A stretch of 57,630 bases of DNA, from the NCBI GenBank assembly GCA_016929065.1, contig JAFGJO010000025.1:1-57630 (forward strand). The letters run 5' to 3'. The translations under genes were made by a program, and so were the position numbers. This document shows positions 1 through 57,630 of this stretch, piece after piece. The first letter of the stretch is position 1, and each line of letters starts with the position of its first letter. The stretch is from Spirochaetales bacterium (GTDB lineage: Bacteria > Spirochaetota > Spirochaetia > SZUA-6 > RPPD01). The notes under the pieces were generated by a model that was not told the origin of the DNA, ran no database searches, and worked only from the letters and a program-made list of their open reading frames with translations.

Positions 1-172
1 ATTCCTGATTTCCTTATGAATACTTCTTCCTGGATTCCTGATTTCCTTATGAATACTTCTTCCTGGATTCCTGATTTCCTTATGAATTCTTCTTCCTGGA
101 TTCCTGATTTCCTTATGAATTCTTCTTCCTGGATTCCTGATTTCCTTATGAATTCTTCTTCCTGGATTCCTG
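1..172. repeat. 33-bp tandem repeat, about 5.2 copies, cut by window edge
   Basis: Five full 33-bp units begin at 1, 34, 67, 100 and 133, followed by a 7-base partial unit at 166-172. Units 1-2 read AATACT where units 3-5 read AATTCT, so the array grew from two variants. The length is 11 codons and one frame stays open on each strand: the plus frame would repeat MNSSSWIPDFL and the minus frame a basic HKEIRNPGRR-like peptide. The array begins immediately after the stop codon of the minus-strand phosphatase gene. There are no spacers, so it is not CRISPR. It continues past the left edge, so the copy number is a minimum. Confidence 0.95.
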
Positions 173-631
173 CTACCCGAAGCGTTCTTTCTCCCATTTG
201 TCTACAGATTTGATGCTCGCCCCAAAATGCTTGTAGAAAAACTCAACCACCCGCCGGTTGGGATAATGAACCCCGTCATGATAAAGCTTGAAGATGCTTG
301 ATTTCACGTCATTAAACAAAAACCACCCTACCGCAACGCCTGCGCTCCGGCTTCTGCCTTCATCGCAATGGATCACCATGTTGCTGCAGTGCTTGTGCTT
401 CCTGAAAAAATCCAGGATTCTTTCAAGATGGTTCTCGTTAAACAAATACAACCCGGAACTGTCGTCTTCAAAATCAAAGAACTGCATGGTAATGATGTCC
501 CGGTAGATGTGCTGATCGTCCAGTTCCCCAAAGGCGCTTGTGGGATTGGTGATCCGGATAAGTACGTTATACTCCTTCGGATCAAGGCGGAAGGAGAGCA
601 CCTTTTTTTTGTCCAGTATATAGGTTCCCAT
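173..631 (-). CDS. Dual-specificity/tyrosine phosphatase-like protein
   Basis: A small cytoplasmic protein carrying the cysteine phosphatase signature HCDEGRSRS, that is C-X5-R with nucleophile Cys89 and Arg95 counted from the ATG at 631. The family hydrolyses phosphate monoesters through a phosphocysteine intermediate; the substrate is unknown. The frame extends upstream to a TTG at 667, but I prefer the ATG at 631. The upstream peptide is hydrophobic and unlike the family, and a -10-like TATACT lies 6 nt before that ATG, suggesting a leaderless mRNA. The gene is divergent from the STAS gene. Its stop abuts the tandem repeat. It could instead be an atypical DSP such as a predicted protein-tyrosine phosphatase of unknown target. 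Confidence 0.75.
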   Translation of the reverse strand: MGTYILDKKKVLSFRLDPKEYNVLIRITNPTSAFGELDDQHIYRDIITMQFFDFEDDSSGLYLFNENHLERILDFFRKHKHCSNMVIHCDEGRSRSAGVAVGWFLFNDVKSSIFKLYHDGVHYPNRRVVEFFYKHFGASIKSVDKWEKERFG

Positions 632-637
632 AGTTAC

Positions 638-667
638 AGTATAGAAAAAAATCAGGAAATAAAGCAA
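638..667 (-). promoter_or_regulatory. Candidate promoter of the phosphatase gene (leaderless layout)
   Basis: On the minus strand, TTGCTT (662-667) is followed after 18 bp by TATACT (638-643), and only 6 nt separate this from the ATG at 631. No Shine-Dalgarno sequence lies between them. The -35 match is modest. Confidence 0.4.
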
Positions 668-672
668 ATATT

Positions 673-701
673 TTGCAATGTTTCCCGGTTTGGCATAGAA
701 T
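673..701 (+). promoter_or_regulatory. Candidate promoter of the STAS gene
   Basis: TTGCAA (673-678), a 17-bp spacer, then TAGAAT (696-701). This would start transcription near 708 and give a leader of about 34 nt that contains the AAGGAG ribosome-binding site. Confidence 0.5.
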
Positions 702-741
702 TATATCAACAGTAAATAACTTCCCGAAGGAGATGTCAGTC

Positions 742-1242
742 ATGGCATTAGCGTATTTTGATAAATTTAACCAGATGGATTTTGATACAAAAATCGAGTG
801 CGGTTATGTTGACAGCAAAAAAACAAAAGTGGGTGTCTCCATAAAAGGCGACATGGAAGTGCATTATTCAAAATTCTTTACCCAGTCGATTGCTCTGCTG
901 TTTCAGCAGGAAAAAGGCGTAAAGGAAGTATTCCTCGATTTCAAGGGAGTGCGCTATGTCAGTTCCAGTTTTATTGCCGCACTGCTCCAGATGATTCAGC
1001 AGGCAAAGATGCAGGGGATAGAACTGTATTTTGCCAATTTGATGGAACATATGGAAGAAGTGATCGATTCGCTGGGAATGGGCCATTTTGTCAAGGACAT
1101 TGATATGTCGAAAAAGAGATCGGTCGAGATTGTCTGTTACCATTGCAAGAAGAAAATTAAAGTGACCGCGCTGGGAAAACTGAACTGTCCGTCATGCGGC
1201 ACTCTGCTTCAGGTCAGTAAAAAGGGAGTAGAGAAGGTCTGA
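742..1242 (+). CDS. STAS-domain protein with C-terminal zinc ribbon
   Basis: The protein has about 166 residues. The first two thirds look like a STAS (anti-sigma-factor-antagonist type) fold, with the characteristic LDFKGVRYVSSSFIAALL stretch where the phosphorylatable serine sits in SpoIIAA-like proteins. The last 35 residues hold two CxxC pairs (CYHC and CPSC) forming a likely zinc ribbon. This is an unusual appendage for STAS proteins. The start at 742 is chosen because AAGGAG (727-732) lies 9 nt upstream; the ATG at 733 is too close to it and the frame's upstream part is implausible. A role in partner switching or scaffolding is inference. No kinase or phosphatase of the RsbW/SpoIIE type is adjacent, although an RsbW-like fusion lies at 53 kb. 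Confidence 0.8.
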   Translation: MALAYFDKFNQMDFDTKIECGYVDSKKTKVGVSIKGDMEVHYSKFFTQSIALLFQQEKGVKEVFLDFKGVRYVSSSFIAALLQMIQQAKMQGIELYFANLMEHMEEVIDSLGMGHFVKDIDMSKKRSVEIVCYHCKKKIKVTALGKLNCPSCGTLLQVSKKGVEKV

Positions 1243-1306
1243 AGCAGCAGACAGCTGTTTTATTTCTTCACTAATTTAATAAATATCCTGCTCAATATGA
1301 TTTTTC

Positions 1307-1362
1307 TTGACACAGCCCGGAAAATTGGTTACGATTTAATATATGAACATATGCTCATATAT
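1307..1362 (+). promoter_or_regulatory. Promoter and metal-repressor operator of the arsR/P1B ATPase operon
   Basis: TTGACA (1307-1312), 17 bp, TACGAT (1330-1335). Starting 3 bp later, 1339-1362 is a 24-bp uninterrupted palindrome: arms ATATATGAACAT and ATGCTCATATAT, with one mismatched pair. The TGAACA/TGYTCA core is the known operator form of SmtB/CadC-type repressors. It covers the expected transcription start, so a bound repressor would block initiation. Confidence 0.85.
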
Positions 1363-1373
1363 AGGAGTAAGCT

Positions 1374-1736
1374 GTGACGGAATTCAGGAGAGATTGTCAG
1401 ACTCATTTTGTGCATGATGATATCATCAGAAAAGTACGCGAGACGATTCCGGCTGAAGAAGATTTGTATGTGGTTGCAGATTTTTTCAAAATGTTCGGAG
1501 ATGCCACTCGTTTGAAAATACTTCAGGCTCTCGCGATTTCAGAAATGTGCGTCTGTGATTTGTCAGAGCTGCTTCATATCAGCCAGTCTGCAATGAGCCA
1601 CCAGTTAAAGACGCTTCGTCAGGTTAATTTGGTGAAATTCCGCAAGGAGGGGAAGGTGGTGTTCTATTCTCTGAAGGATGAACATGTAAACCAGATCATC
1701 GAGACAGGAATTCAGCATGTTACGGAACGGGAGTGA
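1374..1736 (+). CDS. ArsR/SmtB-family metal-responsive repressor (CadC-like)
   Basis: A 120-residue winged-helix repressor that starts at GTG 1374 behind AGGAG. It carries both classic metal sites. The alpha-3N site is CVC (Cys59, Cys61) with an N-terminal Cys8. The alpha-5 site is Asp102, His104, His115 and Glu118, which reproduces the spacing of SmtB/CzrA. Family knowledge says alpha-3N binds soft metals (Cd, Pb, Bi) and alpha-5 binds Zn or Co. Binding releases the operator just upstream (1339-1362). Its 3' end overlaps or abuts the P1B ATPase gene, so the two are co-transcribed and the ATPase is the regulated target. Confidence 0.92.
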   Translation: MTEFRRDCQTHFVHDDIIRKVRETIPAEEDLYVVADFFKMFGDATRLKILQALAISEMCVCDLSELLHISQSAMSHQLKTLRQVNLVKFRKEGKVVFYSLKDEHVNQIIETGIQHVTERE

Positions 1737-1740
1737 TCCT

Positions 1741-3822
1741 TTGAAATCATATATTTTGCAAAATCTGGATTGCGCGCAGTGTGCTTTAAATTTGGAAAAT
1801 AACCTGAAAAAACGGGAAGATGTCCGCGATGTTGCCATCAATTTTGCTGCATCAACGATGATGATTGATACAGATAATATTTCCCGGATCAGGCTGTATA
1901 TTCAGGAAATTGAACCCGCCGTCACGGTGGTTGAAAAAGAAGATCCTTCCCTGGTGAAAATCAAGATGATAAAAAACGCGGTTTTTTTGGGCATTCTTGC
2001 CGGTTTTTTTGCCGCAGGGATTGTGTTTCAGGATTTTCTACATACTCTCTATCAGGAAATTCCTGAATATCTGTTTTTTATCGGATTGTACCTTGCCGCA
2101 GGCTGGCAGGTTCTGTACAGGGCAGGTAAAAATATCATCCGGGGAAATATTTTTGATGAAAACTTTTTAATGGCGGTTGCCACGATCGCAGCGATTGCCA
2201 TTCACGCAATCCCCGAAGCGGTCGGGGTCATGATTTTTTACAAACTCGGAGAGTTTTTGGAAGACCTTGCTTTACAGCGTTCCCGGAAATCAATCAGATC
2301 CCTGCTGTCGATCCGGCCGGATTCGGCAACATTGGTTACGCCGGACGGATATGAGGTTGTGTCACCCCAAAATGTGAAGGTTGGAGAGTTGATCCTGGTG
2401 AAGCCTGGTGAGCGTGTGCCTTTGGACGGTACTGTTGTTGCAGGAACAACGCAGGTGGACACATCAGCGCTCACCGGAGAATCTGTACCCCGCAATGTCG
2501 GGGAGAACGAACAGCTGCTTTCCGGATCCATTGTCATGACCGGTGCAGTGACAATAAGGGTGGAAAAAACATTCAAAGAATCGTCGGTTTCCAGGATTCT
2601 TGATCTTGTGGAGAATGCGGTCAAGAAAAAAGCAAAAACCGAGAAGTTCATCACATCATTTGCCAGAATTTATACACCCATCATTGTCGGGCTCGCTATT
2701 TTCATTGCGCTTGTTCCCCCGTTTATATTTGGGAACGGGACATTTTCCGACTGGTTGTACCGTGCCTGTGTCATTCTTGTTATTTCCTGCCCCTGCGCGC
2801 TGGTGATCAGCATTCCGCTTGGATACTTCGGCGGGATCGGAGCCGCCTCACGCCGGGGAATACTTGTGAAGGGTTCCAATTTTATTGATATCCTTTCCCG
2901 GGTGGATACAGTGGTCTTTGACAAGACCGGTACGCTGACAAAGGGAGTATTTCAGGTCTCGGAGATTGTCACCCGAAACGGTTTTACACAAACCGAATTG
3001 CTCAAGTATGCTGCATTTGCAGAAGCGCATTCGAATCACCCGGCAGGAACGGCAATTCTGAAAGCGTACGGAAAAAATATTGACACAGAGACAATCAGCA
3101 GCCACCGGGAAGTTGCCGGGCGGGGTGTCGTGGTCACGGCAGGCAACAGGGAAATAGTCGTCGGCAATGACCGGTTTCTGCATGAGCTAAACATCGAACA
3201 TGAAGACTGTCACCTTTCAAAAACTGTTGCCTATACTGCAGTTGATCACCGTTACGCAGGATATATCATCATCAGTGATGAGATCAAACCGGATGCGAAA
3301 AATGCGGTGTCGATGCTTTCCCGCGCCGGAATAAAAAGAACTGTCCTGCTTACCGGTGATAATGCAGATACAGCACGGGATATTTCAGAAATGCTGGGAA
3401 TAGACGAATATCATGCACGGTTGCTGCCGGAAGAAAAAGTAAGAGAGCTTGAAATAATAATGGCAGAGGCAAAAAAGAAGGTTGTTTTTGTTGGTGACGG
3501 AATAAACGATGCACCGGTTATCGCGCTCGCTGATGCGGGGATTGCCATGGGGCGGTTGGGCAGTGATGCGGCCATCGAAACAGCCGACGTTGTCCTGATG
3601 ACCGATGCACCCTCAAAGGTTGCAGAGGCGATTCTTTTGAGCAGACGGACACGCAGGATTGTATTCCAGAATATATTTCTCGCCCTGGCGATAAAATTAC
3701 TTTTTGTTGCTCTGGGGACAATCGGACTCGCAGGGATGTGGGAGGCGGTATTCGCCGATGTCGGTGTGACGCTGCTGGCAATACTCAATTCTTTGAGGGT
3801 GCTGAGACCGAAAATTAAATAA
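1741..3822 (+). CDS. P1B-type heavy-metal (Zn/Cd/Pb) translocating ATPase
   Basis: An inner-membrane efflux pump of about 693 residues. Visible parts in order are a degenerate heavy-metal-associated domain with CAQC (Cys11, Cys14), membrane helices, the TGES actuator motif, the transmembrane metal motif CPC (350-352), phosphorylation motif DKTGT (Asp394), a histidine-proline motif in SNHP, and GDGIND (from 585). CPC with a CadC-type repressor points to Zn2+/Cd2+/Pb2+ rather than copper. I prefer the TTG at 1741 behind GGGAG because translation from it begins directly at the HMA strand. An in-frame ATG at 1717, overlapping arsR by 20 nt, is the alternative. The spacing implies translational coupling with arsR. 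Confidence 0.93.
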   Translation: MKSYILQNLDCAQCALNLENNLKKREDVRDVAINFAASTMMIDTDNISRIRLYIQEIEPAVTVVEKEDPSLVKIKMIKNAVFLGILAGFFAAGIVFQDFLHTLYQEIPEYLFFIGLYLAAGWQVLYRAGKNIIRGNIFDENFLMAVATIAAIAIHAIPEAVGVMIFYKLGEFLEDLALQRSRKSIRSLLSIRPDSATLVTPDGYEVVSPQNVKVGELILVKPGERVPLDGTVVAGTTQVDTSALTGESVPRNVGENEQLLSGSIVMTGAVTIRVEKTFKESSVSRILDLVENAVKKKAKTEKFITSFARIYTPIIVGLAIFIALVPPFIFGNGTFSDWLYRACVILVISCPCALVISIPLGYFGGIGAASRRGILVKGSNFIDILSRVDTVVFDKTGTLTKGVFQVSEIVTRNGFTQTELLKYAAFAEAHSNHPAGTAILKAYGKNIDTETISSHREVAGRGVVVTAGNREIVVGNDRFLHELNIEHEDCHLSKTVAYTAVDHRYAGYIIISDEIKPDAKNAVSMLSRAGIKRTVLLTGDNADTARDISEMLGIDEYHARLLPEEKVRELEIIMAEAKKKVVFVGDGINDAPVIALADAGIAMGRLGSDAAIETADVVLMTDAPSKVAEAILLSRRTRRIVFQNIFLALAIKLLFVALGTIGLAGMWEAVFADVGVTLLAILNSLRVLRPKIK

Positions 3823-3941
3823 ATATTTCAAGAGGGGATATGTACACCGCATGAAAGATTTTCCATGACAGCCTGTCCTCTTACCATAAATCGAAAAATG
3901 AGATAGTATGATGGTGATTCGTCTTTGAAAGCAGGGAGAGC

Positions 3942-5003
3942 ATGAACAGGGTTTTAAAAAAAAACAATAGCACCGTGGGAGCGGTGCCGGGAGCAGTCGT
4001 TCATATCGGCGAGAGAAAACTTGATGCGGCAAAGGTTACGGTTATCTCCTATGATGCGGAGAAAACAGAGAAACGGGTGATTACCCGGCTTGAGCTGCTG
4101 GATTCCCTGGATCCCGGCATGTTTCACTGGATAAATATCGACGGGCTCCATGATGTTGATCTTGTACAACAAATCGGAGAAAAATATTTTATCCATCCCC
4201 TGTTGCTGGAAGATATCGTTAACACCACCGGAAGTCCAAAAATTGATTCATTTGACAACCATCTCCTTGTAATTCTGAAAATGATTTCAACTTCATCAGC
4301 TGAGAATGTTTTTGATTCGGAACAGGTGAGTATCCTTTTCGGGAAGAACCTTGTGATCACTTTCCAGGAGCAGGAAGGAGATGTATTTGAGCCGATCCGG
4401 GAAAGAATATTCACCGGAAAAGGGCGGCTCCGTAAAAAAAAGGCTGATTATCTTTTTCATTCGTTGATTGATATTATTGTTGACAATTATTTTATTGTGT
4501 TTGACAAACTATCCGATATCGTCGAACCGCTCGAGGACGAAATCATGGATAAACCGGTGAACCGGCATGCCCATGCGATCCTGCAGTTGAAAAAGCAGCT
4601 TATGTTTCTGCGGAAAGCAATCTGGCCGCTGCGCGAAGTGGTCAGTGCAATCATGCGGGACCATGTTGATTTGATTGAACCGGATACCATTCTGTATTTT
4701 CGGGATGTCTATGAACATGTCTTGCAGGTTATCGATTATATTGAAACATCACGGGATATATTGGTGGGACTGCATGATTCCTATATCACATCACTTTCCA
4801 ACAACATGAATTCGGTGATGAAAGTACTCACGCTTATTGCCACGATATTTATCCCGCTGACATTCATTGCCGGCGTCTATGGAATGAACTTCAAAAACAT
4901 GCCGGAACTGGGATGGGATTGGGCGTATTTTGCCGTGCTCGGATTTATGGGAGCGGTTGGTATTTTTATGATAATTTATTTTAAAATAAAAAAATGGTTC
5001 TAG
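3942..5003 (+). CDS. corA: CorA-family Mg2+/divalent cation channel
   Basis: The protein has 353 residues: a long cytoplasmic alpha/beta and helical domain followed by two C-terminal membrane helices. The signature GMN (314-316) lies at the end of the first helix and forms the selectivity loop of the pentameric CorA channel. The start follows an AGGGAG ribosome-binding site. It lies 119 nt after the P1B ATPase, and I see no terminator between them. Shared metal regulation is possible but unsupported; the gene is likely constitutive magnesium uptake. It is convergent with the membrane gene at 5036, with only 32 nt between the stops. Confidence 0.93.
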   Translation: MNRVLKKNNSTVGAVPGAVVHIGERKLDAAKVTVISYDAEKTEKRVITRLELLDSLDPGMFHWINIDGLHDVDLVQQIGEKYFIHPLLLEDIVNTTGSPKIDSFDNHLLVILKMISTSSAENVFDSEQVSILFGKNLVITFQEQEGDVFEPIRERIFTGKGRLRKKKADYLFHSLIDIIVDNYFIVFDKLSDIVEPLEDEIMDKPVNRHAHAILQLKKQLMFLRKAIWPLREVVSAIMRDHVDLIEPDTILYFRDVYEHVLQVIDYIETSRDILVGLHDSYITSLSNNMNSVMKVLTLIATIFIPLTFIAGVYGMNFKNMPELGWDWAYFAVLGFMGAVGIFMIIYFKIKKWF

Positions 5004-5035
5004 GACAGGTAATCAACCTGCTGTCATGATGATTT

Positions 5036-6559
5036 TTATTTTCTGAAAAACAGCCGTTTCAGGGGGCCGGGGGTATTCCGTAGAAAACGGCGGCCATACC
5101 AGACGATAAAGAACATGCAGAGGATGATCGAAGCCGGAAAAAATCCAAGTGAAACATAAAAATAAGGGACAGCCCCAAAGAGTACAAGAAGCAGGGCACA
5201 GAAAAACCACGCAAACATGAGGAAGTTGGCGGCCAGGCTTGCGACAACAGCAATCTTTGGCCGGAAAAACACCACCAGAACCAGAATAACCCAGTAATAG
5301 GTACCCAGCGGGACTGCGGCAAAAAGAATTCCAAGGCCCATGATAAAGGCTTCAACCGGTGTATAAGCATACGCGGCGGCCAGGCAGACGAGTGCTGTTG
5401 CAGCAAGCGTGAGAATAATGACCAGGACGATCCGGTCTGACTGTGTTTTTGCATAATCATCTCCGGTGGAATCGGTGAGGTGCAGGGAATAGGGATCAAC
5501 GGTCTTTCCGGTCAAATTATCAAGGCTGGTGATCAGCAGGTACCGCATGCCGACACCGGTTGTCCATATTTTGAAGTTCTTGAAATTGTCGTAACTGTCT
5601 GTGTAGGCAGACAGCCCGGTTCCTGCAAAACTGCCAAGAATCAGCATTACAATCAGGATTGCAGCAAATCCAATCGCATACAACCGCATATTTTTAAAAT
5701 TCTTTTTACGAAGCCAGTACACGCCAAGTCCGGCAATTAATACGACCGGAAAAATTCTGACCGCAACTGCATAGGCGAAACTCATCCCCGCAAACAGGGG
5801 CTTTTTTTTGTGTAAAAAACAGACTGACAGGACAAGTGCGAACAACCAGTCAAAGCGAAGCAGTGCGCCGCCGTTCCAGCCAAAATAATACAAAAAACCA
5901 ATACCCAAAATAATGGTGAATATTGCAGCCCGTTCGATGTTGAAAAAACAAACAACCAAAATACTCATTCCAATGATCAGGATGATGTCGATGAGGCCCA
6001 GCAGCAGCATGGTGATGTCATTCACCGGGAGCCAGGAAGTAAAAAGACGCGTCATGAATGTATGGGGAGGAGGCGGATTGTATCCGTGGTCAAGAAACAC
6101 GGTGTCGCTTAAATTGAATGCACTGTAGTCATTTTTAAACTGTTCCCAGCGGGCATCGGTGAATCTGTTTCTGATCTCCTGCTGGTGGTCCAGGAGATTG
6201 ACTGTCATGTCGACGCGGTTTGTACGCAGATCACGCACCTGAAGCGGCGCAGTATAATTCGGGTCACGTTCCTGGTTTGCATGTACTGCCGCAAGATACA
6301 GGCCGTCATATTTCAGTTCGGGAAAATATTTTGAACCCAGAAAATAATGAAAGTGTTCGGTCTTGTGAATGAATGTTCCGCTTGGACGAAACAGGCCGAG
6401 GTTCAGCCAAAACGCAATTCCCCCGACGAGCATAATCACCGTAAGGAGACGGGAGGCACTGTGCTTTTTTTGCCGCTTCAGGCGAAAGTAAAAAAATAAC
6501 AGAAAGGAAAATGTCACGATGGCGATTGTCTTGATGATAATAATGGAGAGATATCCCAT
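5036..6559 (-). CDS. Multi-pass membrane protein, GT87/DUF2029-like (paralogue 2)
   Basis: A 507-residue integral membrane protein with an N-terminal membrane anchor, a soluble loop of about 130 residues, and then roughly ten more hydrophobic segments. The loop carries HYFLGSKYFPEL, YDGLY and LDHGYNPPPP, all shared with the upstream gene at 6561. The two are clear paralogues in the same order of segments. The general architecture recalls lipid-linked-sugar glycosyltransferases of the GT87/DUF2029 group, but I see no decisive catalytic motif. The start codon lies one base after the stop of 6561-8105, so the two are translationally coupled. The substrate is unknown; envelope glycan or glycolipid synthesis is inference. 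Confidence 0.7.
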   Translation of the reverse strand: MGYLSIIIIKTIAIVTFSFLLFFYFRLKRQKKHSASRLLTVIMLVGGIAFWLNLGLFRPSGTFIHKTEHFHYFLGSKYFPELKYDGLYLAAVHANQERDPNYTAPLQVRDLRTNRVDMTVNLLDHQQEIRNRFTDARWEQFKNDYSAFNLSDTVFLDHGYNPPPPHTFMTRLFTSWLPVNDITMLLLGLIDIILIIGMSILVVCFFNIERAAIFTIILGIGFLYYFGWNGGALLRFDWLFALVLSVCFLHKKKPLFAGMSFAYAVAVRIFPVVLIAGLGVYWLRKKNFKNMRLYAIGFAAILIVMLILGSFAGTGLSAYTDSYDNFKNFKIWTTGVGMRYLLITSLDNLTGKTVDPYSLHLTDSTGDDYAKTQSDRIVLVIILTLAATALVCLAAAYAYTPVEAFIMGLGILFAAVPLGTYYWVILVLVVFFRPKIAVVASLAANFLMFAWFFCALLLVLFGAVPYFYVSLGFFPASIILCMFFIVWYGRRFLRNTPGPLKRLFFRK

Positions 6560-6560
6560 T

Positions 6561-8105
6561 CTATTTTCCTTTTCTTTTCAATAGCCGTGACGCGGCTTTC
6601 AGCAGCAGCGGCCGTGCGTTTTGCCAAAACAAGGGGCGGAACCAGAGAAAGAAAAAAACCGTAAGCATGACGATGAGGGGAAGGAATGTCAAAGCCGAGT
6701 ACAGGTGCGGAATATGGCGCAGAAGCACAAGCGACAGATACAGTGCAAGCCAGATATAGGTAATGAAGCTGATGACAATCATGCTCTTTATGGTAAATTT
6801 TGACCTGAAAAAAACAGCAAACACCAAAATTACCCAATAATAAAAATTGAGTGTTATGATGCAGAAAATTATCGCCATGCTCATTGCAAGGGCTTCTCCC
6901 GGAGTCCGTGCGTGTGCAATCGAAAAAAATACAAACAGGAGCGCCGCCGCAGTGCCGATGATTACGAGAATTATATTGTCCTGCCGCGTGTCCTGATATT
7001 CCTGAACGACCTCTGCATTGATGTGATTTGAATATTCGTTGACATGCTGCCCTGAAAGGTTTTCCCAGCTGGTCATAAAGAGGTACTGCAGGCTCAAGCC
7101 GCTGGTGCTGATACTGAAATTGGCGAGGTTCTGGTAATTCTCCGGATATGCCTGTATTCCCCTTCCGGCAAAGCAGCCAAGAACCAGCAGGATGAGCGTC
7201 ATGATCAAAAATCCCCTGCTGAAACTGAACGCAGGGCGGAAGCGTTTCTTTCGTATCCAGTAAACCGCCAGGCCGGCAAGAAGAAATATGGGAAACACCC
7301 TCGCAATCACCATGTAGGCAAAACTCATCCCTGCAAATTCAAACTGCTTTTTCTGAAAATAACACAAGGTCAGTGTCATTGCCAAAAACCAGTCAAAACG
7401 GAGAATTGACCCGCCAAGGTAGCCAAAATAATATACAAAACCGATGCCGAATACCACCGAAAACAACGCTGCCCGTTCAAGATTAAAGTACTGTGCAATG
7501 AGCACACAGCAAGCGATCGCGAGAAGGATATCGACAAGACCAAGGAGTGTTTTTGTTATATCATTGACCGGCAGCCATGCGGTGAAAAGCCGGGCAATGA
7601 ATGTAAATGGGGGAGTAGGGTTGTATCCGTGATCAAGAAAGATGGATTTATTCAGGGGAAAACCCTTTACATCCTCGACAAACTCGTTCCACCGCTCGTC
7701 AGAAAACCGTGACCGTACCTCGGCCTTGTGCGAATGAATTGCTGAAAAATACACTTCCTTGTCGGTTCTAAGGTCGCGAATGATAAAGGGCGGAAAAAAT
7801 GCCGGGTCAATCTCCTCGTTTGCCTGGAGGGCGGCGACATAAATTCCGTCATAACCCAGTTCGGGGAAATATTTTGTTCCCAGAAAATAATGGAATTGTT
7901 CCCAGTTGTATACAAAAACACCAGAGGGGCGGAATATCCCTATGTTCATCCAGAACAGCACGCCACAGATTATCAGGACAATCAACAGTATTTTGGCCTT
8001 TTTTAATTCCTTTTTCTTTTTGAGGCGGAAATAAAAAATCAGCATGATCGAGGAAGCAATGACAGCAGCGATTTTTATAATAAGAAGGGGCACATACAAA
8101 CTCAT
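6561..8105 (-). CDS. Multi-pass membrane protein, GT87/DUF2029-like (paralogue 1)
   Basis: The protein has 514 residues and is the tandem paralogue of 5036-6559. It shares the loop signature (HYFLGTKYFPEL, YDGIY, LDHGYNPTPP), FRPSG after the first helix, and the RFDW and SFAY motifs between later helices. It ends in a basic tail. The start is the ATG at 8105, with CAGGAA about 10 nt upstream. As first gene of the pair it probably carries the promoter. TTGACA is visible on the minus strand about 45 nt upstream, but no clear -10 follows. A polytopic glycosyltransferase is the best guess. Equal lengths and conserved loops suggest both copies are functional rather than one being a decaying duplicate. 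Confidence 0.7.
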   Translation of the reverse strand: MSLYVPLLIIKIAAVIASSIMLIFYFRLKKKKELKKAKILLIVLIICGVLFWMNIGIFRPSGVFVYNWEQFHYFLGTKYFPELGYDGIYVAALQANEEIDPAFFPPFIIRDLRTDKEVYFSAIHSHKAEVRSRFSDERWNEFVEDVKGFPLNKSIFLDHGYNPTPPFTFIARLFTAWLPVNDITKTLLGLVDILLAIACCVLIAQYFNLERAALFSVVFGIGFVYYFGYLGGSILRFDWFLAMTLTLCYFQKKQFEFAGMSFAYMVIARVFPIFLLAGLAVYWIRKKRFRPAFSFSRGFLIMTLILLVLGCFAGRGIQAYPENYQNLANFSISTSGLSLQYLFMTSWENLSGQHVNEYSNHINAEVVQEYQDTRQDNIILVIIGTAAALLFVFFSIAHARTPGEALAMSMAIIFCIITLNFYYWVILVFAVFFRSKFTIKSMIVISFITYIWLALYLSLVLLRHIPHLYSALTFLPLIVMLTVFFFLWFRPLFWQNARPLLLKAASRLLKRKGK

Positions 8106-8227
8106 GCGGCATTTTTCCTGTGTTGTTCATTGTTGTCAATCAATTTCTCTAACAATACCAGAAATGGTTTTACAGGGCAAGGTGTGGAATAGTGCAGGTA
8201 AAAAAAGGCTGATGGGACGATGAAATA

Positions 8228-8386
8228 TCACGGCAGCCCTGCATACGCTCCGAAAGCAGCTGCGAAAACACAAATCATGATCATCTGCAGCTGGTGAGGC
8301 ATAAACAATCCGAATGGATCAACGGTAATAAAAAGCAGTGCCGGAAAACCGGCAACCAGCAATATTTCAGGCAGGATTTTCAACAT
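8228..8386 (-). CDS. Short membrane protein, truncated partner of the Xre regulator
   Basis: 52 residues starting at ATG 8386, overlapping the end of the regulator gene by 20 nt. It shows two hydrophobic segments separated by a FLMPHQ loop. In many bacteria a small Xre-family regulator is followed by a two-helix membrane protein that continues past the second helix into a charged tail rich in D, E and R. Here the frame stops right after AYAGLP, and I find no charged tail in the other frames downstream. It is therefore probably a C-terminally truncated copy, though it may still insert in the membrane. Function unknown. Confidence 0.6.
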   Translation of the reverse strand: MLKILPEILLVAGFPALLFITVDPFGLFMPHQLQMIMICVFAAAFGAYAGLP

Positions 8387-8579
8387 GAAATATTTCCTCC
8401 ACAGTACATGATAGGGTTTTGGCAAGCACGAGTGCAAGATACACAGACGGGGTATAATTGCCTTTTTCCATCGCAATGATTGTTTGTCTGGTCACACCAA
8501 CCTGTTCTGCCAGCTGTTCCTGGGTGAGCTCCAGTATTGTTCTGCGTATCCGTATATTGTTTTTTACCGTTCCCGACAT
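8367..8579 (-). CDS. Small Xre-family helix-turn-helix regulator
   Basis: About 70 residues making up a single Cro/C1-type HTH domain: RTILELTQEQLAEQVGVTRQ followed by TIIAMEKGNYTPSVYLALVLAKTL, then the short C-terminal VEEIFHVE typical of YvaO/PlcR-like mini-regulators. Two ATGs stand in a row (8582 and 8579). The -10 box of its promoter ends 3 nt before the first, so the transcript probably begins at the second ATG, giving a leaderless mRNA. It probably represses itself through the dyad between -35 and -10 and is coupled to the small membrane gene it overlaps. Confidence 0.88.
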   Translation of the reverse strand: MSGTVKNNIRIRRTILELTQEQLAEQVGVTRQTIIAMEKGNYTPSVYLALVLAKTLSCTVEEIFHVENPA

Positions 8580-8585
8580 CATACC

Positions 8586-8614
8586 AATGTAAAAACAACT
8601 TTACATGTCGTCAA
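8586..8614 (-). promoter_or_regulatory. Promoter with operator dyad upstream of the Xre regulator
   Basis: On the minus strand TTGACG (8609-8614), 17 bp, TACATT (8586-8591). The spacer and -10 hold a perfect inverted repeat at 8587-8606: ATGTAAA, six bases, TTTACAT. Placing a dyad between -35 and -10 is the classic autorepression layout. Confidence 0.75.
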
Positions 8615-8680
8615 TCTGCATTGCTGCGTTTTTTATACTGTTTCCGCGGGAGACGGATCAGAAATACCGGTGAGTTTGCC

Positions 8681-8709
8681 TTTACTTTTTATTTGATCGT
8701 TTTTATACT
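8681..8709 (+). promoter_or_regulatory. Candidate promoter of slyD
   Basis: TTTACT (8681-8686), 17 bp, TATACT (8704-8709), giving a leader of about 89 nt before slyD. It is divergent from the Xre promoter. Confidence 0.45.
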
Positions 8710-8804
8710 ACAAGAAATGAATAACGTATGCTGATCGATACTCTGCAATTCTTTTTTTCCGGCGGCTGAACAGTATTCATTAAAAACATAATGCGGAGGC
8801 GCAC

Positions 8805-9266
8805 ATGGAAATAAAAAAGGATATGGCAGTATCAATTCATTATACCCTGAAGGATATTGACGGAAAAGTTCTTGATACATCCGAAAACAATGAACCTTTG
8901 AAATATCTTCACGGGTACGGCCAGATGATCCCCGGAGTTGAAAACAGCCTCGAAGGAAAGAAAATCGGCGACAGCCTTGAGGTAACTGTTGAACCGAAAG
9001 ACGGATATGGCGAATATGATGAACGGCTGATCGCCAAAGTCGAAAAAGCAAAAATCAATGCAGATATCAAACTTGAAGCCGGAATGCCGCTCCAGGCCGA
9101 GACCGGGGAGGGTGTGCATGTGTTGTATGTCAAAAAGATCGAGGGCGAAGATGTCTATCTGGACGGGAATCATCCTCTGGCCGGCATTCCGCTGCACTTT
9201 TCTCTTTCCGTCGTGGATGTTCAGGAAGCAACAGAAGAAGAAAAACAGCACGGCCACGCGCACTAG
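8805..9266 (+). CDS. slyD: SlyD-like FKBP-type peptidyl-prolyl cis-trans isomerase
   Basis: A 153-residue cytoplasmic chaperone and prolyl isomerase. The FKBP core (YTLKDIDGKVLDTS, then LKYLHGYGQMIPGVENSLEGKKIGD) is interrupted by the insert-in-flap chaperone domain (about residues 65-130) and resumes at NHPLAGIPLHFSLSVVDV. The tail is short and ends EEEKQHGHAH, with only three His, so the metal-storing histidine-rich tail of Escherichia coli SlyD is largely absent. A strong GCGGAGG site precedes the ATG. It stands alone, with a candidate promoter at 8681-8709. Confidence 0.93.
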   Translation: MEIKKDMAVSIHYTLKDIDGKVLDTSENNEPLKYLHGYGQMIPGVENSLEGKKIGDSLEVTVEPKDGYGEYDERLIAKVEKAKINADIKLEAGMPLQAETGEGVHVLYVKKIEGEDVYLDGNHPLAGIPLHFSLSVVDVQEATEEEKQHGHAH

Positions 9267-9284
9267 GATCATTTCACACAGAGC

Positions 9285-9310
9285 CGGGCACTCAAGGTCT
9301 TGAGTGCCCG
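9285..9310. other. Perfect 11-bp hairpin after slyD
   Basis: CGGGCACTCAA and TTGAGTGCCCG flank a GGTC loop. It lies 18 nt after the slyD stop but has no following T-run, so it is not a standard intrinsic terminator. It could protect the 3' end of the mRNA. Confidence 0.7.
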
Positions 9311-9389
9311 TTGAGCGTACAGCATTATAATTAATCCAAACCTTTTTCAATCCTCTCTGTGCTCTGTGGCTCCGTGAGAAATCTATTTT

Positions 9390-9989
9390 CTATCTCCTGC
9401 CGCGCTCCGCGGAACCGGAGATAATTTCATAAAATTCAGTCACCGTTATATATTCAGGTGAAAAATCAGCCCCATAGCCCTGTATCTGGGAATAGAAGGA
9501 CCGAAGGTGATTCCGTGATCCCTTGACCAGATTCTCATAGACCGCAAGGATATCACTCTTTGATGTCTGAGCCATCAAATTCTCGAGGTCAAAGATATCC
9601 AGTTCTTCAACACGTGCTCCCACAGTTACTGCGGAGACTGCGTCTTTTTTGCCTAATGTGGTAAGATCATTATACAATTTTTGCAGCTCGGCATTTTTAA
9701 ACACTCCCCGGACATCAACGGCAACAGGATCTTCCATTCTGTATTCTGTGATCAATGTCTTCACGGCATCCATATGGGACTGCTCACTTGCTGCGATATT
9801 CTTGAAAATCGGGATATTCCAGGTATCGTACAGTGCGAGGTAGACATCTCGTGCCAGTTTTTCCTCTTCCCGCATCTGGAGAATTCCCTGCTGTTCTTCC
9901 ATTGTCAATCTTGAATCGTCTGCAAATGCTGATACAGCTGTTGTCGTAATCATAAAGATCACTATTGCTGATAAAAATATTTTTTTCAT
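9390..9989 (-). CDS. Exported DUF2202 (ferritin-like) protein
   Basis: A mature protein of about 180 residues behind a clear signal peptide (MKKIFLSAIVIFMITTTAVSAFA). The start at 9989 is chosen because AAGGAG lies 7-8 nt upstream. The body is all-helical with EEKLARDVYLALYDTWNIPIFKNIAASEQSHMDAV, the pattern of the DUF2202 ferritin-like fold. Glu/His residues in EEEK and EQSHM are candidate metal ligands. Members are often annotated as hypothetical and sit near membrane cytochrome-like proteins. Here the gene follows a small membrane protein (10004-10321) by 14 nt, so they form an operon. An oxidative or metal role is inference. Confidence 0.8.
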   Translation of the reverse strand: MKKIFLSAIVIFMITTTAVSAFADDSRLTMEEQQGILQMREEEKLARDVYLALYDTWNIPIFKNIAASEQSHMDAVKTLITEYRMEDPVAVDVRGVFKNAELQKLYNDLTTLGKKDAVSAVTVGARVEELDIFDLENLMAQTSKSDILAVYENLVKGSRNHLRSFYSQIQGYGADFSPEYITVTEFYEIISGSAERGRR

Positions 9990-10003
9990 TGTTGTCTCCT
10001 TTC

Positions 10004-10321
10004 CTACTGCGCGCATTCAGCGGCTGTTTTACTATTTGATTTTTTGCTGAAAAGGTTTTTTGTCGTACAGACAAACCAGTTCCAGTGAAGGACAAGATGT
10101 CCCAATGTGCCGATAACCATGATGATTCCGGACCAGTTGTGAATATCTTTCCATTCAAGACGGGACAGAAACATGATGCTTTGTGATACTGCCGGGTTTC
10201 GGCCTCCCTGGTATCCTCCGCTTCCCGCGAGAAGCAGTACGATTCCCGAAATTGCCGCGGCAATAAAACCAAGACCAATCATGATGTCCACCGCATAGTT
10301 GATTTTTGCCCTGTTTTTCAT
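10004..10321 (-). CDS. Small membrane protein, DUF4405/cytochrome-b-like
   Basis: About 105 residues with two hydrophobic helices. HNWSG and HLVLHW place histidines at the ends of the second helix, as in DUF4405 or cytochrome b561-like small proteins, where they could bind haem. The ATG at 10321 is chosen because AAGGAG sits 6 nt before it; the ATG at 10327 directly touches that site. It is the first gene of an operon with the exported DUF2202 protein, suggesting membrane electron transfer paired with a periplasmic metal or helical protein. Haem binding is inference. Confidence 0.6.
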   Translation of the reverse strand: MKNRAKINYAVDIMIGLGFIAAAISGIVLLLAGSGGYQGGRNPAVSQSIMFLSRLEWKDIHNWSGIIMVIGTLGHLVLHWNWFVCTTKNLFSKKSNSKTAAECAQ

Positions 10322-10415
10322 TCTCATCTCCTTCCGTTTCCATGTTTGATCGGGGAAACGCCATCAATACCAGATTTTCTGTATGTCATCACTGGTATCC
10401 TGTTATATATAATAA

Positions 10416-10435
10416 TCACTATATATAGTAATTGT
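10416..10435. promoter_or_regulatory. Near-palindrome upstream of the DUF4405/DUF2202 operon
   Basis: A 20-bp palindrome with one mismatched pair, centred on the 12-bp perfect ACTATATATAGT (10418-10429). It lies in the intergenic region shared with the MutS-like gene. It resembles operators of GntR/PadR-type repressors in form, but its regulator is unknown. Nothing else with clear function is seen in 10328-10608. Confidence 0.45.
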
Positions 10436-10608
10436 ATAAACAGAATATGAAGAGTATGTGTTGTTCATGGCGATGTTCTGGCGGACCGGAAATCGGGCCA
10501 GGCGCAGCGAAAAACTTTCCAATGATTTTTCTGTGACTCCACGATCTTGCAGAACTTGATCATTCACATTATGCTCAATGATATCATCAATTGAAAAGAA
10601 GGCGATGA

Positions 10609-12306
10609 ATGCAGCCAACAAATCCGATTGACCTCTCCTTTAGTCTGCTCTGGCCCAACGGGAAAAAGGATGATATTGTCCTGTTGCGGGAGGAGACTGC
10701 ACTCGATCTTGATCTCGACAAACTTGTGCAGTTTTTCACGATTGATCCGAAAAACCAGGCGTCACTTTCCCATACATTTCTTTCCCTCTGCCGGAATCCG
10801 GCGACGATTTCGGCCCGGCTTGATATCATTGATGATTTACTGGCATTCCCAAAGCTCAATGACTGCATCGACGATATCCTCCCGGTGATCTATGAATTGC
10901 GGTATTATGCAGAGCACCTGCGGCGGACTGATCTTACCGAACTGCAGGAAGTGGTCTGGCGACTCCGTGAACTGGAAAATTATCTCGTTGTTGTCGTGAA
11001 GCTGGCGGAGGGATTTGCCCCCTGCAGGGAGAAGCTTTGTTCTGCCGGGCTTCGTTCGCTCGCAGACCTGGTGACCGGTATCAAGTCCGGGGAAGATTAC
11101 AGGCGGCTTGCGGATGAACTGCCGGAACTGCTGGGGAAAGTGAATAATATCAAAAGCGTGACGATCGGCGTGAATCTCAATTCGGGAATGATTCCGGCAG
11201 AAGCGACGCTTGTCTCCATAAATGATACCCGGTATACTTACGGGCCTGCCTACAGTAGTCTGTTCGGGAAAGAAAAAACAGCCGGAATTGCACCCCTTCA
11301 TAAAGTCCCTGAAACTCCGGAATTCATCAATCCGCTTGCGGTCCCGCTGTTCAAGGATATTTACGGGATCATGAAAAAAATATTGCGGCCGATTTCAGAA
11401 AAACTGAAAGAATTCGTCAATATCAGCAGCGGGTTGTTCGTCAAACTGGTAGAAGACTTTCTGTTTTTTCGCGGTGCGGTCAAGATGATATCAGTCCTGA
11501 AAAAATCAGGATTGATGATGTGCCGTCCGCGCCTGCTCGACAGCAAAGAACGACGCTGCAATATTTCCGGGCTCTATAATATCAATCTTGCCATTTTCCT
11601 GATGGGAGGACGGTCTGACAATATTGAATCACTGGAAGGAACAATAATCCCGAACAATATTGATCTGGATGACACAGGGAGAATTGCGATTCTCACGGGT
11701 CCCAACAGGGGAGGCAAAACCACCTTTCTTCAGGCGCTTGGACTGGCACATATCATGCTGCAGACTGGATTGTATATTCCTGCCGATTCCGCAGAAATGA
11801 GTCTTGTCGATTCGGTGTATACACACTATCCGGTGCGGGAAAACCTTGAAAAGGGGACCGGGCGTTTTGGAGAAGAGGCACAGCGGATTGCAGTTATTTT
11901 TAATGAGGCGACACAGTCAAGCCTTCTGTTGTTTAATGAAACGCTTTCCAGTACAAGCGCAGGGGAGAGCCTGTATCTGGCTGAGGATATTGTCCGGGTC
12001 TGTCGTACGATGGGTGTCCGGCTTGTTTTCGCAACACATCTGCACCAGCTTGCCGGAAATGTTGATGTAATCAATGGTGATATCCCGGGGGGCAGCAGGG
12101 TGTTCAGCCTGGTTGCCCGGATCGAAAAAGTATCCAGAGACCCGACGCCGGATAGCGAACTGGAAACCATCCGCCCGACATTCCGCATTATCCCTGCCCC
12201 GCCCGAAGGACAAAGCTATGCAATTGAACTTGCGTCAAAGTATGGAATCAGCAGAAAACAACTCCTGGAAAAACTTGCTGACAGGAACATTGTTTCCGGC
12301 CCGTGA
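10609..12306 (+). CDS. MutS-like ATPase lacking mismatch-recognition domains
   Basis: The protein has 565 residues: helical core and lever regions followed by a C-terminal MutS ATPase domain. The P-loop reads GPNRGGKTT (364-372), where canonical MutS has GPNMGGKST. Other MutS motifs follow: LLFNETLSSTSAGES (Walker B and signature) and THLHQL (H-loop). The N-terminal mismatch-binding and connector domains are missing, and so is the Smr nuclease of MutS2. It therefore belongs with the MutS-related orphan ATPases of unknown role. AGAAGG precedes the start by 6 nt. It stands as a single gene. Dimer clamp function on nucleic acid is inferred from the fold. Confidence 0.85.
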   Translation: MQPTNPIDLSFSLLWPNGKKDDIVLLREETALDLDLDKLVQFFTIDPKNQASLSHTFLSLCRNPATISARLDIIDDLLAFPKLNDCIDDILPVIYELRYYAEHLRRTDLTELQEVVWRLRELENYLVVVVKLAEGFAPCREKLCSAGLRSLADLVTGIKSGEDYRRLADELPELLGKVNNIKSVTIGVNLNSGMIPAEATLVSINDTRYTYGPAYSSLFGKEKTAGIAPLHKVPETPEFINPLAVPLFKDIYGIMKKILRPISEKLKEFVNISSGLFVKLVEDFLFFRGAVKMISVLKKSGLMMCRPRLLDSKERRCNISGLYNINLAIFLMGGRSDNIESLEGTIIPNNIDLDDTGRIAILTGPNRGGKTTFLQALGLAHIMLQTGLYIPADSAEMSLVDSVYTHYPVRENLEKGTGRFGEEAQRIAVIFNEATQSSLLLFNETLSSTSAGESLYLAEDIVRVCRTMGVRLVFATHLHQLAGNVDVINGDIPGGSRVFSLVARIEKVSRDPTPDSELETIRPTFRIIPAPPEGQSYAIELASKYGISRKQLLEKLADRNIVSGP

Positions 12307-12422
12307 AAGTTTTGCTTGCCTTTTGGCGGGGTATTGCTATTTTTTAAAAAGACCTTCCCCGCCTGTCGGAATATGTGTCCGGCAGATGAGTATTGAAATA
12401 AAAGAAAGGATTTTTTCTGCAC

Positions 12423-13061
12423 ATGAGAAATAAAATGTTTTTGGCAGCATGTATAGTAAACGGCCTCTTGATCCTTGCCTTTGCCGGAATCCTGTTCTTT
12501 TACAGTACACAACAGGAAAGCAATATACGGTTTCTTAACGATAAAGTATACAAGCCAATCAAGGAACTTTCGGTTCGAAAATCCCGGATCTATGAGATGC
12601 AGGCACGTGTTCACGATGTATTGTTTGTCGACCCTTCTCTTGTCTATGACCTTAACCTGCAGCTCTGGGCTTCGGATCAAAACATGCAAAACCTGTTTGA
12701 TTTTCTTGATACAATTTATGCCGATGAGGAAGATAAAGAGGTTGTGAAAGAAATCAAGGTTGATTATGAAAAGCTTTTATTGCTGCAGAATGAGGTTCGT
12801 GATGTGGCAAAGCGCAGAAACAGGGTCGAGGCAAAGGAATTTACAGACCGGATAAGCCATGTGCAGGGGAACTTGTTCGCCCTGCTTGACGTAAAAATAG
12901 AAAAATGTCTTTTACTGGAAGAAGAAATTGAAGCCATAGCCAGCTCTTTGACACTGATGGTTGTTTTGACTGCAATATGCCTTGGCGGTCTTGGCCTTGT
13001 ATTTAATGCCATCATGGGTATTATCACGATACTCCACGGCAAAATACCGCCATCCGGTTGA
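12423..13061 (+). CDS. Membrane protein with four-helix-bundle-type sensor and no output domain
   Basis: 212 residues: membrane helix near residues 5-28, about 145 residues of predominantly helical periplasmic domain, then a second helix (about 180-203) and a cytoplasmic tail of only a few residues. The layout matches the 4HB_MCP input half of chemoreceptors and sensor kinases, yet the protein ends where HAMP and signalling domains would begin. No chemoreceptor or kinase domain continues in any frame of the next 90 bp. It may be a truncated receptor or a stand-alone sensor that interacts laterally. The ribosome site (AAAGGA) is about 12 nt upstream. A GC-rich inverted repeat (12325-12363) lies in its leader. 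Confidence 0.6.
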   Translation: MRNKMFLAACIVNGLLILAFAGILFFYSTQQESNIRFLNDKVYKPIKELSVRKSRIYEMQARVHDVLFVDPSLVYDLNLQLWASDQNMQNLFDFLDTIYADEEDKEVVKEIKVDYEKLLLLQNEVRDVAKRRNRVEAKEFTDRISHVQGNLFALLDVKIEKCLLLEEEIEAIASSLTLMVVLTAICLGGLGLVFNAIMGIITILHGKIPPSG

Positions 13062-13095
13062 ATAAAAAAACTGCAGCCCGGTGGCAGGGGAAGAA

Positions 13096-13124
13096 TTGTA
13101 GAAAAACTGTAATGCTGATATAAT
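13096..13124 (+). promoter_or_regulatory. Promoter of the 58-residue cysteine protein gene
   Basis: TTGTAG (13096-13101), 17 bp, consensus TATAAT (13119-13124) with an extended TG at 13116-13117. Predicted start near 13131, leaving a 21-nt leader with GGAG. Confidence 0.65.
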
Positions 13125-13151
13125 GACATAAGAAACTGGAGAGAAATAAGA

Positions 13152-13328
13152 ATGGTACACGTTCACCTGAATGAAAGAAATAACGGCGCCTGCCCGCTGT
13201 GCCAACGGCGGCTGGATTGCGGTATTATTTCTGAAATAACTAAAGCCTGCGAAAAAAAAGCAAAACCGCTGAATGATGAGGAAATGGAAGTGGTGATTTA
13301 CCGCTGTCCCATGTTCAAGGAAGAATAA
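13152..13328 (+). CDS. 58-residue cysteine-rich small protein
   Basis: A complete short frame from ATG 13152 to TAA 13328. It contains CPLC, then LDCG, then two further cysteines, five in all, in a layout compatible with a small zinc-binding knuckle. A consensus -10 box with an extended TG and a GGAGAG ribosome site precede it, which supports expression. It is below common ORF length cutoffs and easily missed. I do not recognise the family. It lies between the sensor module and the arsC gene (convergent). A role in metal binding or redox is only a possibility. Confidence 0.65.
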   Translation: MVHVHLNERNNGACPLCQRRLDCGIISEITKACEKKAKPLNDEEMEVVIYRCPMFKEE

Positions 13329-13366
13329 TTACCCGCCCGCACACGGAATGTCAGTTTGCGTTTCTG

Positions 13367-13795
13367 CTATATACCAAGAGACGATTCAAGCGTTTCAACA
13401 AAATTTCGTATCTCGTCACGGACCCGGCGGTAGTGTGCAAGTGCCTCTATTTCCGTGGCAGCAGTTTTCGCGAGCTGCGGGGGATCATCGAATCCCTGGT
13501 GTATAATTTTTGTTTTTGCCGGGAAATAGGGGCAGTGTTCGTTTGCATGGCCGCAAACCGTCACGACATAATCAAATGCCTGAATCGGGAGTTCATCGAC
13601 GGTTTTGCTGGTATGCTGTGAAATATCGGCACCGGCCTCTGCCATTACTTTTACGGCATTTGTATTAAGCCCGTGTTTTTCTATCCCCGCAGAAAAAACT
13701 TCAAAAATATCGCCCTTGAGCTTTTTTGCCCAGCCTTCTGCCATTTGGCTGCGACATGAATTTCCTGTACAGAGAAAAAGAATTGATTTCTTCAT
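13367..13795 (-). CDS. arsC: Thioredoxin-type arsenate reductase (LMW phosphatase fold)
   Basis: 142 residues from the ATG at 13795. The active loop [13 protein letters not shown] gives C-X5-R with nucleophile Cys9 and Arg15. Cys81 and Cys88 in VCGHANEHC match the redox relay cysteines of Staphylococcus ArsC (10, 82, 89). The enzyme reduces arsenate to arsenite, and thioredoxin resolves the disulfide. The start lies one base after the stop of the upstream arsR, so they are coupled; a longer start at 13816 would overlap arsR. The arsenite exporter expected next to it survives only as a deleted remnant across the divergent promoter. Confidence 0.93.
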
Positions 13796-13796
13796 G

Positions 13797-14129
13797 TTAT
13801 GTCCTTGTTTTTGCAAGACTGAGCTTGTCCCGCTTGATATTTTCTATTATCACGTTTTCAATACAGCTGATAAAGGTCATCACGCAGTCACACTGAAAGG
13901 AGTAGTAAACTGTTGTTCCCTCTTTTGTGTCCCCGACCAGGCCGGCATTTTTCATGACAGAAAGATGTTTTGATATTGTTGAAATGTCTGCACCGATCAT
14001 TTCAGCAAGTTCACAGACACAGTGCGGTTTTTTAAACAGTTTCGCCAGGATAAACAGGCGTAAAGGGTGGGCCATCGCCTTGAGGATGTATGGACGCGTC
14101 TTTACGTGCTTTCTGTTGCTGTCATGCAT
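13797..14129 (-). CDS. arsR: ArsR-family arsenic-responsive repressor
   Basis: A 110-residue winged-helix protein with HCVCEL (Cys at the start of helix 3), the arsenite/antimonite-binding motif of Ars[15 protein letters not shown] follows as the recognition helix. A later CDC pair near the C-terminus could add ligands. AAAGGA precedes the ATG. It is first in an operon with arsC. The intergenic region to the divergent acr3 remnant holds two similar 14-bp candidate operators. It is distinct from the CadC-like protein at 1374, which carries the alpha-5 histidine site that this one lacks. Confidence 0.9.
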
Positions 14130-14148
14130 TTTTTATTCCTTTATTATA

Positions 14149-14223
14149 TGGTAATATAGCCAGATACGGGAATGATGGTCAAGAAAATATTGACATATAT
14201 TGGTAATTTGGCTGAATTGCCAA
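14149..14223. promoter_or_regulatory. Divergent ars regulatory region with two candidate operators
   Basis: Two related 14-mers face opposite ways: TGGCTATATTACCA (minus strand, 14149-14162) and TGGCTGAATTGCCA (plus strand, 14209-14222), 11 of 14 bases alike. The second lies within a 9-6-9 inverted repeat (14200-14223). TTGACA at 14190-14195 serves the plus side. On the minus side TTGACC and TATATT are spaced 18 bp. Binding by ArsR is inferred. Confidence 0.55.
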
Positions 14224-14262
14224 TAATTGCTGTTTTAACATTTTTCATGAGGGAGAATACAG

Positions 14263-14455
14263 ATGGAAAAGTGTTTGAGCATTTTTGAGAAATACTTGAC
14301 ACTCCGGGTTCTCTTGTACTTCACTGATGCTGTTTGGGCTGAATTCCGGTGCGTCTTTGGCAACCGTTGTGGGTGTCCTGATTGAGGTGACGGTCGTATT
14401 CCTTCTGATATGGGTATGCAAAAAAACACAGGCTCTGTTTGAAAAACATGTATGA
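14263..14455 (+). pseudogene. acr3: Internally deleted Acr3 arsenite permease remnant
   Basis: ATG 14263, behind GAGGGAG, opens a frame reading [13 protein letters not shown], which matches the start of Acr3 permeases. About 60 bp on, a different frame reads [20 protein letters not shown] and ends [11 protein letters not shown] at the TGA 14453-14455. This is the highly conserved C-terminal helix and tail of Acr3. Some 300 central residues are missing and the two ends are joined out of frame, so the pump is not functional. Position and orientation, divergent from arsR-arsC, are where an Acr3 gene would stand. The original ribosome site and promoter remain. Confidence 0.8.
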
Positions 14456-14495
14456 AAATATCAAAAAAATGCGTATACCCGTTTACTACAAACTC

Positions 14496-14510
14496 TGATA
14501 TAGTATCGCT
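14496..14510 (+). promoter_or_regulatory. Extended -10 promoter of the TolC-like gene (leaderless layout)
   Basis: TGATATAGT (14496-14504) is an extended -10, ending 6 nt before the ATG at 14511. There is no clear -35 and no Shine-Dalgarno. Confidence 0.5.
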
Positions 14511-15932
14511 ATGTTTCGGGCTGCAATCATTCTCTTTTATTTGTTTCTCGCCACATTTGCTTTTTGTGCAGATGCCGACAGTATCATCACAGCGGCGCTG
14601 GAGAATGATACGGAAATAAAGCTGTTGAAACTTCAATATGAAAAAGCGGTCTTGGACGATGTGTTCACCGGCAGACTGGATCCTGTGGAGTTTTCGATTA
14701 CAACAGGAAGAAACGGTATCGGGGTGCAATGGAATTGGACCCGTCCGGAAGATACATTCGGATTTTTTCTTGCACCGGAAGTGACCTTTTATTCCGGCGA
14801 AGAAATCGGTACGGCGATTACCGTGAGTGTGGGATATTCTGCGGCTGGATCGACGGAAAATGGACCTGATGTTGATATTGCTGTTTCGCAGTCCCTCAAC
14901 AGAATGCTGGGCTTATACCACAAAAAAAAGTGGAATGAGCTGTTGTCCTTTCATACCGTGGAACGGGCACGGCTCTCGCTTGCATCGCGGTCAGTGGATG
15001 TGCAAATCGATGTGTACGTACAGCTTTCCCTGTTGTATCAGGTTCGGCGTGAAATGCTCGATGCGTATGCGGAATTTATCCAGAGCGAGAGCAAATACAA
15101 AGAGATGACCACCTATAATTATTACCGGAAGGGAACCCCCTCCTGGGATCTTGTTGAAACAGAATATCTCCGGCTGAAAAATAAGCAGGAGACCCTGAAG
15201 GTAAAATGGGAGCGCCAGCGGGAACTGTTTTTTCTGCGGTTTGGGGTCAGGCTGGAGGCTGTTCCGGAAGAAATCCGCAGTCTCCCGGCAGAGTACGTCT
15301 CCGGAGCCCGGGACAGGGAACTGGCCGGTGAATATCTTGGCAAACTGAAGGAAGAGGCCTATAAGGAGAAAGTATTTCAGCTGCGAACCAAATATCCTGA
15401 ATTTGATCTGTTGTTCAATTTTCAGAATTATGAGGACAGCAGGCAGGGGATAAACAGCAATATTTCCACGGGATTGTCCTGGTCGTTGGGCGGGTTGTCG
15501 TTGTCTGTTTTGAGCGGCCTGCGGCTGGAGCAGGAACTGTTTTTTGTATCTTTTATTTTGACATATACACTCCCTGATTTCCAAAAAGAAGAATATGACC
15601 TGTCGGTGGCACAGAAAGAATATGAAATGAGTGCTCTGGAGACAAAGCTTGCCCGGCGTGAGGGGCAAATACAATTCGGGGAATATGAATTAACCTATCT
15701 TGATGCACTTGATTCACTGGAAAATCTTGACTATACCATAGAGCTGAAAGAGATTGAGATAAAAAAGGCCGAGGCGGATGTCCGTTCCGGACTGTTGAGC
15801 AGATCTGCTTTCCTGCGTCTTGAAACGCAGAGGGATTCTCTGTTGATGCAGAAGAATTCACTTGAGATATCCTGTATTGTTGCAGCACTTCGCACGCAAA
15901 AATTGGCATATCCGGAACCGAAACAGGAATAA
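14511..15932 (+). CDS. TolC-like outer-membrane efflux protein
   Basis: 473 residues with a signal peptide (MFRAAIILFYLFLATFAFCA). The mature chain shows the OEP pattern of long coiled-coil helices (residues about 20-55, 145-215, 365-465) alternating with beta-strand stretches (SLGGLSLSVLSG, SFILTYTLPDF). This would trimerise into an outer-membrane and periplasmic duct for a tripartite pump. No RND, MFP or ABC partner is adjacent, so its pump must be encoded elsewhere. The extended -10 lies 6 nt before the ATG, suggesting leaderless translation. The gene is convergent with the AraC regulator. Confidence 0.75.
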   Translation: MFRAAIILFYLFLATFAFCADADSIITAALENDTEIKLLKLQYEKAVLDDVFTGRLDPVEFSITTGRNGIGVQWNWTRPEDTFGFFLAPEVTFYSGEEIGTAITVSVGYSAAGSTENGPDVDIAVSQSLNRMLGLYHKKKWNELLSFHTVERARLSLASRSVDVQIDVYVQLSLLYQVRREMLDAYAEFIQSESKYKEMTTYNYYRKGTPSWDLVETEYLRLKNKQETLKVKWERQRELFFLRFGVRLEAVPEEIRSLPAEYVSGARDRELAGEYLGKLKEEAYKEKVFQLRTKYPEFDLLFNFQNYEDSRQGINSNISTGLSWSLGGLSLSVLSGLRLEQELFFVSFILTYTLPDFQKEEYDLSVAQKEYEMSALETKLARREGQIQFGEYELTYLDALDSLENLDYTIELKEIEIKKAEADVRSGLLSRSAFLRLETQRDSLLMQKNSLEISCIVAALRTQKLAYPEPKQE

Positions 15933-15945
15933 TCCTGACAGTGTA

Positions 15946-16908
15946 TTAATAGTTTTTCTTTACGTATTTTTTACGGTAATCAGCCGGGGTGGTCTCAAAA
16001 TGTTTTTTGAATATTCGTCCGAAATGCGTTGCATCCTGAAACCCGACCTTTGCCATGATTTCATTAATACTCAACCTGGTATTGTGCAGCAGGGATGCGG
16101 CAATATCCATCCGCAGTTTTGTCAGGTATCCGAGGACGGTCATTTTCATCTGTTGCTTGAAGCTTGATGCGAGTGTGGTCCTGTTTGTATTCAGGGCACG
16201 GGCAATATCCTCAATTGATATTTTTTCTGAATAATTCAGATACAAATGTAGAATGGTTTTTTCAACCAGGTTTCTGCTCTGCAGGTCATCCTGATTGTTC
16301 TTTTGGCTGGTTTTGAGTAATATCCCGGGATAGTTGTTCCCTGTATTTTCGGATATGAAGCAGATCAGAAAGAGCAGCTGGATCAAAAGGCCCCGTGCGG
16401 TGCATGGCCAAAACTTGTCTTTTTGGGCATCCAGTTCATGGTGAATTGCTGTAAACAGGTTTTTCAGGTTGTTTGCCGTAATATGGTCGATCGGGATGAT
16501 CCGGTCTACGGCATGCCGCCCGATCAGCGGTTTCAGAATAAAACGGTCCTGGCGGGCAGTCCTTGAAAATGGATATTCCGGATCATAAATATTCGAAAAG
16601 GTAAAATCACTGTTGACGACATCCGGATGAAAATACATCTTGTGCATTTTCAGCTGGGTTGGATTTTCGATAAGGCATTGCTCTTTCTCGCGCAAAAGCA
16701 GAAGCATGGGTGCAAGAATCCCTGTTTTATCTTTTTTGAAATTAATAATGCCGGTACCATTTTCGATTAAAACAATCTGGAGGCGGTCATTGAGCTTCTC
16801 TGGTACAGATTTCTGGTTCATCTCAACAACATACGGGATTTTCATCTCTGGATAAAAATCTCTTCCTGCTGTGATAAATCGAAGTACTGTTTTTGAAGGC
16901 ATAGGCAT
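15946..16908 (-). CDS. AraC-family transcriptional regulator
   Basis: The protein has 320 residues. The last 105 hold two helix-turn-helices: ISIEDIARALNTNRTTLASSFKQQ, and INEIMAKVGFQDATHFGRIFKKHFETTPADYRKKY, the usual AraC signature. The N-terminal 200 residues are a cupin-like ligand domain (VVEMNQ, LIENGTGIINF). A consensus promoter (16911-16939) places the transcription start at the third codon, itself ATG (16902), so the protein probably begins MPSKTVL rather than MPMPSK. The ligand is unknown. Carbohydrate control is common in this group, but no sugar operon is adjacent. Confidence 0.9.
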   Translation of the reverse strand: MPMPSKTVLRFITAGRDFYPEMKIPYVVEMNQKSVPEKLNDRLQIVLIENGTGIINFKKDKTGILAPMLLLLREKEQCLIENPTQLKMHKMYFHPDVVNSDFTFSNIYDPEYPFSRTARQDRFILKPLIGRHAVDRIIPIDHITANNLKNLFTAIHHELDAQKDKFWPCTARGLLIQLLFLICFISENTGNNYPGILLKTSQKNNQDDLQSRNLVEKTILHLYLNYSEKISIEDIARALNTNRTTLASSFKQQMKMTVLGYLTKLRMDIAASLLHNTRLSINEIMAKVGFQDATHFGRIFKKHFETTPADYRKKYVKKNY

Positions 16909-16910
16909 TA

Positions 16911-16939
16911 ATAATAAAAAGTCTCTAAAAAGATGTCAA
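16911..16939 (-). promoter_or_regulatory. Consensus promoter of the AraC-family gene (leaderless layout)
   Basis: TTGACA (16934-16939), 17 bp, TATTAT (16911-16916) on the minus strand. Eight bases separate the -10 from the ATG at 16902, so the transcript would begin at or next to that codon. Confidence 0.7.
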
Positions 16940-16977
16940 TGTGTTTTCCTGAAATAGTTCCTGTTTCAGGAAGTTTT

Positions 16978-17367
16978 TCATTTCGGTTCCGCTTTCTGGA
17001 CATATAACGTCCGTGCTCCAATGACCGACCCGTCAATGTGGAAGGAGAGGGTATAGCTTCCGGGACGGGGGAAGACTGCACCCATGATCGTCGGGGTCAG
17101 TTCAACGACATCAGAGGTTGATGCGACTTCGATTTTTCCCGATATCGGTATAATTACCTGACTTGTTTCCTCTTCGATAAGATTGAGGGCAAATTCATGC
17201 GCTCCGGTGAGATTCGTTGCAGCGGCATAAATTGCCCAGGTTGGAAATGCGACCGGATATTTTTCTGCGTGAAACCGGTTAAAAGTCCCGATGATACCTT
17301 TTTTATTGTTGTTTTCTGTAATAACGCGGTCGGCGAACAACAGGCCGACAAGAACTGGTTCACTCAT
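16978..17367 (-). CDS. DUF6941-like small protein
   Basis: 129 residues, beta-rich, with the N-terminal LVGLLFADRVI and later NRFHAEKYPVAFPTWAIYAAAT. I associate these with a hypothetical family (DUF6941) of unknown function. There is no signal peptide, so it is cytoplasmic. AAAGGAG precedes the ATG. The C-terminal half (GSYTLSFHIDGSVIGARTLYV) resembles an immunoglobulin-like beta sandwich. It stands alone between the AraC gene and a 495-bp noncoding stretch. Confidence 0.65.
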   Translation of the reverse strand: MSEPVLVGLLFADRVITENNNKKGIIGTFNRFHAEKYPVAFPTWAIYAAATNLTGAHEFALNLIEEETSQVIIPISGKIEVASTSDVVELTPTIMGAVFPRPGSYTLSFHIDGSVIGARTLYVQKAEPK

Positions 17368-17862
17368 GAAAAGACTCCTTTCAGTGGTATACTATAATAA
17401 TTATGCAAATTTGGGAATGCGCCCGTTCTTTTTTTCAGTAAAAACCTTTCTTTTTTCTTTATTTTATCAGGATTTCGATATAGAATATTTTCCGAATTCC
17501 AAAAAGGCGGCGTGAAAATGAAAAAAATAATGAATTTCCTCATGACCGGAAGTACCCGCGGCGTTGCCAGAGAGGGAAAGGGAAGCGGTGTCCTGGTTGG
17601 TGCGCTTTCTCCGGGAATAAAAGTGTTGACATGATTGTCCGGCATGTCACTCAAATGAGTATAAAAGGGAAGTGTAAAAAAGATGTCAAAGTTGAGTAAA
17701 ACATTGTAAAATATTGTTATCGAAACATCAAAACCGGGAAAGATGCACACAGACGATATTTGCTTGGGCACCGGTTTGCGGTTTTTCCAGGACAATTATC
17801 CTTGACTGTACTACTGAAATCTGTTTATCATGCGATTACTATTTTGTGTTCAGGAGGTGACA
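17368..17862. other. 495-bp intergenic region with dyads and a promoter
   Basis: No convincing gene. A 38-codon frame (17518-17634) lacks family resemblance. At 17627-17649 there is a perfect inverted repeat, TGACATG and CATGTCA with a 9-base spacer, immediately followed by ACTCA-AA-TGAGT (17649-17660). A candidate promoter for the carbonic-anhydrase-like gene is TTGACT (17802-17807), 18 bp, TATCAT (17826-17831). Confidence 0.5.
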
Positions 17863-18405
17863 ATGAACCGGGTTGTCGCTGTTGGGAAACCGGAAGATAT
17901 TTTCCAGCCCTACATAAATACTCCCATAGAAAAACTGCTGGCATATCATAATTTTGGGGCTGAACACGAGGTGTATACAAGTGCCCAGTTGTTGATCGGC
18001 ATGTGCATGGACAACCGGAAACGCCTCATCATTCCGGACAATTTTGCCTATATTATCCGTACCGGCGGGGGAAATCTCCGATACAGTGAATTCAAGGTGT
18101 CCTATGCAATCGCGGTAGGCGGCGTCCAGGCGATCACTCTTATTGCCCACAATAATTGCAGTATGGTGAACCTCATGGCAAGAAAAATACAATTTATCGA
18201 CGGGCTTGTTGAAAACGGCGGATGGGACAGGGAAATGGCCGAAGATCATTTTAACCACTTTTCACCCATGTTCGAAATCGGCAATGAAATTGATTTTGTA
18301 CTGAGTGAAACAAAACGGCTTCGTCTTCGGTATCCCGGTGTAATGGTTGCCCCGCTTCTTTTTAATGTCGATGACTCCAGGCTGTACCAGATTCGGGAGC
18401 AGTAA
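17863..18405 (+). CDS. Beta-carbonic-anhydrase-like protein, divergent
   Basis: 180 residues from the ATG at 17863, behind CAGGAGG. The active-site skeleton of beta-carbonic anhydrases is present: C48-x-D50-x-R52 (MCMDNR) and H96-x-x-C99 (AHNNCSM), supplying the Cys2His zinc site and the Asp/Arg dyad. Around these the sequence departs from canonical enzymes: HNNCSM replaces HxxCGA, and GTGGGNLR replaces NAGN. It could hydrate CO2 or be a family member with another activity. The expected reaction is CO2 plus water to bicarbonate, in the cytoplasm. It is monocistronic and separated from the barrel protein gene, which is convergent. Confidence 0.75.
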   Translation: MNRVVAVGKPEDIFQPYINTPIEKLLAYHNFGAEHEVYTSAQLLIGMCMDNRKRLIIPDNFAYIIRTGGGNLRYSEFKVSYAIAVGGVQAITLIAHNNCSMVNLMARKIQFIDGLVENGGWDREMAEDHFNHFSPMFEIGNEIDFVLSETKRLRLRYPGVMVAPLLFNVDDSRLYQIREQ

Positions 18406-18469
18406 GAGAATACTCTGCCGGAAACTTTCCCCGGACGTTCACCGGTTTTCTGTTGTCCGGCGGATCTAT

Positions 18470-19735
18470 TTAAAAAACAAATTGTAATTCTATACTCGCC
18501 GCAGCAATGTTTGCCTTGTACAATGTAAATTCATCACCCTTTTCGCCGCCAAAATAAATAATACTCACTTTTAACGGCATGACACCAGTAATTGAAAACG
18601 TATTGCTGAACCGGATTGAAAATGAAAGATCGGAGAAATTGACAATTGCTGAAATAGCAGTGTCCACAAAATCCGCAAAAGAGTTTTGTTTTGAAATACC
18701 TGCAAAGGCATAATATTTGCCAATGGAAAAGGGGGTAAATGGCGGATCAAGTATTGCCGCTTGAGTGTCATCGGTGCCGGTTGAGTTGTAAAAAAATTCA
18801 GCTCTGATAATCCAGTCGGAGAGCTCACCGGCTGTCCGTTCGAACCCGATTGATGCCGAATAGCCGTCAAATTCAGCCGTTATGGTCGCTGCGCCGGTGT
18901 AATGGAACGCCATTGCGTGTTCGGTATATATATCAAATCCAAGAATACTGCCCGCAGCATCGAATCCATATTTTGTCACCAGCCGGTCTTCTGTTCCATT
19001 GATAAAACCGGTAAGCCCCCATGCAAACCCGCCAAGCACCGCGTCAATTCTGACTGCGGCGTTTGTTCCGTAAAAAATATTATTGATATTTCCCGATTCA
19101 ACTGAATCGGTAAAATCAAACAGGAGCGTCACTGTTCCGGAGGGGAAGGGGATTTGGGTTTTTATTGCGGGAATACCCTGGCGCAGATCGAGAGTTTCAA
19201 ACCCGGCAGACTGTTCAAGATTGACAAAATCTACCGGTGTCCAGAAAAAAGAGGCCCCCCATGAGTTGATCTGGTTTCCCGCCCGTATATAGACTGCTTT
19301 GTTAAAATCAAAATCAATAAAAAACTCCGAGAGTGAATACTCCAGAACAAACACATTATCAGCACTGTAGGGGCCGGAAGGGAGTATGTAGGATGAATCA
19401 TTTGTCGCCTGAAAGATTTTGTTGGAAAGATTGTATGACAAAAACATGGCACCCAGCCGGGGATCAGAGATTTTGACAAAGGGTTTTCCGGACAGGGAGG
19501 AAGATGCATATCCGCCGAAATCAGGACCGGTTATCACCTCGGTCTGAAATACAAATGATCCTCCAAACAGTATCTCCGGCTTGCTTGTCGTATCCTCGGC
19601 AATGCTCTCCTTGACCGAGGCGTCGAATTCATCGGTATTAAACGGATCATCGGCGCCGGCTGTATCCTGGGAAAAAGCATTCCCGTAAACCATTATGAAA
19701 AGCATTATCGATATGGTCAGTATGAACCGGAACAT
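18470..19735 (-). CDS. Outer-membrane beta-barrel protein of the ABC/LolA operon
   Basis: 421 residues with a signal peptide (MFRFILTISIMLFIMVYGNAFS) and a low-complexity acidic linker. The remainder alternates aromatic and polar residues in amphipathic strands and ends in phenylalanine (LQFVF), the outer-membrane insertion signature. It is the last gene of a five-gene operon, 17 nt after the LolA-like gene, and AAGGAG precedes its ATG. Proteins of this size following a LolA-like gene are known in other bacteria (for example DUF1302-type partners), but I cannot assign a family here. It is probably the outer-membrane terminus of an export path. Confidence 0.75.
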   Translation of the reverse strand: MFRFILTISIMLFIMVYGNAFSQDTAGADDPFNTDEFDASVKESIAEDTTSKPEILFGGSFVFQTEVITGPDFGGYASSSLSGKPFVKISDPRLGAMFLSYNLSNKIFQATNDSSYILPSGPYSADNVFVLEYSLSEFFIDFDFNKAVYIRAGNQINSWGASFFWTPVDFVNLEQSAGFETLDLRQGIPAIKTQIPFPSGTVTLLFDFTDSVESGNINNIFYGTNAAVRIDAVLGGFAWGLTGFINGTEDRLVTKYGFDAAGSILGFDIYTEHAMAFHYTGAATITAEFDGYSASIGFERTAGELSDWIIRAEFFYNSTGTDDTQAAILDPPFTPFSIGKYYAFAGISKQNSFADFVDTAISAIVNFSDLSFSIRFSNTFSITGVMPLKVSIIYFGGEKGDEFTLYKANIAAASIELQFVF

Positions 19736-19752
19736 TTTTTCTCCTTGTGCTG

Positions 19753-20517
19753 TCAGCGGGACTGCTGCTCAAGAAACTGGCGGGTAAAAATATTCCCGGC
19801 GATATTGGCCGTGGAAATATTCTCATTGGTAATCAGTGTTTTTTGGCCCGCTTCCAGATGGTTTACTGCCAGCAGTTTCGTGACAATGTATTTCCCCGGA
19901 GCAACGGAGGCATAGTCCACATAATAGAAAGTCCGCAGCAGGGTTTCTGATACGGAAAAGTTTTCCACCTTCACCGGAAGCCCGTCGGTTTTTCTGACAT
20001 ACCATTTCTGAACCGGAAACGAAACATCAAGGGTTTTTGCATCAAGCCGGATAACATCGCATTCCCATTTTGAGACGGTTTCTGTGCCCAGATACCGTGC
20101 GTTGAATTTCTCCAGGCTGGTAAGCCTGCCGAAGATGTCGGTGCGCACATCGGTCGACCCGATATCATCTTTTCTGTTGCGGTAGACAAACTCGCGCGTT
20201 GTCGGGAGATACAGATACAGGTCGTCACCGCTTCTGAAGTAGCCTTTGCCTTTTTCACTCTCCGGGTATTCGAACAGGATCGTGAACAGTCCGGCAGCAT
20301 CCCGTCGGTATATTTTAATTTTCAGCACCCGGTCAGCTTCATTCTGTTTTTTCTGAACGAGCGTGAAACTGGACTGGACATCATATCCGTCCAGATTGAG
20401 TTTGTTTTCGAAGGCGTTGATAATGGCAACAGCTTTTACATCATTCTGCGTCTGTGCAAAAGAATATATTCCAGCCATGAAAAACAAGGCTGTCAGCAAT
20501 ACTATTTTTATTTTCAT
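19753..20517 (-). CDS. LolA-like periplasmic lipid/lipoprotein carrier
   Basis: 254 residues with a signal peptide (MKIKIVLLTALFFMAGIYSFA). It fits the outer-membrane lipoprotein-sorting protein group (COG2834). Features are an N-terminal helix (DVKAVAIINAFENKLNLDGYDVQSSFTL), then repeated strands with KIYRRDAAGLFTILFEYPESEKGKGYFRSGDDLYLYLPTTREF, an open hydrophobic half-barrel, and YVRKTDGLPVKVENF. It would accept hydrophobic cargo from the FtsX-type ABC transporter encoded upstream and deliver it to the barrel protein encoded downstream. Tight spacing and AGGAG support one operon. The cargo is not identifiable. Confidence 0.85.
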   Translation of the reverse strand: MKIKIVLLTALFFMAGIYSFAQTQNDVKAVAIINAFENKLNLDGYDVQSSFTLVQKKQNEADRVLKIKIYRRDAAGLFTILFEYPESEKGKGYFRSGDDLYLYLPTTREFVYRNRKDDIGSTDVRTDIFGRLTSLEKFNARYLGTETVSKWECDVIRLDAKTLDVSFPVQKWYVRKTDGLPVKVENFSVSETLLRTFYYVDYASVAPGKYIVTKLLAVNHLEAGQKTLITNENISTANIAGNIFTRQFLEQQSR

Positions 20518-20537
20518 TTTTCGCTTACTCCTCTGTT

Positions 20538-21857
20538 TTAAAATGTCGAATTCAGTGCATCCACCGGTTTGATTCTCCCGCCGTACCGGGCCGGAAAAAA
20601 TGAGAAAAATGCAGTGAATGCTGCAATTATGAAAAATACAATACCGGTATCAAGCAGTGTGGGAATAAACACCAGCCTGCTCTCGTTCAGAATGATTGCG
20701 AGGCTTGAGTTCGGCGGAAAAACAATCAATCGGAGCAGAAATATCACGCCAATCGATACCAGTATTCCTGCGGCCGAAAAGATTGCAGCCAGTGCCGTAT
20801 TTTCCAGGACAAAAAGCCCGATGATCCCGCTGCGTTCCAGGCCGATTGTCCGCATGGTGCCGATTTCCTTCATTCTTTCATTGATGGTCATTCTGAGATT
20901 GATAAATATTGACACAGCAATAATAAACAGCAGAATTCCTGCGATGAATATCCCTGAGCTGTTCACCACAAAAAGAATATTCGCCATGATTGACAGCACT
21001 TCATCAATGGTGGAGACAGTCAGTCTGATAACATCGGTATCTGTATCTTCAATCGCATATTTCGGACTTGCCGCCGCGACTGCGTTTATTGCATCGGTCG
21101 AATTTTGGGGCCGTGATACAACAAAGCCCTGCGCTCCGAGCGAGACCATCACCTGTTCTCTTTTTTCGGCAATGTTCGCGGTATCCGGAAAGTAGACAAA
21201 CAGGGTGGTCGCCGTATCATCATTGGCGAGGTCCACCGACTGCAGGTAGTCGAAGTGGCACAGCACAAGGTCCTTTAAAAAATAGTTTTCCGTTTCATGA
21301 ATCCCGGCTATTTTCAGGATGCCGGTGTTGAACGCGCCGAACCGGGTCCTCCGGGAAAGCAGGACATCTTCTCCGTTTTTCAGTTCGAAATAGTCGGCAA
21401 CGGATTTCGGGATAATCACAGCGTTTTCTGTTTCTGTAAAAACATTCCAGTTTCCCTCTCTGAAAAACAGTTCGTTTTGATAGCTTGAATCATTTTGCAC
21501 ATCAATCCCGGTAAATGACAGGCGTTTTGATACGCCGTTATAATACAGGTCAGAGGAAAAACTGTATCGTGCCAGAATGGAAGCATCAGGATACAGGTTT
21601 TTAATGGTCTGTGTAATTTCTGGATATTTTTTTATCCCAAGATACGCGCGTCTGCCGGTGACATATTCACCGGAAAAGGTCAAATGTCCGGCTGTGCCCC
21701 GTACAAGACTCGAAGAAACGGTTACCCGTACCCCGTTGGAAAATGACAGTACCAGGAGTAAAAGAATGGTCACTACTGTATAATTTATTCCAAGTGTCAT
21801 GGCCCTTTTTTTGTTTCGAAATGCATTTTTAAACGCCAATCTGATAAAATTCAGCAT
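20538..21857 (-). CDS. FtsX/LolE-type ABC transporter permease (second)
   Basis: 439 residues in the MacB/LolCE permease topology: one N-terminal helix (about 16-40), a large extracytoplasmic domain, then three C-terminal helices preceded by INLRMTINERMKEIGTMRTIG, the coupling motif contacting the ATPase. It ends at PARYGGRIKPVDALNSTF. It is the second of two non-identical permeases, so the transporter is probably a heterodimer like LolCDE. It lies 9 nt after the first permease with AGGAG in between. Confidence 0.9.
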   Translation of the reverse strand: MLNFIRLAFKNAFRNKKRAMTLGINYTVVTILLLLVLSFSNGVRVTVSSSLVRGTAGHLTFSGEYVTGRRAYLGIKKYPEITQTIKNLYPDASILARYSFSSDLYYNGVSKRLSFTGIDVQNDSSYQNELFFREGNWNVFTETENAVIIPKSVADYFELKNGEDVLLSRRTRFGAFNTGILKIAGIHETENYFLKDLVLCHFDYLQSVDLANDDTATTLFVYFPDTANIAEKREQVMVSLGAQGFVVSRPQNSTDAINAVAAASPKYAIEDTDTDVIRLTVSTIDEVLSIMANILFVVNSSGIFIAGILLFIIAVSIFINLRMTINERMKEIGTMRTIGLERSGIIGLFVLENTALAAIFSAAGILVSIGVIFLLRLIVFPPNSSLAIILNESRLVFIPTLLDTGIVFFIIAAFTAFFSFFPARYGGRIKPVDALNSTF

Positions 21858-21866
21858 ACTGCACTC

Positions 21867-23276
21867 CTATTTATTCAGCATTGCCTGAAGCGGGCTGATT
21901 TTTGTTGCAACGCGTATCGGGTACAGGGTCGCAAGAATACTGACAATAACAACAACTGCTATTGCTTCAATGAAGGGTTTCGCATTCAACAGCAGCGGAA
22001 GATTTCCTCCGCCGATCAGATACTGCGAGACAATGTCGGGAAGCGGCACTCCTGACGGTCCAAGCAGTACGGTCAGCAGGAACGCAGCTGCAATACCCAG
22101 ACCCCCGAAAAACAAATTCAGCACAAGGGTTTCCGAGAGAAATAAATTTCGGATAAAACTTTTCTCGCTGCCGAGCGCCCGCATGGTCCCGATTTCGTGT
22201 GTCCGCTCAATTATGTTTATGATCAGTGTGTTCATGAAAATAAAAGAGACGATCAGAAAAATAAGGGCGACGATGGTATAAATCACCGCGTTCAGGGACC
22301 GGGCAATCGGGGCAAAAAAACCGCTGGCCTGGTCCCACGGCGCAGTAGAGACGCCAAGTCCCGCTGCTTCTATCTCCTGCTGAATGGCGGCAATCGTCTC
22401 ATGATTCCTGAGTTTGACGGCGATCATTGTGTATCCCGAAATTACTTCAGATTCAAGCGTGTCGACGTCGATTGAATCAAACCCTGTATCCTCTGCCAAT
22501 GCAAAAATGTCATCTTCCCCGGAAGCGGAAAAAGCCTTTTCGTATGAGTCGGGAAGCGATTCTGTTTTTACTCCGGTAAAATTATACAGTTGGGCATAGG
22601 AGGTGATATCCACAAAATTGATATAGTCAAAAATGTTTTTAAACAAGGCCGGCTCGAAGATGCCCAGTATTTCCGTGTTCACTGCATTCACCGAACCGCC
22701 CGGCGTGATTCCAAGAAACGTTGCTTTTTCTCCCGGCAGGAGCGTCACATCATAGCTTTGCCGGTAGCGTTCATTCTGTGCCTGACTAATGACAATGCCC
22801 TGTAAAAAAGTACCGGAAGCCTGATCGATGTTGAAATAGGAACCCTCCTGAATTCTGACAATGTCAAAAGCCTTCTGATATAAAACCGGGTCGACAGCAT
22901 AGTAGATCAGTGGCAGTTCGATTTTTTTATTGTTGCGTTCAACCGATAAAATTGAATAATTCTGTGCAATCGGGACAATCAGATCAATCTGGGGGTTATC
23001 GGTCAGCCAGGTGGTTACTTTCTCAATATCGCCGATAACGGGAAGCGGTGTGGTAAAGGCAAACGGCGAGGGCTGCTCTTTTGATTTTTCAGAATAGACA
23101 ATCAAATCACCGGTAAAATTATTGATAATTGATTCTTTTGAGTACCACACAGCCGACTGGGCAAACGTTTCACCAAACACCAGAAGAAGGGTCCCGGCAA
23201 AAACAAGAATTCCGATGGATATCATCCGCCGTTTTCTGCGCAGTAAAGTCCGGACTGCAAGTTTGATGATGACCAT
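21867..23276 (-). CDS. FtsX/LolC-type ABC transporter permease (first)
   Basis: 469 residues from ATG 23276, behind AAGGAG; an upstream in-frame start at 23300 would overlap the ATPase gene. The topology is that of LolC/MacB: an N-terminal helix, about 300 periplasmic residues, and three C-terminal helices. The coupling stretch is INIIERTHEIGTMRALGSEK and the terminus is ATLYPIRVATKISPLQAMLNK. It pairs with 20538-21857 and uses the ATPase directly upstream. A fully periplasmic central domain suggests handover of cargo to the LolA-like protein. Confidence 0.9.
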   Translation of the reverse strand: MVIIKLAVRTLLRRKRRMISIGILVFAGTLLLVFGETFAQSAVWYSKESIINNFTGDLIVYSEKSKEQPSPFAFTTPLPVIGDIEKVTTWLTDNPQIDLIVPIAQNYSILSVERNNKKIELPLIYYAVDPVLYQKAFDIVRIQEGSYFNIDQASGTFLQGIVISQAQNERYRQSYDVTLLPGEKATFLGITPGGSVNAVNTEILGIFEPALFKNIFDYINFVDITSYAQLYNFTGVKTESLPDSYEKAFSASGEDDIFALAEDTGFDSIDVDTLESEVISGYTMIAVKLRNHETIAAIQQEIEAAGLGVSTAPWDQASGFFAPIARSLNAVIYTIVALIFLIVSFIFMNTLIINIIERTHEIGTMRALGSEKSFIRNLFLSETLVLNLFFGGLGIAAAFLLTVLLGPSGVPLPDIVSQYLIGGGNLPLLLNAKPFIEAIAVVVIVSILATLYPIRVATKISPLQAMLNK

Positions 23277-23286
23277 ACCCTGCTCC

Positions 23287-23964
23287 TTACGCTGCCACAA
23301 TTTCGCCGTCGCGGATGGAAATCATTCTATGTGCATGTTCCATGATATGCTGGTCATGGGTGGAGAAAATAAAGGTGGTCCCGTTCGTCTTGTTGATATC
23401 CTCCATGAGCGAGAGAATTCTGTCCCCGGTTCCGGTATCAAGATTTGCAGTCGGCTCGTCTGCCAGGACGATAAGCGGATTGGTCACCAAAGCGCGTGCT
23501 ATGGCCACCCGTTGACGCTGGCCTCCGGACAATTCGGATGGTTTGTTTTTAATACGGTCGGACAATCCAACCTGGTCAATAAAATGCAGGACAAGCTCCC
23601 TGCGCTGTTCTTTTGAAACAAATTTTTTTAAAAGGAGCGGAAATTCAATATTCTCGTATACCGATAATACGGGGATAAGGTTAAATGACTGAAATATAAA
23701 CCCGATTTTTTCCCTGCGATACCGGGTAAGCATTGTGTCATTCAGGCCCCTGATATCTTTACCGTCTATCTGGACGATCCCTCCAGTCGGGGTGTCAATG
23801 CAGCCGATCAGGTTGAGGATGGTGCTTTTCCCGGAACCCGAAGGCCCTGCAATGGCAACGAACTCGCCCTGTTTTATTTGAAGCGATACCTGTTTTAATG
23901 CCTGTACCGTCGTTTCTCCCAGCTGATATGTTTTATCTACATTTTCCAGTTTTACAACACTCAT
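23287..23964 (-). CDS. LolD/MacB-type ABC transporter ATPase
   Basis: About 225 residues from ATG 23964 (MSVVKLENVDKTYQLGE). Motifs are Walker A GPSGSGKST, Q-loop FIFQSFNLIP, signature LSGGQRQRVAIARAL, Walker B LIVLADEPTANLD and H-loop STHDQH. It groups with the LolD/MacB/FtsE class that powers FtsX-type permeases. It is first in the five-gene operon. The start is chosen by homology; upstream in-frame codons to 24018 lack a ribosome site. Confidence 0.93.
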   Translation of the reverse strand: MSVVKLENVDKTYQLGETTVQALKQVSLQIKQGEFVAIAGPSGSGKSTILNLIGCIDTPTGGIVQIDGKDIRGLNDTMLTRYRREKIGFIFQSFNLIPVLSVYENIEFPLLLKKFVSKEQRRELVLHFIDQVGLSDRIKNKPSELSGGQRQRVAIARALVTNPLIVLADEPTANLDTGTGDRILSLMEDINKTNGTTFIFSTHDQHIMEHAHRMISIRDGEIVAA

Positions 23965-24345
23965 ATCATGATCCGCCTTTTTACAATACACTCTTTTTAA
24001 AAAATCGTTGCAACACAACTACTGTTCCCGCAAATAAGCTATATATTGAAAATACCATATAGTCATCCAAAAGTCACTTTTTTTAAAAAAAAAGTTTTAT
24101 TACAACGCCCTGACCTGCTTTTGGGAATGACCCTGCTGTAAAGTATAAAGCATAATTGAATGTATGCAACAGTTTTGGCAATCTTTTGATGAGGGGAGAC
24201 GGAAAACAAGTGAATTTAATGAAAATGTATAAAATATTAGCGGAATTATTGTAATATCATCAGAAAAATGCTATGTATGTACAAGGGGGCAGAGACAGGA
24301 GTGGTATTAATATACCGTGTCGCCCTGAATTGAGAATGTATTGAT
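23965..24345. other. 381-bp divergent intergenic region
   Basis: AT-rich region between the ABC operon and the DUF5312 gene. It includes CTATAT and ATATAG half-sites 12 bp apart (about 24031-24054) and an A/T run (24080-24096). I find no convincing promoter with both elements and no gene. Confidence 0.5.
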
Positions 24346-26145
24346 ATGATAGCAAAATCGAAACTCGATGAACTGGCAAGAGATCTCAGCTTTGAAGAGC
24401 GGCAGGACCTTCTCGATAAAATCAACAAGGATCAGGCAGACGGCGAGGGAGAATATTTTATCCATGTGGAACTCGAGGATGAAGAAAAACAGCGGCTTAT
24501 CCATTCCGAGATTGAGAAGCTTTCGTTCTGGAAAAAATTTGTTATCTGGTTTTTAAAACTGATCACCGGGAAAAACCGTGAACAGGTGTACATTACCTTG
24601 CGCCTGCGGGAAATAAAACAGGATATCAGACGCGCCAATCCCGGTATTACAGGGTTTGAAACACGCGACCTTTCGGTAAAATTCATCCGGCATGTTTTTG
24701 ATCTGTATTCTGCGGTATATCCCCTTGCTCCGTTTTATCGTTTTTTTTCTGACTTCCAGCCGTTTCAGGAACAGATCACATTGTATCTAATTGAAAAAGT
24801 GTTTTCCCATACAAAAAAGACCATTGATGACTTTATTTCTGTCACTGAGCTTGAGGATATTTTTGGCCAGGACAATGGACAAACGAACCTCACCCAATTA
24901 CTCCACCGCCGGTTTGATGAGTATGTCCGCAACATTCCGGGCTCTGTTTTTACGAAGCTCGAGGTGCTGGTCAAACCTTTTTTCGCCTTAAAAAATATTG
25001 TGCTTTTTAACTATAAAGAATTGTTTCATTATTTCGATTATTATCTGCCGCCCGATATTCTTGATAAAAAGTATCCTGTGTTCCGAACAACATCGGCGAT
25101 GATTGTGGTGGATCATCTGGAACGGCTTTACTACGCTTTGTATTATGCATTGAAAAATCTGAGTGAGGATTTCTCGGCAGATCCTGAAGTGCTGTATGTC
25201 TATCAAATCCTTGAACGGGGCCTGTCCCTGAAAAAAGACACCGAGAGGGTCGAGGAGGAAAAGGAAGCGATCCAGAACGATGTCGCAATTCTTCAGAATC
25301 ATTTTTATGCGGCAGCGGGTGAAATTACCAAGTTTCAGGCTGTTGTTCCCTTGCTTGATATCATTAAATTTTTTCGGAAAGACCCTTTCTACCGTCTCAG
25401 GTTTTACCTGCCGGACCTTCGCCTGAAGCAGGTTTATACCCAGGCGCTGAAAAAACAATTGAAAACAGAAATGGATGAGAAAATATTCAAGATCAAGGAT
25501 CGGGTGATTGAGCGGAAAATATTCGAACTGTTCAGCGAAAACTCCATGACTGCTCTCGAGAATTACACTGATTCAGCTTCAGAAACATATATCCGCATGG
25601 GGCTGCCGTATTTTTCCCGGGTAAAGTCCCTGTCGCTTTTATACAATTATATCAAAAAAGTGTACCGGGTTCTGATTGCCGATATTGTGCAGACCATGAA
25701 TGAATACATTTTTGCCAGCCATAAACGGACACAAAACAGGCTTGTCGGAATATCCTCGTCAATTGAAGAACTGGAAGACAAGATTCTTTTTTTTGACAAA
25801 TCGCTGTCGCCGGAAGAAGACCGGGGGAAAACGCTCCACCGGCTGAAATATAATATTTCAACGGACCTTGCCCATCAGAAACTCTTCAAATCCTTTATCT
25901 ATGAGACAGACAGGGATGTGCAGAATTTTCTTGAAAAGGGCCTCGAGAATCTGAATAATTTCAAGGTATTTCTTGATGAATTTTTCCATGGTCCGGCAGA
26001 GTCAACCCAGACAACACTTCGAACGCTTGTGCAGTATAAAGGCAGACAATTTACCATGCGGCAGCTTCTACAGCTGATCCTCACCAATATTGATGATTTT
26101 ACACGGCTTTTGCTTCAGGTGATGGACATGGAGAAGGGCCGCTGA
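24346..26145 (+). CDS. Large DUF5312-like spirochaetal protein
   Basis: 599 residues, soluble and rich in charged helices, with no signal peptide. It starts IAKSKLDELARDLSFEERQDLLDKI. One short hydrophobic stretch (about 65-72) is followed by alternating helical blocks and a coiled-coil-prone region near residues 285-315. I associate it with the spirochaete-centred DUF5312 family, so it is useful taxonomically, but function is unknown. It starts at ATG 24346 with a weak ribosome site. Its last 31 bp overlap the end of the convergent HIT gene. Confidence 0.75.
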   Translation: MIAKSKLDELARDLSFEERQDLLDKINKDQADGEGEYFIHVELEDEEKQRLIHSEIEKLSFWKKFVIWFLKLITGKNREQVYITLRLREIKQDIRRANPGITGFETRDLSVKFIRHVFDLYSAVYPLAPFYRFFSDFQPFQEQITLYLIEKVFSHTKKTIDDFISVTELEDIFGQDNGQTNLTQLLHRRFDEYVRNIPGSVFTKLEVLVKPFFALKNIVLFNYKELFHYFDYYLPPDILDKKYPVFRTTSAMIVVDHLERLYYALYYALKNLSEDFSADPEVLYVYQILERGLSLKKDTERVEEEKEAIQNDVAILQNHFYAAAGEITKFQAVVPLLDIIKFFRKDPFYRLRFYLPDLRLKQVYTQALKKQLKTEMDEKIFKIKDRVIERKIFELFSENSMTALENYTDSASETYIRMGLPYFSRVKSLSLLYNYIKKVYRVLIADIVQTMNEYIFASHKRTQNRLVGISSSIEELEDKILFFDKSLSPEEDRGKTLHRLKYNISTDLAHQKLFKSFIYETDRDVQNFLEKGLENLNNFKVFLDEFFHGPAESTQTTLRTLVQYKGRQFTMRQLLQLILTNIDDFTRLLLQVMDMEKGR

Positions 26146-26621
26146 CGAATTACCGCAGTCAGTTTTTCAATGGTCTTTGACGGTTCCTCGACAAGTACAC
26201 GTTTCCCCGCAATAAGGTCGGCCATCCCCACTTCGCGCTGATACCGCGGAATGATGTGCATATGGAGATGCTCAATTGACGCGCCGGAAACCAGCCCCAT
26301 ATTATACCCGATATTATACCCTTCGGGCGAATGTGAAACATCGAGAATGGAGAGAATGTACCGGCAGAGCCGGGTCAAATGTGTTTCTTCTTCCGGGGTG
26401 TATTCCCGCATATCAATCATATGGCGCACGGGGAATATGAGTAAATGCCCGGGATTGAACGGATACAAATTCAGCGATACGGCAAAGCGTTCGTCTCTGA
26501 AGACGGTAAGGTTCACCACTTCCGGGTCGTCAGCAATAATCCTGCAGAGAATACACCCTTCAGGACGTTTCCCCCGGATATAATCGAGTTTTTCAAAATT
26601 GTAAAAATAGCCCTCTGTCAC
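26115..26621 (-). CDS. HIT-family nucleotide hydrolase/transferase
   Basis: 168 residues. The histidine triad HLHMHIIPR (His118, 120, 122) forms the catalytic site of this nucleotide-binding superfamily. Cys23 and Cys26 with His67 suggest the structural zinc site found in many HIT proteins. Likely substrates are adenylylated compounds such as AMP-lysine or Ap4A-type dinucleotides; I cannot choose. The start overlaps the stop of the SPFH-like gene by 4 nt (ATGA), so they are coupled. The 3' end runs 31 bp into the convergent DUF5312 gene. Confidence 0.9.
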   Translation of the reverse strand: MTEGYFYNFEKLDYIRGKRPEGCILCRIIADDPEVVNLTVFRDERFAVSLNLYPFNPGHLLIFPVRHMIDMREYTPEEETHLTRLCRYILSILDVSHSPEGYNIGYNMGLVSGASIEHLHMHIIPRYQREVGMADLIAGKRVLVEEPSKTIEKLTAVIRQRPFSMSIT

Positions 26622-27496
26622 TGCTGGCCCGAATCTCCTTCTGTGAAAAGGTTTTTTATTTCGGGGACAACAACAGCGGCTTCGTTCCGCTGCCTGGTGA
26701 TATACAGGTATTTCAGCAGCACGGGATATTTATTCAGCAGCTCACCGTATTTTTCCAGCTGTATCACCGACCGCTCGAATGCGATATCATCGAGTTCATA
26801 CAATTGTCTTGTCCGGCGGATTTTGGCCATTTCATTGCTGCGGAACTCCTCTGAAAATTGCCGGTAGTTTCTCTTTGCTTCTGTGTAGATTTCCGGATCG
26901 GGGAGTTTGAGACTTTCATTTGCGGTGATGGAAAGGATTACAATGTCGGAGACCGTATCACGGATGGAGTTGATGAGCGCGTTTTCAATTGTCAGACTGG
27001 ATTCGAATACCGATGTATCGGCTGTGTCTGCCAATTCCAGTATTTTTTCGATAATGAGCTGTTTTAACGAATCCTTTTTGGCTGAATACCAGTTCTGCAG
27101 TGTTTCCGGGGTCAGCTTTTTATCGCGGACCAGGGATATCAGCGCATCCGGATTTACATGCAGGGAAACAGTAAAGTCCAGGTTGTAACTGAAATCGGGA
27201 GAATTGGGAACAGCCTGGCTGTACACCTCTGAGGAGGGCAGCTGCCCGGAACTGGTCAGGGAGGAAGTGAAGGGAGTGAGCGGGAAGACATACAAGGTCA
27301 TGTTTGTCGGGATCAAATTTTCCCACCGCCAGATGAAACCGCTTTCGGGGCCGATCAGAACCGGATCGTATCCTCCGGTTTTTGTCACCATGACCCCGTA
27401 CGAATCAGGTGCAACAAAGAAATTCATCCAGCCGAAAAAGAAGCCGGTCCCCCCAAGAAGAAGGAGTAAAACCAGTATGACAATGAATTTTTTCAT
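26618..27496 (-). CDS. Membrane-anchored SPFH/PHB-like protein
   Basis: 292 residues with an N-terminal anchor (KFIVILVLLLLLGGTGFFFGWMNFF). Next comes FVAPDSYGVMVTKTGGYDPVLIGPESGFIWRWENLIPTN, the start of a prohibitin/stomatin-like fold, then a long helical region ending near EAAVVVPEIKNLF. Such proteins assemble membrane microdomains or protease adaptors. The tail is short, with no NfeD or protease gene adjacent; the partner is instead a HIT hydrolase, which is unusual. The SPFH assignment is by pattern and moderate. Confidence 0.65.
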   Translation of the reverse strand: MKKFIVILVLLLLLGGTGFFFGWMNFFVAPDSYGVMVTKTGGYDPVLIGPESGFIWRWENLIPTNMTLYVFPLTPFTSSLTSSGQLPSSEVYSQAVPNSPDFSYNLDFTVSLHVNPDALISLVRDKKLTPETLQNWYSAKKDSLKQLIIEKILELADTADTSVFESSLTIENALINSIRDTVSDIVILSITANESLKLPDPEIYTEAKRNYRQFSEEFRSNEMAKIRRTRQLYELDDIAFERSVIQLEKYGELLNKYPVLLKYLYITRQRNEAAVVVPEIKNLFTEGDSGQQ

Positions 27497-27657
27497 GGAA
27501 GTTTCTCCCTGTTGTAAAATCGCAGCCGTGCAAACGGTGGATCTGCCTGTATCGGGCAGTCTCTTCTATAATACCCATAATTTCCGTATTTGCAAGTAGA
27601 GGGCATGAAAATCGGTGAGGATCAGTTTTCCTTATTATTTTGTCCGGGAAGAGGGGG

Positions 27658-27990
27658 TCAGTATCGCAGCCATGTCTGAATGAGCCGGAGCGTCATGAAG
27701 AGAATAAACGAGAAAACAAGTGAACTCACCAGGAGAATGAGCCTGCGCTGTTTGCTTTTTTTTGCAGTGTGCTGTAGCAGGGATCCGATAAAAAGAAGGA
27801 TCCCGATGACAAGGTGTACCACCGAAAGTATCGATAAAATGGAAATGCAGTAGAGCTGGGTTGTATCCAGAAACATCTGGTAGCTTCCAATTATATAAAG
27901 CGTAATAAACATGACAATGACAAGTGAGAGAAAGATGTAGATATTCAGGAGTATCTCAAACAGTTTTTGTCTGTTAATTTCCAAATGCAT
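27658..27990 (-). CDS. Small membrane protein
   Basis: About 110 residues from ATG 27990, chosen because the upstream in-frame segment to 28035 is not hydrophobic or family-like. It has three hydrophobic helices (about 12-35, 45-70 and 85-105), with a basic cluster KKSKQRRR between helices 2 and 3. Not recognised. It is divergent from the ABC-F gene. Confidence 0.55.
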   Translation of the reverse strand: MHLEINRQKLFEILLNIYIFLSLVIVMFITLYIIGSYQMFLDTTQLYCISILSILSVVHLVIGILLFIGSLLQHTAKKSKQRRLILLVSSLVFSFILFMTLRLIQTWLRY

Positions 27991-28111
27991 GATGATTTCT
28001 TTATAACTGATGAGAGGCGATTGTGCAACCGGCATTGTTTTTTTTCATGAAATCGGGTACATTCTATTGATACTCATCATGGATTGTAAAATATAACAGG
28101 AAAAATCAGAA

Positions 28112-30040
28112 ATGACATCACATATTCAGCTTCTACACGTGTTTCATTCGTTCGGTGCGCAGGAAGTGCTGGGGGATATCAGTCTATCGATCCGTCAGGG
28201 GCAGAAAACCGCTCTCTGCGGCGGAAACGGCAGTGGGAAAACAACACTCATGAAAATTATTGCCGGAATTATCTCTGCTGATTCGGGAGAAATGATAAAA
28301 AGTGCCGGCTGTGAAATCGCATATCTGCCGCAGACTGCAGTCGTGAGTACTGACACGACCTTGCATGACGAGGCAGAAAAATCATTTCTTCCCCTGAAAA
28401 ATCTGGTTGAAATGAGCGAGCAGCTGGAAGTGATGATTTCCAGCCTGAAGGAAGGGGACCCGCAACTGGCAGAGCTGCTGAACCGGCACGCAGGGTATAC
28501 CGAAAAAATCGAGCGGAGCGGTTATTTTTTCCGGGAAAAAAAGATCAACATGATTCTTCGCGGGCTTGGATTCTCTGAGCAGGACCACTCCCGGTTATGC
28601 AGTTCTTTTTCCCTCGGCTGGCAGATGCGCATTGCGCTTGCGAAAGTGCTTCTTGTTGAACCCGATATCCTGCTTCTGGATGAACCGACGAACTTTCTGG
28701 ATCTCGAGGCCCGCATGTGGCTGCTTGACTTTATTGTGCGGACAACTTCAGGTGTGCTGTTGGTATCGCACGACCGGTATTTTAATGACCATGCGGTTGA
28801 CTCCGTATTTGAACTGTTCCAGGGGAAGGGGAAATTTTACAAGGGAAATTATTCAGCATATGAGAAACAGCGGGAAATTGAACTGGGTGTGCTGATAGAG
28901 CAATATAAAAAAACAGAAGAACGGCGTGAACAGCTGAACTCATTTATCAACCGGTTCCGGGCCCAGGCCTCAAAGGCCTCTTTGGTACAAAGCCGGGTAA
29001 AGGAACTTGAGAAACTGCCAAAGATTGAAATACCCCATGGAATGAAAAAAATACACTTCTCGTTTCCCGAGGCCCCCCCGTCCGGAAAAAAAGTGCTCAT
29101 GATTGAGAACCTTTCGCATGAGTATGACGGGCTACCGGTTTTCAGTGATATTTCCATGGATTTGATGCGGGGAAACAGAATCGTCGTGGTCGGGGTCAAT
29201 GGCGCGGGGAAATCCACATTCCTGCGGCTTTTGGCAAAAAAAGAAACGCCGACGGACGGGAGTGTCGTTTATGGCGAGAAGGTGATTCCCGGATATTATT
29301 GCCAGGATGAAATGACGATTACCGGCTCCAAAAAAACCGTTTTCGAAGAAATGGAACAGATAACTCCCACGGAGCTCTATCCAAAACTCCGTTCGATGCT
29401 GGGAAACTTTCTGTTCCAGGGAGATGACATTTTCAAACCGGTGAGTGTGTTAAGCGGCGGTGAGCACTCCAGGCTTCAGCTTTTAAAACTGCTTATTCAG
29501 CCGGGGAACCTTTTGATTCTGGATGAACCGACAAACCATCTCGATATGGCATCGAAAGAGGTTCTGCTTGATGCGCTGCAGCATTATGACGGGACGCTTG
29601 TGTTTGTATCGCATGACCGTGCGTTTATTGAACCGCTTGCCGGCCAGGTGCTGGAAATCAAGGACAACCGTGCACGGCTCTTTACAGGAAATTACGGGTA
29701 TTATGCAGGCCGTATCGAGCAGGAGCAGGAACAGGTCTCCTCAGCACAGAAAAGCAGCGGGAAAACACAGACAGCCAGAACCTCCAATGACCATGAAGCT
29801 GCCCGACAGCGGAAAACCCGGTTGCGAAGAATCGAACGTGAGGAAGCAGAGCTTTTATCGGAAATCGACCGGTTGTCTGCTGAACGGGAAACATTGATGC
29901 ACGAATTGAGCCTCCCCGAGGTATATGCGGATGGCGGGAAGGTTAAGGAATTAACCGGCAAGGTTACCTGGAACACTGAGTGCGAAAAAAAACTCCTTGA
30001 AAAGTGGGAGCATCTTGAAGAAGAAAGAATGAGTTTCTGA
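28112..30040 (+). CDS. ABC-F family ATPase (ribosome-associated type)
   Basis: 642 residues with two ABC domains and no membrane helices. Domain 1 has GGNGSGKTT and a degenerate signature SFSLGWQMRIALAKVL. Domain 2 has GVNGAGKST and canonical LSGGEHSRLQLLKLL. Both have Walker B LLLDEPTNFLD or LILDEPTNHLD, and catalytic loops VSHDRYF and VSHDRAF. The linker between them is the helical arm, and a C-terminal coiled coil (about 575-640) completes the Uup/YdiF-like layout. Members act at the ribosomal E site in translation or antibiotic protection. AGGAAAA precedes the ATG. Confidence 0.9.
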   Translation: MTSHIQLLHVFHSFGAQEVLGDISLSIRQGQKTALCGGNGSGKTTLMKIIAGIISADSGEMIKSAGCEIAYLPQTAVVSTDTTLHDEAEKSFLPLKNLVEMSEQLEVMISSLKEGDPQLAELLNRHAGYTEKIERSGYFFREKKINMILRGLGFSEQDHSRLCSSFSLGWQMRIALAKVLLVEPDILLLDEPTNFLDLEARMWLLDFIVRTTSGVLLVSHDRYFNDHAVDSVFELFQGKGKFYKGNYSAYEKQREIELGVLIEQYKKTEERREQLNSFINRFRAQASKASLVQSRVKELEKLPKIEIPHGMKKIHFSFPEAPPSGKKVLMIENLSHEYDGLPVFSDISMDLMRGNRIVVVGVNGAGKSTFLRLLAKKETPTDGSVVYGEKVIPGYYCQDEMTITGSKKTVFEEMEQITPTELYPKLRSMLGNFLFQGDDIFKPVSVLSGGEHSRLQLLKLLIQPGNLLILDEPTNHLDMASKEVLLDALQHYDGTLVFVSHDRAFIEPLAGQVLEIKDNRARLFTGNYGYYAGRIEQEQEQVSSAQKSSGKTQTARTSNDHEAARQRKTRLRRIEREEAELLSEIDRLSAERETLMHELSLPEVYADGGKVKELTGKVTWNTECEKKLLEKWEHLEEERMSF

Positions 30041-30072
30041 GCGGCTTCTGCGGTAAATGGCCTTGATTGGGC

Positions 30073-30101
30073 TTGCATGAGATGACAATTGTGTTTATAC
30101 T
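30073..30101 (+). promoter_or_regulatory. Candidate promoter of the lipoprotein gene
   Basis: TTGCAT (30073-30078), 17 bp, TATACT (30096-30101), giving a leader of about 94 nt. Confidence 0.45.
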
Positions 30102-30201
30102 CTTTCCCTTGGCAGGAGTGCATTGCGTATGGTTTTTACGGCAAGATACAGTGCTTCAGCCCATAAAAAATCAATTTCTTCCATACACAAGGAGAGTATC
30201 A

Positions 30202-30633
30202 ATGAATATGGTGATGAAATATACAGTTATAATCGCTGTCATGCTTTTGGCGGTGAGCATCAGTGCATGCAGCACCCCGACTCCGCATGAAAGGCTTCTA
30301 TCCCATCAGGAAAAAATTATCAGCCTGCTGGAAGAAAACAAGGAAGATATTCCTGCTGCGGCGAAAGCGGTAAAATCATATGTAGATGGAAATATTGAAG
30401 AAATCACAAAGCTCGCTGAAGAGAGCCTTGCCGATGCAAAAAATCCTGTTCTGACCGATTCAATGTATGTAGACCGGACAACCGCTTTGCTTCAAAAACA
30501 CCTTGAGCTTGAAACAGGATATGTTTTACTGCTTAACGATCCGGGTGTCATGCAGGCACTTGCGCCGATCAGCGAAGTATTTGAGACGTCAAAGGCAGCA
30601 GGCGCGGAATCATCAAAAGAAGAAGTGAAATAA
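30202..30633 (+). CDS. Small helical lipoprotein
   Basis: 143 residues from ATG 30202, behind AAGGAG. The signal peptide ends in the lipobox AVSISAC, followed by STPTPHERLLSHQEKI. The mature part is helical with acidic and lysine repeats and no recognisable domain. It is probably a periplasm-facing or surface lipoprotein. A terminator follows at 30655. Confidence 0.8.
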   Translation: MNMVMKYTVIIAVMLLAVSISACSTPTPHERLLSHQEKIISLLEENKEDIPAAAKAVKSYVDGNIEEITKLAEESLADAKNPVLTDSMYVDRTTALLQKHLELETGYVLLLNDPGVMQALAPISEVFETSKAAGAESSKEEVK

Positions 30634-30654
30634 AAGCAGTCTCTGCGCAGTATC

Positions 30655-30690
30655 AGCCCGTACGTTCTGTGGCCGTGCGGGCTTTTTTAT
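30655..30690 (+). terminator. Rho-independent terminator after the lipoprotein
   Basis: Stem AGCCCGTACG / CGTGCGGGCT (one mismatch), loop of 9, then a T-run. The T-run overlaps the end of the convergent gene at 30687. Confidence 0.85.
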
Positions 30691-31265
30691 TGTTCGGGTT
30701 TCTCGCTCGCGGGGCGGGTTTGTTTTGCCGGGCGTTTGTATATCATGTAAATTGTTGTCACGATGATTCCGACACAGACCAGCACGATCGGCCACCAGCG
30801 TACTGCGACCTCTGCAAAATCCATGTCAATAATTTTCAGGCTGAACAGAAAGAAGACAATTGACAGTCCGATAAGAGTTCCGGAGGAAATGAGAAAGCCG
30901 ATCCGTGTTTTTCTTTTTCGCCTGAAAGCATACGGTATCAGCGATAATCCTGCAATATCCATAAAAGCCGGCCAGATTATACTGATGTTTTTTTCCGGGA
31001 TGATTGTATTGAATAACAGGAAGAACATCCCTGCAAGCGCCAGGATCATTCCCGGAAGAATCAGCTGTGCTGATTTTTTGCGGATATACACAAAATACAG
31101 CATCACCAGCCCGATGACAATCACTGGAATCCAGATGATGGTGAACCAGACCGTATTGAGTTCGATAAGGCCGAGTGTCCAAATAAGAAACAGAATGCCG
31201 ACCAGCATCAAAGAAATGCCCAGGAAGAGAAGCTTGTTTGGAAACCGCGGATTTTTATTTTTCAT
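30687..31265 (-). CDS. Six-helix membrane protein downstream of isocitrate dehydrogenase
   Basis: 192 residues with three pairs of hydrophobic helices separated by short basic loops ([14 protein letters not shown]), like the membrane part of LiaF/DUF5668-type proteins but without a C-terminal domain. It overlaps the stop of the isocitrate dehydrogenase gene by 4 nt (ATGA), so it is translationally coupled to it. This link to a central metabolic enzyme is probably incidental. Not recognised at family level. Confidence 0.6.
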
Positions 31266-32488
31266 TTCATATTCCCGATAAGCGCATCTGCGAATGCACT
31301 TGTTGATACCTTTGTAGCATTTTCCATCAAACGTGCAAAGTCATAGGTGACAATTTTTTGCGAAATTGTTTTGCGCATGCTTGTTTCAATACAGTCGGCT
31401 GCTTCCTGCCATCCCATGTACTCAAACATCATTTTTCCGGATAATATCACCGAGCTGGGATTTACCATGTCTTTTCCGGCATATTTCGGTGCGGTCCCGT
31501 GTGTCGCTTCAAAGACAGCATGCCCGGTCATGTAATTGATGTTGGCGCCGGGGGCGATCCCGATTCCTCCCACAATCGCAGCAAGGGCATCTGAAACATA
31601 ATCTCCGTTCAGGTTCATGGTTGCAATGACTGAATATTCTTTTGGACGGGTGAGGATTTGCTGCAGGAATGCATCGGCGATACAGTCCTTGACAACTATT
31701 TCATGGCCGGTTTTTGGATTTTTAAAAACGCACCATGGTCCTCCGTCAAGCGCTGAGGCGCCGAATTCATCTTTTGCCAGCTCATACCCCCAGTCGCGGA
31801 AAGCGCCTTCGGTGTATTTCATGATATTTCCCTTGTGCACAAAAGTGATCGAGGGCAGGTCATGATCGACCGTATACTGTATCGCGGAGCGAATCAGCCG
31901 TTTGGTCCCTTCTTTTGAAACCGGTTTGATACCGATCGAGGTTGATTCTGGAAAACGTATTTTTGTCACCTGCATCTCTTTTACGAGAAATTCAATGATC
32001 TTTTTCGCTTCCGGCGTCCCATCCATCCACTCAATCCCTGCATAGATATCTTCGGAATTTTCACGGAAGATGACCATATTGGTGGTTGAGGGATCTTTTA
32101 CCGGGGAGGGGACTCCTGTATACCACTTGACCGGACGCAGACAAACATACAAATCAAGAATCTGGCGTAAGGCGACGTTCAGACTGCGGATTCCCCCGCC
32201 GACAGGAGTTGTCAACGGGCCTTTTATGGCAACCAGATATTCATTGATTGTATCCAGGGTTTTTTGGGGCAGCCATTCTCCCGTGGTGTCTTTCGCTTTT
32301 TCTCCGGCAAATACTTCCAGCCAGTCTATTTTCTTTTTGCCTTGATATGCAGTGTTTACTGCAGCGTCAAATACGCGAACCGAGGCCTGCCATATATCCG
32401 GCCCGGTGCCGTCTCCCTCGATGAAGGGGATGACCGGATTGTCCGGTACTACAAGTTTTCCGTTCTGAATTGTAATATGTTCGCCCAT
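31262..32488 (-). CDS. icd: NADP-dependent isocitrate dehydrogenase
   Basis: 408 residues. It converts isocitrate to 2-oxoglutarate and CO2. Visible features are the isocitrate-binding region with [12 protein letters not shown], the catalytic Lys/Tyr and Asp residues ([22 protein letters not shown]), and the coenzyme site. [10 protein letters not shown] and TYDFARLM retain the Lys-Tyr and Tyr...Arg residues that select NADP+ in Escherichia coli Icd. AGGACGG precedes the ATG. Confidence 0.95.
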
Positions 32489-32662
32489 ACATCCGTCCTG
32501 TGATTGAAATTTGTTTCCGCTTTGAATTCAAGGCCATCTGCTGAATTGTTGCGCACTATTGATTTTGATAATTATTGCGGAGTTTGTATCTCCGCGAAGT
32601 CACACTATACCACGGATGCCGGCAGCTTGCCAACACCTTGCCGGTATGTTACACTCCATTTT

Positions 32663-33742
32663 GTGAAAAAACGTATTTCCTGTGCTGTTTTTCTGCTCAT
32701 CTTACTCGTTTTCATGCTTGCCGGTTGTGCTTCCCGGTATGCCTGTTTTTTGTCTGCTTCGGGGACACAGAAAACTGTCATGCAGGAGCTGTTCGGCCTG
32801 CTGGAACGGTATACCTCTCCTGCGGATGCAGAGGCACGATTTGTCGTCAATACCCAGATCATCGATATTTTTACCGATGCGGAGCTGGACCAGAAAAAAA
32901 TACAGTTTTTGCTGTCCGTTACTGCTGCGTTCCCTGATGATCCCTATAATGCATATTATCTCACCATTGTCGCACAAACCTATCATCAGTCGGGAGCGGA
33001 TATTTTTGCGAAATATTATTATGAACGGGTTGTGAAAAATTACCCTGACCTGCTCTTTCGCAATGAATATTTACACAAATACTGCCTTGAGCAGATTGCC
33101 CTTATTGCCACAAAACCGGAAGACCGCCGTTTCGCTTACCAGGAATTGCTGAACCGTTTTTACAATTCTGATCCGGAAAAACAGGCGAATGCCCTGTTTC
33201 ACCTTGCAAGGTCGTACGAGGCGACGAGTGAATGGACCGCGGCAATGAACACATACCGGGATTTTATCGCGCTTCCCAAGGTGGTTATTCCAGGGTATCC
33301 CAATGCCCATGAACGGGCCGTGGAGAAATTGAGCATGTATGAGGCGCCTCCGGAATGGGTTGTCCATGACCTGCATGTCCTGGTGTCACGGATAAAAACA
33401 GCAATTGCGGAAAAGGATGTGGAGACACTCAACAAGTACCGTGCCAAAGGGTATTTCTTTTCGATCAGCTGGGAACAGAAACGGACCGATGAGAAAGCTT
33501 TTTATGCAGCCCAAAATGTGGCCGAGTACCTGGGAAATTTTCTTGTCCGCTCGGATGTACATACCGCTGATACCCTTGATATCGATTCAAGTGCGAGCGA
33601 GGCGTATCTGCGCACGGAGAACTGGCAATTTAAAATTCACTCCACCTGGTATTTTTACTTCAGGAAAGTGGAGTTTGGACCCGATCCTGATATTAATGGG
33701 GGTTGGGAATGGACAGGGATCTATTTCGGCGAAAAATTATAG
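32663..33742 (+). CDS. TPR-like lipoprotein
   Basis: 359 residues from GTG 32663, chosen because it opens a perfect lipoprotein signal: KKRISCAVFLLILLVFMLAGC. The frame runs upstream to 32504 without a plausible start. The mature protein has alternating helices (PYNAYYLTIVAQTYHQSGADIFAKYYYERV, ALFHLARSYEATSEWTAAMNTYRDFI) typical of tetratricopeptide units, then a C-terminal beta-rich domain. Its last 34 bp overlap the lytic transglycosylase gene, so they are coupled, suggesting a joint peptidoglycan or envelope role. Confidence 0.75.
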   Translation: MKKRISCAVFLLILLVFMLAGCASRYACFLSASGTQKTVMQELFGLLERYTSPADAEARFVVNTQIIDIFTDAELDQKKIQFLLSVTAAFPDDPYNAYYLTIVAQTYHQSGADIFAKYYYERVVKNYPDLLFRNEYLHKYCLEQIALIATKPEDRRFAYQELLNRFYNSDPEKQANALFHLARSYEATSEWTAAMNTYRDFIALPKVVIPGYPNAHERAVEKLSMYEAPPEWVVHDLHVLVSRIKTAIAEKDVETLNKYRAKGYFFSISWEQKRTDEKAFYAAQNVAEYLGNFLVRSDVHTADTLDIDSSASEAYLRTENWQFKIHSTWYFYFRKVEFGPDPDINGGWEWTGIYFGEKL

Positions 33743-35016
33743 CAGGAGTTTTCTTTTTTGCAGCAGGAGCGGTTTTGCATGCACAGGAATATCCTGACTG
33801 GCTTTCCAAAAAAAATATCACACATGATATAACCTCATCTGTACTTCCTGCAAAACAGGGCCATATCGGGCCGCAGGTTTTCGAGATTCCCGTCCCGTAT
33901 AATAATGCAGTACATGCAGAGCGTTCGATTTTTGAATACACACACAATAAAACCGAACTCGACAAGACAATAAAACGGTCGCTGGTATTTCGAACATATA
34001 TCATGAAAATCATCGGGGAACGGAAACTTCCGGCAGAATTGTTTTTTGTTGCCTTCGTGGAGTCGAACTTCAATCCGAATGCAATATCCTGGGCCGGGGC
34101 TGCAGGCCTTTGGCAGATCATGGATTTCAACGCGAAAAATACCGGGCTTGCGATGGATGAGTGGCAGGACCAGCGGCATGATTTCTGGAAATCCACGGTT
34201 GCTGCATTTCGCCTGCTTGAATCAAATTACGAATATTATAAAAACTGGTATCTTGCAATTGCCGCATATAACTGCGGCAGGGGAGCGCTCGACAAGGCAA
34301 TCAAAAAAGCGGGTACCCGTGACTTTTTCCAGCTGGTTGCCAAAAACGCACTTCCCAAAGAAACAGCGCATTATGTTCCCCGGATACTTGCCGTAGCGAG
34401 TCTTGCCTCATATCCGGGAAGAAACGGATACTATTATTCCTGGGATGAGGTCCCGGAATGGACGCAGATAAGCCTGTTGTCGCCGATTGATATCGGAATT
34501 TTTGCTCAAAAAGCGGGAATCCCCGAAGACATCATCCAAAAGGGCAATGCCGAACTGTCATACCGTGTCACTCCGCCGGTAAAAAATCATCTGCTGAAAA
34601 TACCGCTTCAATACAAGGCCGGGGCAGAGGCCGTCCTTGGCAATACTGACCAGAAGCTGGTCAATCACTCGGTGTATACCCTGCGTTCGGGAGATACACT
34701 GTATGGACTTTCCCGGCATTATGACATGCCGATTGATGTCTTGCTTTTTTATAATCCGCATGTCTCCTATACAAAATTTCCGGTTGGGACAACAATAGTG
34801 ATTCCCTTTATCAAGGACGGCGTTGCCCCGCCCAACCCGCGCCGTGCGTTTTCAGACAAGGTTTTTACAAAATCCTGTACAGTCATGAAGGGGGATTCCC
34901 TGTTCAGTATTGCCGCAAAGCATGATATAACAGTTGAAGAATTGGCCTATAAAAACAAATTAAAACTGACCAGTGTTATCAAGCCGGGAGATGCACTCAA
35001 TGTGCCGGCACAATGA
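33709..35016 (+). CDS. mltD: Membrane-bound lytic transglycosylase D-like, two LysM domains
   Basis: 435 residues with a signal sequence (KIIAGVFFFAAGAVLHA). The SLT domain has the catalytic Glu118 in FVESNFNPNAISWAGAAGLWQ, and AAYNCGRGALDKAI. Two C-terminal LysM modules, YTLRSGDTLYGLS and CTVMKGDSLFSIA, bind glycan. It cleaves peptidoglycan strands to give 1,6-anhydro ends in the periplasm. The start at ATG 33709 is preferred over TTG 33703. There is no lipobox, unlike Escherichia coli MltD. Confidence 0.92.
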   Translation: MDRDLFRRKIIAGVFFFAAGAVLHAQEYPDWLSKKNITHDITSSVLPAKQGHIGPQVFEIPVPYNNAVHAERSIFEYTHNKTELDKTIKRSLVFRTYIMKIIGERKLPAELFFVAFVESNFNPNAISWAGAAGLWQIMDFNAKNTGLAMDEWQDQRHDFWKSTVAAFRLLESNYEYYKNWYLAIAAYNCGRGALDKAIKKAGTRDFFQLVAKNALPKETAHYVPRILAVASLASYPGRNGYYYSWDEVPEWTQISLLSPIDIGIFAQKAGIPEDIIQKGNAELSYRVTPPVKNHLLKIPLQYKAGAEAVLGNTDQKLVNHSVYTLRSGDTLYGLSRHYDMPIDVLLFYNPHVSYTKFPVGTTIVIPFIKDGVAPPNPRRAFSDKVFTKSCTVMKGDSLFSIAAKHDITVEELAYKNKLKLTSVIKPGDALNVPAQ

Positions 35017-35058
35017 GCCGATACTATAAAATAAATGCCCTGGATGTGTAAGGATGGT

Positions 35059-35988
35059 ATGAAAAAGCGCCGTGGTTCTTTCATTATGAGTATGTGTCTG
35101 GTTTGTACTGTATTTGTCATGGATGCTGCAGCCCAATCCGGAACGTTACAGAAAAAAATAGTCATCAACTGGACGGAAGGTCTTGTCCGCAATGTCATTA
35201 CGGTTCCGCTGGATCTGGATGCCATGCCGTTTCCGCGTGCCCGCAGGGAAGCTGAAATGGCCGTGACGCAGGCTGCGCCGGAACTGTTTCTGTCCTCAAT
35301 GCAGAATGTACTGTATGATTCATCCCATACAGTGGGTGAGTATATCGCCTCGCTGCCGGGAAGCGGTGACCGGAAAATACTACTGAACGAACTCTCAATA
35401 CTCTCCACAAAAGGGCGCATCACCACTTCGGTTGTCAGTGAAGATTACCGCTTTCTCGAAATCACCTTCGAATACACCCTGTACGGTTCCGGCGGGCTGT
35501 ATGCCCTGTTTTTACGCCACACAGAAATGGCACCGCTTGAGGAGCAGTTCGGGTATTATCCCGGCAGAAAGTATTCAGGAATTGTCATCTACGCAAAAGA
35601 ACCATTGGCCGCCTTCGGAAGAAACGACAAAAAATTATTTGCGCCTTCACTCTTTCCAAAAATCCAGATGCTCACCTCCGCGAATTTCAATATACAGGAT
35701 GAATACATCAAACTTCTGTTTGCCCCGTATATGGGGAATCCAGAGGCAATCGCTGCATGGGGTTGTGTCGGGTACAGTTACTCAACAGACGAAAATGTGT
35801 ATCTTGAACGCGTGGGGAAATTTCCCCTGCGGATCATCGCATATGGCATTTACGGCAAGAACAACACCGATCTCATTATTCCCGAAGAATCCGCCCGGCA
35901 AATTCTTTCGCAGAAAGAGAACATGGATCTGCTTCGGCAAGGAAGAGTAATGGTGGTCATGAGCGATCCCGATTTCCCGCAAGAGTGA
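35059..35988 (+). CDS. Exported protein of unknown function
   Basis: 309 residues from ATG 35059, behind AAGGATGG, with a signal peptide (KKRRGSFIMSMCLVCTVFVMDAAA). Mixed alpha/beta; a GLYALFLRHTEM to YPGRKYSGIVIYAKE segment and a C-terminal SDPDFP tail stand out. It lies in a plus-strand run with mltD (42 nt before) and epmA (1 nt after its stop). I do not recognise the family. Confidence 0.65.
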   Translation: MKKRRGSFIMSMCLVCTVFVMDAAAQSGTLQKKIVINWTEGLVRNVITVPLDLDAMPFPRARREAEMAVTQAAPELFLSSMQNVLYDSSHTVGEYIASLPGSGDRKILLNELSILSTKGRITTSVVSEDYRFLEITFEYTLYGSGGLYALFLRHTEMAPLEEQFGYYPGRKYSGIVIYAKEPLAAFGRNDKKLFAPSLFPKIQMLTSANFNIQDEYIKLLFAPYMGNPEAIAAWGCVGYSYSTDENVYLERVGKFPLRIIAYGIYGKNNTDLIIPEESARQILSQKENMDLLRQGRVMVVMSDPDFPQE

Positions 35989-35989
35989 A

Positions 35990-37006
35990 ATGAAAAACGA
36001 ATACGGTCCATCTGTATTGCATGCACTTCTTTCATCTCGATCCCGATTTTTTCAGGCAACCCGTTCTTTTTTTATTGCCAATAATTATCTTGAAGTTGAT
36101 ACTCCGGTATTGGCACCATTCTGCATCCCGGAACCGTCAATCGAATTGTTTGAAACGCAAAAGCTTGTGCTCAAGTTCCCGAAAGGGAAGCTGTATCTTG
36201 TTTCGTCCCCTGAATTGTGGATGAAGCGTCTGCTCGCCCTTGGAATCGGGAATCAGTTTCAAATTTCAAAATGTTTCCGCAACAATGAAGTTCCGGGTAC
36301 CATTCACCTTCCCGAGTTTACCATGCTTGAATGGTATGCAGTACATAAAAATTATACTGATAATATCGGATTCACCGAAGACCTGATCCTGTCGGTCCTT
36401 CATGAAATGGATATTCCCGGCATAATACAGTATCAGGGGAATGCCATTGATTTCTCTGTTCCCTGGAATATTATGACCATGCAGGAAGCATGCAGTGAGT
36501 ATTCAGGAATTGATCTGTCAAAACTGCAGAAACCATCTGATTTTTATGATGTCTTGTCTGCAAAGCATATCGAGTATCACAGGGATGACACGTGGGAGGA
36601 ATTGTTCCACCGTCTCTTTCTTCTTGAAGTTGAACCCTCTTTGCCGGCCGGGAAACCGCTTTTTCTTACCGATTACCCGAAAAACATAAAGACCCTGGCA
36701 AAAGAAGCGTCATGCTGTTATTCAGAACGGTGGGAACTGTATATCGGCGGAATCGAAATCGCCAACTGTTATACCGAAGCTGCTGTCCCCGGCCAGATTG
36801 ACTTTTTTTTCGAGGAAGAATCAAAACGCAAAGCACAGCAATGTATTGTCATCCCGCCATCAGATAATGAACTACAGGAGTTGATGAGGAAGCCCGGATT
36901 CCCGGACTGCTCCGGTGTTGCGCTTGGGATGGATCGTCTGCTCATGATTCTCCTCGATAAAAAACACATCAGCGATGTGGCTCCGTTTTCTTCCTTCCTT
37001 CTTTGA
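35990..37006 (+). CDS. epmA: EF-P beta-lysine ligase (EpmA/PoxA/GenX-like)
   Basis: 338 residues forming a class II lysyl-tRNA synthetase catalytic core without the anticodon-binding domain. Motifs are RSRFFQATRSFFIANNYLEVDTPVL (motif 1), FRNNE...HLPEFTMLEWY (motif 2), and GVALGMDRLLMILL (motif 3). It activates lysine or beta-lysine and attaches it to elongation factor P, encoded next (37165). The mutase EpmB, which makes (R)-beta-lysine in gamma-proteobacteria, is not in the window. The start lies one base after the upstream stop. Confidence 0.92.
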   Translation: MKNEYGPSVLHALLSSRSRFFQATRSFFIANNYLEVDTPVLAPFCIPEPSIELFETQKLVLKFPKGKLYLVSSPELWMKRLLALGIGNQFQISKCFRNNEVPGTIHLPEFTMLEWYAVHKNYTDNIGFTEDLILSVLHEMDIPGIIQYQGNAIDFSVPWNIMTMQEACSEYSGIDLSKLQKPSDFYDVLSAKHIEYHRDDTWEELFHRLFLLEVEPSLPAGKPLFLTDYPKNIKTLAKEASCCYSERWELYIGGIEIANCYTEAAVPGQIDFFFEEESKRKAQQCIVIPPSDNELQELMRKPGFPDCSGVALGMDRLLMILLDKKHISDVAPFSSFLL

Positions 37007-37014
37007 TAGTCCCC

Positions 37015-37042
37015 TTGACATCAGTCTGTTTTCGCATATAAT
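37015..37042 (+). promoter_or_regulatory. Consensus promoter of efp
   Basis: TTGACA (37015-37020), 16 bp, TATAAT (37037-37042). The predicted leader is about 115 nt and contains a 7-bp hairpin, CTCGTGT / ACACGGG with GAAAT loop (37111-37129). Confidence 0.85.
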
Positions 37043-37164
37043 TGGTTTTCTTACAAAAAAGCTTTGTATTTAATAGAATAGTTATTATTATCTGAACCAA
37101 AGCTGATAGCCTCGTGTGAAATACACGGGAAAAAATAAATTTATTACAGACAGAGGAACATATC

Positions 37165-37725
37165 ATGATTCGTGCAGGAGATATTTCAAAGGGAGTATTC
37201 CTTCTTATAAAAAATGAGCCGTATGAAGTCATTGAACGGGAATTTGTGAGTCCGGGAAAAGGATCTGCATTTGTCCGGCTCAAACTCAAAAACCTGAAAA
37301 CAGGCCAGGTACTCAAGCAGAATAACAAATCCCAGGAAACGCTTGAGGACATTGATGTGGTGACAGAACCGTATCAGTATCTGTATACAGATGACAACTA
37401 CCATTTTATGAATGTTGCGACCTATGAACAGATTGAAATACCCAAAGAAGGCCATGAGGAAAAAATATTGTTTCTCAAAGAGGGCGAGAATTATCAGATT
37501 GTCATGTGGGACAATGCTCCTATCGAAATCGTGATTCCCTATAAAATGGTATTTGTTGTCACCGAGGCCCAGGAGGCAATCAAGGGCGACACGGTTACCG
37601 GCGGAACAAAACCGGTTACATTGGAAACCGGACTGGTTATCAGGGTACCCCTTTTTATCAAGGAAGGCGAACGGGTTCTGGTAAATACCGAAAACCGGGA
37701 ATACGTGGAACGCGTCAACAACTGA
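37165..37725 (+). CDS. efp: Elongation factor P
   Basis: 186 residues, all three beta-barrel domains present. The tip loop SPGKGSAF carries Lys32, which corresponds to the modified Lys34 of Escherichia coli EF-P. With epmA upstream, it is the likely substrate for beta-lysylation. It relieves ribosome stalling at polyproline. GAGGAA precedes the ATG. It has its own consensus promoter. Confidence 0.96.
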   Translation: MIRAGDISKGVFLLIKNEPYEVIEREFVSPGKGSAFVRLKLKNLKTGQVLKQNNKSQETLEDIDVVTEPYQYLYTDDNYHFMNVATYEQIEIPKEGHEEKILFLKEGENYQIVMWDNAPIEIVIPYKMVFVVTEAQEAIKGDTVTGGTKPVTLETGLVIRVPLFIKEGERVLVNTENREYVERVNN

Positions 37726-37870
37726 TTGTCCTGAATAAATACAGTTTTTCAACTCCCCGGCAATCCAGGAAAATATTTGCATTGAGCAAAATAAAAAACA
37801 AAATATGTCAAAAATATCTGTTTTTTCATTTAAAATGCGATATATTAAATTTTGTAAAACAAAATGTAAA

Positions 37871-37890
37871 TGTTCACAAGAATGTGAGCA
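37871..37890. other. Inverted repeat downstream of efp
   Basis: TGTTCACA, 4 bases, TGTGAGCA, with one mismatch. It could be an operator for the gene at 38009 or an RNA hairpin. The rest of 37726-38008 is AT-rich with no gene. Confidence 0.4.
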
Positions 37891-38008
37891 CATGATGATT
37901 TATCAGGCAGACAGCGACATTTTGCGAGAGGCTACAGCTCATTCTGTCTTGTAGATAGATGATGGGCGGGGTTTAGCAGGACAATACCAGGCGGCGGGAG
38001 AAGAATTT

Positions 38009-38164
38009 ATGGAAGACAAACGGATTTTGCAGATGTCCTATCTGGATCTTGAAGATATTACATTGAAAAAACAGTTTCAGTCATACCTCATTCCAAAATC
38101 GGAAGAAGAAACACTGACCCTTGAAGAGCGGTACGAACGCTGGATTGATGTCATAGACCAGTAG
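38009..38164 (+). CDS. 51-residue small protein upstream of the FAH-family gene
   Basis: A complete short frame (ATG 38009 to TAG 38164), behind GGGAG. It is acidic and helical: LDLEDITLKKQFQSYL, then EEETLTLEERYERWIDVIDQ. Its stop codon overlaps the AGGAGG ribosome site of the next gene, so the two are likely coupled. Not recognised. It is below usual length cutoffs. Confidence 0.6.
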   Translation: MEDKRILQMSYLDLEDITLKKQFQSYLIPKSEEETLTLEERYERWIDVIDQ

Positions 38165-38174
38165 GAGGCGCTCA

Positions 38175-38927
38175 ATTTCAATTCGGCTTCCCGTACGTAA
38201 TACATCCGAAATGTATTCTGTTGCACCATCAAAAATAATTGCCCTTGGGCTGAATTACCGCGATCATATCAAAGAGAGTGCCAGTATCCGGGTTCAGGGT
38301 TTTTCCAATGACATTCCCTCCGAGCCGATTCTGTTTCCCAAAACGCCGAATGTGCTCATCGGTTCGGGTGAAAACATTGTCATTCCCGCTTTTTTAAAAG
38401 AGTACCAGTTTGAAATACCCCGGGTGGATTATGAAGCAGAACTCGCCCTGATTATCGGGCAACGCTGTAAAAATATTGAAGTTGACCATGCGTTTGATGT
38501 AATATTCGGATTCACCTGCATGAACGATGTCAGCCAGCGGAATATCCAGAACTCAGACAAGGCAGGATGGTTCCGCGGCAAATCACTGGATACATTCGGC
38601 CCGGTCGGCCCGGTAATTGTCCGCATGCAGGATATCGGCGACCCGCAGTGTCTTTCGGTTGAATGCCGCCTGAACGGCGATACTGTTCAGGCATCCAATA
38701 CGAAATACATGATTTTTTCCATTCCCGAAATTATCACATTTGTCTCAAAAAACTTTACCCTTGAGGAAGGCGATATCATCACCACCGGTACTCCTGCGGG
38801 TGTGGGCCAGCTCAAACACGGGGATGTCGTGGAGGTGGAGATTGAAGGGATTGGAGTACTGCGGAATCCCGTCGTGGAAGAGGAACAGGAAAAAAATTCG
38901 CACAGAGTACACAAAGGGAAGAATTAA
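38175..38927 (+). CDS. Fumarylacetoacetate hydrolase-family protein with AUU start
   Basis: About 250 residues. Motifs are PSKIIALGLNYRDHIKES, YEAELALIIG (metal-binding Glu pair), FTCMNDVSQRNIQ (Asp) and KSLDTFGPVGP. The family hydrolyses or isomerises acylpyruvates in catabolism of aromatics or sugars. The only ATG (38211) has no ribosome site and lacks 12 residues (SIRLPVRNTSEM) that match the usual N-terminal lead. A full AGGAGG (38163-38168) stands 6 nt before an in-frame ATT at 38175, so AUU initiation is likely. The last 11 residues (KNSHRVHKGKN) come from a repeat-like sequence. Confidence 0.85.
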   Translation: MSIRLPVRNTSEMYSVAPSKIIALGLNYRDHIKESASIRVQGFSNDIPSEPILFPKTPNVLIGSGENIVIPAFLKEYQFEIPRVDYEAELALIIGQRCKNIEVDHAFDVIFGFTCMNDVSQRNIQNSDKAGWFRGKSLDTFGPVGPVIVRMQDIGDPQCLSVECRLNGDTVQASNTKYMIFSIPEIITFVSKNFTLEEGDIITTGTPAGVGQLKHGDVVEVEIEGIGVLRNPVVEEEQEKNSHRVHKGKN

Positions 38928-38955
38928 CCACGACTTACACGAATGAAGATGGAAG
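38893..38955. repeat. Degenerate CACAGAG / CACGAA-type repeat at gene end
   Basis: Holds CACAGAGTACACAAAGGG and AACCACGACTTACACGAATG. It resembles short recurrent intergenic sequences I have seen in many environmental genomes. It runs into the 3' end of the FAH-family gene. Confidence 0.45.
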
Positions 38956-39031
38956 AAAAATATCGGACAGAATACTCAGAATCAAGTAATGAAAGGATAA
39001 TCGCGCAGGCGCTTTGCAGGATATTTTTCTT

Positions 39032-41554
39032 TCATTCCTGTCGTGTTCCTTCCTTGAACCGCCGGAGCTGATCGGATATAGTTTCGCCGGCGGTGCTGCT
39101 TTCTCCGCCATTGCTGCTCGCGGCGCTCTCGTCAGTGGCTGCAACTTCCCGGATTGCCTCGAAGATGTTCCTGCTCCCCTCTGCTGTCTGAACAAGAGAA
39201 TCAGCCACTTCAGTCGTGGCGATCGACTGCTGGGCGATTGCCTCTTTGATTGTCACTGACAAATCGCTCACCTTATTGATGACATGAATCACATTATTGA
39301 CCGCTCTGAAAGTCTCCTGACCGGTCGACTGGATAATTTTAACGAGGTTTTCTATCTCTTGTGTGGAATTTACTGTGACCTGAGAGAGTTTTTTTATTTC
39401 ATTTGCAACGACTTTGAACCCGTTTCCCGCCTGTCCTGCCCGTGCAGCCTGGATGTTTGCGTTCAGTGCGAGTATATTGGTTTTCTCCGCGATGTCGTTA
39501 ATCATGCCGGTAATCTGGGTGATGCGGTCTGACTGATCACGTAACGTTGCAAGGACTTCTGCTGCATTATTGACTGTGTGCACCGCGCCGCTCACCGTTG
39601 CCATGACCTCTTCTGTCTGTTTTGTGATCTGGCGGATATTGGCGGCGATCTCTTCTGTCGCGCTGGATACAGATTCCACGCGCGTCATGATCTCCTGGCT
39701 GTTGGAGGAAACGATCTGGGCTTTTGACTGGAGTGAGGAAAGGGTTGATTCGAGGAACGTTTCTGTGTTTTTCTGCTCGTCCATCAGGATTGATCCCATC
39801 AGAGCAGTCGTGAGCTGGTCTGCGAGCGTTGAGTATAACCGGCTTTTTACCGGGCCGGTCTGCGCGACCGTATATCCCAGATGAATATTGTTGAATACAA
39901 GCGGAATCACCAGCATGCTGAATTGGGTATCCGGAAGAGTAATGCTCTCGGGGAGAATGGTTTCTGTACGAAAACTGATTCCTGTTTTGTTGTTATAGGT
40001 GCCGGCTGTGGTTCTGGCAAATATGCACCGTGATGAATGGGGGAGTGCGTTGGGAAAGGAATATTTCTGCTTTTTATCATACAGACAAATGAAATACGAA
40101 GGGATGCATAGCGACTCAAGGCCTTTGTCAAGTTCATTCAACAGGGACTCCATGTCGAATGTGCTGATGAGTTTCAGTCCAATGGAGTTCATCAGCTGGA
40201 TATCATTCTCTACTGCCAGGGCAGTCTGAACGTCATTCCTTTTTTCCACTTCGTTGATGATAATCCGGGCCTTGGCGAAAAGGTCTTCGGCAAACAACAG
40301 GGATTCAGCATCATTTTGGTTTTGCAAAAAATCATTTTTTAGAAACTGGTTGCGCAAAACCGAGACTGCATTTTGCCAGGGGGTGATATCCTCATTGTTT
40401 TCGGACAGGAGCACCAGGCTCTCCTCAAAAACTGCAAGGAATTTTCTGTCGGATTTTTTGGAAAAAGAGGAATAAAAAATACTGATGAATTGTTCCAGGA
40501 TGGTGTGCAGGACATTGCTGTTGTTATCTTTGGAAAGAGTACTCATTGAAAAAAAAGGTTCAATACAACCGACCGTCTCTTCGAGGAACTCCTGAAAATC
40601 CCGCTGCTTTTTTTTGGCCGTTATTCCCCGGCTTTTTGCGGGGATTCCGTTGAACAATAGATTGCCAGCATGGACGATTTCAGCAGACTGGCAGCCGCAT
40701 GATTTCTTTATAGTTGGTTCTGCAGAGATTGAATAAATTTCTTTTGTCGGCTCATGCCGGATCACCGATAAAAGTGCAGAGACTGCTGCATTCACCTGTG
40801 CATCAAACGGCATCTGAACTGAAGTCAGCGGGGGGGTGAAACTTGCGCCTTCTGGCCGTGAGTTCAGGCTGACGGCACATACATCGTGCGGTACTTTTTT
40901 ACCGCGTCGTTTTAACTCATTAATCACACCGATCATCACTGCGTCATTGGTGGTCACCAGGGCATCGATATCAATGGGAATGGTCAAGTGCTGCTGGTCC
41001 AGCAGATAGACTACGGCATTCAGCCCGGCATCAGCGGTATAGTCGCCAGGGGGGGTAACCAGTTCTTCACGGAATCCAAGATTATATTGATTGATACAAT
41101 CGCAGTATGCCTGGTACCGCTCTTTTGCGTATACATGATCAACCGGGCCCCTGACAAAAGCTATTTTTTTTACACCGTGCTTTTCGATGATATGGGAAAG
41201 AGCGGTCTTGGTGCCTGTATAACAGTCGATCATCGCACAGGGATGGCCCGGGACCTGCATTGTCAGACTGACAAGATTTTTATCCTTGAATTGTTCGTAG
41301 AATGAAAGATATGAAGGATCCGAGGTTGCCCAGTTGAGGTACCCGTCAAATCGATCCGGGTGACACAGTTTGAACGAGCTGTTCGCCTGATGTTTGCCAA
41401 GGGTTGAGCCGTAAAAGGCGACACAATTTATTTTCATGGATTTGGCCGATTCAAATACACTTTTTAACAATGATATCCCGGTGATCCCGTCAACATCACG
41501 GGTGAGAAATGCAATTGTTTCCCGTTGGTTTCTGCTGCCTGAAAATATGTGCAT
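39032..41554 (-). CDS. Soluble chemoreceptor with LacI-like sensor, GAF domain and MCP signalling domain
   Basis: 840 residues with no membrane helix. Residues 1-290 are a Peripla_BP_3 / LacI-GalR ligand domain (TIAFLTRDVDGITG, TGTKTALSHIIEKHGVKKIAFVRGP, IDALVTTNDAVMIGVINEL), but no DNA-binding helix-turn-helix is present. A cysteine-rich link (KKSCGC) and helical spacer follow. Next come a GAF domain (about 455-600) and a cytoplasmic methyl-accepting chemotaxis domain (605-835) with the hairpin tip NILALNANIQAARAGQAGNGF. The canonical AAIEAAR glutamate is Gln here. There is no CheR tether peptide. It probably senses an imported sugar and signals to CheA/CheW. The pectate lyase gene is just upstream. 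Confidence 0.9.
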   Translation of the reverse strand: MHIFSGSRNQRETIAFLTRDVDGITGISLLKSVFESAKSMKINCVAFYGSTLGKHQANSSFKLCHPDRFDGYLNWATSDPSYLSFYEQFKDKNLVSLTMQVPGHPCAMIDCYTGTKTALSHIIEKHGVKKIAFVRGPVDHVYAKERYQAYCDCINQYNLGFREELVTPPGDYTADAGLNAVVYLLDQQHLTIPIDIDALVTTNDAVMIGVINELKRRGKKVPHDVCAVSLNSRPEGASFTPPLTSVQMPFDAQVNAAVSALLSVIRHEPTKEIYSISAEPTIKKSCGCQSAEIVHAGNLLFNGIPAKSRGITAKKKQRDFQEFLEETVGCIEPFFSMSTLSKDNNSNVLHTILEQFISIFYSSFSKKSDRKFLAVFEESLVLLSENNEDITPWQNAVSVLRNQFLKNDFLQNQNDAESLLFAEDLFAKARIIINEVEKRNDVQTALAVENDIQLMNSIGLKLISTFDMESLLNELDKGLESLCIPSYFICLYDKKQKYSFPNALPHSSRCIFARTTAGTYNNKTGISFRTETILPESITLPDTQFSMLVIPLVFNNIHLGYTVAQTGPVKSRLYSTLADQLTTALMGSILMDEQKNTETFLESTLSSLQSKAQIVSSNSQEIMTRVESVSSATEEIAANIRQITKQTEEVMATVSGAVHTVNNAAEVLATLRDQSDRITQITGMINDIAEKTNILALNANIQAARAGQAGNGFKVVANEIKKLSQVTVNSTQEIENLVKIIQSTGQETFRAVNNVIHVINKVSDLSVTIKEAIAQQSIATTEVADSLVQTAEGSRNIFEAIREVAATDESAASSNGGESSTAGETISDQLRRFKEGTRQE

Positions 41555-41621
41555 CCTCGTGCTCCATTCGAAAAAGGATTATTGTCAGGACTTGATGAAG
41601 ATATTGTTTTTTTCTGAGTTA

Positions 41622-41650
41622 ATTATATTTTGATCAACCAGCCCTGTCAA
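41622..41650 (-). promoter_or_regulatory. Fully consensus promoter of the chemoreceptor gene
   Basis: TTGACA (41645-41650), 17 bp, TATAAT (41622-41627). The spacer contains the palindrome TTGATCAA (41630-41637). The leader is about 60 nt. Confidence 0.85.
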
Positions 41651-41652
41651 TT

Positions 41653-41681
41653 AAAAAAACCGGAGGAGGGGCCTCCGGTTT
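41653..41681 (-). terminator. Intrinsic terminator of the pectate lyase gene
   Basis: Perfect 10-bp stem AAACCGGAGG / CCTCCGGTTT with a 5-base loop, followed on the minus strand by seven T. It abuts the chemoreceptor promoter. Confidence 0.9.
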
Positions 41682-41704
41682 CGGGTTTTTCTGTTTTACA
41701 TGCT

Positions 41705-42841
41705 TCAATACTTGTTTTTCAGAACATTATTTCCCGGCGCCCATTTCTGCTGCCACACCGGATATTCATCCCTTAAAAAGGAAAGCGGGGCATCGGTGTA
41801 CCAGCGGTAATTGTATCTGCGTTCCTGTTCAATTTCCGAAACATCATATTTTATAATCCCGTCCCGGCCGCTGAAAATGGGGCGGTTTGTCTTGATTTCG
41901 TAAAAGCGTGCCCACAGCGGGGGAGCATCTGCTTTTTTCTCGACTGTAAAATCAAAATCATCGTCCTTGATATTTGATTTTTTCAGATAAATGCCTTTTA
42001 GCGCTGACTTGTCAAACCAGGCAACCCCGGCCTGAATTGATTTGATCATTTGGGGAGACGGATTGTCGAGCGACATCAAAAAACGCAGAATTGATACACC
42101 TTCGAGTCCGCTGATTGACGGGTGCTCATAAGAGCGCGCAAGGGCAGGTGCCAGGGTTTTTGGGTCATATTGTGCACACCAGCCGGTGAGGGTGTTGTCA
42201 ACGACAATCTGGGTTTTTAAAATGCACTCAATACCTTTTTTTACGGCGACAGCAGCCTTTTTTCTGATGTCGTCTTTCAGGAATTTGAAATCGGGATTTG
42301 ATGATGTGGCAATCTCCTGAAGCAAATATAAATTATTGGTAATCGCATCGTCATTGAAGGTGATGCCGGCATGATACCCCTGGGGGTTTGGAAAATCCTG
42401 CGGCCAGCCTCCGTTGTCATACTGTGCTGTGAAAATAAAATCCAGCCCGCGGGAAATTGAGTCGAGAATTTTTGGTGTCGGCTGGGCATTATACATTTTT
42501 GCAAGAAACCGGATTTGTGTGGTCGTGGCATCATTGTCAAAGGTCGAGTTCGTATTCATCTGCCCTGCGCGCAGCAGCATCCGCGTTTCGTTTTCTGAAA
42601 GCGGGCGGATCATGTCGGTGTCTTTTTGCCAGCCGCCGGTTGCAAGCTGATAAATCATGACATTTTCTGCAATGCGCATGGTTTCTTTGGATTGATACCA
42701 GGCCGCATCCTGCATGAGAATGCTTTCGATGGAAATGTTTTCCGGTCGGATGTTCTGTGAAACCGGAGCCGGCTCCTGGGACACGCAGGCGGAAAACAGC
42801 AGTAATGCAGCAATTGCGAAATTGAATGGATTTCGTTTCAT
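41705..42841 (-). CDS. Polysaccharide lyase family 10 pectate lyase, lipoprotein
   Basis: 378 residues from ATG 42841, behind AAGGAGG. The signal peptide ends in the lipobox LLFSAC, so the enzyme is lipid-anchored. The catalytic body shows PL10 features: GGWQKDTDM, STFDNDATTTQIRFLAKMYN, GGWPQDFPNPQGYHAGITFNDDAITNNLYLL, and WCAQYDP. It cleaves polygalacturonate by beta-elimination, giving unsaturated oligogalacturonides. A promoter with an overlapping palindrome suggests substrate control. The gene precedes the chemoreceptor in the same direction. Confidence 0.92.
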   Translation of the reverse strand: MKRNPFNFAIAALLLFSACVSQEPAPVSQNIRPENISIESILMQDAAWYQSKETMRIAENVMIYQLATGGWQKDTDMIRPLSENETRMLLRAGQMNTNSTFDNDATTTQIRFLAKMYNAQPTPKILDSISRGLDFIFTAQYDNGGWPQDFPNPQGYHAGITFNDDAITNNLYLLQEIATSSNPDFKFLKDDIRKKAAVAVKKGIECILKTQIVVDNTLTGWCAQYDPKTLAPALARSYEHPSISGLEGVSILRFLMSLDNPSPQMIKSIQAGVAWFDKSALKGIYLKKSNIKDDDFDFTVEKKADAPPLWARFYEIKTNRPIFSGRDGIIKYDVSEIEQERRYNYRWYTDAPLSFLRDEYPVWQQKWAPGNNVLKNKY

Positions 42842-42860
42842 AACAGCCTCCTTGTTCGTT

Positions 42861-42898
42861 CTATTAAATTTGATAGCAGGTAAAGAGCGGTGTGTCAA
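42861..42898 (-). promoter_or_regulatory. Promoter and operator-like palindrome of the pectate lyase gene
   Basis: TTGACA (42893-42898), 17 bp, TATCAA (42870-42875). A 16-bp palindrome (CTATTAAATTTGATAG on the plus strand, 42861-42876, one mismatched pair) covers the -10 and start region, as a repressor site would. Confidence 0.65.
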
Positions 42899-42904
42899 TG
42901 CGGG

Positions 42905-43005
42905 GAAACTGCAGATAAAGAAAGATTTGCGCAGAGGCGCGGAAATTGCAGAAAAAATAAGAAAGTCTTGCGTGAAGCTGCGAAGTGCATAAAGGGAAAA
43001 AACGT
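42905..43005. repeat. Degenerate repeat-like stretch upstream of pectate lyase
   Basis: Purine-rich, with recurring GCAGATAAAG, GCGCAGAGGCGCGG and GCATAAAGGG elements. It resembles decayed copies of the CACAGAG-type sequence at 38893. No gene is present. Confidence 0.35.
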
Positions 43006-43047
43006 GAGTGATCACCATCGAGCGCTTTCCTGGAAGCCTGAGGCAGA

Positions 43048-43575
43048 CTATTTCCCATAAAACCATACCAGCGAATTTCCATAGGTCCGCTGGTCTTTCA
43101 GGACAAGTGAACTATAGCTTTCTTTCATTTTATCCGCCCTCGGCGCATGGAGGATGACCAGGCCCCTGCCGGAAAACATCCCGGACTCTTCAATTCGTGA
43201 AATAAGCTGCTCCTTGTAGGGATATTTGAAGGGGGGGTCGCAGAAAATATAATCAAACACCCGCGGGTGCCGTTTGATTACCCGTTCAACAGGCGCACAC
43301 ATGACCTTTATTTCTGTTTCAACAAATGCCGTATTCTGTTTGATGATTTTGATTTTGCCCGGATCTTTTTCGACCAAAAGGACAGGCGCTGCGCCCCGCG
43401 ATGCCGCCTCGATGCCCACTACGCCGGAGCCGGTAAACAGGTCGCAGAATGAAAATCCGGAAAGGTCTCCCAGGATGGAGAAGATTGATTCACGCATCAT
43501 GTCCATTGCCGGCCGTATCTCGCCGGGAGGGCAGATGATTTTTCGTTTTGAATAAATACCGCCGGTGATTCTCAT
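43048..43575 (-). CDS. rsmD: 16S rRNA (guanine-966-N2) methyltransferase
   Basis: 175 residues. Motif I is DLFTGSGVVGIEAASRGA (SAM binding), the catalytic motif is DPPF (113-116), and the N-terminal MRITGG and PAMDMMRESIFSIL are typical of RsmD. It methylates G966 of 16S rRNA in the small subunit. Its start overlaps the recG stop by 4 nt, so it is coupled to recG. Confidence 0.94.
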   Translation of the reverse strand: MRITGGIYSKRKIICPPGEIRPAMDMMRESIFSILGDLSGFSFCDLFTGSGVVGIEAASRGAAPVLLVEKDPGKIKIIKQNTAFVETEIKVMCAPVERVIKRHPRVFDYIFCDPPFKYPYKEQLISRIEESGMFSGRGLVILHAPRADKMKESYSSLVLKDQRTYGNSLVWFYGK

Positions 43576-45647
43576 AGTGTCCCAACATGAGTATACCCGC
43601 CCTGGAACGGAGATGCAATTGCGAGCACATTCCGAATTACCTTGTGCTCCTCCTGTAAAAGTCCCGGGTCTTTGGCCAGAATTTCTTCGACATCATCCCG
43701 CGCTGTCGTTAATAGATCAAAATCCGCAGTGATGTCCGCGGCAGTGAGCTTGAAAAAACCTGACTGTTGGACGCCCAGCAATGCGCCCGGCCCGCGGATT
43801 TTCAGGTCTTCCTCGGCAATGGTAAATCCGTCATTTGTCTCCATCATTATTTTCAGCCGTTTTACGGCATCCTCGGTGAGGTTGTCGGAGTAAACCAAAA
43901 AGCAGTAGGCCTGGTCTGTACCGCGGCCCACGCGCCCCCGCAGCTGATGAAGCGCCGAAAGCCCAAACCGTTCGGCATGCTCAATGACCATGACCGTGGC
44001 GTTGGGAATATCCACCCCCACTTCCACAACACTTGTCGCGACGATAAACGAGAGCTCTCCGCTTTGAAACCGGTCCATTGCGGACTTTTTTTCATCTTCG
44101 GATAATTTTGAGTGAATGATACCGGCCGTAAACCCTGGAAATATTTTCGTTGCAAGATGGTCATACATCTGCTCTGCGTTTTTCAGTTCAAGTTTTTCCG
44201 ATTCGGCAATCAGCGGATAGACAAAATAAGCCTGTCTGCCTTTTTCCAGTTCCTGACGGACCCGGTCATAGACTTTCTGTTCATTTTTTTCCCGGGCAAG
44301 GTGGGTGATGATCTCCTGCCTGCCCGGCGGTTTTGTTTTAATGCTGCTGATATCGGTATCCCCGAATGCGGTTAACGCAAGGCTGCGCGGAATGGGGGTG
44401 GCAGTCATCATCAGCATGTCCGGGGCAGCTCCCTTGTCCATGAGTTTTTCCCGCTGGAGTACCCCGAACCGGTGCTGTTCGTCAATGATCACCAGTCCAA
44501 GTTTTTTAAAACTGATGTCTTCAGAAAAAAGTGCATGGGTGCCGATGATAAAATCGATGTCGTTGCTCATCAGTGCTTCACGCAGATGCCGCCGGGAAGC
44601 GGTGTCGATGGAGCCGGAGAGAAAGGCAGTTCGCACGCCGAGTGGTTCGACAAGGCGGGCGATGGTTTCGGCGTGCTGCCGGGCGAGCAGTTCTGTCGGG
44701 GCCATGAATGCGGCCTGTTCGCCTGCTTCGATCACTGCAAGACATGCAAGCACTCCTGCCAGGGTTTTTCCGCTTCCCACATCGCCTTCAAGCAGACGCA
44801 CCATGGGGTGGGGGGAAAATAAATCGTTTTCAATTTCCCGGACAACTTTTGCCTGGTCATCAGTGAGGGAAAAACCCAGCCGGGCCAACAGCTGCTCTTT
44901 GAACCTGCCTGCAACTGGTTTGCGAATTGTGCGTGAGATTTTCCGTGTCAGTGCCTGCTGCTTCATGACAAGCAGCAGGTAAAAGAGCTCCTCATATTTT
45001 AAAAGAATTTGCGCCTTTTCAAGCGCTTCAGGAGTTTGTGGAAAATGGATATCCCGCAGTGCTGTTTTTTTATCAGGGAGGCGGTGTTTTTCCATAATAC
45101 CATCGGGCAGTTCATTTGAAACTCCGATCCCGTATTTCTCCAGAGCCTGGGTTGTGATATTGATGAGAATCGTCTGTGTAATTCCTTCCGTGAGCGGGTA
45201 TACAGGGATAATGCGCTGAAACGACGAGAGGTCCGGTTTGTCGGCGGATTCAAAGTCAAAACTGGTCGTCTGGATTTCACCAAACCGAAACGAGAAGCTG
45301 CCGGCAATATAAAATGTTTTACCGACAACAAATGTCCGGGCGAGGAAATTCCGTCCAAAGCAGACAAGGGCTGCAGTGCCGCTCTTGTCCTGTACAAATA
45401 CCTTGAGTGCCTGTTTGCGGCTGGAACCAATGATATCATGTGCGGTAACGGTCGCTTTAATGCATGCGCGGTCCATGTGGATAGTCTTTTTTATCGGTGT
45501 GATAATGCGGCGGTCGTCATAGTCTCTGGGAAGGTAATACAGCAGATCGGCAATTGTTTTAATGCCGAGTTTTTCAAGCAGGGATGCTGTTTTGGGCCCG
45601 ACTTTTTTTAAAAAGCGGATGTTTTCGGTTATTTCCCGTACAAACAT
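43572..45647 (-). CDS. recG: ATP-dependent DNA helicase RecG
   Basis: 691 residues from ATG 45647, behind CGGAG. An N-terminal wedge OB-fold (PRDYDDRRIITPI, ATVTAHDIIG) precedes the SF2 helicase motor: LLEGDVGSGKTLAG (Walker A), DEQHRFGVLQRE (DEQH box), MTATPIPRSLALTAFGD, and the TRG/motif VI region HQLRGRVGRG. It reverses stalled forks and branch-migrates Holliday junctions. It is first in an operon with rsmD and has a strong promoter at 45678-45705. Confidence 0.96.
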   Translation of the reverse strand: MFVREITENIRFLKKVGPKTASLLEKLGIKTIADLLYYLPRDYDDRRIITPIKKTIHMDRACIKATVTAHDIIGSSRKQALKVFVQDKSGTAALVCFGRNFLARTFVVGKTFYIAGSFSFRFGEIQTTSFDFESADKPDLSSFQRIIPVYPLTEGITQTILINITTQALEKYGIGVSNELPDGIMEKHRLPDKKTALRDIHFPQTPEALEKAQILLKYEELFYLLLVMKQQALTRKISRTIRKPVAGRFKEQLLARLGFSLTDDQAKVVREIENDLFSPHPMVRLLEGDVGSGKTLAGVLACLAVIEAGEQAAFMAPTELLARQHAETIARLVEPLGVRTAFLSGSIDTASRRHLREALMSNDIDFIIGTHALFSEDISFKKLGLVIIDEQHRFGVLQREKLMDKGAAPDMLMMTATPIPRSLALTAFGDTDISSIKTKPPGRQEIITHLAREKNEQKVYDRVRQELEKGRQAYFVYPLIAESEKLELKNAEQMYDHLATKIFPGFTAGIIHSKLSEDEKKSAMDRFQSGELSFIVATSVVEVGVDIPNATVMVIEHAERFGLSALHQLRGRVGRGTDQAYCFLVYSDNLTEDAVKRLKIMMETNDGFTIAEEDLKIRGPGALLGVQQSGFFKLTAADITADFDLLTTARDDVEEILAKDPGLLQEEHKVIRNVLAIASPFQGGYTHVGTL

Positions 45648-45677
45648 ATAACTCCGTAGTATGTATTCATTGATTGG

Positions 45678-45705
45678 ATTGTAAAGCAAATACCTCTGTT
45701 GTCAA
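45678..45705 (-). promoter_or_regulatory. Promoter of recG
   Basis: TTGACA (45700-45705), 16 bp, TACAAT (45678-45683). Leader about 24 nt. Confidence 0.8.
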
Positions 45706-45845
45706 GACGAAGGAAATATATTTGAAATATAATAGATAAAATAAGCAGGTTATTTTATCGTCTCGGGGATGAGTTATTTTTGAACTTTGGGGACAAAAAA
45801 TATTTCGCCCCCTTCATGGCTTTTAAAGGAATTACTGAATAATAA

Positions 45846-45886
45846 GAAAGGGGCTGTCCAATAAGTTGAACAGCCCCTTTCTTTTA
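45846..45886. terminator. Intrinsic terminator, 12-bp perfect stem
   Basis: GAAAGGGGCTGT / ACAGCCCCTTTC with a 12-base loop. It is followed by CTTTTAT on the plus strand and TTATTATT on the minus strand. The gene it can serve is the minus-strand lipoprotein or micro-ORF at 45904-46272. Confidence 0.8.
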
Positions 45887-45903
45887 TATATATGAAGCCG
45901 GAA

Positions 45904-45942
45904 TTACCGGCCTGTCCGGGTTGGAGGTGTTCTTTTCTTCAT
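45904..45942 (-). CDS. 12-residue micro-ORF with strong ribosome site
   Basis: MKKRTPPTRTGR, preceded by a perfect AGGAGG (45948-45953) with 5-nt spacing. It lies between the end of the small lipoprotein gene and the terminator. It is very basic. It may be a leader or regulatory peptide, or a decayed gene start. No family known to me. Confidence 0.4.
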   Translation of the reverse strand: MKKRTPPTRTGR

Positions 45943-45996
45943 AAAAGCCTCCTGTAAAAAATAATGTTGAAATTATATCGCAGTATCATTTTTTAT

Positions 45997-46272
45997 TCAA
46001 TAAAAAGGTGGCAAGTAGCGGGAAAGAAATGGCCCTCCTGCAGAATACCCGACTGTCGAGGTTTCGGCTGCCTCAAGCAGGCCGGCTACCGGCTGTTTCC
46101 CTGTTTTTATGGTTGTGTCACGGCTGAAGGTATACAGCGTGTCGGGGAAGTGGCCGTTTTGAAAACTCATAGTGAACTGCTGCATATATGCTCCCGGCAT
46201 TTGGGCTGCATCGCAATGGATCAGTAAAAAAGCAGAAGCAACTGCAATGACGATAAAATAAATATTTTTCAT
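45997..46272 (-). CDS. Small lipoprotein
   Basis: 91 residues from ATG 46272, behind GGAGG. The signal peptide ends FLLIHC, a weak but acceptable lipobox. The mature part is short and polar, ending GPFLSRYLPPFY. Not recognised. The longer upstream start to 46329 has no ribosome site. Confidence 0.55.
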   Translation of the reverse strand: MKNIYFIVIAVASAFLLIHCDAAQMPGAYMQQFTMSFQNGHFPDTLYTFSRDTTIKTGKQPVAGLLEAAETSTVGYSAGGPFLSRYLPPFY

Positions 46273-46487
46273 GGCGCATCCTCCATATAATAATATTTGC
46301 TTGTTTTCAATTATTTCCATACAGGACATTTGGTATGAAAAATCAGCAAGAATATATGCTGTATCTCATGATGTCCTTCCGGATGAACAGGCGGTTGCTG
46401 ACCGGGAAAAGAATGTGGCGTCTGTTCCATTTTTAGGGTATAAAGGAATGATCCCTTTTGACCAATAATAGTAACAGAGGGGATATT

Positions 46488-47309
46488 ATGCGCAAATCAA
46501 TTCCGGAACAATCATTTTTTCCAGACGATAGTCTGTCGGGGGGGGGATGGCGGGCGGTCAGGTCGTCAGGCGGGTATGTGGAGATTATCCAGTCATCATA
46601 TGGCAAGCCGCGCCAGAAAGCCGGTTCCGGAAAGCTCTGTGTTCTTGTACAGAATATTTTCTTTTCATCTGCTGCCATTGCCGCATGCGCAGTTCTTGCC
46701 GTGCTGTTAATTGGTTTTGTTTTTTCCTATCAGCTTTCGGCATCTCAGAACAGCGATTACGGGGAAACAACTGAATTAATGGAAAAACCGGATATGACTG
46801 CAGCAGACAGCGTGACTATTCAGGCTGATAACCTTATCATTGACAGTGTATTTGCCGACCTTGGGAAAGGAGTTTCGCCATTCTCCCGCGAAAAAAATAC
46901 GGAATATATTGTCCGGCACGGAGATACCTTCTTCAGTATTGGCATGCTGTATAAAATCGACACGAAATCATTGAAAAAATATAACCGCATGACGGATGCA
47001 GACGCGCTCATCCCCGGAAACAAAATAATCATTCCTTCCGGGAGTGTATTGCGGGCATTTCTGGAAGCCGAGAAAAAACGGGAAGAAGTTTGTATCGCCC
47101 GCACCGCCATCGTCGAGGCAAAACCGCTTGTTGCCGGGGCCCGGTCAAGCAGTATCACACCGGCTGCGGCACAGAATAATGTCGAAACATCAGCAACTAT
47201 CACTCTCCCGGAAATTGATGAGTTTCCCCTTGAGAAGCAGCAGCAACAGGACGAACACGAACGCTCTTTGGATGGCAATCCTGCCGGCGGGGATGACGAA
47301 ACAATTTAG
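46488..47309 (+). CDS. Single-pass membrane protein with LysM domain
   Basis: 273 residues from ATG 46488, behind GAGGGGA. One membrane helix lies near residues 52-72, so the topology is N-in. The periplasmic part has a LysM motif (EYIVRHGDTFFSIGMLYKIDTKSLKKYN, then IPGNKIIIPSG). A low-complexity tail rich in Q, E and D follows. It probably binds peptidoglycan; no catalytic domain is present. Confidence 0.8.
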   Translation: MRKSIPEQSFFPDDSLSGGGWRAVRSSGGYVEIIQSSYGKPRQKAGSGKLCVLVQNIFFSSAAIAACAVLAVLLIGFVFSYQLSASQNSDYGETTELMEKPDMTAADSVTIQADNLIIDSVFADLGKGVSPFSREKNTEYIVRHGDTFFSIGMLYKIDTKSLKKYNRMTDADALIPGNKIIIPSGSVLRAFLEAEKKREEVCIARTAIVEAKPLVAGARSSSITPAAAQNNVETSATITLPEIDEFPLEKQQQQDEHERSLDGNPAGGDDETI

Positions 47310-47439
47310 GGGTCCCTTTTTACCAGTATTTCTTTCTCAATAATTTTTGATTTTTCACTCCAAAGATACTACACTGTATGAAGAACCATGTATCGGCAGA
47401 ATTCGCCGCTGATGCAAAACAAGGTGTAAGGACGATTTC

Positions 47440-49062
47440 ATGAAAAGAATACTCTGCATACTGTTTCTCCTGACAAGTTTTACCCTGGTGCAGCTGTCTG
47501 CCCGGGATTTTTATGTCCGGCAGGGCGCCGAAGGAACCGGAGCGAAAGAAAGCCCGTATGGTGAATTGTGGCGTGCACTCGAACAGGCGCTTCGAGGCGA
47601 TGTGATTCATGTGGCGGGCGGAGTATATACCGGCAAGGGCGGATCGGGCAGTTTTATTGTCCGGGTCCCCAAGCTGACGATTGCCGGGGGATACTCGGAA
47701 GATTTTTCAGTTCGTGACCCCTTTATGTACAAGACGATGCTGCAGCGCGCAACCGATTACAAGGGCGATATGCTCGGGCTGCCGCAGGGCATCCTTGAAG
47801 GCAAGGACGGAGCAGATCATTCTGGCCTTGTCGTTGACGGCCTGGTGTTAAACGGTAAAACCAGAAATGCCTATTATCCCAGCGGTGACCTGAGTGTGCG
47901 GGGTTCCTGGGACGGAGTATTGTTTGCCACTTCGAGTCCGGACATTATTGTCCGGAATACCGTATTCATCAACCCGTATGGAGGCGGGATCTATTCCCGC
48001 TGGTATGGGGAAAACAATGAGGTTTCCAATTGTTTTTTTATCAACAATTTCTACTGTGCGGTGGATACGCGGTCGGCGCAGCCGGAGTCGGTGATTACCA
48101 TAAAAAACAATACCATCGCATTTATCTGGGAGCAGCCGGGGAAGGGCGGCGGCATGGGAATCAATGTCGGGTCTCAGGGCGAAACGAAAATTGAAAACAA
48201 TATTATCATGTTTACCGAAGAGTTCGCCGTCTATAATTCCCTGAAAAATACCGACACAGTGATGCGTAATAATGTGTTCTTTCAAAACCGCGGCGGAATC
48301 TACAAATATCTTGAACGGGAGGGACGCAATCTGCTTGTCTGGAAACCGAATGAACTCGAGGACCTGAACCAAAATGCCGAAACCTACTCGCTGTGGGAAA
48401 GCGGCGGGAATACCATCAAAAATCCGAATCCGAAACCTGACAAGGATTATTTTTCCGGATTCGCAAACAAAATGATGGCCAGTCTCGGCCTTTTTGATAT
48501 TGATGCGATGAAAGCTGTCTGGACTGCTGCTGGACTCTCCGGGGCTCCAAGCTCGTCGCAGAAACAGAATTGGGGACATGCTTATCCTGTCGAAAATCTC
48601 TCCGGGATGGATCTTGCAAGTGATGCTGGTGCGCACCGTCAGAAAACCTATCTGGCCTATTCCTCGGCGGATTCTGCATCGCCTGCAGCTTCCTACACGA
48701 AGGTTGAATTCAGCCTTTTCAGCAGAGAAACACCGGAGGTAAAAAAACTGGATAATACTGCTGTTGAGTTTTCTGCCGCAATGGGTGCGAACCAGATTGT
48801 CTATTTTGAGCACATTGTTGCAAAAACTGATTATCGGTGTGTCATGCTGAACATGCCGGGCGAGAAAAGCTATACCCGGAACTATGTGTACGGGTATCTG
48901 TTGAAAGGGTCGGCGGCCGAGAAGGTATGGGACAAATACTATGCAAAACGGGACCGTTATTATGAAAAGGGCCTGTCAATAAAAGGCCGTGCATACTATG
49001 TAAAAAATGACTCCTATCTGTTTCCTGTTGGGGTTATTATCGACGAGATTACACTTCCGTAG
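47440..49062 (+). CDS. Secreted right-handed beta-helix protein
   Basis: 540 residues with a signal peptide (MKRILCILFLLTSFTLVQLSA). The N-terminal DFYVRQGAEGTGAKESPYGELWRALEQALRGDVIHVAGGVY is the usual opening of DUF1565-type and pectate-lyase-like beta-helices. Repeated rungs follow (DIIVRNTVFINPYGGGIYSR, NNTIAFIWEQ, IENNIIMFTEEFAVYN). The last 150 residues form another domain. It may be a polysaccharide lyase such as PL9, but catalytic residues cannot be assigned by eye. AAGGACG precedes the ATG. Confidence 0.75.
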   Translation: MKRILCILFLLTSFTLVQLSARDFYVRQGAEGTGAKESPYGELWRALEQALRGDVIHVAGGVYTGKGGSGSFIVRVPKLTIAGGYSEDFSVRDPFMYKTMLQRATDYKGDMLGLPQGILEGKDGADHSGLVVDGLVLNGKTRNAYYPSGDLSVRGSWDGVLFATSSPDIIVRNTVFINPYGGGIYSRWYGENNEVSNCFFINNFYCAVDTRSAQPESVITIKNNTIAFIWEQPGKGGGMGINVGSQGETKIENNIIMFTEEFAVYNSLKNTDTVMRNNVFFQNRGGIYKYLEREGRNLLVWKPNELEDLNQNAETYSLWESGGNTIKNPNPKPDKDYFSGFANKMMASLGLFDIDAMKAVWTAAGLSGAPSSSQKQNWGHAYPVENLSGMDLASDAGAHRQKTYLAYSSADSASPAASYTKVEFSLFSRETPEVKKLDNTAVEFSAAMGANQIVYFEHIVAKTDYRCVMLNMPGEKSYTRNYVYGYLLKGSAAEKVWDKYYAKRDRYYEKGLSIKGRAYYVKNDSYLFPVGVIIDEITLP

Positions 49063-49083
49063 CAGGGGTATCGCATGTACACC

Positions 49084-51015
49084 TTACGGGAGAGCTTTCC
49101 GGACCACCTCGGAAAGCTCTTCCATGGTGTATGGTTTTGACAATACGCCGCAAAAACCGTGTTTTGTGTGATTTGCAAGGACGGTATCATCGGAATACCC
49201 GCTCGAGACAATCGCCCGGACGCCTGGATCGAGCTGCAGCAGTCTCTGGATTACCTCCAGCCCGCTCATGCCGCCCCGGATAGTGAGATCAATGATGACC
49301 AGATGATACGGATCAGCAGTCTCCATGGCCCGGGTATACATTTCAATCCCGCCGGGCCCGTCCTCGGTACTCATTGTCCTGTATCCGATACTCTTCAGAC
49401 AGCTTTCGGCAGTTCTTCTGATAATCACTTCGTCATCGATTACCAGAATTCGTTTATTGCCTGCAGCAGCAGAATTCGTGCTCTGGTATTTCCCGCTGAC
49501 CGCCGCGTTGGTGACCGGAAGATAAAATGAAATGGTTGTTCCCTCGTTTTTTTCTGAATGGATTTTCAGGATGCCGTGGTGTTTTTGAATAATGGAATAA
49601 CAGATCGTCAGTCCAAGGCCTGTGCCCTTTTTTTTTGTGGTAAAAAAAGGATCAAGCACTTTTTTCTGGATGGTTTTTGGAATACCCTTCCCGGAATCCC
49701 GGATCGAAATGCAAATATAATGCCTGTTCAAAGCAAGCGAGGTGAGCGTGCCGTCAGAAACACATTCTTCAGCGGTCACAGTCAGTTTCCCGGTATTGTT
49801 CATTGCCTGTTTGGCATTGATGACAATGTTTTGTATGACTTGTCCAATCTGTGCCTGGTCAATCTCGACTGAGGGCAGGTTTTCAGAGAATGCATATTCT
49901 GCCGTAATGGATGTCCCGCTCAGCAAAAAGGCGATGGTTTCCTGAAGGATATCTTTTATGGACGAAGCAGTTTTTACCGGGTCACCACCCTTTGAAAATG
50001 TCAACAGCTGACGGGTCAGGTCTTTTGCCCGGACAGCTGCCTTTTCGGATTGTTCAATGATTTCTGAAAGCTCGGAAGGGTTGCCGAGAAATTTCCGCAT
50101 CAGGGAAATATTGCCGAGAATGCCGGTGAGAATATTGTTGAAATCATGGCCGATTCCGCCGGCAAGAATGCCGATGGAGTCAAGGCGTTCCGAGCGGATC
50201 ATATCTTCTTCTGCCACGAGCAGTTCAGTGATGTCCTTGAAAACGACAACAACTCCTGTGATATTTCCTTCGCTGTTCAGGAGCGGGGTACCGGTCTGTG
50301 AAACATAGTGCTTCTCCCCCCCGCGGGAGGTAATGATGAGTTCATTATAAAAATCAACGCATTTTTTTTCCCGGAGGATCAGCGGAACAATATTTATATA
50401 GGGGGTGTTGTCTTTTAATGATTGCAGGGAGACGACATCATGAATTGCCTTGTTTTGCGCCTCAACAGATGACCATCCCGTGTAGCGTTCGGCAACCCCG
50501 TTCATAAGCAAAATTGATCCGTGAATATCAGTAACGATTACCCCGTCTGCGATACTCTCAAGGATGACCTGGAAGAGTTCCTGCTTTTCTTTCAGGGCAA
50601 TTTCGGTTTCTTTTTGTACCGTGATATCCCGCGATATGCCGATCACTGCGCTGACTCCCCCTGTTTCATTCAGGATCGGGGTAAGGGTTGTCTCAAGCCA
50701 GATTTTTTGGGTGCCGAATTCGGATATCCCTACACGGTGTATCGGTTTTCCTGTTTCGAGTACCAGCCGGATATTTGCCTTTTGGCGTTCCAGTATTTTC
50801 CCGGTAAAGAGCCGTTCAATCGGTTTGTCGATGAACGTATCAGACGATGAGGAGAAAAGCTGCGCAGCGGTGTCATTCACGAAACGGACGATATTCCTGT
50901 TGTCGATGACAAAAATTATATCCGGTGAAGTCCGGGCAAGGTTGCGGTACCATTGTTCAAATGCAGCGAGAGTACTATCCTGTTTATTTTTTTTATATGG
51001 TTTTTTATTCTCCAA
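49084..51015 (-). CDS. Hybrid sensor histidine kinase with two PAS domains and receiver
   Basis: 643 residues, cytoplasmic. PAS 1 (about 22-135) and PAS 2 (about 145-265) are followed by a HisKA domain with phosphoacceptor His290 in GHDFNNILTGILGNIS. Next come a HATPase domain (DSGKGIP, GTGLGLTICYSIIQKHHG) and a receiver with Asp576 in LVIIDLTIRGG and KPY near the end. It is a soluble phosphorelay hub with no cognate regulator next to it. The start is a TTG at 51015, behind GGAG; the ATG at 51020 is out of frame. Confidence 0.9.
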   Translation of the reverse strand: MENKKPYKKNKQDSTLAAFEQWYRNLARTSPDIIFVIDNRNIVRFVNDTAAQLFSSSSDTFIDKPIERLFTGKILERQKANIRLVLETGKPIHRVGISEFGTQKIWLETTLTPILNETGGVSAVIGISRDITVQKETEIALKEKQELFQVILESIADGVIVTDIHGSILLMNGVAERYTGWSSVEAQNKAIHDVVSLQSLKDNTPYINIVPLILREKKCVDFYNELIITSRGGEKHYVSQTGTPLLNSEGNITGVVVVFKDITELLVAEEDMIRSERLDSIGILAGGIGHDFNNILTGILGNISLMRKFLGNPSELSEIIEQSEKAAVRAKDLTRQLLTFSKGGDPVKTASSIKDILQETIAFLLSGTSITAEYAFSENLPSVEIDQAQIGQVIQNIVINAKQAMNNTGKLTVTAEECVSDGTLTSLALNRHYICISIRDSGKGIPKTIQKKVLDPFFTTKKKGTGLGLTICYSIIQKHHGILKIHSEKNEGTTISFYLPVTNAAVSGKYQSTNSAAAGNKRILVIDDEVIIRRTAESCLKSIGYRTMSTEDGPGGIEMYTRAMETADPYHLVIIDLTIRGGMSGLEVIQRLLQLDPGVRAIVSSGYSDDTVLANHTKHGFCGVLSKPYTMEELSEVVRKALP

Positions 51016-51188
51016 ATCATTGCTCCGCCAGGTTCATGAATACGGAGTGCCCGGTCTGTTTATTATGCACTCATCCTCATCATCATTTCACTAAAGTATA
51101 GTTGATTCAATTTTGGAAGTAAACACCCTTGCGGGCCATTCATCGCAGTGTCCGGATATGAAAGAAAAAAAATGTCAGAAAAGCAGGC

Positions 51189-51665
51189 TCAGTTTTTCCG
51201 GCATGTCGCCCTGTGAAACTGCATCGCCATCATGTCCTCAACCTGATGCGGGTCGGCCTGGACAAGTAGCTTGTCGCAAAATGATTCGTTGCGCAGTACA
51301 CGGGCAAGTGTTGAGAGAGCGAACAGGTACTCTTCGCAGTGGTCGGGTGAATTGGCAATCAGGAATAAAAGATGTACCGGCCGGCCGTCAACGGATTCAA
51401 AATCAATGCCATTTCTGGAAACACCCAAAAGAATAACCAGGTCTTTTATGCCGGAAGTTTTACCGTGCGCGATGGCAATGCCTTTCCCCAAACCGGTTGT
51501 GTATATTTTCTCCCGGTCAATCACGGCTTTTTCTATTTGTGTAATATTATGCATTGTTGATGCGATTGGCGCTTTGGAAAGAAGTTCACGGATTGCGCAA
51601 AACTTCTCTGTGCTTTCAATATTTTCGACGACGCATCCGTTTTTGAAATATCCCGGTTTTTTCAT
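51189..51665 (-). CDS. PTS EIIA-Ntr-type phosphocarrier domain protein
   Basis: 158 residues from ATG 51665, behind GGAGGAGG. The signature GLGKGIAIAHGKTSGI holds His67, the phosphorylation site of the EIIA-Ntr/EIIA-fructose group. There is no EIIB or EIIC fusion, suggesting a regulatory rather than transport role, in the manner of PtsN. It is close to the sensor kinase gene but has its own promoter. Confidence 0.88.
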   Translation of the reverse strand: MKKPGYFKNGCVVENIESTEKFCAIRELLSKAPIASTMHNITQIEKAVIDREKIYTTGLGKGIAIAHGKTSGIKDLVILLGVSRNGIDFESVDGRPVHLLFLIANSPDHCEEYLFALSTLARVLRNESFCDKLLVQADPHQVEDMMAMQFHRATCRKN

Positions 51666-51678
51666 ATTCCCCTCCTCC

Positions 51679-51707
51679 GGTATAAAACAATACGTAAAAA
51701 CTGTCAA
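51679..51707 (-). promoter_or_regulatory. Promoter of the EIIA gene
   Basis: TTGACA (51702-51707), 17 bp, TATACC (51679-51684). The leader is only about 8-10 nt and includes part of the ribosome site. Confidence 0.65.
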
Positions 51708-51885
51708 TCACTTTTGTCTGAATGATTCAAGTTCATTCATGCCCTGGTATAAATATCGGCATAAAATATGAATTAGAAAACACCTGATTTCACAGGCTTT
51801 AGCCGCAATTGTGAATCATGATAATTATTCATTATATGCTCATTTTAGAAATCGGTAGTTACTACAAAGTCGCCGTTTTCTGCTA

Positions 51886-51914
51886 TTGACAGATACATTC
51901 GTCTACGGTACACA
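51886..51914 (+). promoter_or_regulatory. Candidate promoter of the pectinesterase gene (leaderless layout)
   Basis: TTGACA (51886-51891), 17 bp, TACACA (51909-51914), then 6 nt to the ATG. No Shine-Dalgarno is present. An imperfect palindrome lies upstream at 51812-51831. Confidence 0.55.
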
Positions 51915-51920
51915 AAAGTC

Positions 51921-52883
51921 ATGTCGAACATTGGAACCCAGACATTTATTGTCGCCCGGGACGGTACCGGAACCCATACTTCCGTAACTTCTGCACTCGA
52001 AGCTGTCCTGCGTCATGCAGCTGAACCGGTAAACATTTATATAAAAAACGGGATTTATAATGAGGTCGTCACGGTTCCCGATACATTAAAAAATATTCAT
52101 TTCATTGGAGAAGATCCAAAAAAAACAATTATTACCGGCGACAATTACAATGCAAAACTCAAGCCGGACGGTTCTCCCTACGGAACGCACGGGAGCGCGA
52201 CTGTTTTTATATTTGGAGACGGTTTTTTCGCAGAAAACATCACCTTTCAAAATGATTCACAGACCGGTCTGCAGGATCAGGGGAGACAGGCGGTTGCACT
52301 GCGAAGCTCTGCCGACCGGCTGATATTCAGACACTGCCGGTTTTTGGGGAACCAGGACACCTTGTTTAGCGAAAAAGGCAGACAGTATTTCGAAAACTGT
52401 TATATCGAAGGAGATGTCGATTTCATTTTTGGAAACGGTCCGGTCTGGTTTGAGCAATGTGAAATAAAATCGGTAGAAAGGCATGTGGATTTACCGGGAT
52501 TCTGCTGTGCGCCCAGTACTCCTGCTTCACAGCAGTACGGCATGGTATTCAACCGGTGCAGATGTACGGCAGAATACGGGGTCAAAGACCGTACCGTGTA
52601 TCTGGGCCGAGGATGGCATCCCACCTATTATTCGGTACCGGTTTCCAGCAATGCGGTTTTTATGCATTGTGAACTGGGCAGGCACATTAAAAAAGAGGGC
52701 TGGACAGTAATGCGGGAACAGTATCCGGTACCAACAGAGAGATTTCGGGAATACTTGAACAGCGGGGCGGGAGCCGGCAAGAGGCATGAACACCGCGTCC
52801 AGTTGTCCGGTCCGGAGGCAGAACAATACACGATCAGGAATGTCCTGGGTGGAGATGACGGCTGGGATCCGGTGAAAAAATAA
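51921..52883 (+). CDS. Pectinesterase (carbohydrate esterase family 8) without signal peptide
   Basis: 320 residues, right-handed beta-helix. The conserved motifs are RQAVALR (Gln123), NQDTLF (Asp146, acid/base), DVDFIFG (Asp167, nucleophile) and YLGRGW (substrate Arg). It removes methyl groups from homogalacturonan. No signal peptide or lipobox is visible from the first ATG, and no upstream frame could add one, so the enzyme appears cytoplasmic and would act on imported oligomers. The start codon is also 6 nt after a -10-like box. Confidence 0.93.
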   Translation: MSNIGTQTFIVARDGTGTHTSVTSALEAVLRHAAEPVNIYIKNGIYNEVVTVPDTLKNIHFIGEDPKKTIITGDNYNAKLKPDGSPYGTHGSATVFIFGDGFFAENITFQNDSQTGLQDQGRQAVALRSSADRLIFRHCRFLGNQDTLFSEKGRQYFENCYIEGDVDFIFGNGPVWFEQCEIKSVERHVDLPGFCCAPSTPASQQYGMVFNRCRCTAEYGVKDRTVYLGRGWHPTYYSVPVSSNAVFMHCELGRHIKKEGWTVMREQYPVPTERFREYLNSGAGAGKRHEHRVQLSGPEAEQYTIRNVLGGDDGWDPVKK

Positions 52884-52990
52884 TCAGACATTTATTTACA
52901 GGACATGCCCCGGAGCGAAAAACGGGTGCAGGGTACGGGCGGGCAGCTATTCGGTTTTTTGACTGCTTTTCCCGGAATATTTTCACTGCG

Positions 52991-53019
52991 TTGACGTCAA
53001 TGGTTTTCTATATTATGAT
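52991..53019 (+). promoter_or_regulatory. Promoter of the RsbW-like/cNMP fusion gene
   Basis: TTGACG (52991-52996), 17 bp, TATGAT (53014-53019). The -35 overlaps the palindrome TTGACGTCAA. The leader would be about 8 nt with no ribosome site. Confidence 0.6.
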
Positions 53020-53033
53020 CGAGTCAAAATATT

Positions 53034-54317
53034 ATGGAAATGGTCGCCGTACTTAATTCAGATGAAGAACTCTCCCGGAAAATAAAGACAATATGGAACC
53101 GGATTGATTTCGAGTTTACTCCTGTCTTTTTCTCGCAGGGGAAGAAATTTCTGGAGTTTTTGAATTATGAGCTTCCGGAAATTACCATCTACAATTTTAC
53201 CGACAGCGTTCTTTCTACTCTTGAGGTGTTTGAGGAAGTGAAGGAAGATCCCTGGCTTCATTACGGCGGGATTATCTGTATTTACCAGAGCAACGAGGAA
53301 AAAGAAATTATTGAACAGGTGAAAAGCCTGAACATACTCGCGTTCATCCGTTTGCGGGAATTTGAGGTAAACTTTGAGCGGCTTCTGCGGATAATAAAAA
53401 AGAACCGGCAGATCCTGTTTCACCGCCATTTTCAGGGTGAACTGATGCAGTCGATTTCCGGTGAGTTTATTATCGATAATGATCCCTTTGATTTGAATAC
53501 CCATACTCACCTCATTACAAATTATCTGTACAATGCCAGCCTGATTGACCACGACGGCAAGGACAGGCTGCGGGTTGCTTTGGTTGAGCTTTTAATCAAC
53601 GCGGTGGAACACGGGAACTGCAGAATCACCAACAAGGAAAAAAATGACTGGCTGAGCGATCAGAAAAACATGATTGACCTTATCCATGAAAAAAACAGAG
53701 ACCCGGAAATCAGGAATAAAAAAGTCTATCTGGATTATACCGTCTCGCCCGATTCGGTAAAGTTTACCATTACCGATGAAGGAAACGGATTCGACTGGCG
53801 GAAAAAACAGGAAGAGCCAACCTCAATAGAAGATATGGCACTGCACGGCCGCGGAATCAAGATGGCAAAACTGTATCTGTCATCTGTGGCCTATAATGAA
53901 AAAGGCAATGCAGTTTCCTTTGAATTTCCTGTGAACCGGGAAACAGCGAGCGTTGTCCCCGCGGTATTTTCTTCCGAGACTGTTGTGTTTCAGGACGGCG
54001 AAATTGTCTTCCGTGAAAACGAGGAATCAAATTACCTGTACTATATTGTTTCCGGAAAGGCGAAGGTCTATGCCCGGGGCAAAGAGCTCTCGACCCTTTC
54101 GCCGCAGGATATGTTCCTGGGCGAAATGTCTTTTCTGCTTAATAACCGCCGCTCCGCGACGATCAAGGCGTTTGGAAAATGTGAACTGCTGCGTATTTCC
54201 AAAAAAGAGTTTCTTACTGTCATGAAACGGAAACCGCATTACAGTATTTTCCTGGCACGACTGTTGGCCCAGCGTCTCCAGCGGCTGAACAAACTGTCCG
54301 GCTCGGTTGTTTTTTAA
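53034..54317 (+). CDS. Pseudo-receiver, RsbW-like ATPase and cyclic-nucleotide-binding fusion
   Basis: 427 residues in three parts. Residues 1-130 look like a CheY-type fold with no clear phosphoacceptor Asp. Residues 150-305 are an anti-sigma-type HATPase (RVALVELLINAVEHGNC as the N-box, DEGNGFDWR as the G1 box, ALHGRGIKMAKLY as G2). Residues 315-427 are a cyclic-nucleotide-binding barrel (VVFQDGEIVFRENEESNYLYYIVSGKAKVY, FLGEMSFLLNNRRSATIKA). This suggests cNMP control of an RsbW-like kinase. It could act on STAS proteins such as that at 742. Unusual as a fusion. Confidence 0.85.
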   Translation: MEMVAVLNSDEELSRKIKTIWNRIDFEFTPVFFSQGKKFLEFLNYELPEITIYNFTDSVLSTLEVFEEVKEDPWLHYGGIICIYQSNEEKEIIEQVKSLNILAFIRLREFEVNFERLLRIIKKNRQILFHRHFQGELMQSISGEFIIDNDPFDLNTHTHLITNYLYNASLIDHDGKDRLRVALVELLINAVEHGNCRITNKEKNDWLSDQKNMIDLIHEKNRDPEIRNKKVYLDYTVSPDSVKFTITDEGNGFDWRKKQEEPTSIEDMALHGRGIKMAKLYLSSVAYNEKGNAVSFEFPVNRETASVVPAVFSSETVVFQDGEIVFRENEESNYLYYIVSGKAKVYARGKELSTLSPQDMFLGEMSFLLNNRRSATIKAFGKCELLRISKKEFLTVMKRKPHYSIFLARLLAQRLQRLNKLSGSVVF

Positions 54318-54333
54318 TACCGGAGACAGCACA

Positions 54334-55290
54334 ATGCAGACCCGTACCGCTGATTATAATTCCAAACGAAAAATTGTTCTCATCCTGCTGTGCTATCTGA
54401 CGGTATATATCGTCTGGGGTTCGACCTATTTATTCATCAAGATTGCGGTCGATTCAATTCATCCCTTTGTGGTTCTTGCATTCCGGTTTGTCTTTGGCGG
54501 CATCCTGCTGTTGGGGATCGCGCGGGCAAGGGGCCGAATCCGCACTTTTCCGGGAATACGCGAAATACTGGGATCGGTTCTCCTGGGCGGCCTGCTGCTT
54601 TTGGGCGGAAACGGCCTGGTCACCATCTCCGAGATGCAGACGGACAGTTCCTATGTCGCCCTGATTGTCGCAGCCGCGCCGGTCTTTGTGGCATTCTTTG
54701 ACCGGGTGCTTTTTCGAAAAAAGATTACTTTCATCAAGCTCCTCGGCGTCCTTGTCGGATTTGCAGGAATTGTTCTGCTTTTTTGGACCGGCCAATCGAT
54801 TGCCGATACATTCTCGCTTCCGGTGATTCTTGCCTGTGCCGGTGTGATCATCTTCAGTTTCGGGATGAGCCTCCGGCATAAACTTCCAGCCCCTCATGAT
54901 TCGTTTGTGAATACCGGAATCCAAATGCTCTTTGCCGGAGGCGTCGCGCTCACCGCTTCGATTATTTCCCAGCAGTCGATACCGGAGATTCTTGCGGCGG
55001 CAACGCTCCCGTCGTTACTCAGTCTTCTTTTCCTTGCGGTTGTCGGGACGCTCGCCTTCGCCGCATTCAATTTTTTACTTCACGAAGAGCCAAGCCTGCG
55101 GGTGTCCAGCTATGCATTGGTGAATCCGGTTATTGCTTCGGTGTTGGGAATTGCTCTTGCAGGTGATAAACCGGTGCAGTTCTTTTTTGTCAGTCTGCCG
55201 CTTGTTGTCGCGGGCATTGCATTCATGCTTTACGGTGACCGGCTGGTGCAATTGGTGAGGACAAGGTTTTTTTCGGGGAACGAAGAATAA
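54334..55290 (+). CDS. EamA/DMT-family transporter
   Basis: 318 residues from ATG 54334, behind GGAGA. Ten hydrophobic helices in two EamA repeats; VWGSTYLFIKIAVDSIHPFVVLAFRF opens the first. It exports metabolites or amino acids of unknown identity from the cytoplasm. It lies 16 nt after the RsbW-like gene, so it is probably in the same transcript. Confidence 0.9.
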   Translation: MQTRTADYNSKRKIVLILLCYLTVYIVWGSTYLFIKIAVDSIHPFVVLAFRFVFGGILLLGIARARGRIRTFPGIREILGSVLLGGLLLLGGNGLVTISEMQTDSSYVALIVAAAPVFVAFFDRVLFRKKITFIKLLGVLVGFAGIVLLFWTGQSIADTFSLPVILACAGVIIFSFGMSLRHKLPAPHDSFVNTGIQMLFAGGVALTASIISQQSIPEILAAATLPSLLSLLFLAVVGTLAFAAFNFLLHEEPSLRVSSYALVNPVIASVLGIALAGDKPVQFFFVSLPLVVAGIAFMLYGDRLVQLVRTRFFSGNEE

Positions 55291-55696
55291 ATAAAACGTA
55301 CAGAGTCCATTGAGGCAGAAGAATAAACTGCGAATGGAGCCTGTTCCGGGTGAGATGCTCCGCATCGAATCGAAGGGCGAATGGACGCGAAAAAAGAGAA
55401 AACCGGGCAGTGTCCATTACGTGATAATGCCGGAGTTTGCGAGTCTCATTGCCGCTTTTTTGTATATGGGAAAGATAAAAAGGGGACAGGATTTACATGA
55501 TGGGGAGGGCTCCGCCTTTCCATAAACTTGTCAAGGGTATTTTTTCATATTGATCCGCTTCGAAAAGAAAATAATTCTGAAAAAAGCATATTTCAGAGGC
55601 TCAATACTATACTCAAAATTGAAGAAAAAGATTATATTAGTATGATCTGAAGCTTGAGTAGTTTTGGGGAAATACTAACCTGGAGAAGAAACATAT
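55291..55696. other. 406-bp intergenic region
   Basis: No convincing gene; a 63-codon frame from 55334 has no ribosome site. Near 55485-55512 the sequence GGACAGGATTTACATGATGG resembles another recurrent environmental repeat type. A promoter for the S1 gene lies at 55619-55646. Confidence 0.5.
55619..55646 (+). promoter_or_regulatory. Promoter of the S1-domain protein gene
   Basis: TTGAAG (55619-55624), 16 bp, TATGAT (55641-55646). Leader about 44 nt with TGGAGAAG. Confidence 0.6.
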
Positions 55697-56860
55697 ATGG
55701 CAAACTTTGACAATAATGAGAGTATGGAAAATTTTGAAGATCTTATAGAAAAAAGCTTTTCTGAAAATATCAAACTTGAACCCGGGCAGCAGGTAACAGC
55801 AAGTATCTGTTCCATATCAGCTGATTGTATTTTTCTTGACCTGGGCGGAAAAAGTGAAGGCTTGCTCGATGCCGCTGAATTAACCGATAAAGAGGGGAAG
55901 CTCACGGTTGCGGTCGGGGACACAGTAAAAGCATATTTTATTTCCTCAAAAAACGGTGAACCTCTTTTTACGACCAAAATCAGCGGCGACAAGGCAAATG
56001 ATGCGATGCTGGAAAATGCTTTTGAAAGCGGAATACCGGTTGAAGGTATTGTCGAAAAGGAAATCAAGGGCGGTTTTCAGGTAAAAATAGGTGATACCCG
56101 CTGTTTTTGTCCCTATTCCCAAATTGGTTTAAAAAGAGTTGAAAATCCTGAAATGTATATCGGAAAACAACTGACCTTTAAAATTATCGAGTACAGCGAA
56201 AATGGAAGGAACATTCTGGTTTCAAACAGGGTTATTTTACAGGATGAAAATAATACAATAAAAGAAGAACTAAGAAAGACCCTGAAAGAAGATATGAAGG
56301 TTACCGGCAAGGTCCTTTCCATACAGGATTTTGGAGCTTTTGTGGAGGTTATGGGTCTGCAAGCCCTGCTTCCTGTTTCTGAAATTGACAGGGATCGTGT
56401 GAAGGATATAAACAACTATTTGAAAGTAGGCCAGGAAATTGAGGCTGTTATTTTGAATCTTGACTGGAAAAACGACCGAATATCCATCAGTATGAAGAAA
56501 CTCCAGCCTGATCCCTGGGATGATATTGCTTCCCGGTACAAACCCGGCTCAAAACATTCCGGAGAAATTATCCGGCTGACAACGTTCGGCGCATTTGTAT
56601 CTCTTGAACCCGGCCTTGACGGACTGCTGCACATTTCAGAGCTTGGAGGCGGGAAAAGAATCAATCATCCCCGTGAAGCGGTCAAAGAAGGCCAAAAGGT
56701 CGACGTTCAGATTAATTCAATCGATATCGGGCAAAAAAGGATATCCTTGAAACTGGCCGTAAAAAAAGTGGACAACGAAGATTACACTCAGTATATGGAA
56801 GCAGATGAACCTGCCTATAATCCTTTCAGTACGCTTTTAAAGGACAAGAAGAAGGATTGA
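55697..56860 (+). CDS. S1-domain RNA-binding protein (short S1-like)
   Basis: 387 residues with four S1 OB-fold repeats, starting near 28, 112, 200 and 285. The last two are best kept: GKVLSIQDFGAFVEVMGLQALLPVSEI, and GEIIRLTTFGAFVSLEPGLDGLLHISELG. It is shorter than the six-domain ribosomal S1 of proteobacteria and starts with an acidic segment. It may act as an S1 paralogue or general RNA-binding translation factor. Relevant to leaderless mRNAs, but no link is shown. Confidence 0.88.
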   Translation: MANFDNNESMENFEDLIEKSFSENIKLEPGQQVTASICSISADCIFLDLGGKSEGLLDAAELTDKEGKLTVAVGDTVKAYFISSKNGEPLFTTKISGDKANDAMLENAFESGIPVEGIVEKEIKGGFQVKIGDTRCFCPYSQIGLKRVENPEMYIGKQLTFKIIEYSENGRNILVSNRVILQDENNTIKEELRKTLKEDMKVTGKVLSIQDFGAFVEVMGLQALLPVSEIDRDRVKDINNYLKVGQEIEAVILNLDWKNDRISISMKKLQPDPWDDIASRYKPGSKHSGEIIRLTTFGAFVSLEPGLDGLLHISELGGGKRINHPREAVKEGQKVDVQINSIDIGQKRISLKLAVKKVDNEDYTQYMEADEPAYNPFSTLLKDKKKD

Positions 56861-57019
56861 GCCCCCGCCTGTCCTGCAGGCAACACGCAGTGTCGGGTGC
56901 GGGAGGACACCGAATTAGTGTCAGTGTCATGCATATTTTTCATGAAAAGGCTGTTTACATCCGGAAGGATTAAATTTTAAATTCAGAAGTATCAATTAAA
57001 AAATCCCGGAGGTATTGCC

Positions 57020-57630
57020 ATGGCTCTTAATCCAATACTATCCTGTCTTGGCCGGCGTCTGCGTCTGGCTGTTATCGGCGGAGGCCCTGGTTCTTTTATC
57101 GGTGCAATGCATCGCCAGGCTGCACGGATTGACGATCGTTATGAACTGGTGGCCGGGGTTCTGTCGTCAAAACCGGAGCGTGCAAAAAAGGCCGGAAAAG
57201 AGATCGGCCTGAGTGCAGAGCGTGCATACACAGATGTAAAAAAAATGCTTGAAACCGAGGCTTGCCGCAAGGATGGTGCTGATGTTATTGCGATCATGAC
57301 GCCGAATGACAGCCATTATGAATATGCCGATGCTGCGCTGGACCGCGGCTTTGATGTTATTTGCGACAAACCAATGACCAACTCTCTTGAAAACGCAGAA
57401 AAACTTCATAAAAAAGTTGAAAATACGGGACTGATTTTTTGTCTGACGCATAACTACACAGGGTATCCCATGGTTCGACAGGCCAGGGCAATGGTGATGG
57501 ACGGCCAGCTGGGAACAATCCGGCTGGTACAGGTAGAATACGTTCAGGGAGGAAAGGCTGATGAAAATGATCCTGTTACTGTCGGGGGTGAATTGCCGTG
57601 GAGATATGATCCGGTGAAGGGCGGTCCGTC
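57020..57630 (+). CDS. Gfo/Idh/MocA-family oxidoreductase (3' end outside window)
   Basis: 203 residues seen from ATG 57020, behind CCGGAGG; the frame is open at the right edge. The Rossmann start LAVIGGGPGSFIGAMHR binds NAD(P). The DKP at CDKPMTNSLENAEKL is the usual catalytic-lysine motif (often EKP). It oxidises or reduces sugar-type hydroxyls; the specific substrate is unknown. A sugar role fits the pectin genes but is not shown. Confidence 0.93.
   Translation, partial: MALNPILSCLGRRLRLAVIGGGPGSFIGAMHRQAARIDDRYELVAGVLSSKPERAKKAGKEIGLSAERAYTDVKKMLETEACRKDGADVIAIMTPNDSHYEYADAALDRGFDVICDKPMTNSLENAEKLHKKVENTGLIFCLTHNYTGYPMVRQARAMVMDGQLGTIRLVQVEYVQGGKADENDPVTVGGELPWRYDPVKGGP

Follow-up and report, generated by a model that had tools for sequence, protein, structure and literature searches.

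A predicted cytosolic chemoreceptor of a spirochaete joins a LacI-type sensor to an MCP signalling hairpin and belongs to a family with interchangeable outputs

The window analysed here is a stretch of 57,630 nucleotides from a Spirochaetales bacterium (contig JAFGJO010000025.1). On its reverse strand, at positions 39032 to 41554, it carries an intact reading frame with an ATG start, which encodes a protein of 840 amino acid residues. The reading frame, Pfam searches, hydropathy and an AlphaFold model indicate that the protein is a cytosolic chemoreceptor composed of a LacI-type sensor, a GAF-like domain and an MCP hairpin. As the initial annotation had it, a gene for a pectate lyase lipoprotein (41705 to 42841, reverse strand; PF09492, E = 2e-99) adjoins the receptor gene upstream. 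The convergent neighbor on the other side (38211 to 38927, forward strand) was assigned by Pfam and NCBIfam to the FAA-hydrolase family; its best NCBIfam match, 2,4-didehydro-3-deoxy-L-rhamnonate hydrolase, was far below the cut-off. No dedicated che genes were found beside the receptor. The wider context includes a pectinesterase gene (51921 to 52883, forward strand; PF01095) about 10 kb from the receptor and, on another contig of the genome (C47), a GH28 gene. Because of the pectate lyase, the pectinesterase and this GH28 gene, the organism probably degrades pectin. The window also encodes a right-handed beta-helix protein (47440 to 49062, forward strand) next to a LysM protein, which could be a surface or polysaccharide-acting protein.

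The perfect consensus promoter mentioned in the initial annotation is real; it lies downstream of the pectate lyase gene and belongs to the receptor gene. An intrinsic terminator with a GC-rich 11-bp stem and a T-run (41656 to 41682, reverse strand) separates the two genes, and right after the T-run starts a sigma-70-type promoter, TTGACA-17-TATAAT (41622 to 41650, reverse strand), with the start codon of the receptor 68 bases downstream. Two perfect promoters were seen in the window, against 0.02 expected by chance; the other one (TTGACA-16-TATAAT, 37015 to 37042, forward strand) precedes the gene that encodes elongation factor P. An operon of the receptor and the pectate lyase was therefore rejected, and the receptor gene, with a terminator before it and its own promoter, probably forms its own transcription unit, the pectate lyase gene being in a separate one.

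All parts of the receptor described below are encoded on the reverse strand. The LacI-type ligand-binding domain (residues 13 to 288; 40691 to 41518) was recognized by Pfam, in the AlphaFold model and by Foldseek. The Pfam matches were Peripla_BP_3 at residues 125 to 286 (E = 4e-19) and Peripla_BP_1 at residues 56 to 268. The model of residues 1 to 612, in which all domains are soluble ones, has a mean pLDDT of 84.5, with values mostly above 85 in the sensor domain, and isolated sensor domains aligned with structures of the LacI/GalR family at target TM-scores of about 0.84 to 0.89. Pfam found no LacI HTH in the receptor, and in the model the binding-protein fold opens with its strand 1 as early as residue 13; in lacking an HTH, the receptor departs from the LacI/GalR transcriptional repressors. 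Neither a transmembrane segment nor a signal peptide was found, as expected of a cytoplasmic chemoreceptor, and the highest Kyte-Doolittle mean over 19 residues was 1.34, consistent with no membrane helix. Thus, the proposal of a sugar-repressor-type sensor stripped of its DNA-binding head in a protein of the cytoplasm was borne out.

The sensor ends in a Ser-Cys-Gly-Cys signature (residues 285 to 288; 40691 to 40702), followed by a helical connector (residues 289 to 463; 40166 to 40690) that appears in the model with a long helix at 416 to 463 and matches no known Pfam family. The part that the initial annotation called GAF corresponds to residues 468 to 611 (39722 to 40153). In the predicted fold of residues 285 to 612, the helical part precedes two helices, five strands and a long helix, which is a GAF topology. 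Almost all of the top Foldseek matches of this region in the PDB were GAF or GAF-containing proteins (Lcd1, PtsP, NLH, and cyanobacteriochrome and PDE GAFs), with a probability of 1.00 although the best E-value was only about 3e-3. On the other hand, Pfam detected no GAF domain in the receptor and, among 27 family members, gave a single unconvincing match (E = 0.058), and a profile search against PDB sequences did not find one. The predicted fold therefore supports the term GAF-like, whereas membership in the GAF sequence family is not supported. A second ligand might be bound here, or the domain might only pass on the signal. Its last predicted helix (573 to 611) leads straight into the MCP signalling hairpin (about residues 612 to 808; 39131 to 39721), whose identification was upheld by an above-cut-off match to MCPsignal (PF00015, residues 659 to 807, E = 3.7e-27) and by the conserved tip, EKTNILALNA, at residues 690 to 699. 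Methylation-type motifs in both arms are loose (SATEEIAA, 631 to 638; AIAQQSIA, 772 to 779) and do not match the strict 10-residue consensus, and a C-terminal pentapeptide of the NWETF type is absent.

The receptor had been presented as a singular fusion, but a search of the source genome with the receptor protein showed that about 16 proteins share its sensor and middle part. The sensor, the Ser-Cys-Gly-Cys signature, the helical stretch and the GAF-like domain thus form one conserved input module, which is joined to different outputs. In the source genome, Pfam assigned an MCP output to four proteins (the window receptor, L021, L022 and L023) and a HisKA/HATPase kinase output to six (L024, L025, L027, L030, L033 and L035); a further protein, L026, has a kinase-like but degenerate output as judged by eye, two carry a LuxR HTH (L028 and L032) and three an AraC HTH (L029, L031 and L034). 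A scan of named genomes found relatives in Treponema, Brevinematales and other Spirochaetota, and outside this phylum in Uliginosibacterium (a betaproteobacterium; MCP), Anaerolineae of Chloroflexota (GAF-HK), Bacillota (HK-RR-Hpt) and Fibrobacterota (SpoIIE and HK). Outside the source genome, the outputs also include GGDEF, GGDEF-EAL, SpoIIE, HK-RR-Hpt and HK-RR-HD; among the named loci, the GGDEF, GGDEF-EAL and LuxR outputs and the second SpoIIE output (L073) were assigned from sequence and not by Pfam. The middle module was found in 37 of 148 sampled genomes of the class, with at least 15 copies in each of five (G000, G001, G003, G008 and G013). One locus of G001 (L116, 3765 to 10896) has three LacI-type MCP genes in tandem. 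Separately, the source genome encodes two further chemoreceptors (L007 on C2 and L012 on C59) in which a binding-protein-type sensor from another family, Peripla_BP_4, is fused to MCPsignal.

Across 64 family members, S285, C286, G287, C288, H121, H126 and G136 (receptor numbering) are invariant. The Cys-Gly-Cys after the sensor is, at the level of sequence, a signature of the family, and the Ser-Cys-Gly-Cys may have a metal, redox or structural role. The Arg that contacts the ligand in LacI/GalR proteins corresponds to R146, which 63 of the 64 members retain; D204, presumably their conserved pocket Asp, is retained in 61. At position 231, 43 members have Asn and 21 have Asp; since the equivalent residue in sugar-binding LacI is Asp, sugar specificity is not assured.

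In a phylogenetic tree of the input module, the receptor grouped with L047 of Spirochaetes bacterium Zod_Metabat.719 (36% identity, support 100/98). Both fall within a clade of 14 proteins, all of them MCPs (support 100/99), which also includes three paralogues and sequences from Treponema and Uliginosibacterium, while four further MCP members fall outside it. Given the starred branches of the tree, the MCP label must have changed at least twice. Six output labels required 13 changes on the tree versus 24 when the labels were shuffled, indicating that the outputs are partly conserved and partly swapped.

We also surveyed the gene neighborhoods of the relatives. Sugar or polysaccharide genes (GH, polysaccharide lyase or sugar transporter) lie beside about six of the 12 non-Treponema MCP loci examined: besides the window receptor, these are L022 (near GH43), L040 (near a sugar-type ABC transporter), L041 (flanked by GH5 and GH3, one on each side), L043 (adjoining GH5) and L045 (divergent from GH1 and GH36). 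No sugar gene was recognizable near L021, L023, L044, L047, L048 or L055, the Uliginosibacterium homologue. Neighbors were assigned by eye from N-terminal sequences, except for a set confirmed among the neighbors of L040, L041, L043 and L045. The MCP members of Treponema adjoin Liv-type amino-acid transporters, purL/hisG or ribosomal genes, and none is beside sugar genes; at four loci (L052, L053, L054 and L056, with L054 from Treponema berlinense), the LacI-type MCP gene lies close to rplQ/rpoA and is transcribed away from an ABC operon of the Liv type, for branched-chain amino acids. An AraC-output member in the source genome (L107, 7380 to 9680 of C22) lies inside an apparent NiFe-hydrogenase gene cluster. 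Within the source genome, two of four family MCPs have sugar neighbors versus none of 12 other MCPs, around which no polysaccharide gene was recognizable by eye; this is a small contrast (Fisher, calculated by hand; P about 0.05). As a control for gene density, a single match to each of GH5 and GH3 showed the source genome to be poor in these families, whereas G001, G002 and G018 have 11, 15 and 18 GH5 matches, respectively, and G018 has 14 GH3 matches, so that GH neighbors in these three genomes count less. The association of the MCP members with sugar genes is thus real-looking but modest. The association with pectin genes, for which the neighbors of homologues were searched, is a single case: no pectin gene was recognizable near L047, the closest relative, or near the other homologues examined. 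Around L047 lie housekeeping genes and the genes for a surface lipoprotein and an alcohol dehydrogenase. The argument from conserved neighbors accordingly failed for pectin.

We consider it somewhat better than an even proposition that the receptor is a soluble chemoreceptor which senses how much of a small imported metabolite the cytosol contains, a sugar or a derivative of one being most likely, and that it is one of a family joining a conserved input module to interchangeable outputs. The domain order, the absence of a membrane helix and an HTH, the conservation of the module, the swapping of outputs and the CheA/CheW-type proteins of the genome are all evident from the sequences and predicted folds. 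In LacI and RbsR, the ligand closes the two lobes of the domain, and by analogy a ligand would do so in the receptor. The conformational change would then cross the SCGC hinge and travel along the helical connector and the GAF-like domain to reach the MCP hairpin, and the hairpin would set the activity of CheA via CheW; we infer this direction of signalling, and coupling to the flagella is likewise presumed. The source genome has seven matches to the CheW domain, in about three CheA-sized and four CheW-sized reading frames. In an alignment, about 110 to 130 residues follow the hairpin tip in the MCP clade versus about 180 to 230 in three clearly multi-TM receptors; the shorter hairpin may therefore not mix with membrane receptors. 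By analogy with the cytoplasmic chemoreceptor arrays seen in other bacteria (PMC3964821), the clade could assemble into an array of its own or into a cytoplasmic one, separate from the membrane receptors.

A sugar ligand, as initially proposed, is reasonable in view of the sugar genes at about half of the non-Treponema MCP loci, but the Treponema homologues count against it. Their divergent Liv amino-acid transporters, together with the AraC-output member in the hydrogenase gene cluster, would fit the recruitment of LacI-type domains for varied ligands, such as an amino acid, a purine or another compound, and PurR of the same superfamily binds purines. Against this, six MCP members, the window receptor among them, have polysaccharide genes or genes for sugar uptake as neighbors, and we regard a non-sugar ligand as a tentative, rather doubtful alternative. 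The narrower proposal of a ligand released by the breakdown of pectin (galacturonate, unsaturated digalacturonate or KDG) draws on the pectate lyase next door, the pectinesterase 10 kb away and the GH28 gene; since the terminator and the receptor's own promoter divide the receptor gene from the lyase gene, and L047 and the other homologues examined have no recognizable pectin genes nearby, the specific link to pectin was not sustained, and such a ligand is unlikely. It also seems quite improbable that the receptor feeds a chemosensory pathway other than flagellar steering, namely second-messenger or gene control. The absence of dedicated che genes beside the receptor argues against such a pathway, while about three CheA-like frames in the genome, the GGDEF, HD and kinase outputs driven by the input module elsewhere, and the receptor's hairpin, which is shorter than those of the genome's membrane receptors and so may place it in a separate array, are consistent with it.

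Both cytoplasmic chemoreceptors and LacI-type domains outside repressors are already known. With the LacI/GalR repressors (LacI, RbsR, CcpA and PurR), the receptor shares the ligand-binding fold and the conserved pocket Arg and Asp, but it differs from them by the lack of an HTH, the SCGC signature, the invariant H121 and H126, and the MCP output. E. coli XylR, an AraC-type activator with a LacI/GalR ligand domain, likewise has a LacI-type sensor on a non-LacI output; this output binds DNA and there is no GAF-like connector, in contrast to the MCP output and connector of the receptor. The cytoplasmic chemoreceptors of R. sphaeroides (TlpT/TlpC) and V. cholerae (arrays in PMC3964821) also have an MCP hairpin, no membrane segment and presumed coupling to CheA/CheW, but other or no recognized sensory domains in place of the LacI-type sensor. 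Periplas_BP-domain proteins combine a LacI-related sensor with a signalling output, which in the portion of a c-di-GMP review consulted (PMC8846402) is a c-di-GMP output, with no MCP form named there. Chemotaxis to sugars, proposed for the receptor, is also served by chemoreceptors of the membrane (C. jejuni Tlp11/CcrG, PMC5080441; E. coli Trg), but these detect the extracellular signal, either with a dCache domain or with the help of a separate periplasmic binding protein. In the part of the literature searched, we found no description of a LacI or Peripla_BP_3 sensor on a chemoreceptor, nor of the SCGC module joined to its various outputs; both the MCP with a LacI-type sensor in the cytosol and the family built on the SCGC module are therefore apparently undescribed.

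We would give an even chance to a broader view, in which metabolites of the cytosol are sensed by the LacI-SCGC-helical-GAF-like unit as a general plug-in. This unit would have been connected repeatedly with motility, with kinases, with second messengers and with transcription factors, would have multiplied to at least 15 copies in some spirochaetes and would have crossed between phyla, and its MCP branch would be a class of chemoreceptors whose sensory domain has not yet been described for chemoreceptors. The middle part of about 300 residues, dark to Pfam, is a candidate new family, and the invariant Cys-Gly-Cys is an unexplained but testable feature of the module. Since about 16 proteins encoded by a single genome share the input module, they offer a natural experiment in the joining of a sensor to many outputs. 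Few cytoplasmic chemoreceptors have a known ligand; ligands of a LacI-type pocket are easily screened, which would allow a direct test of whether cells steer by substances that they have already taken up.
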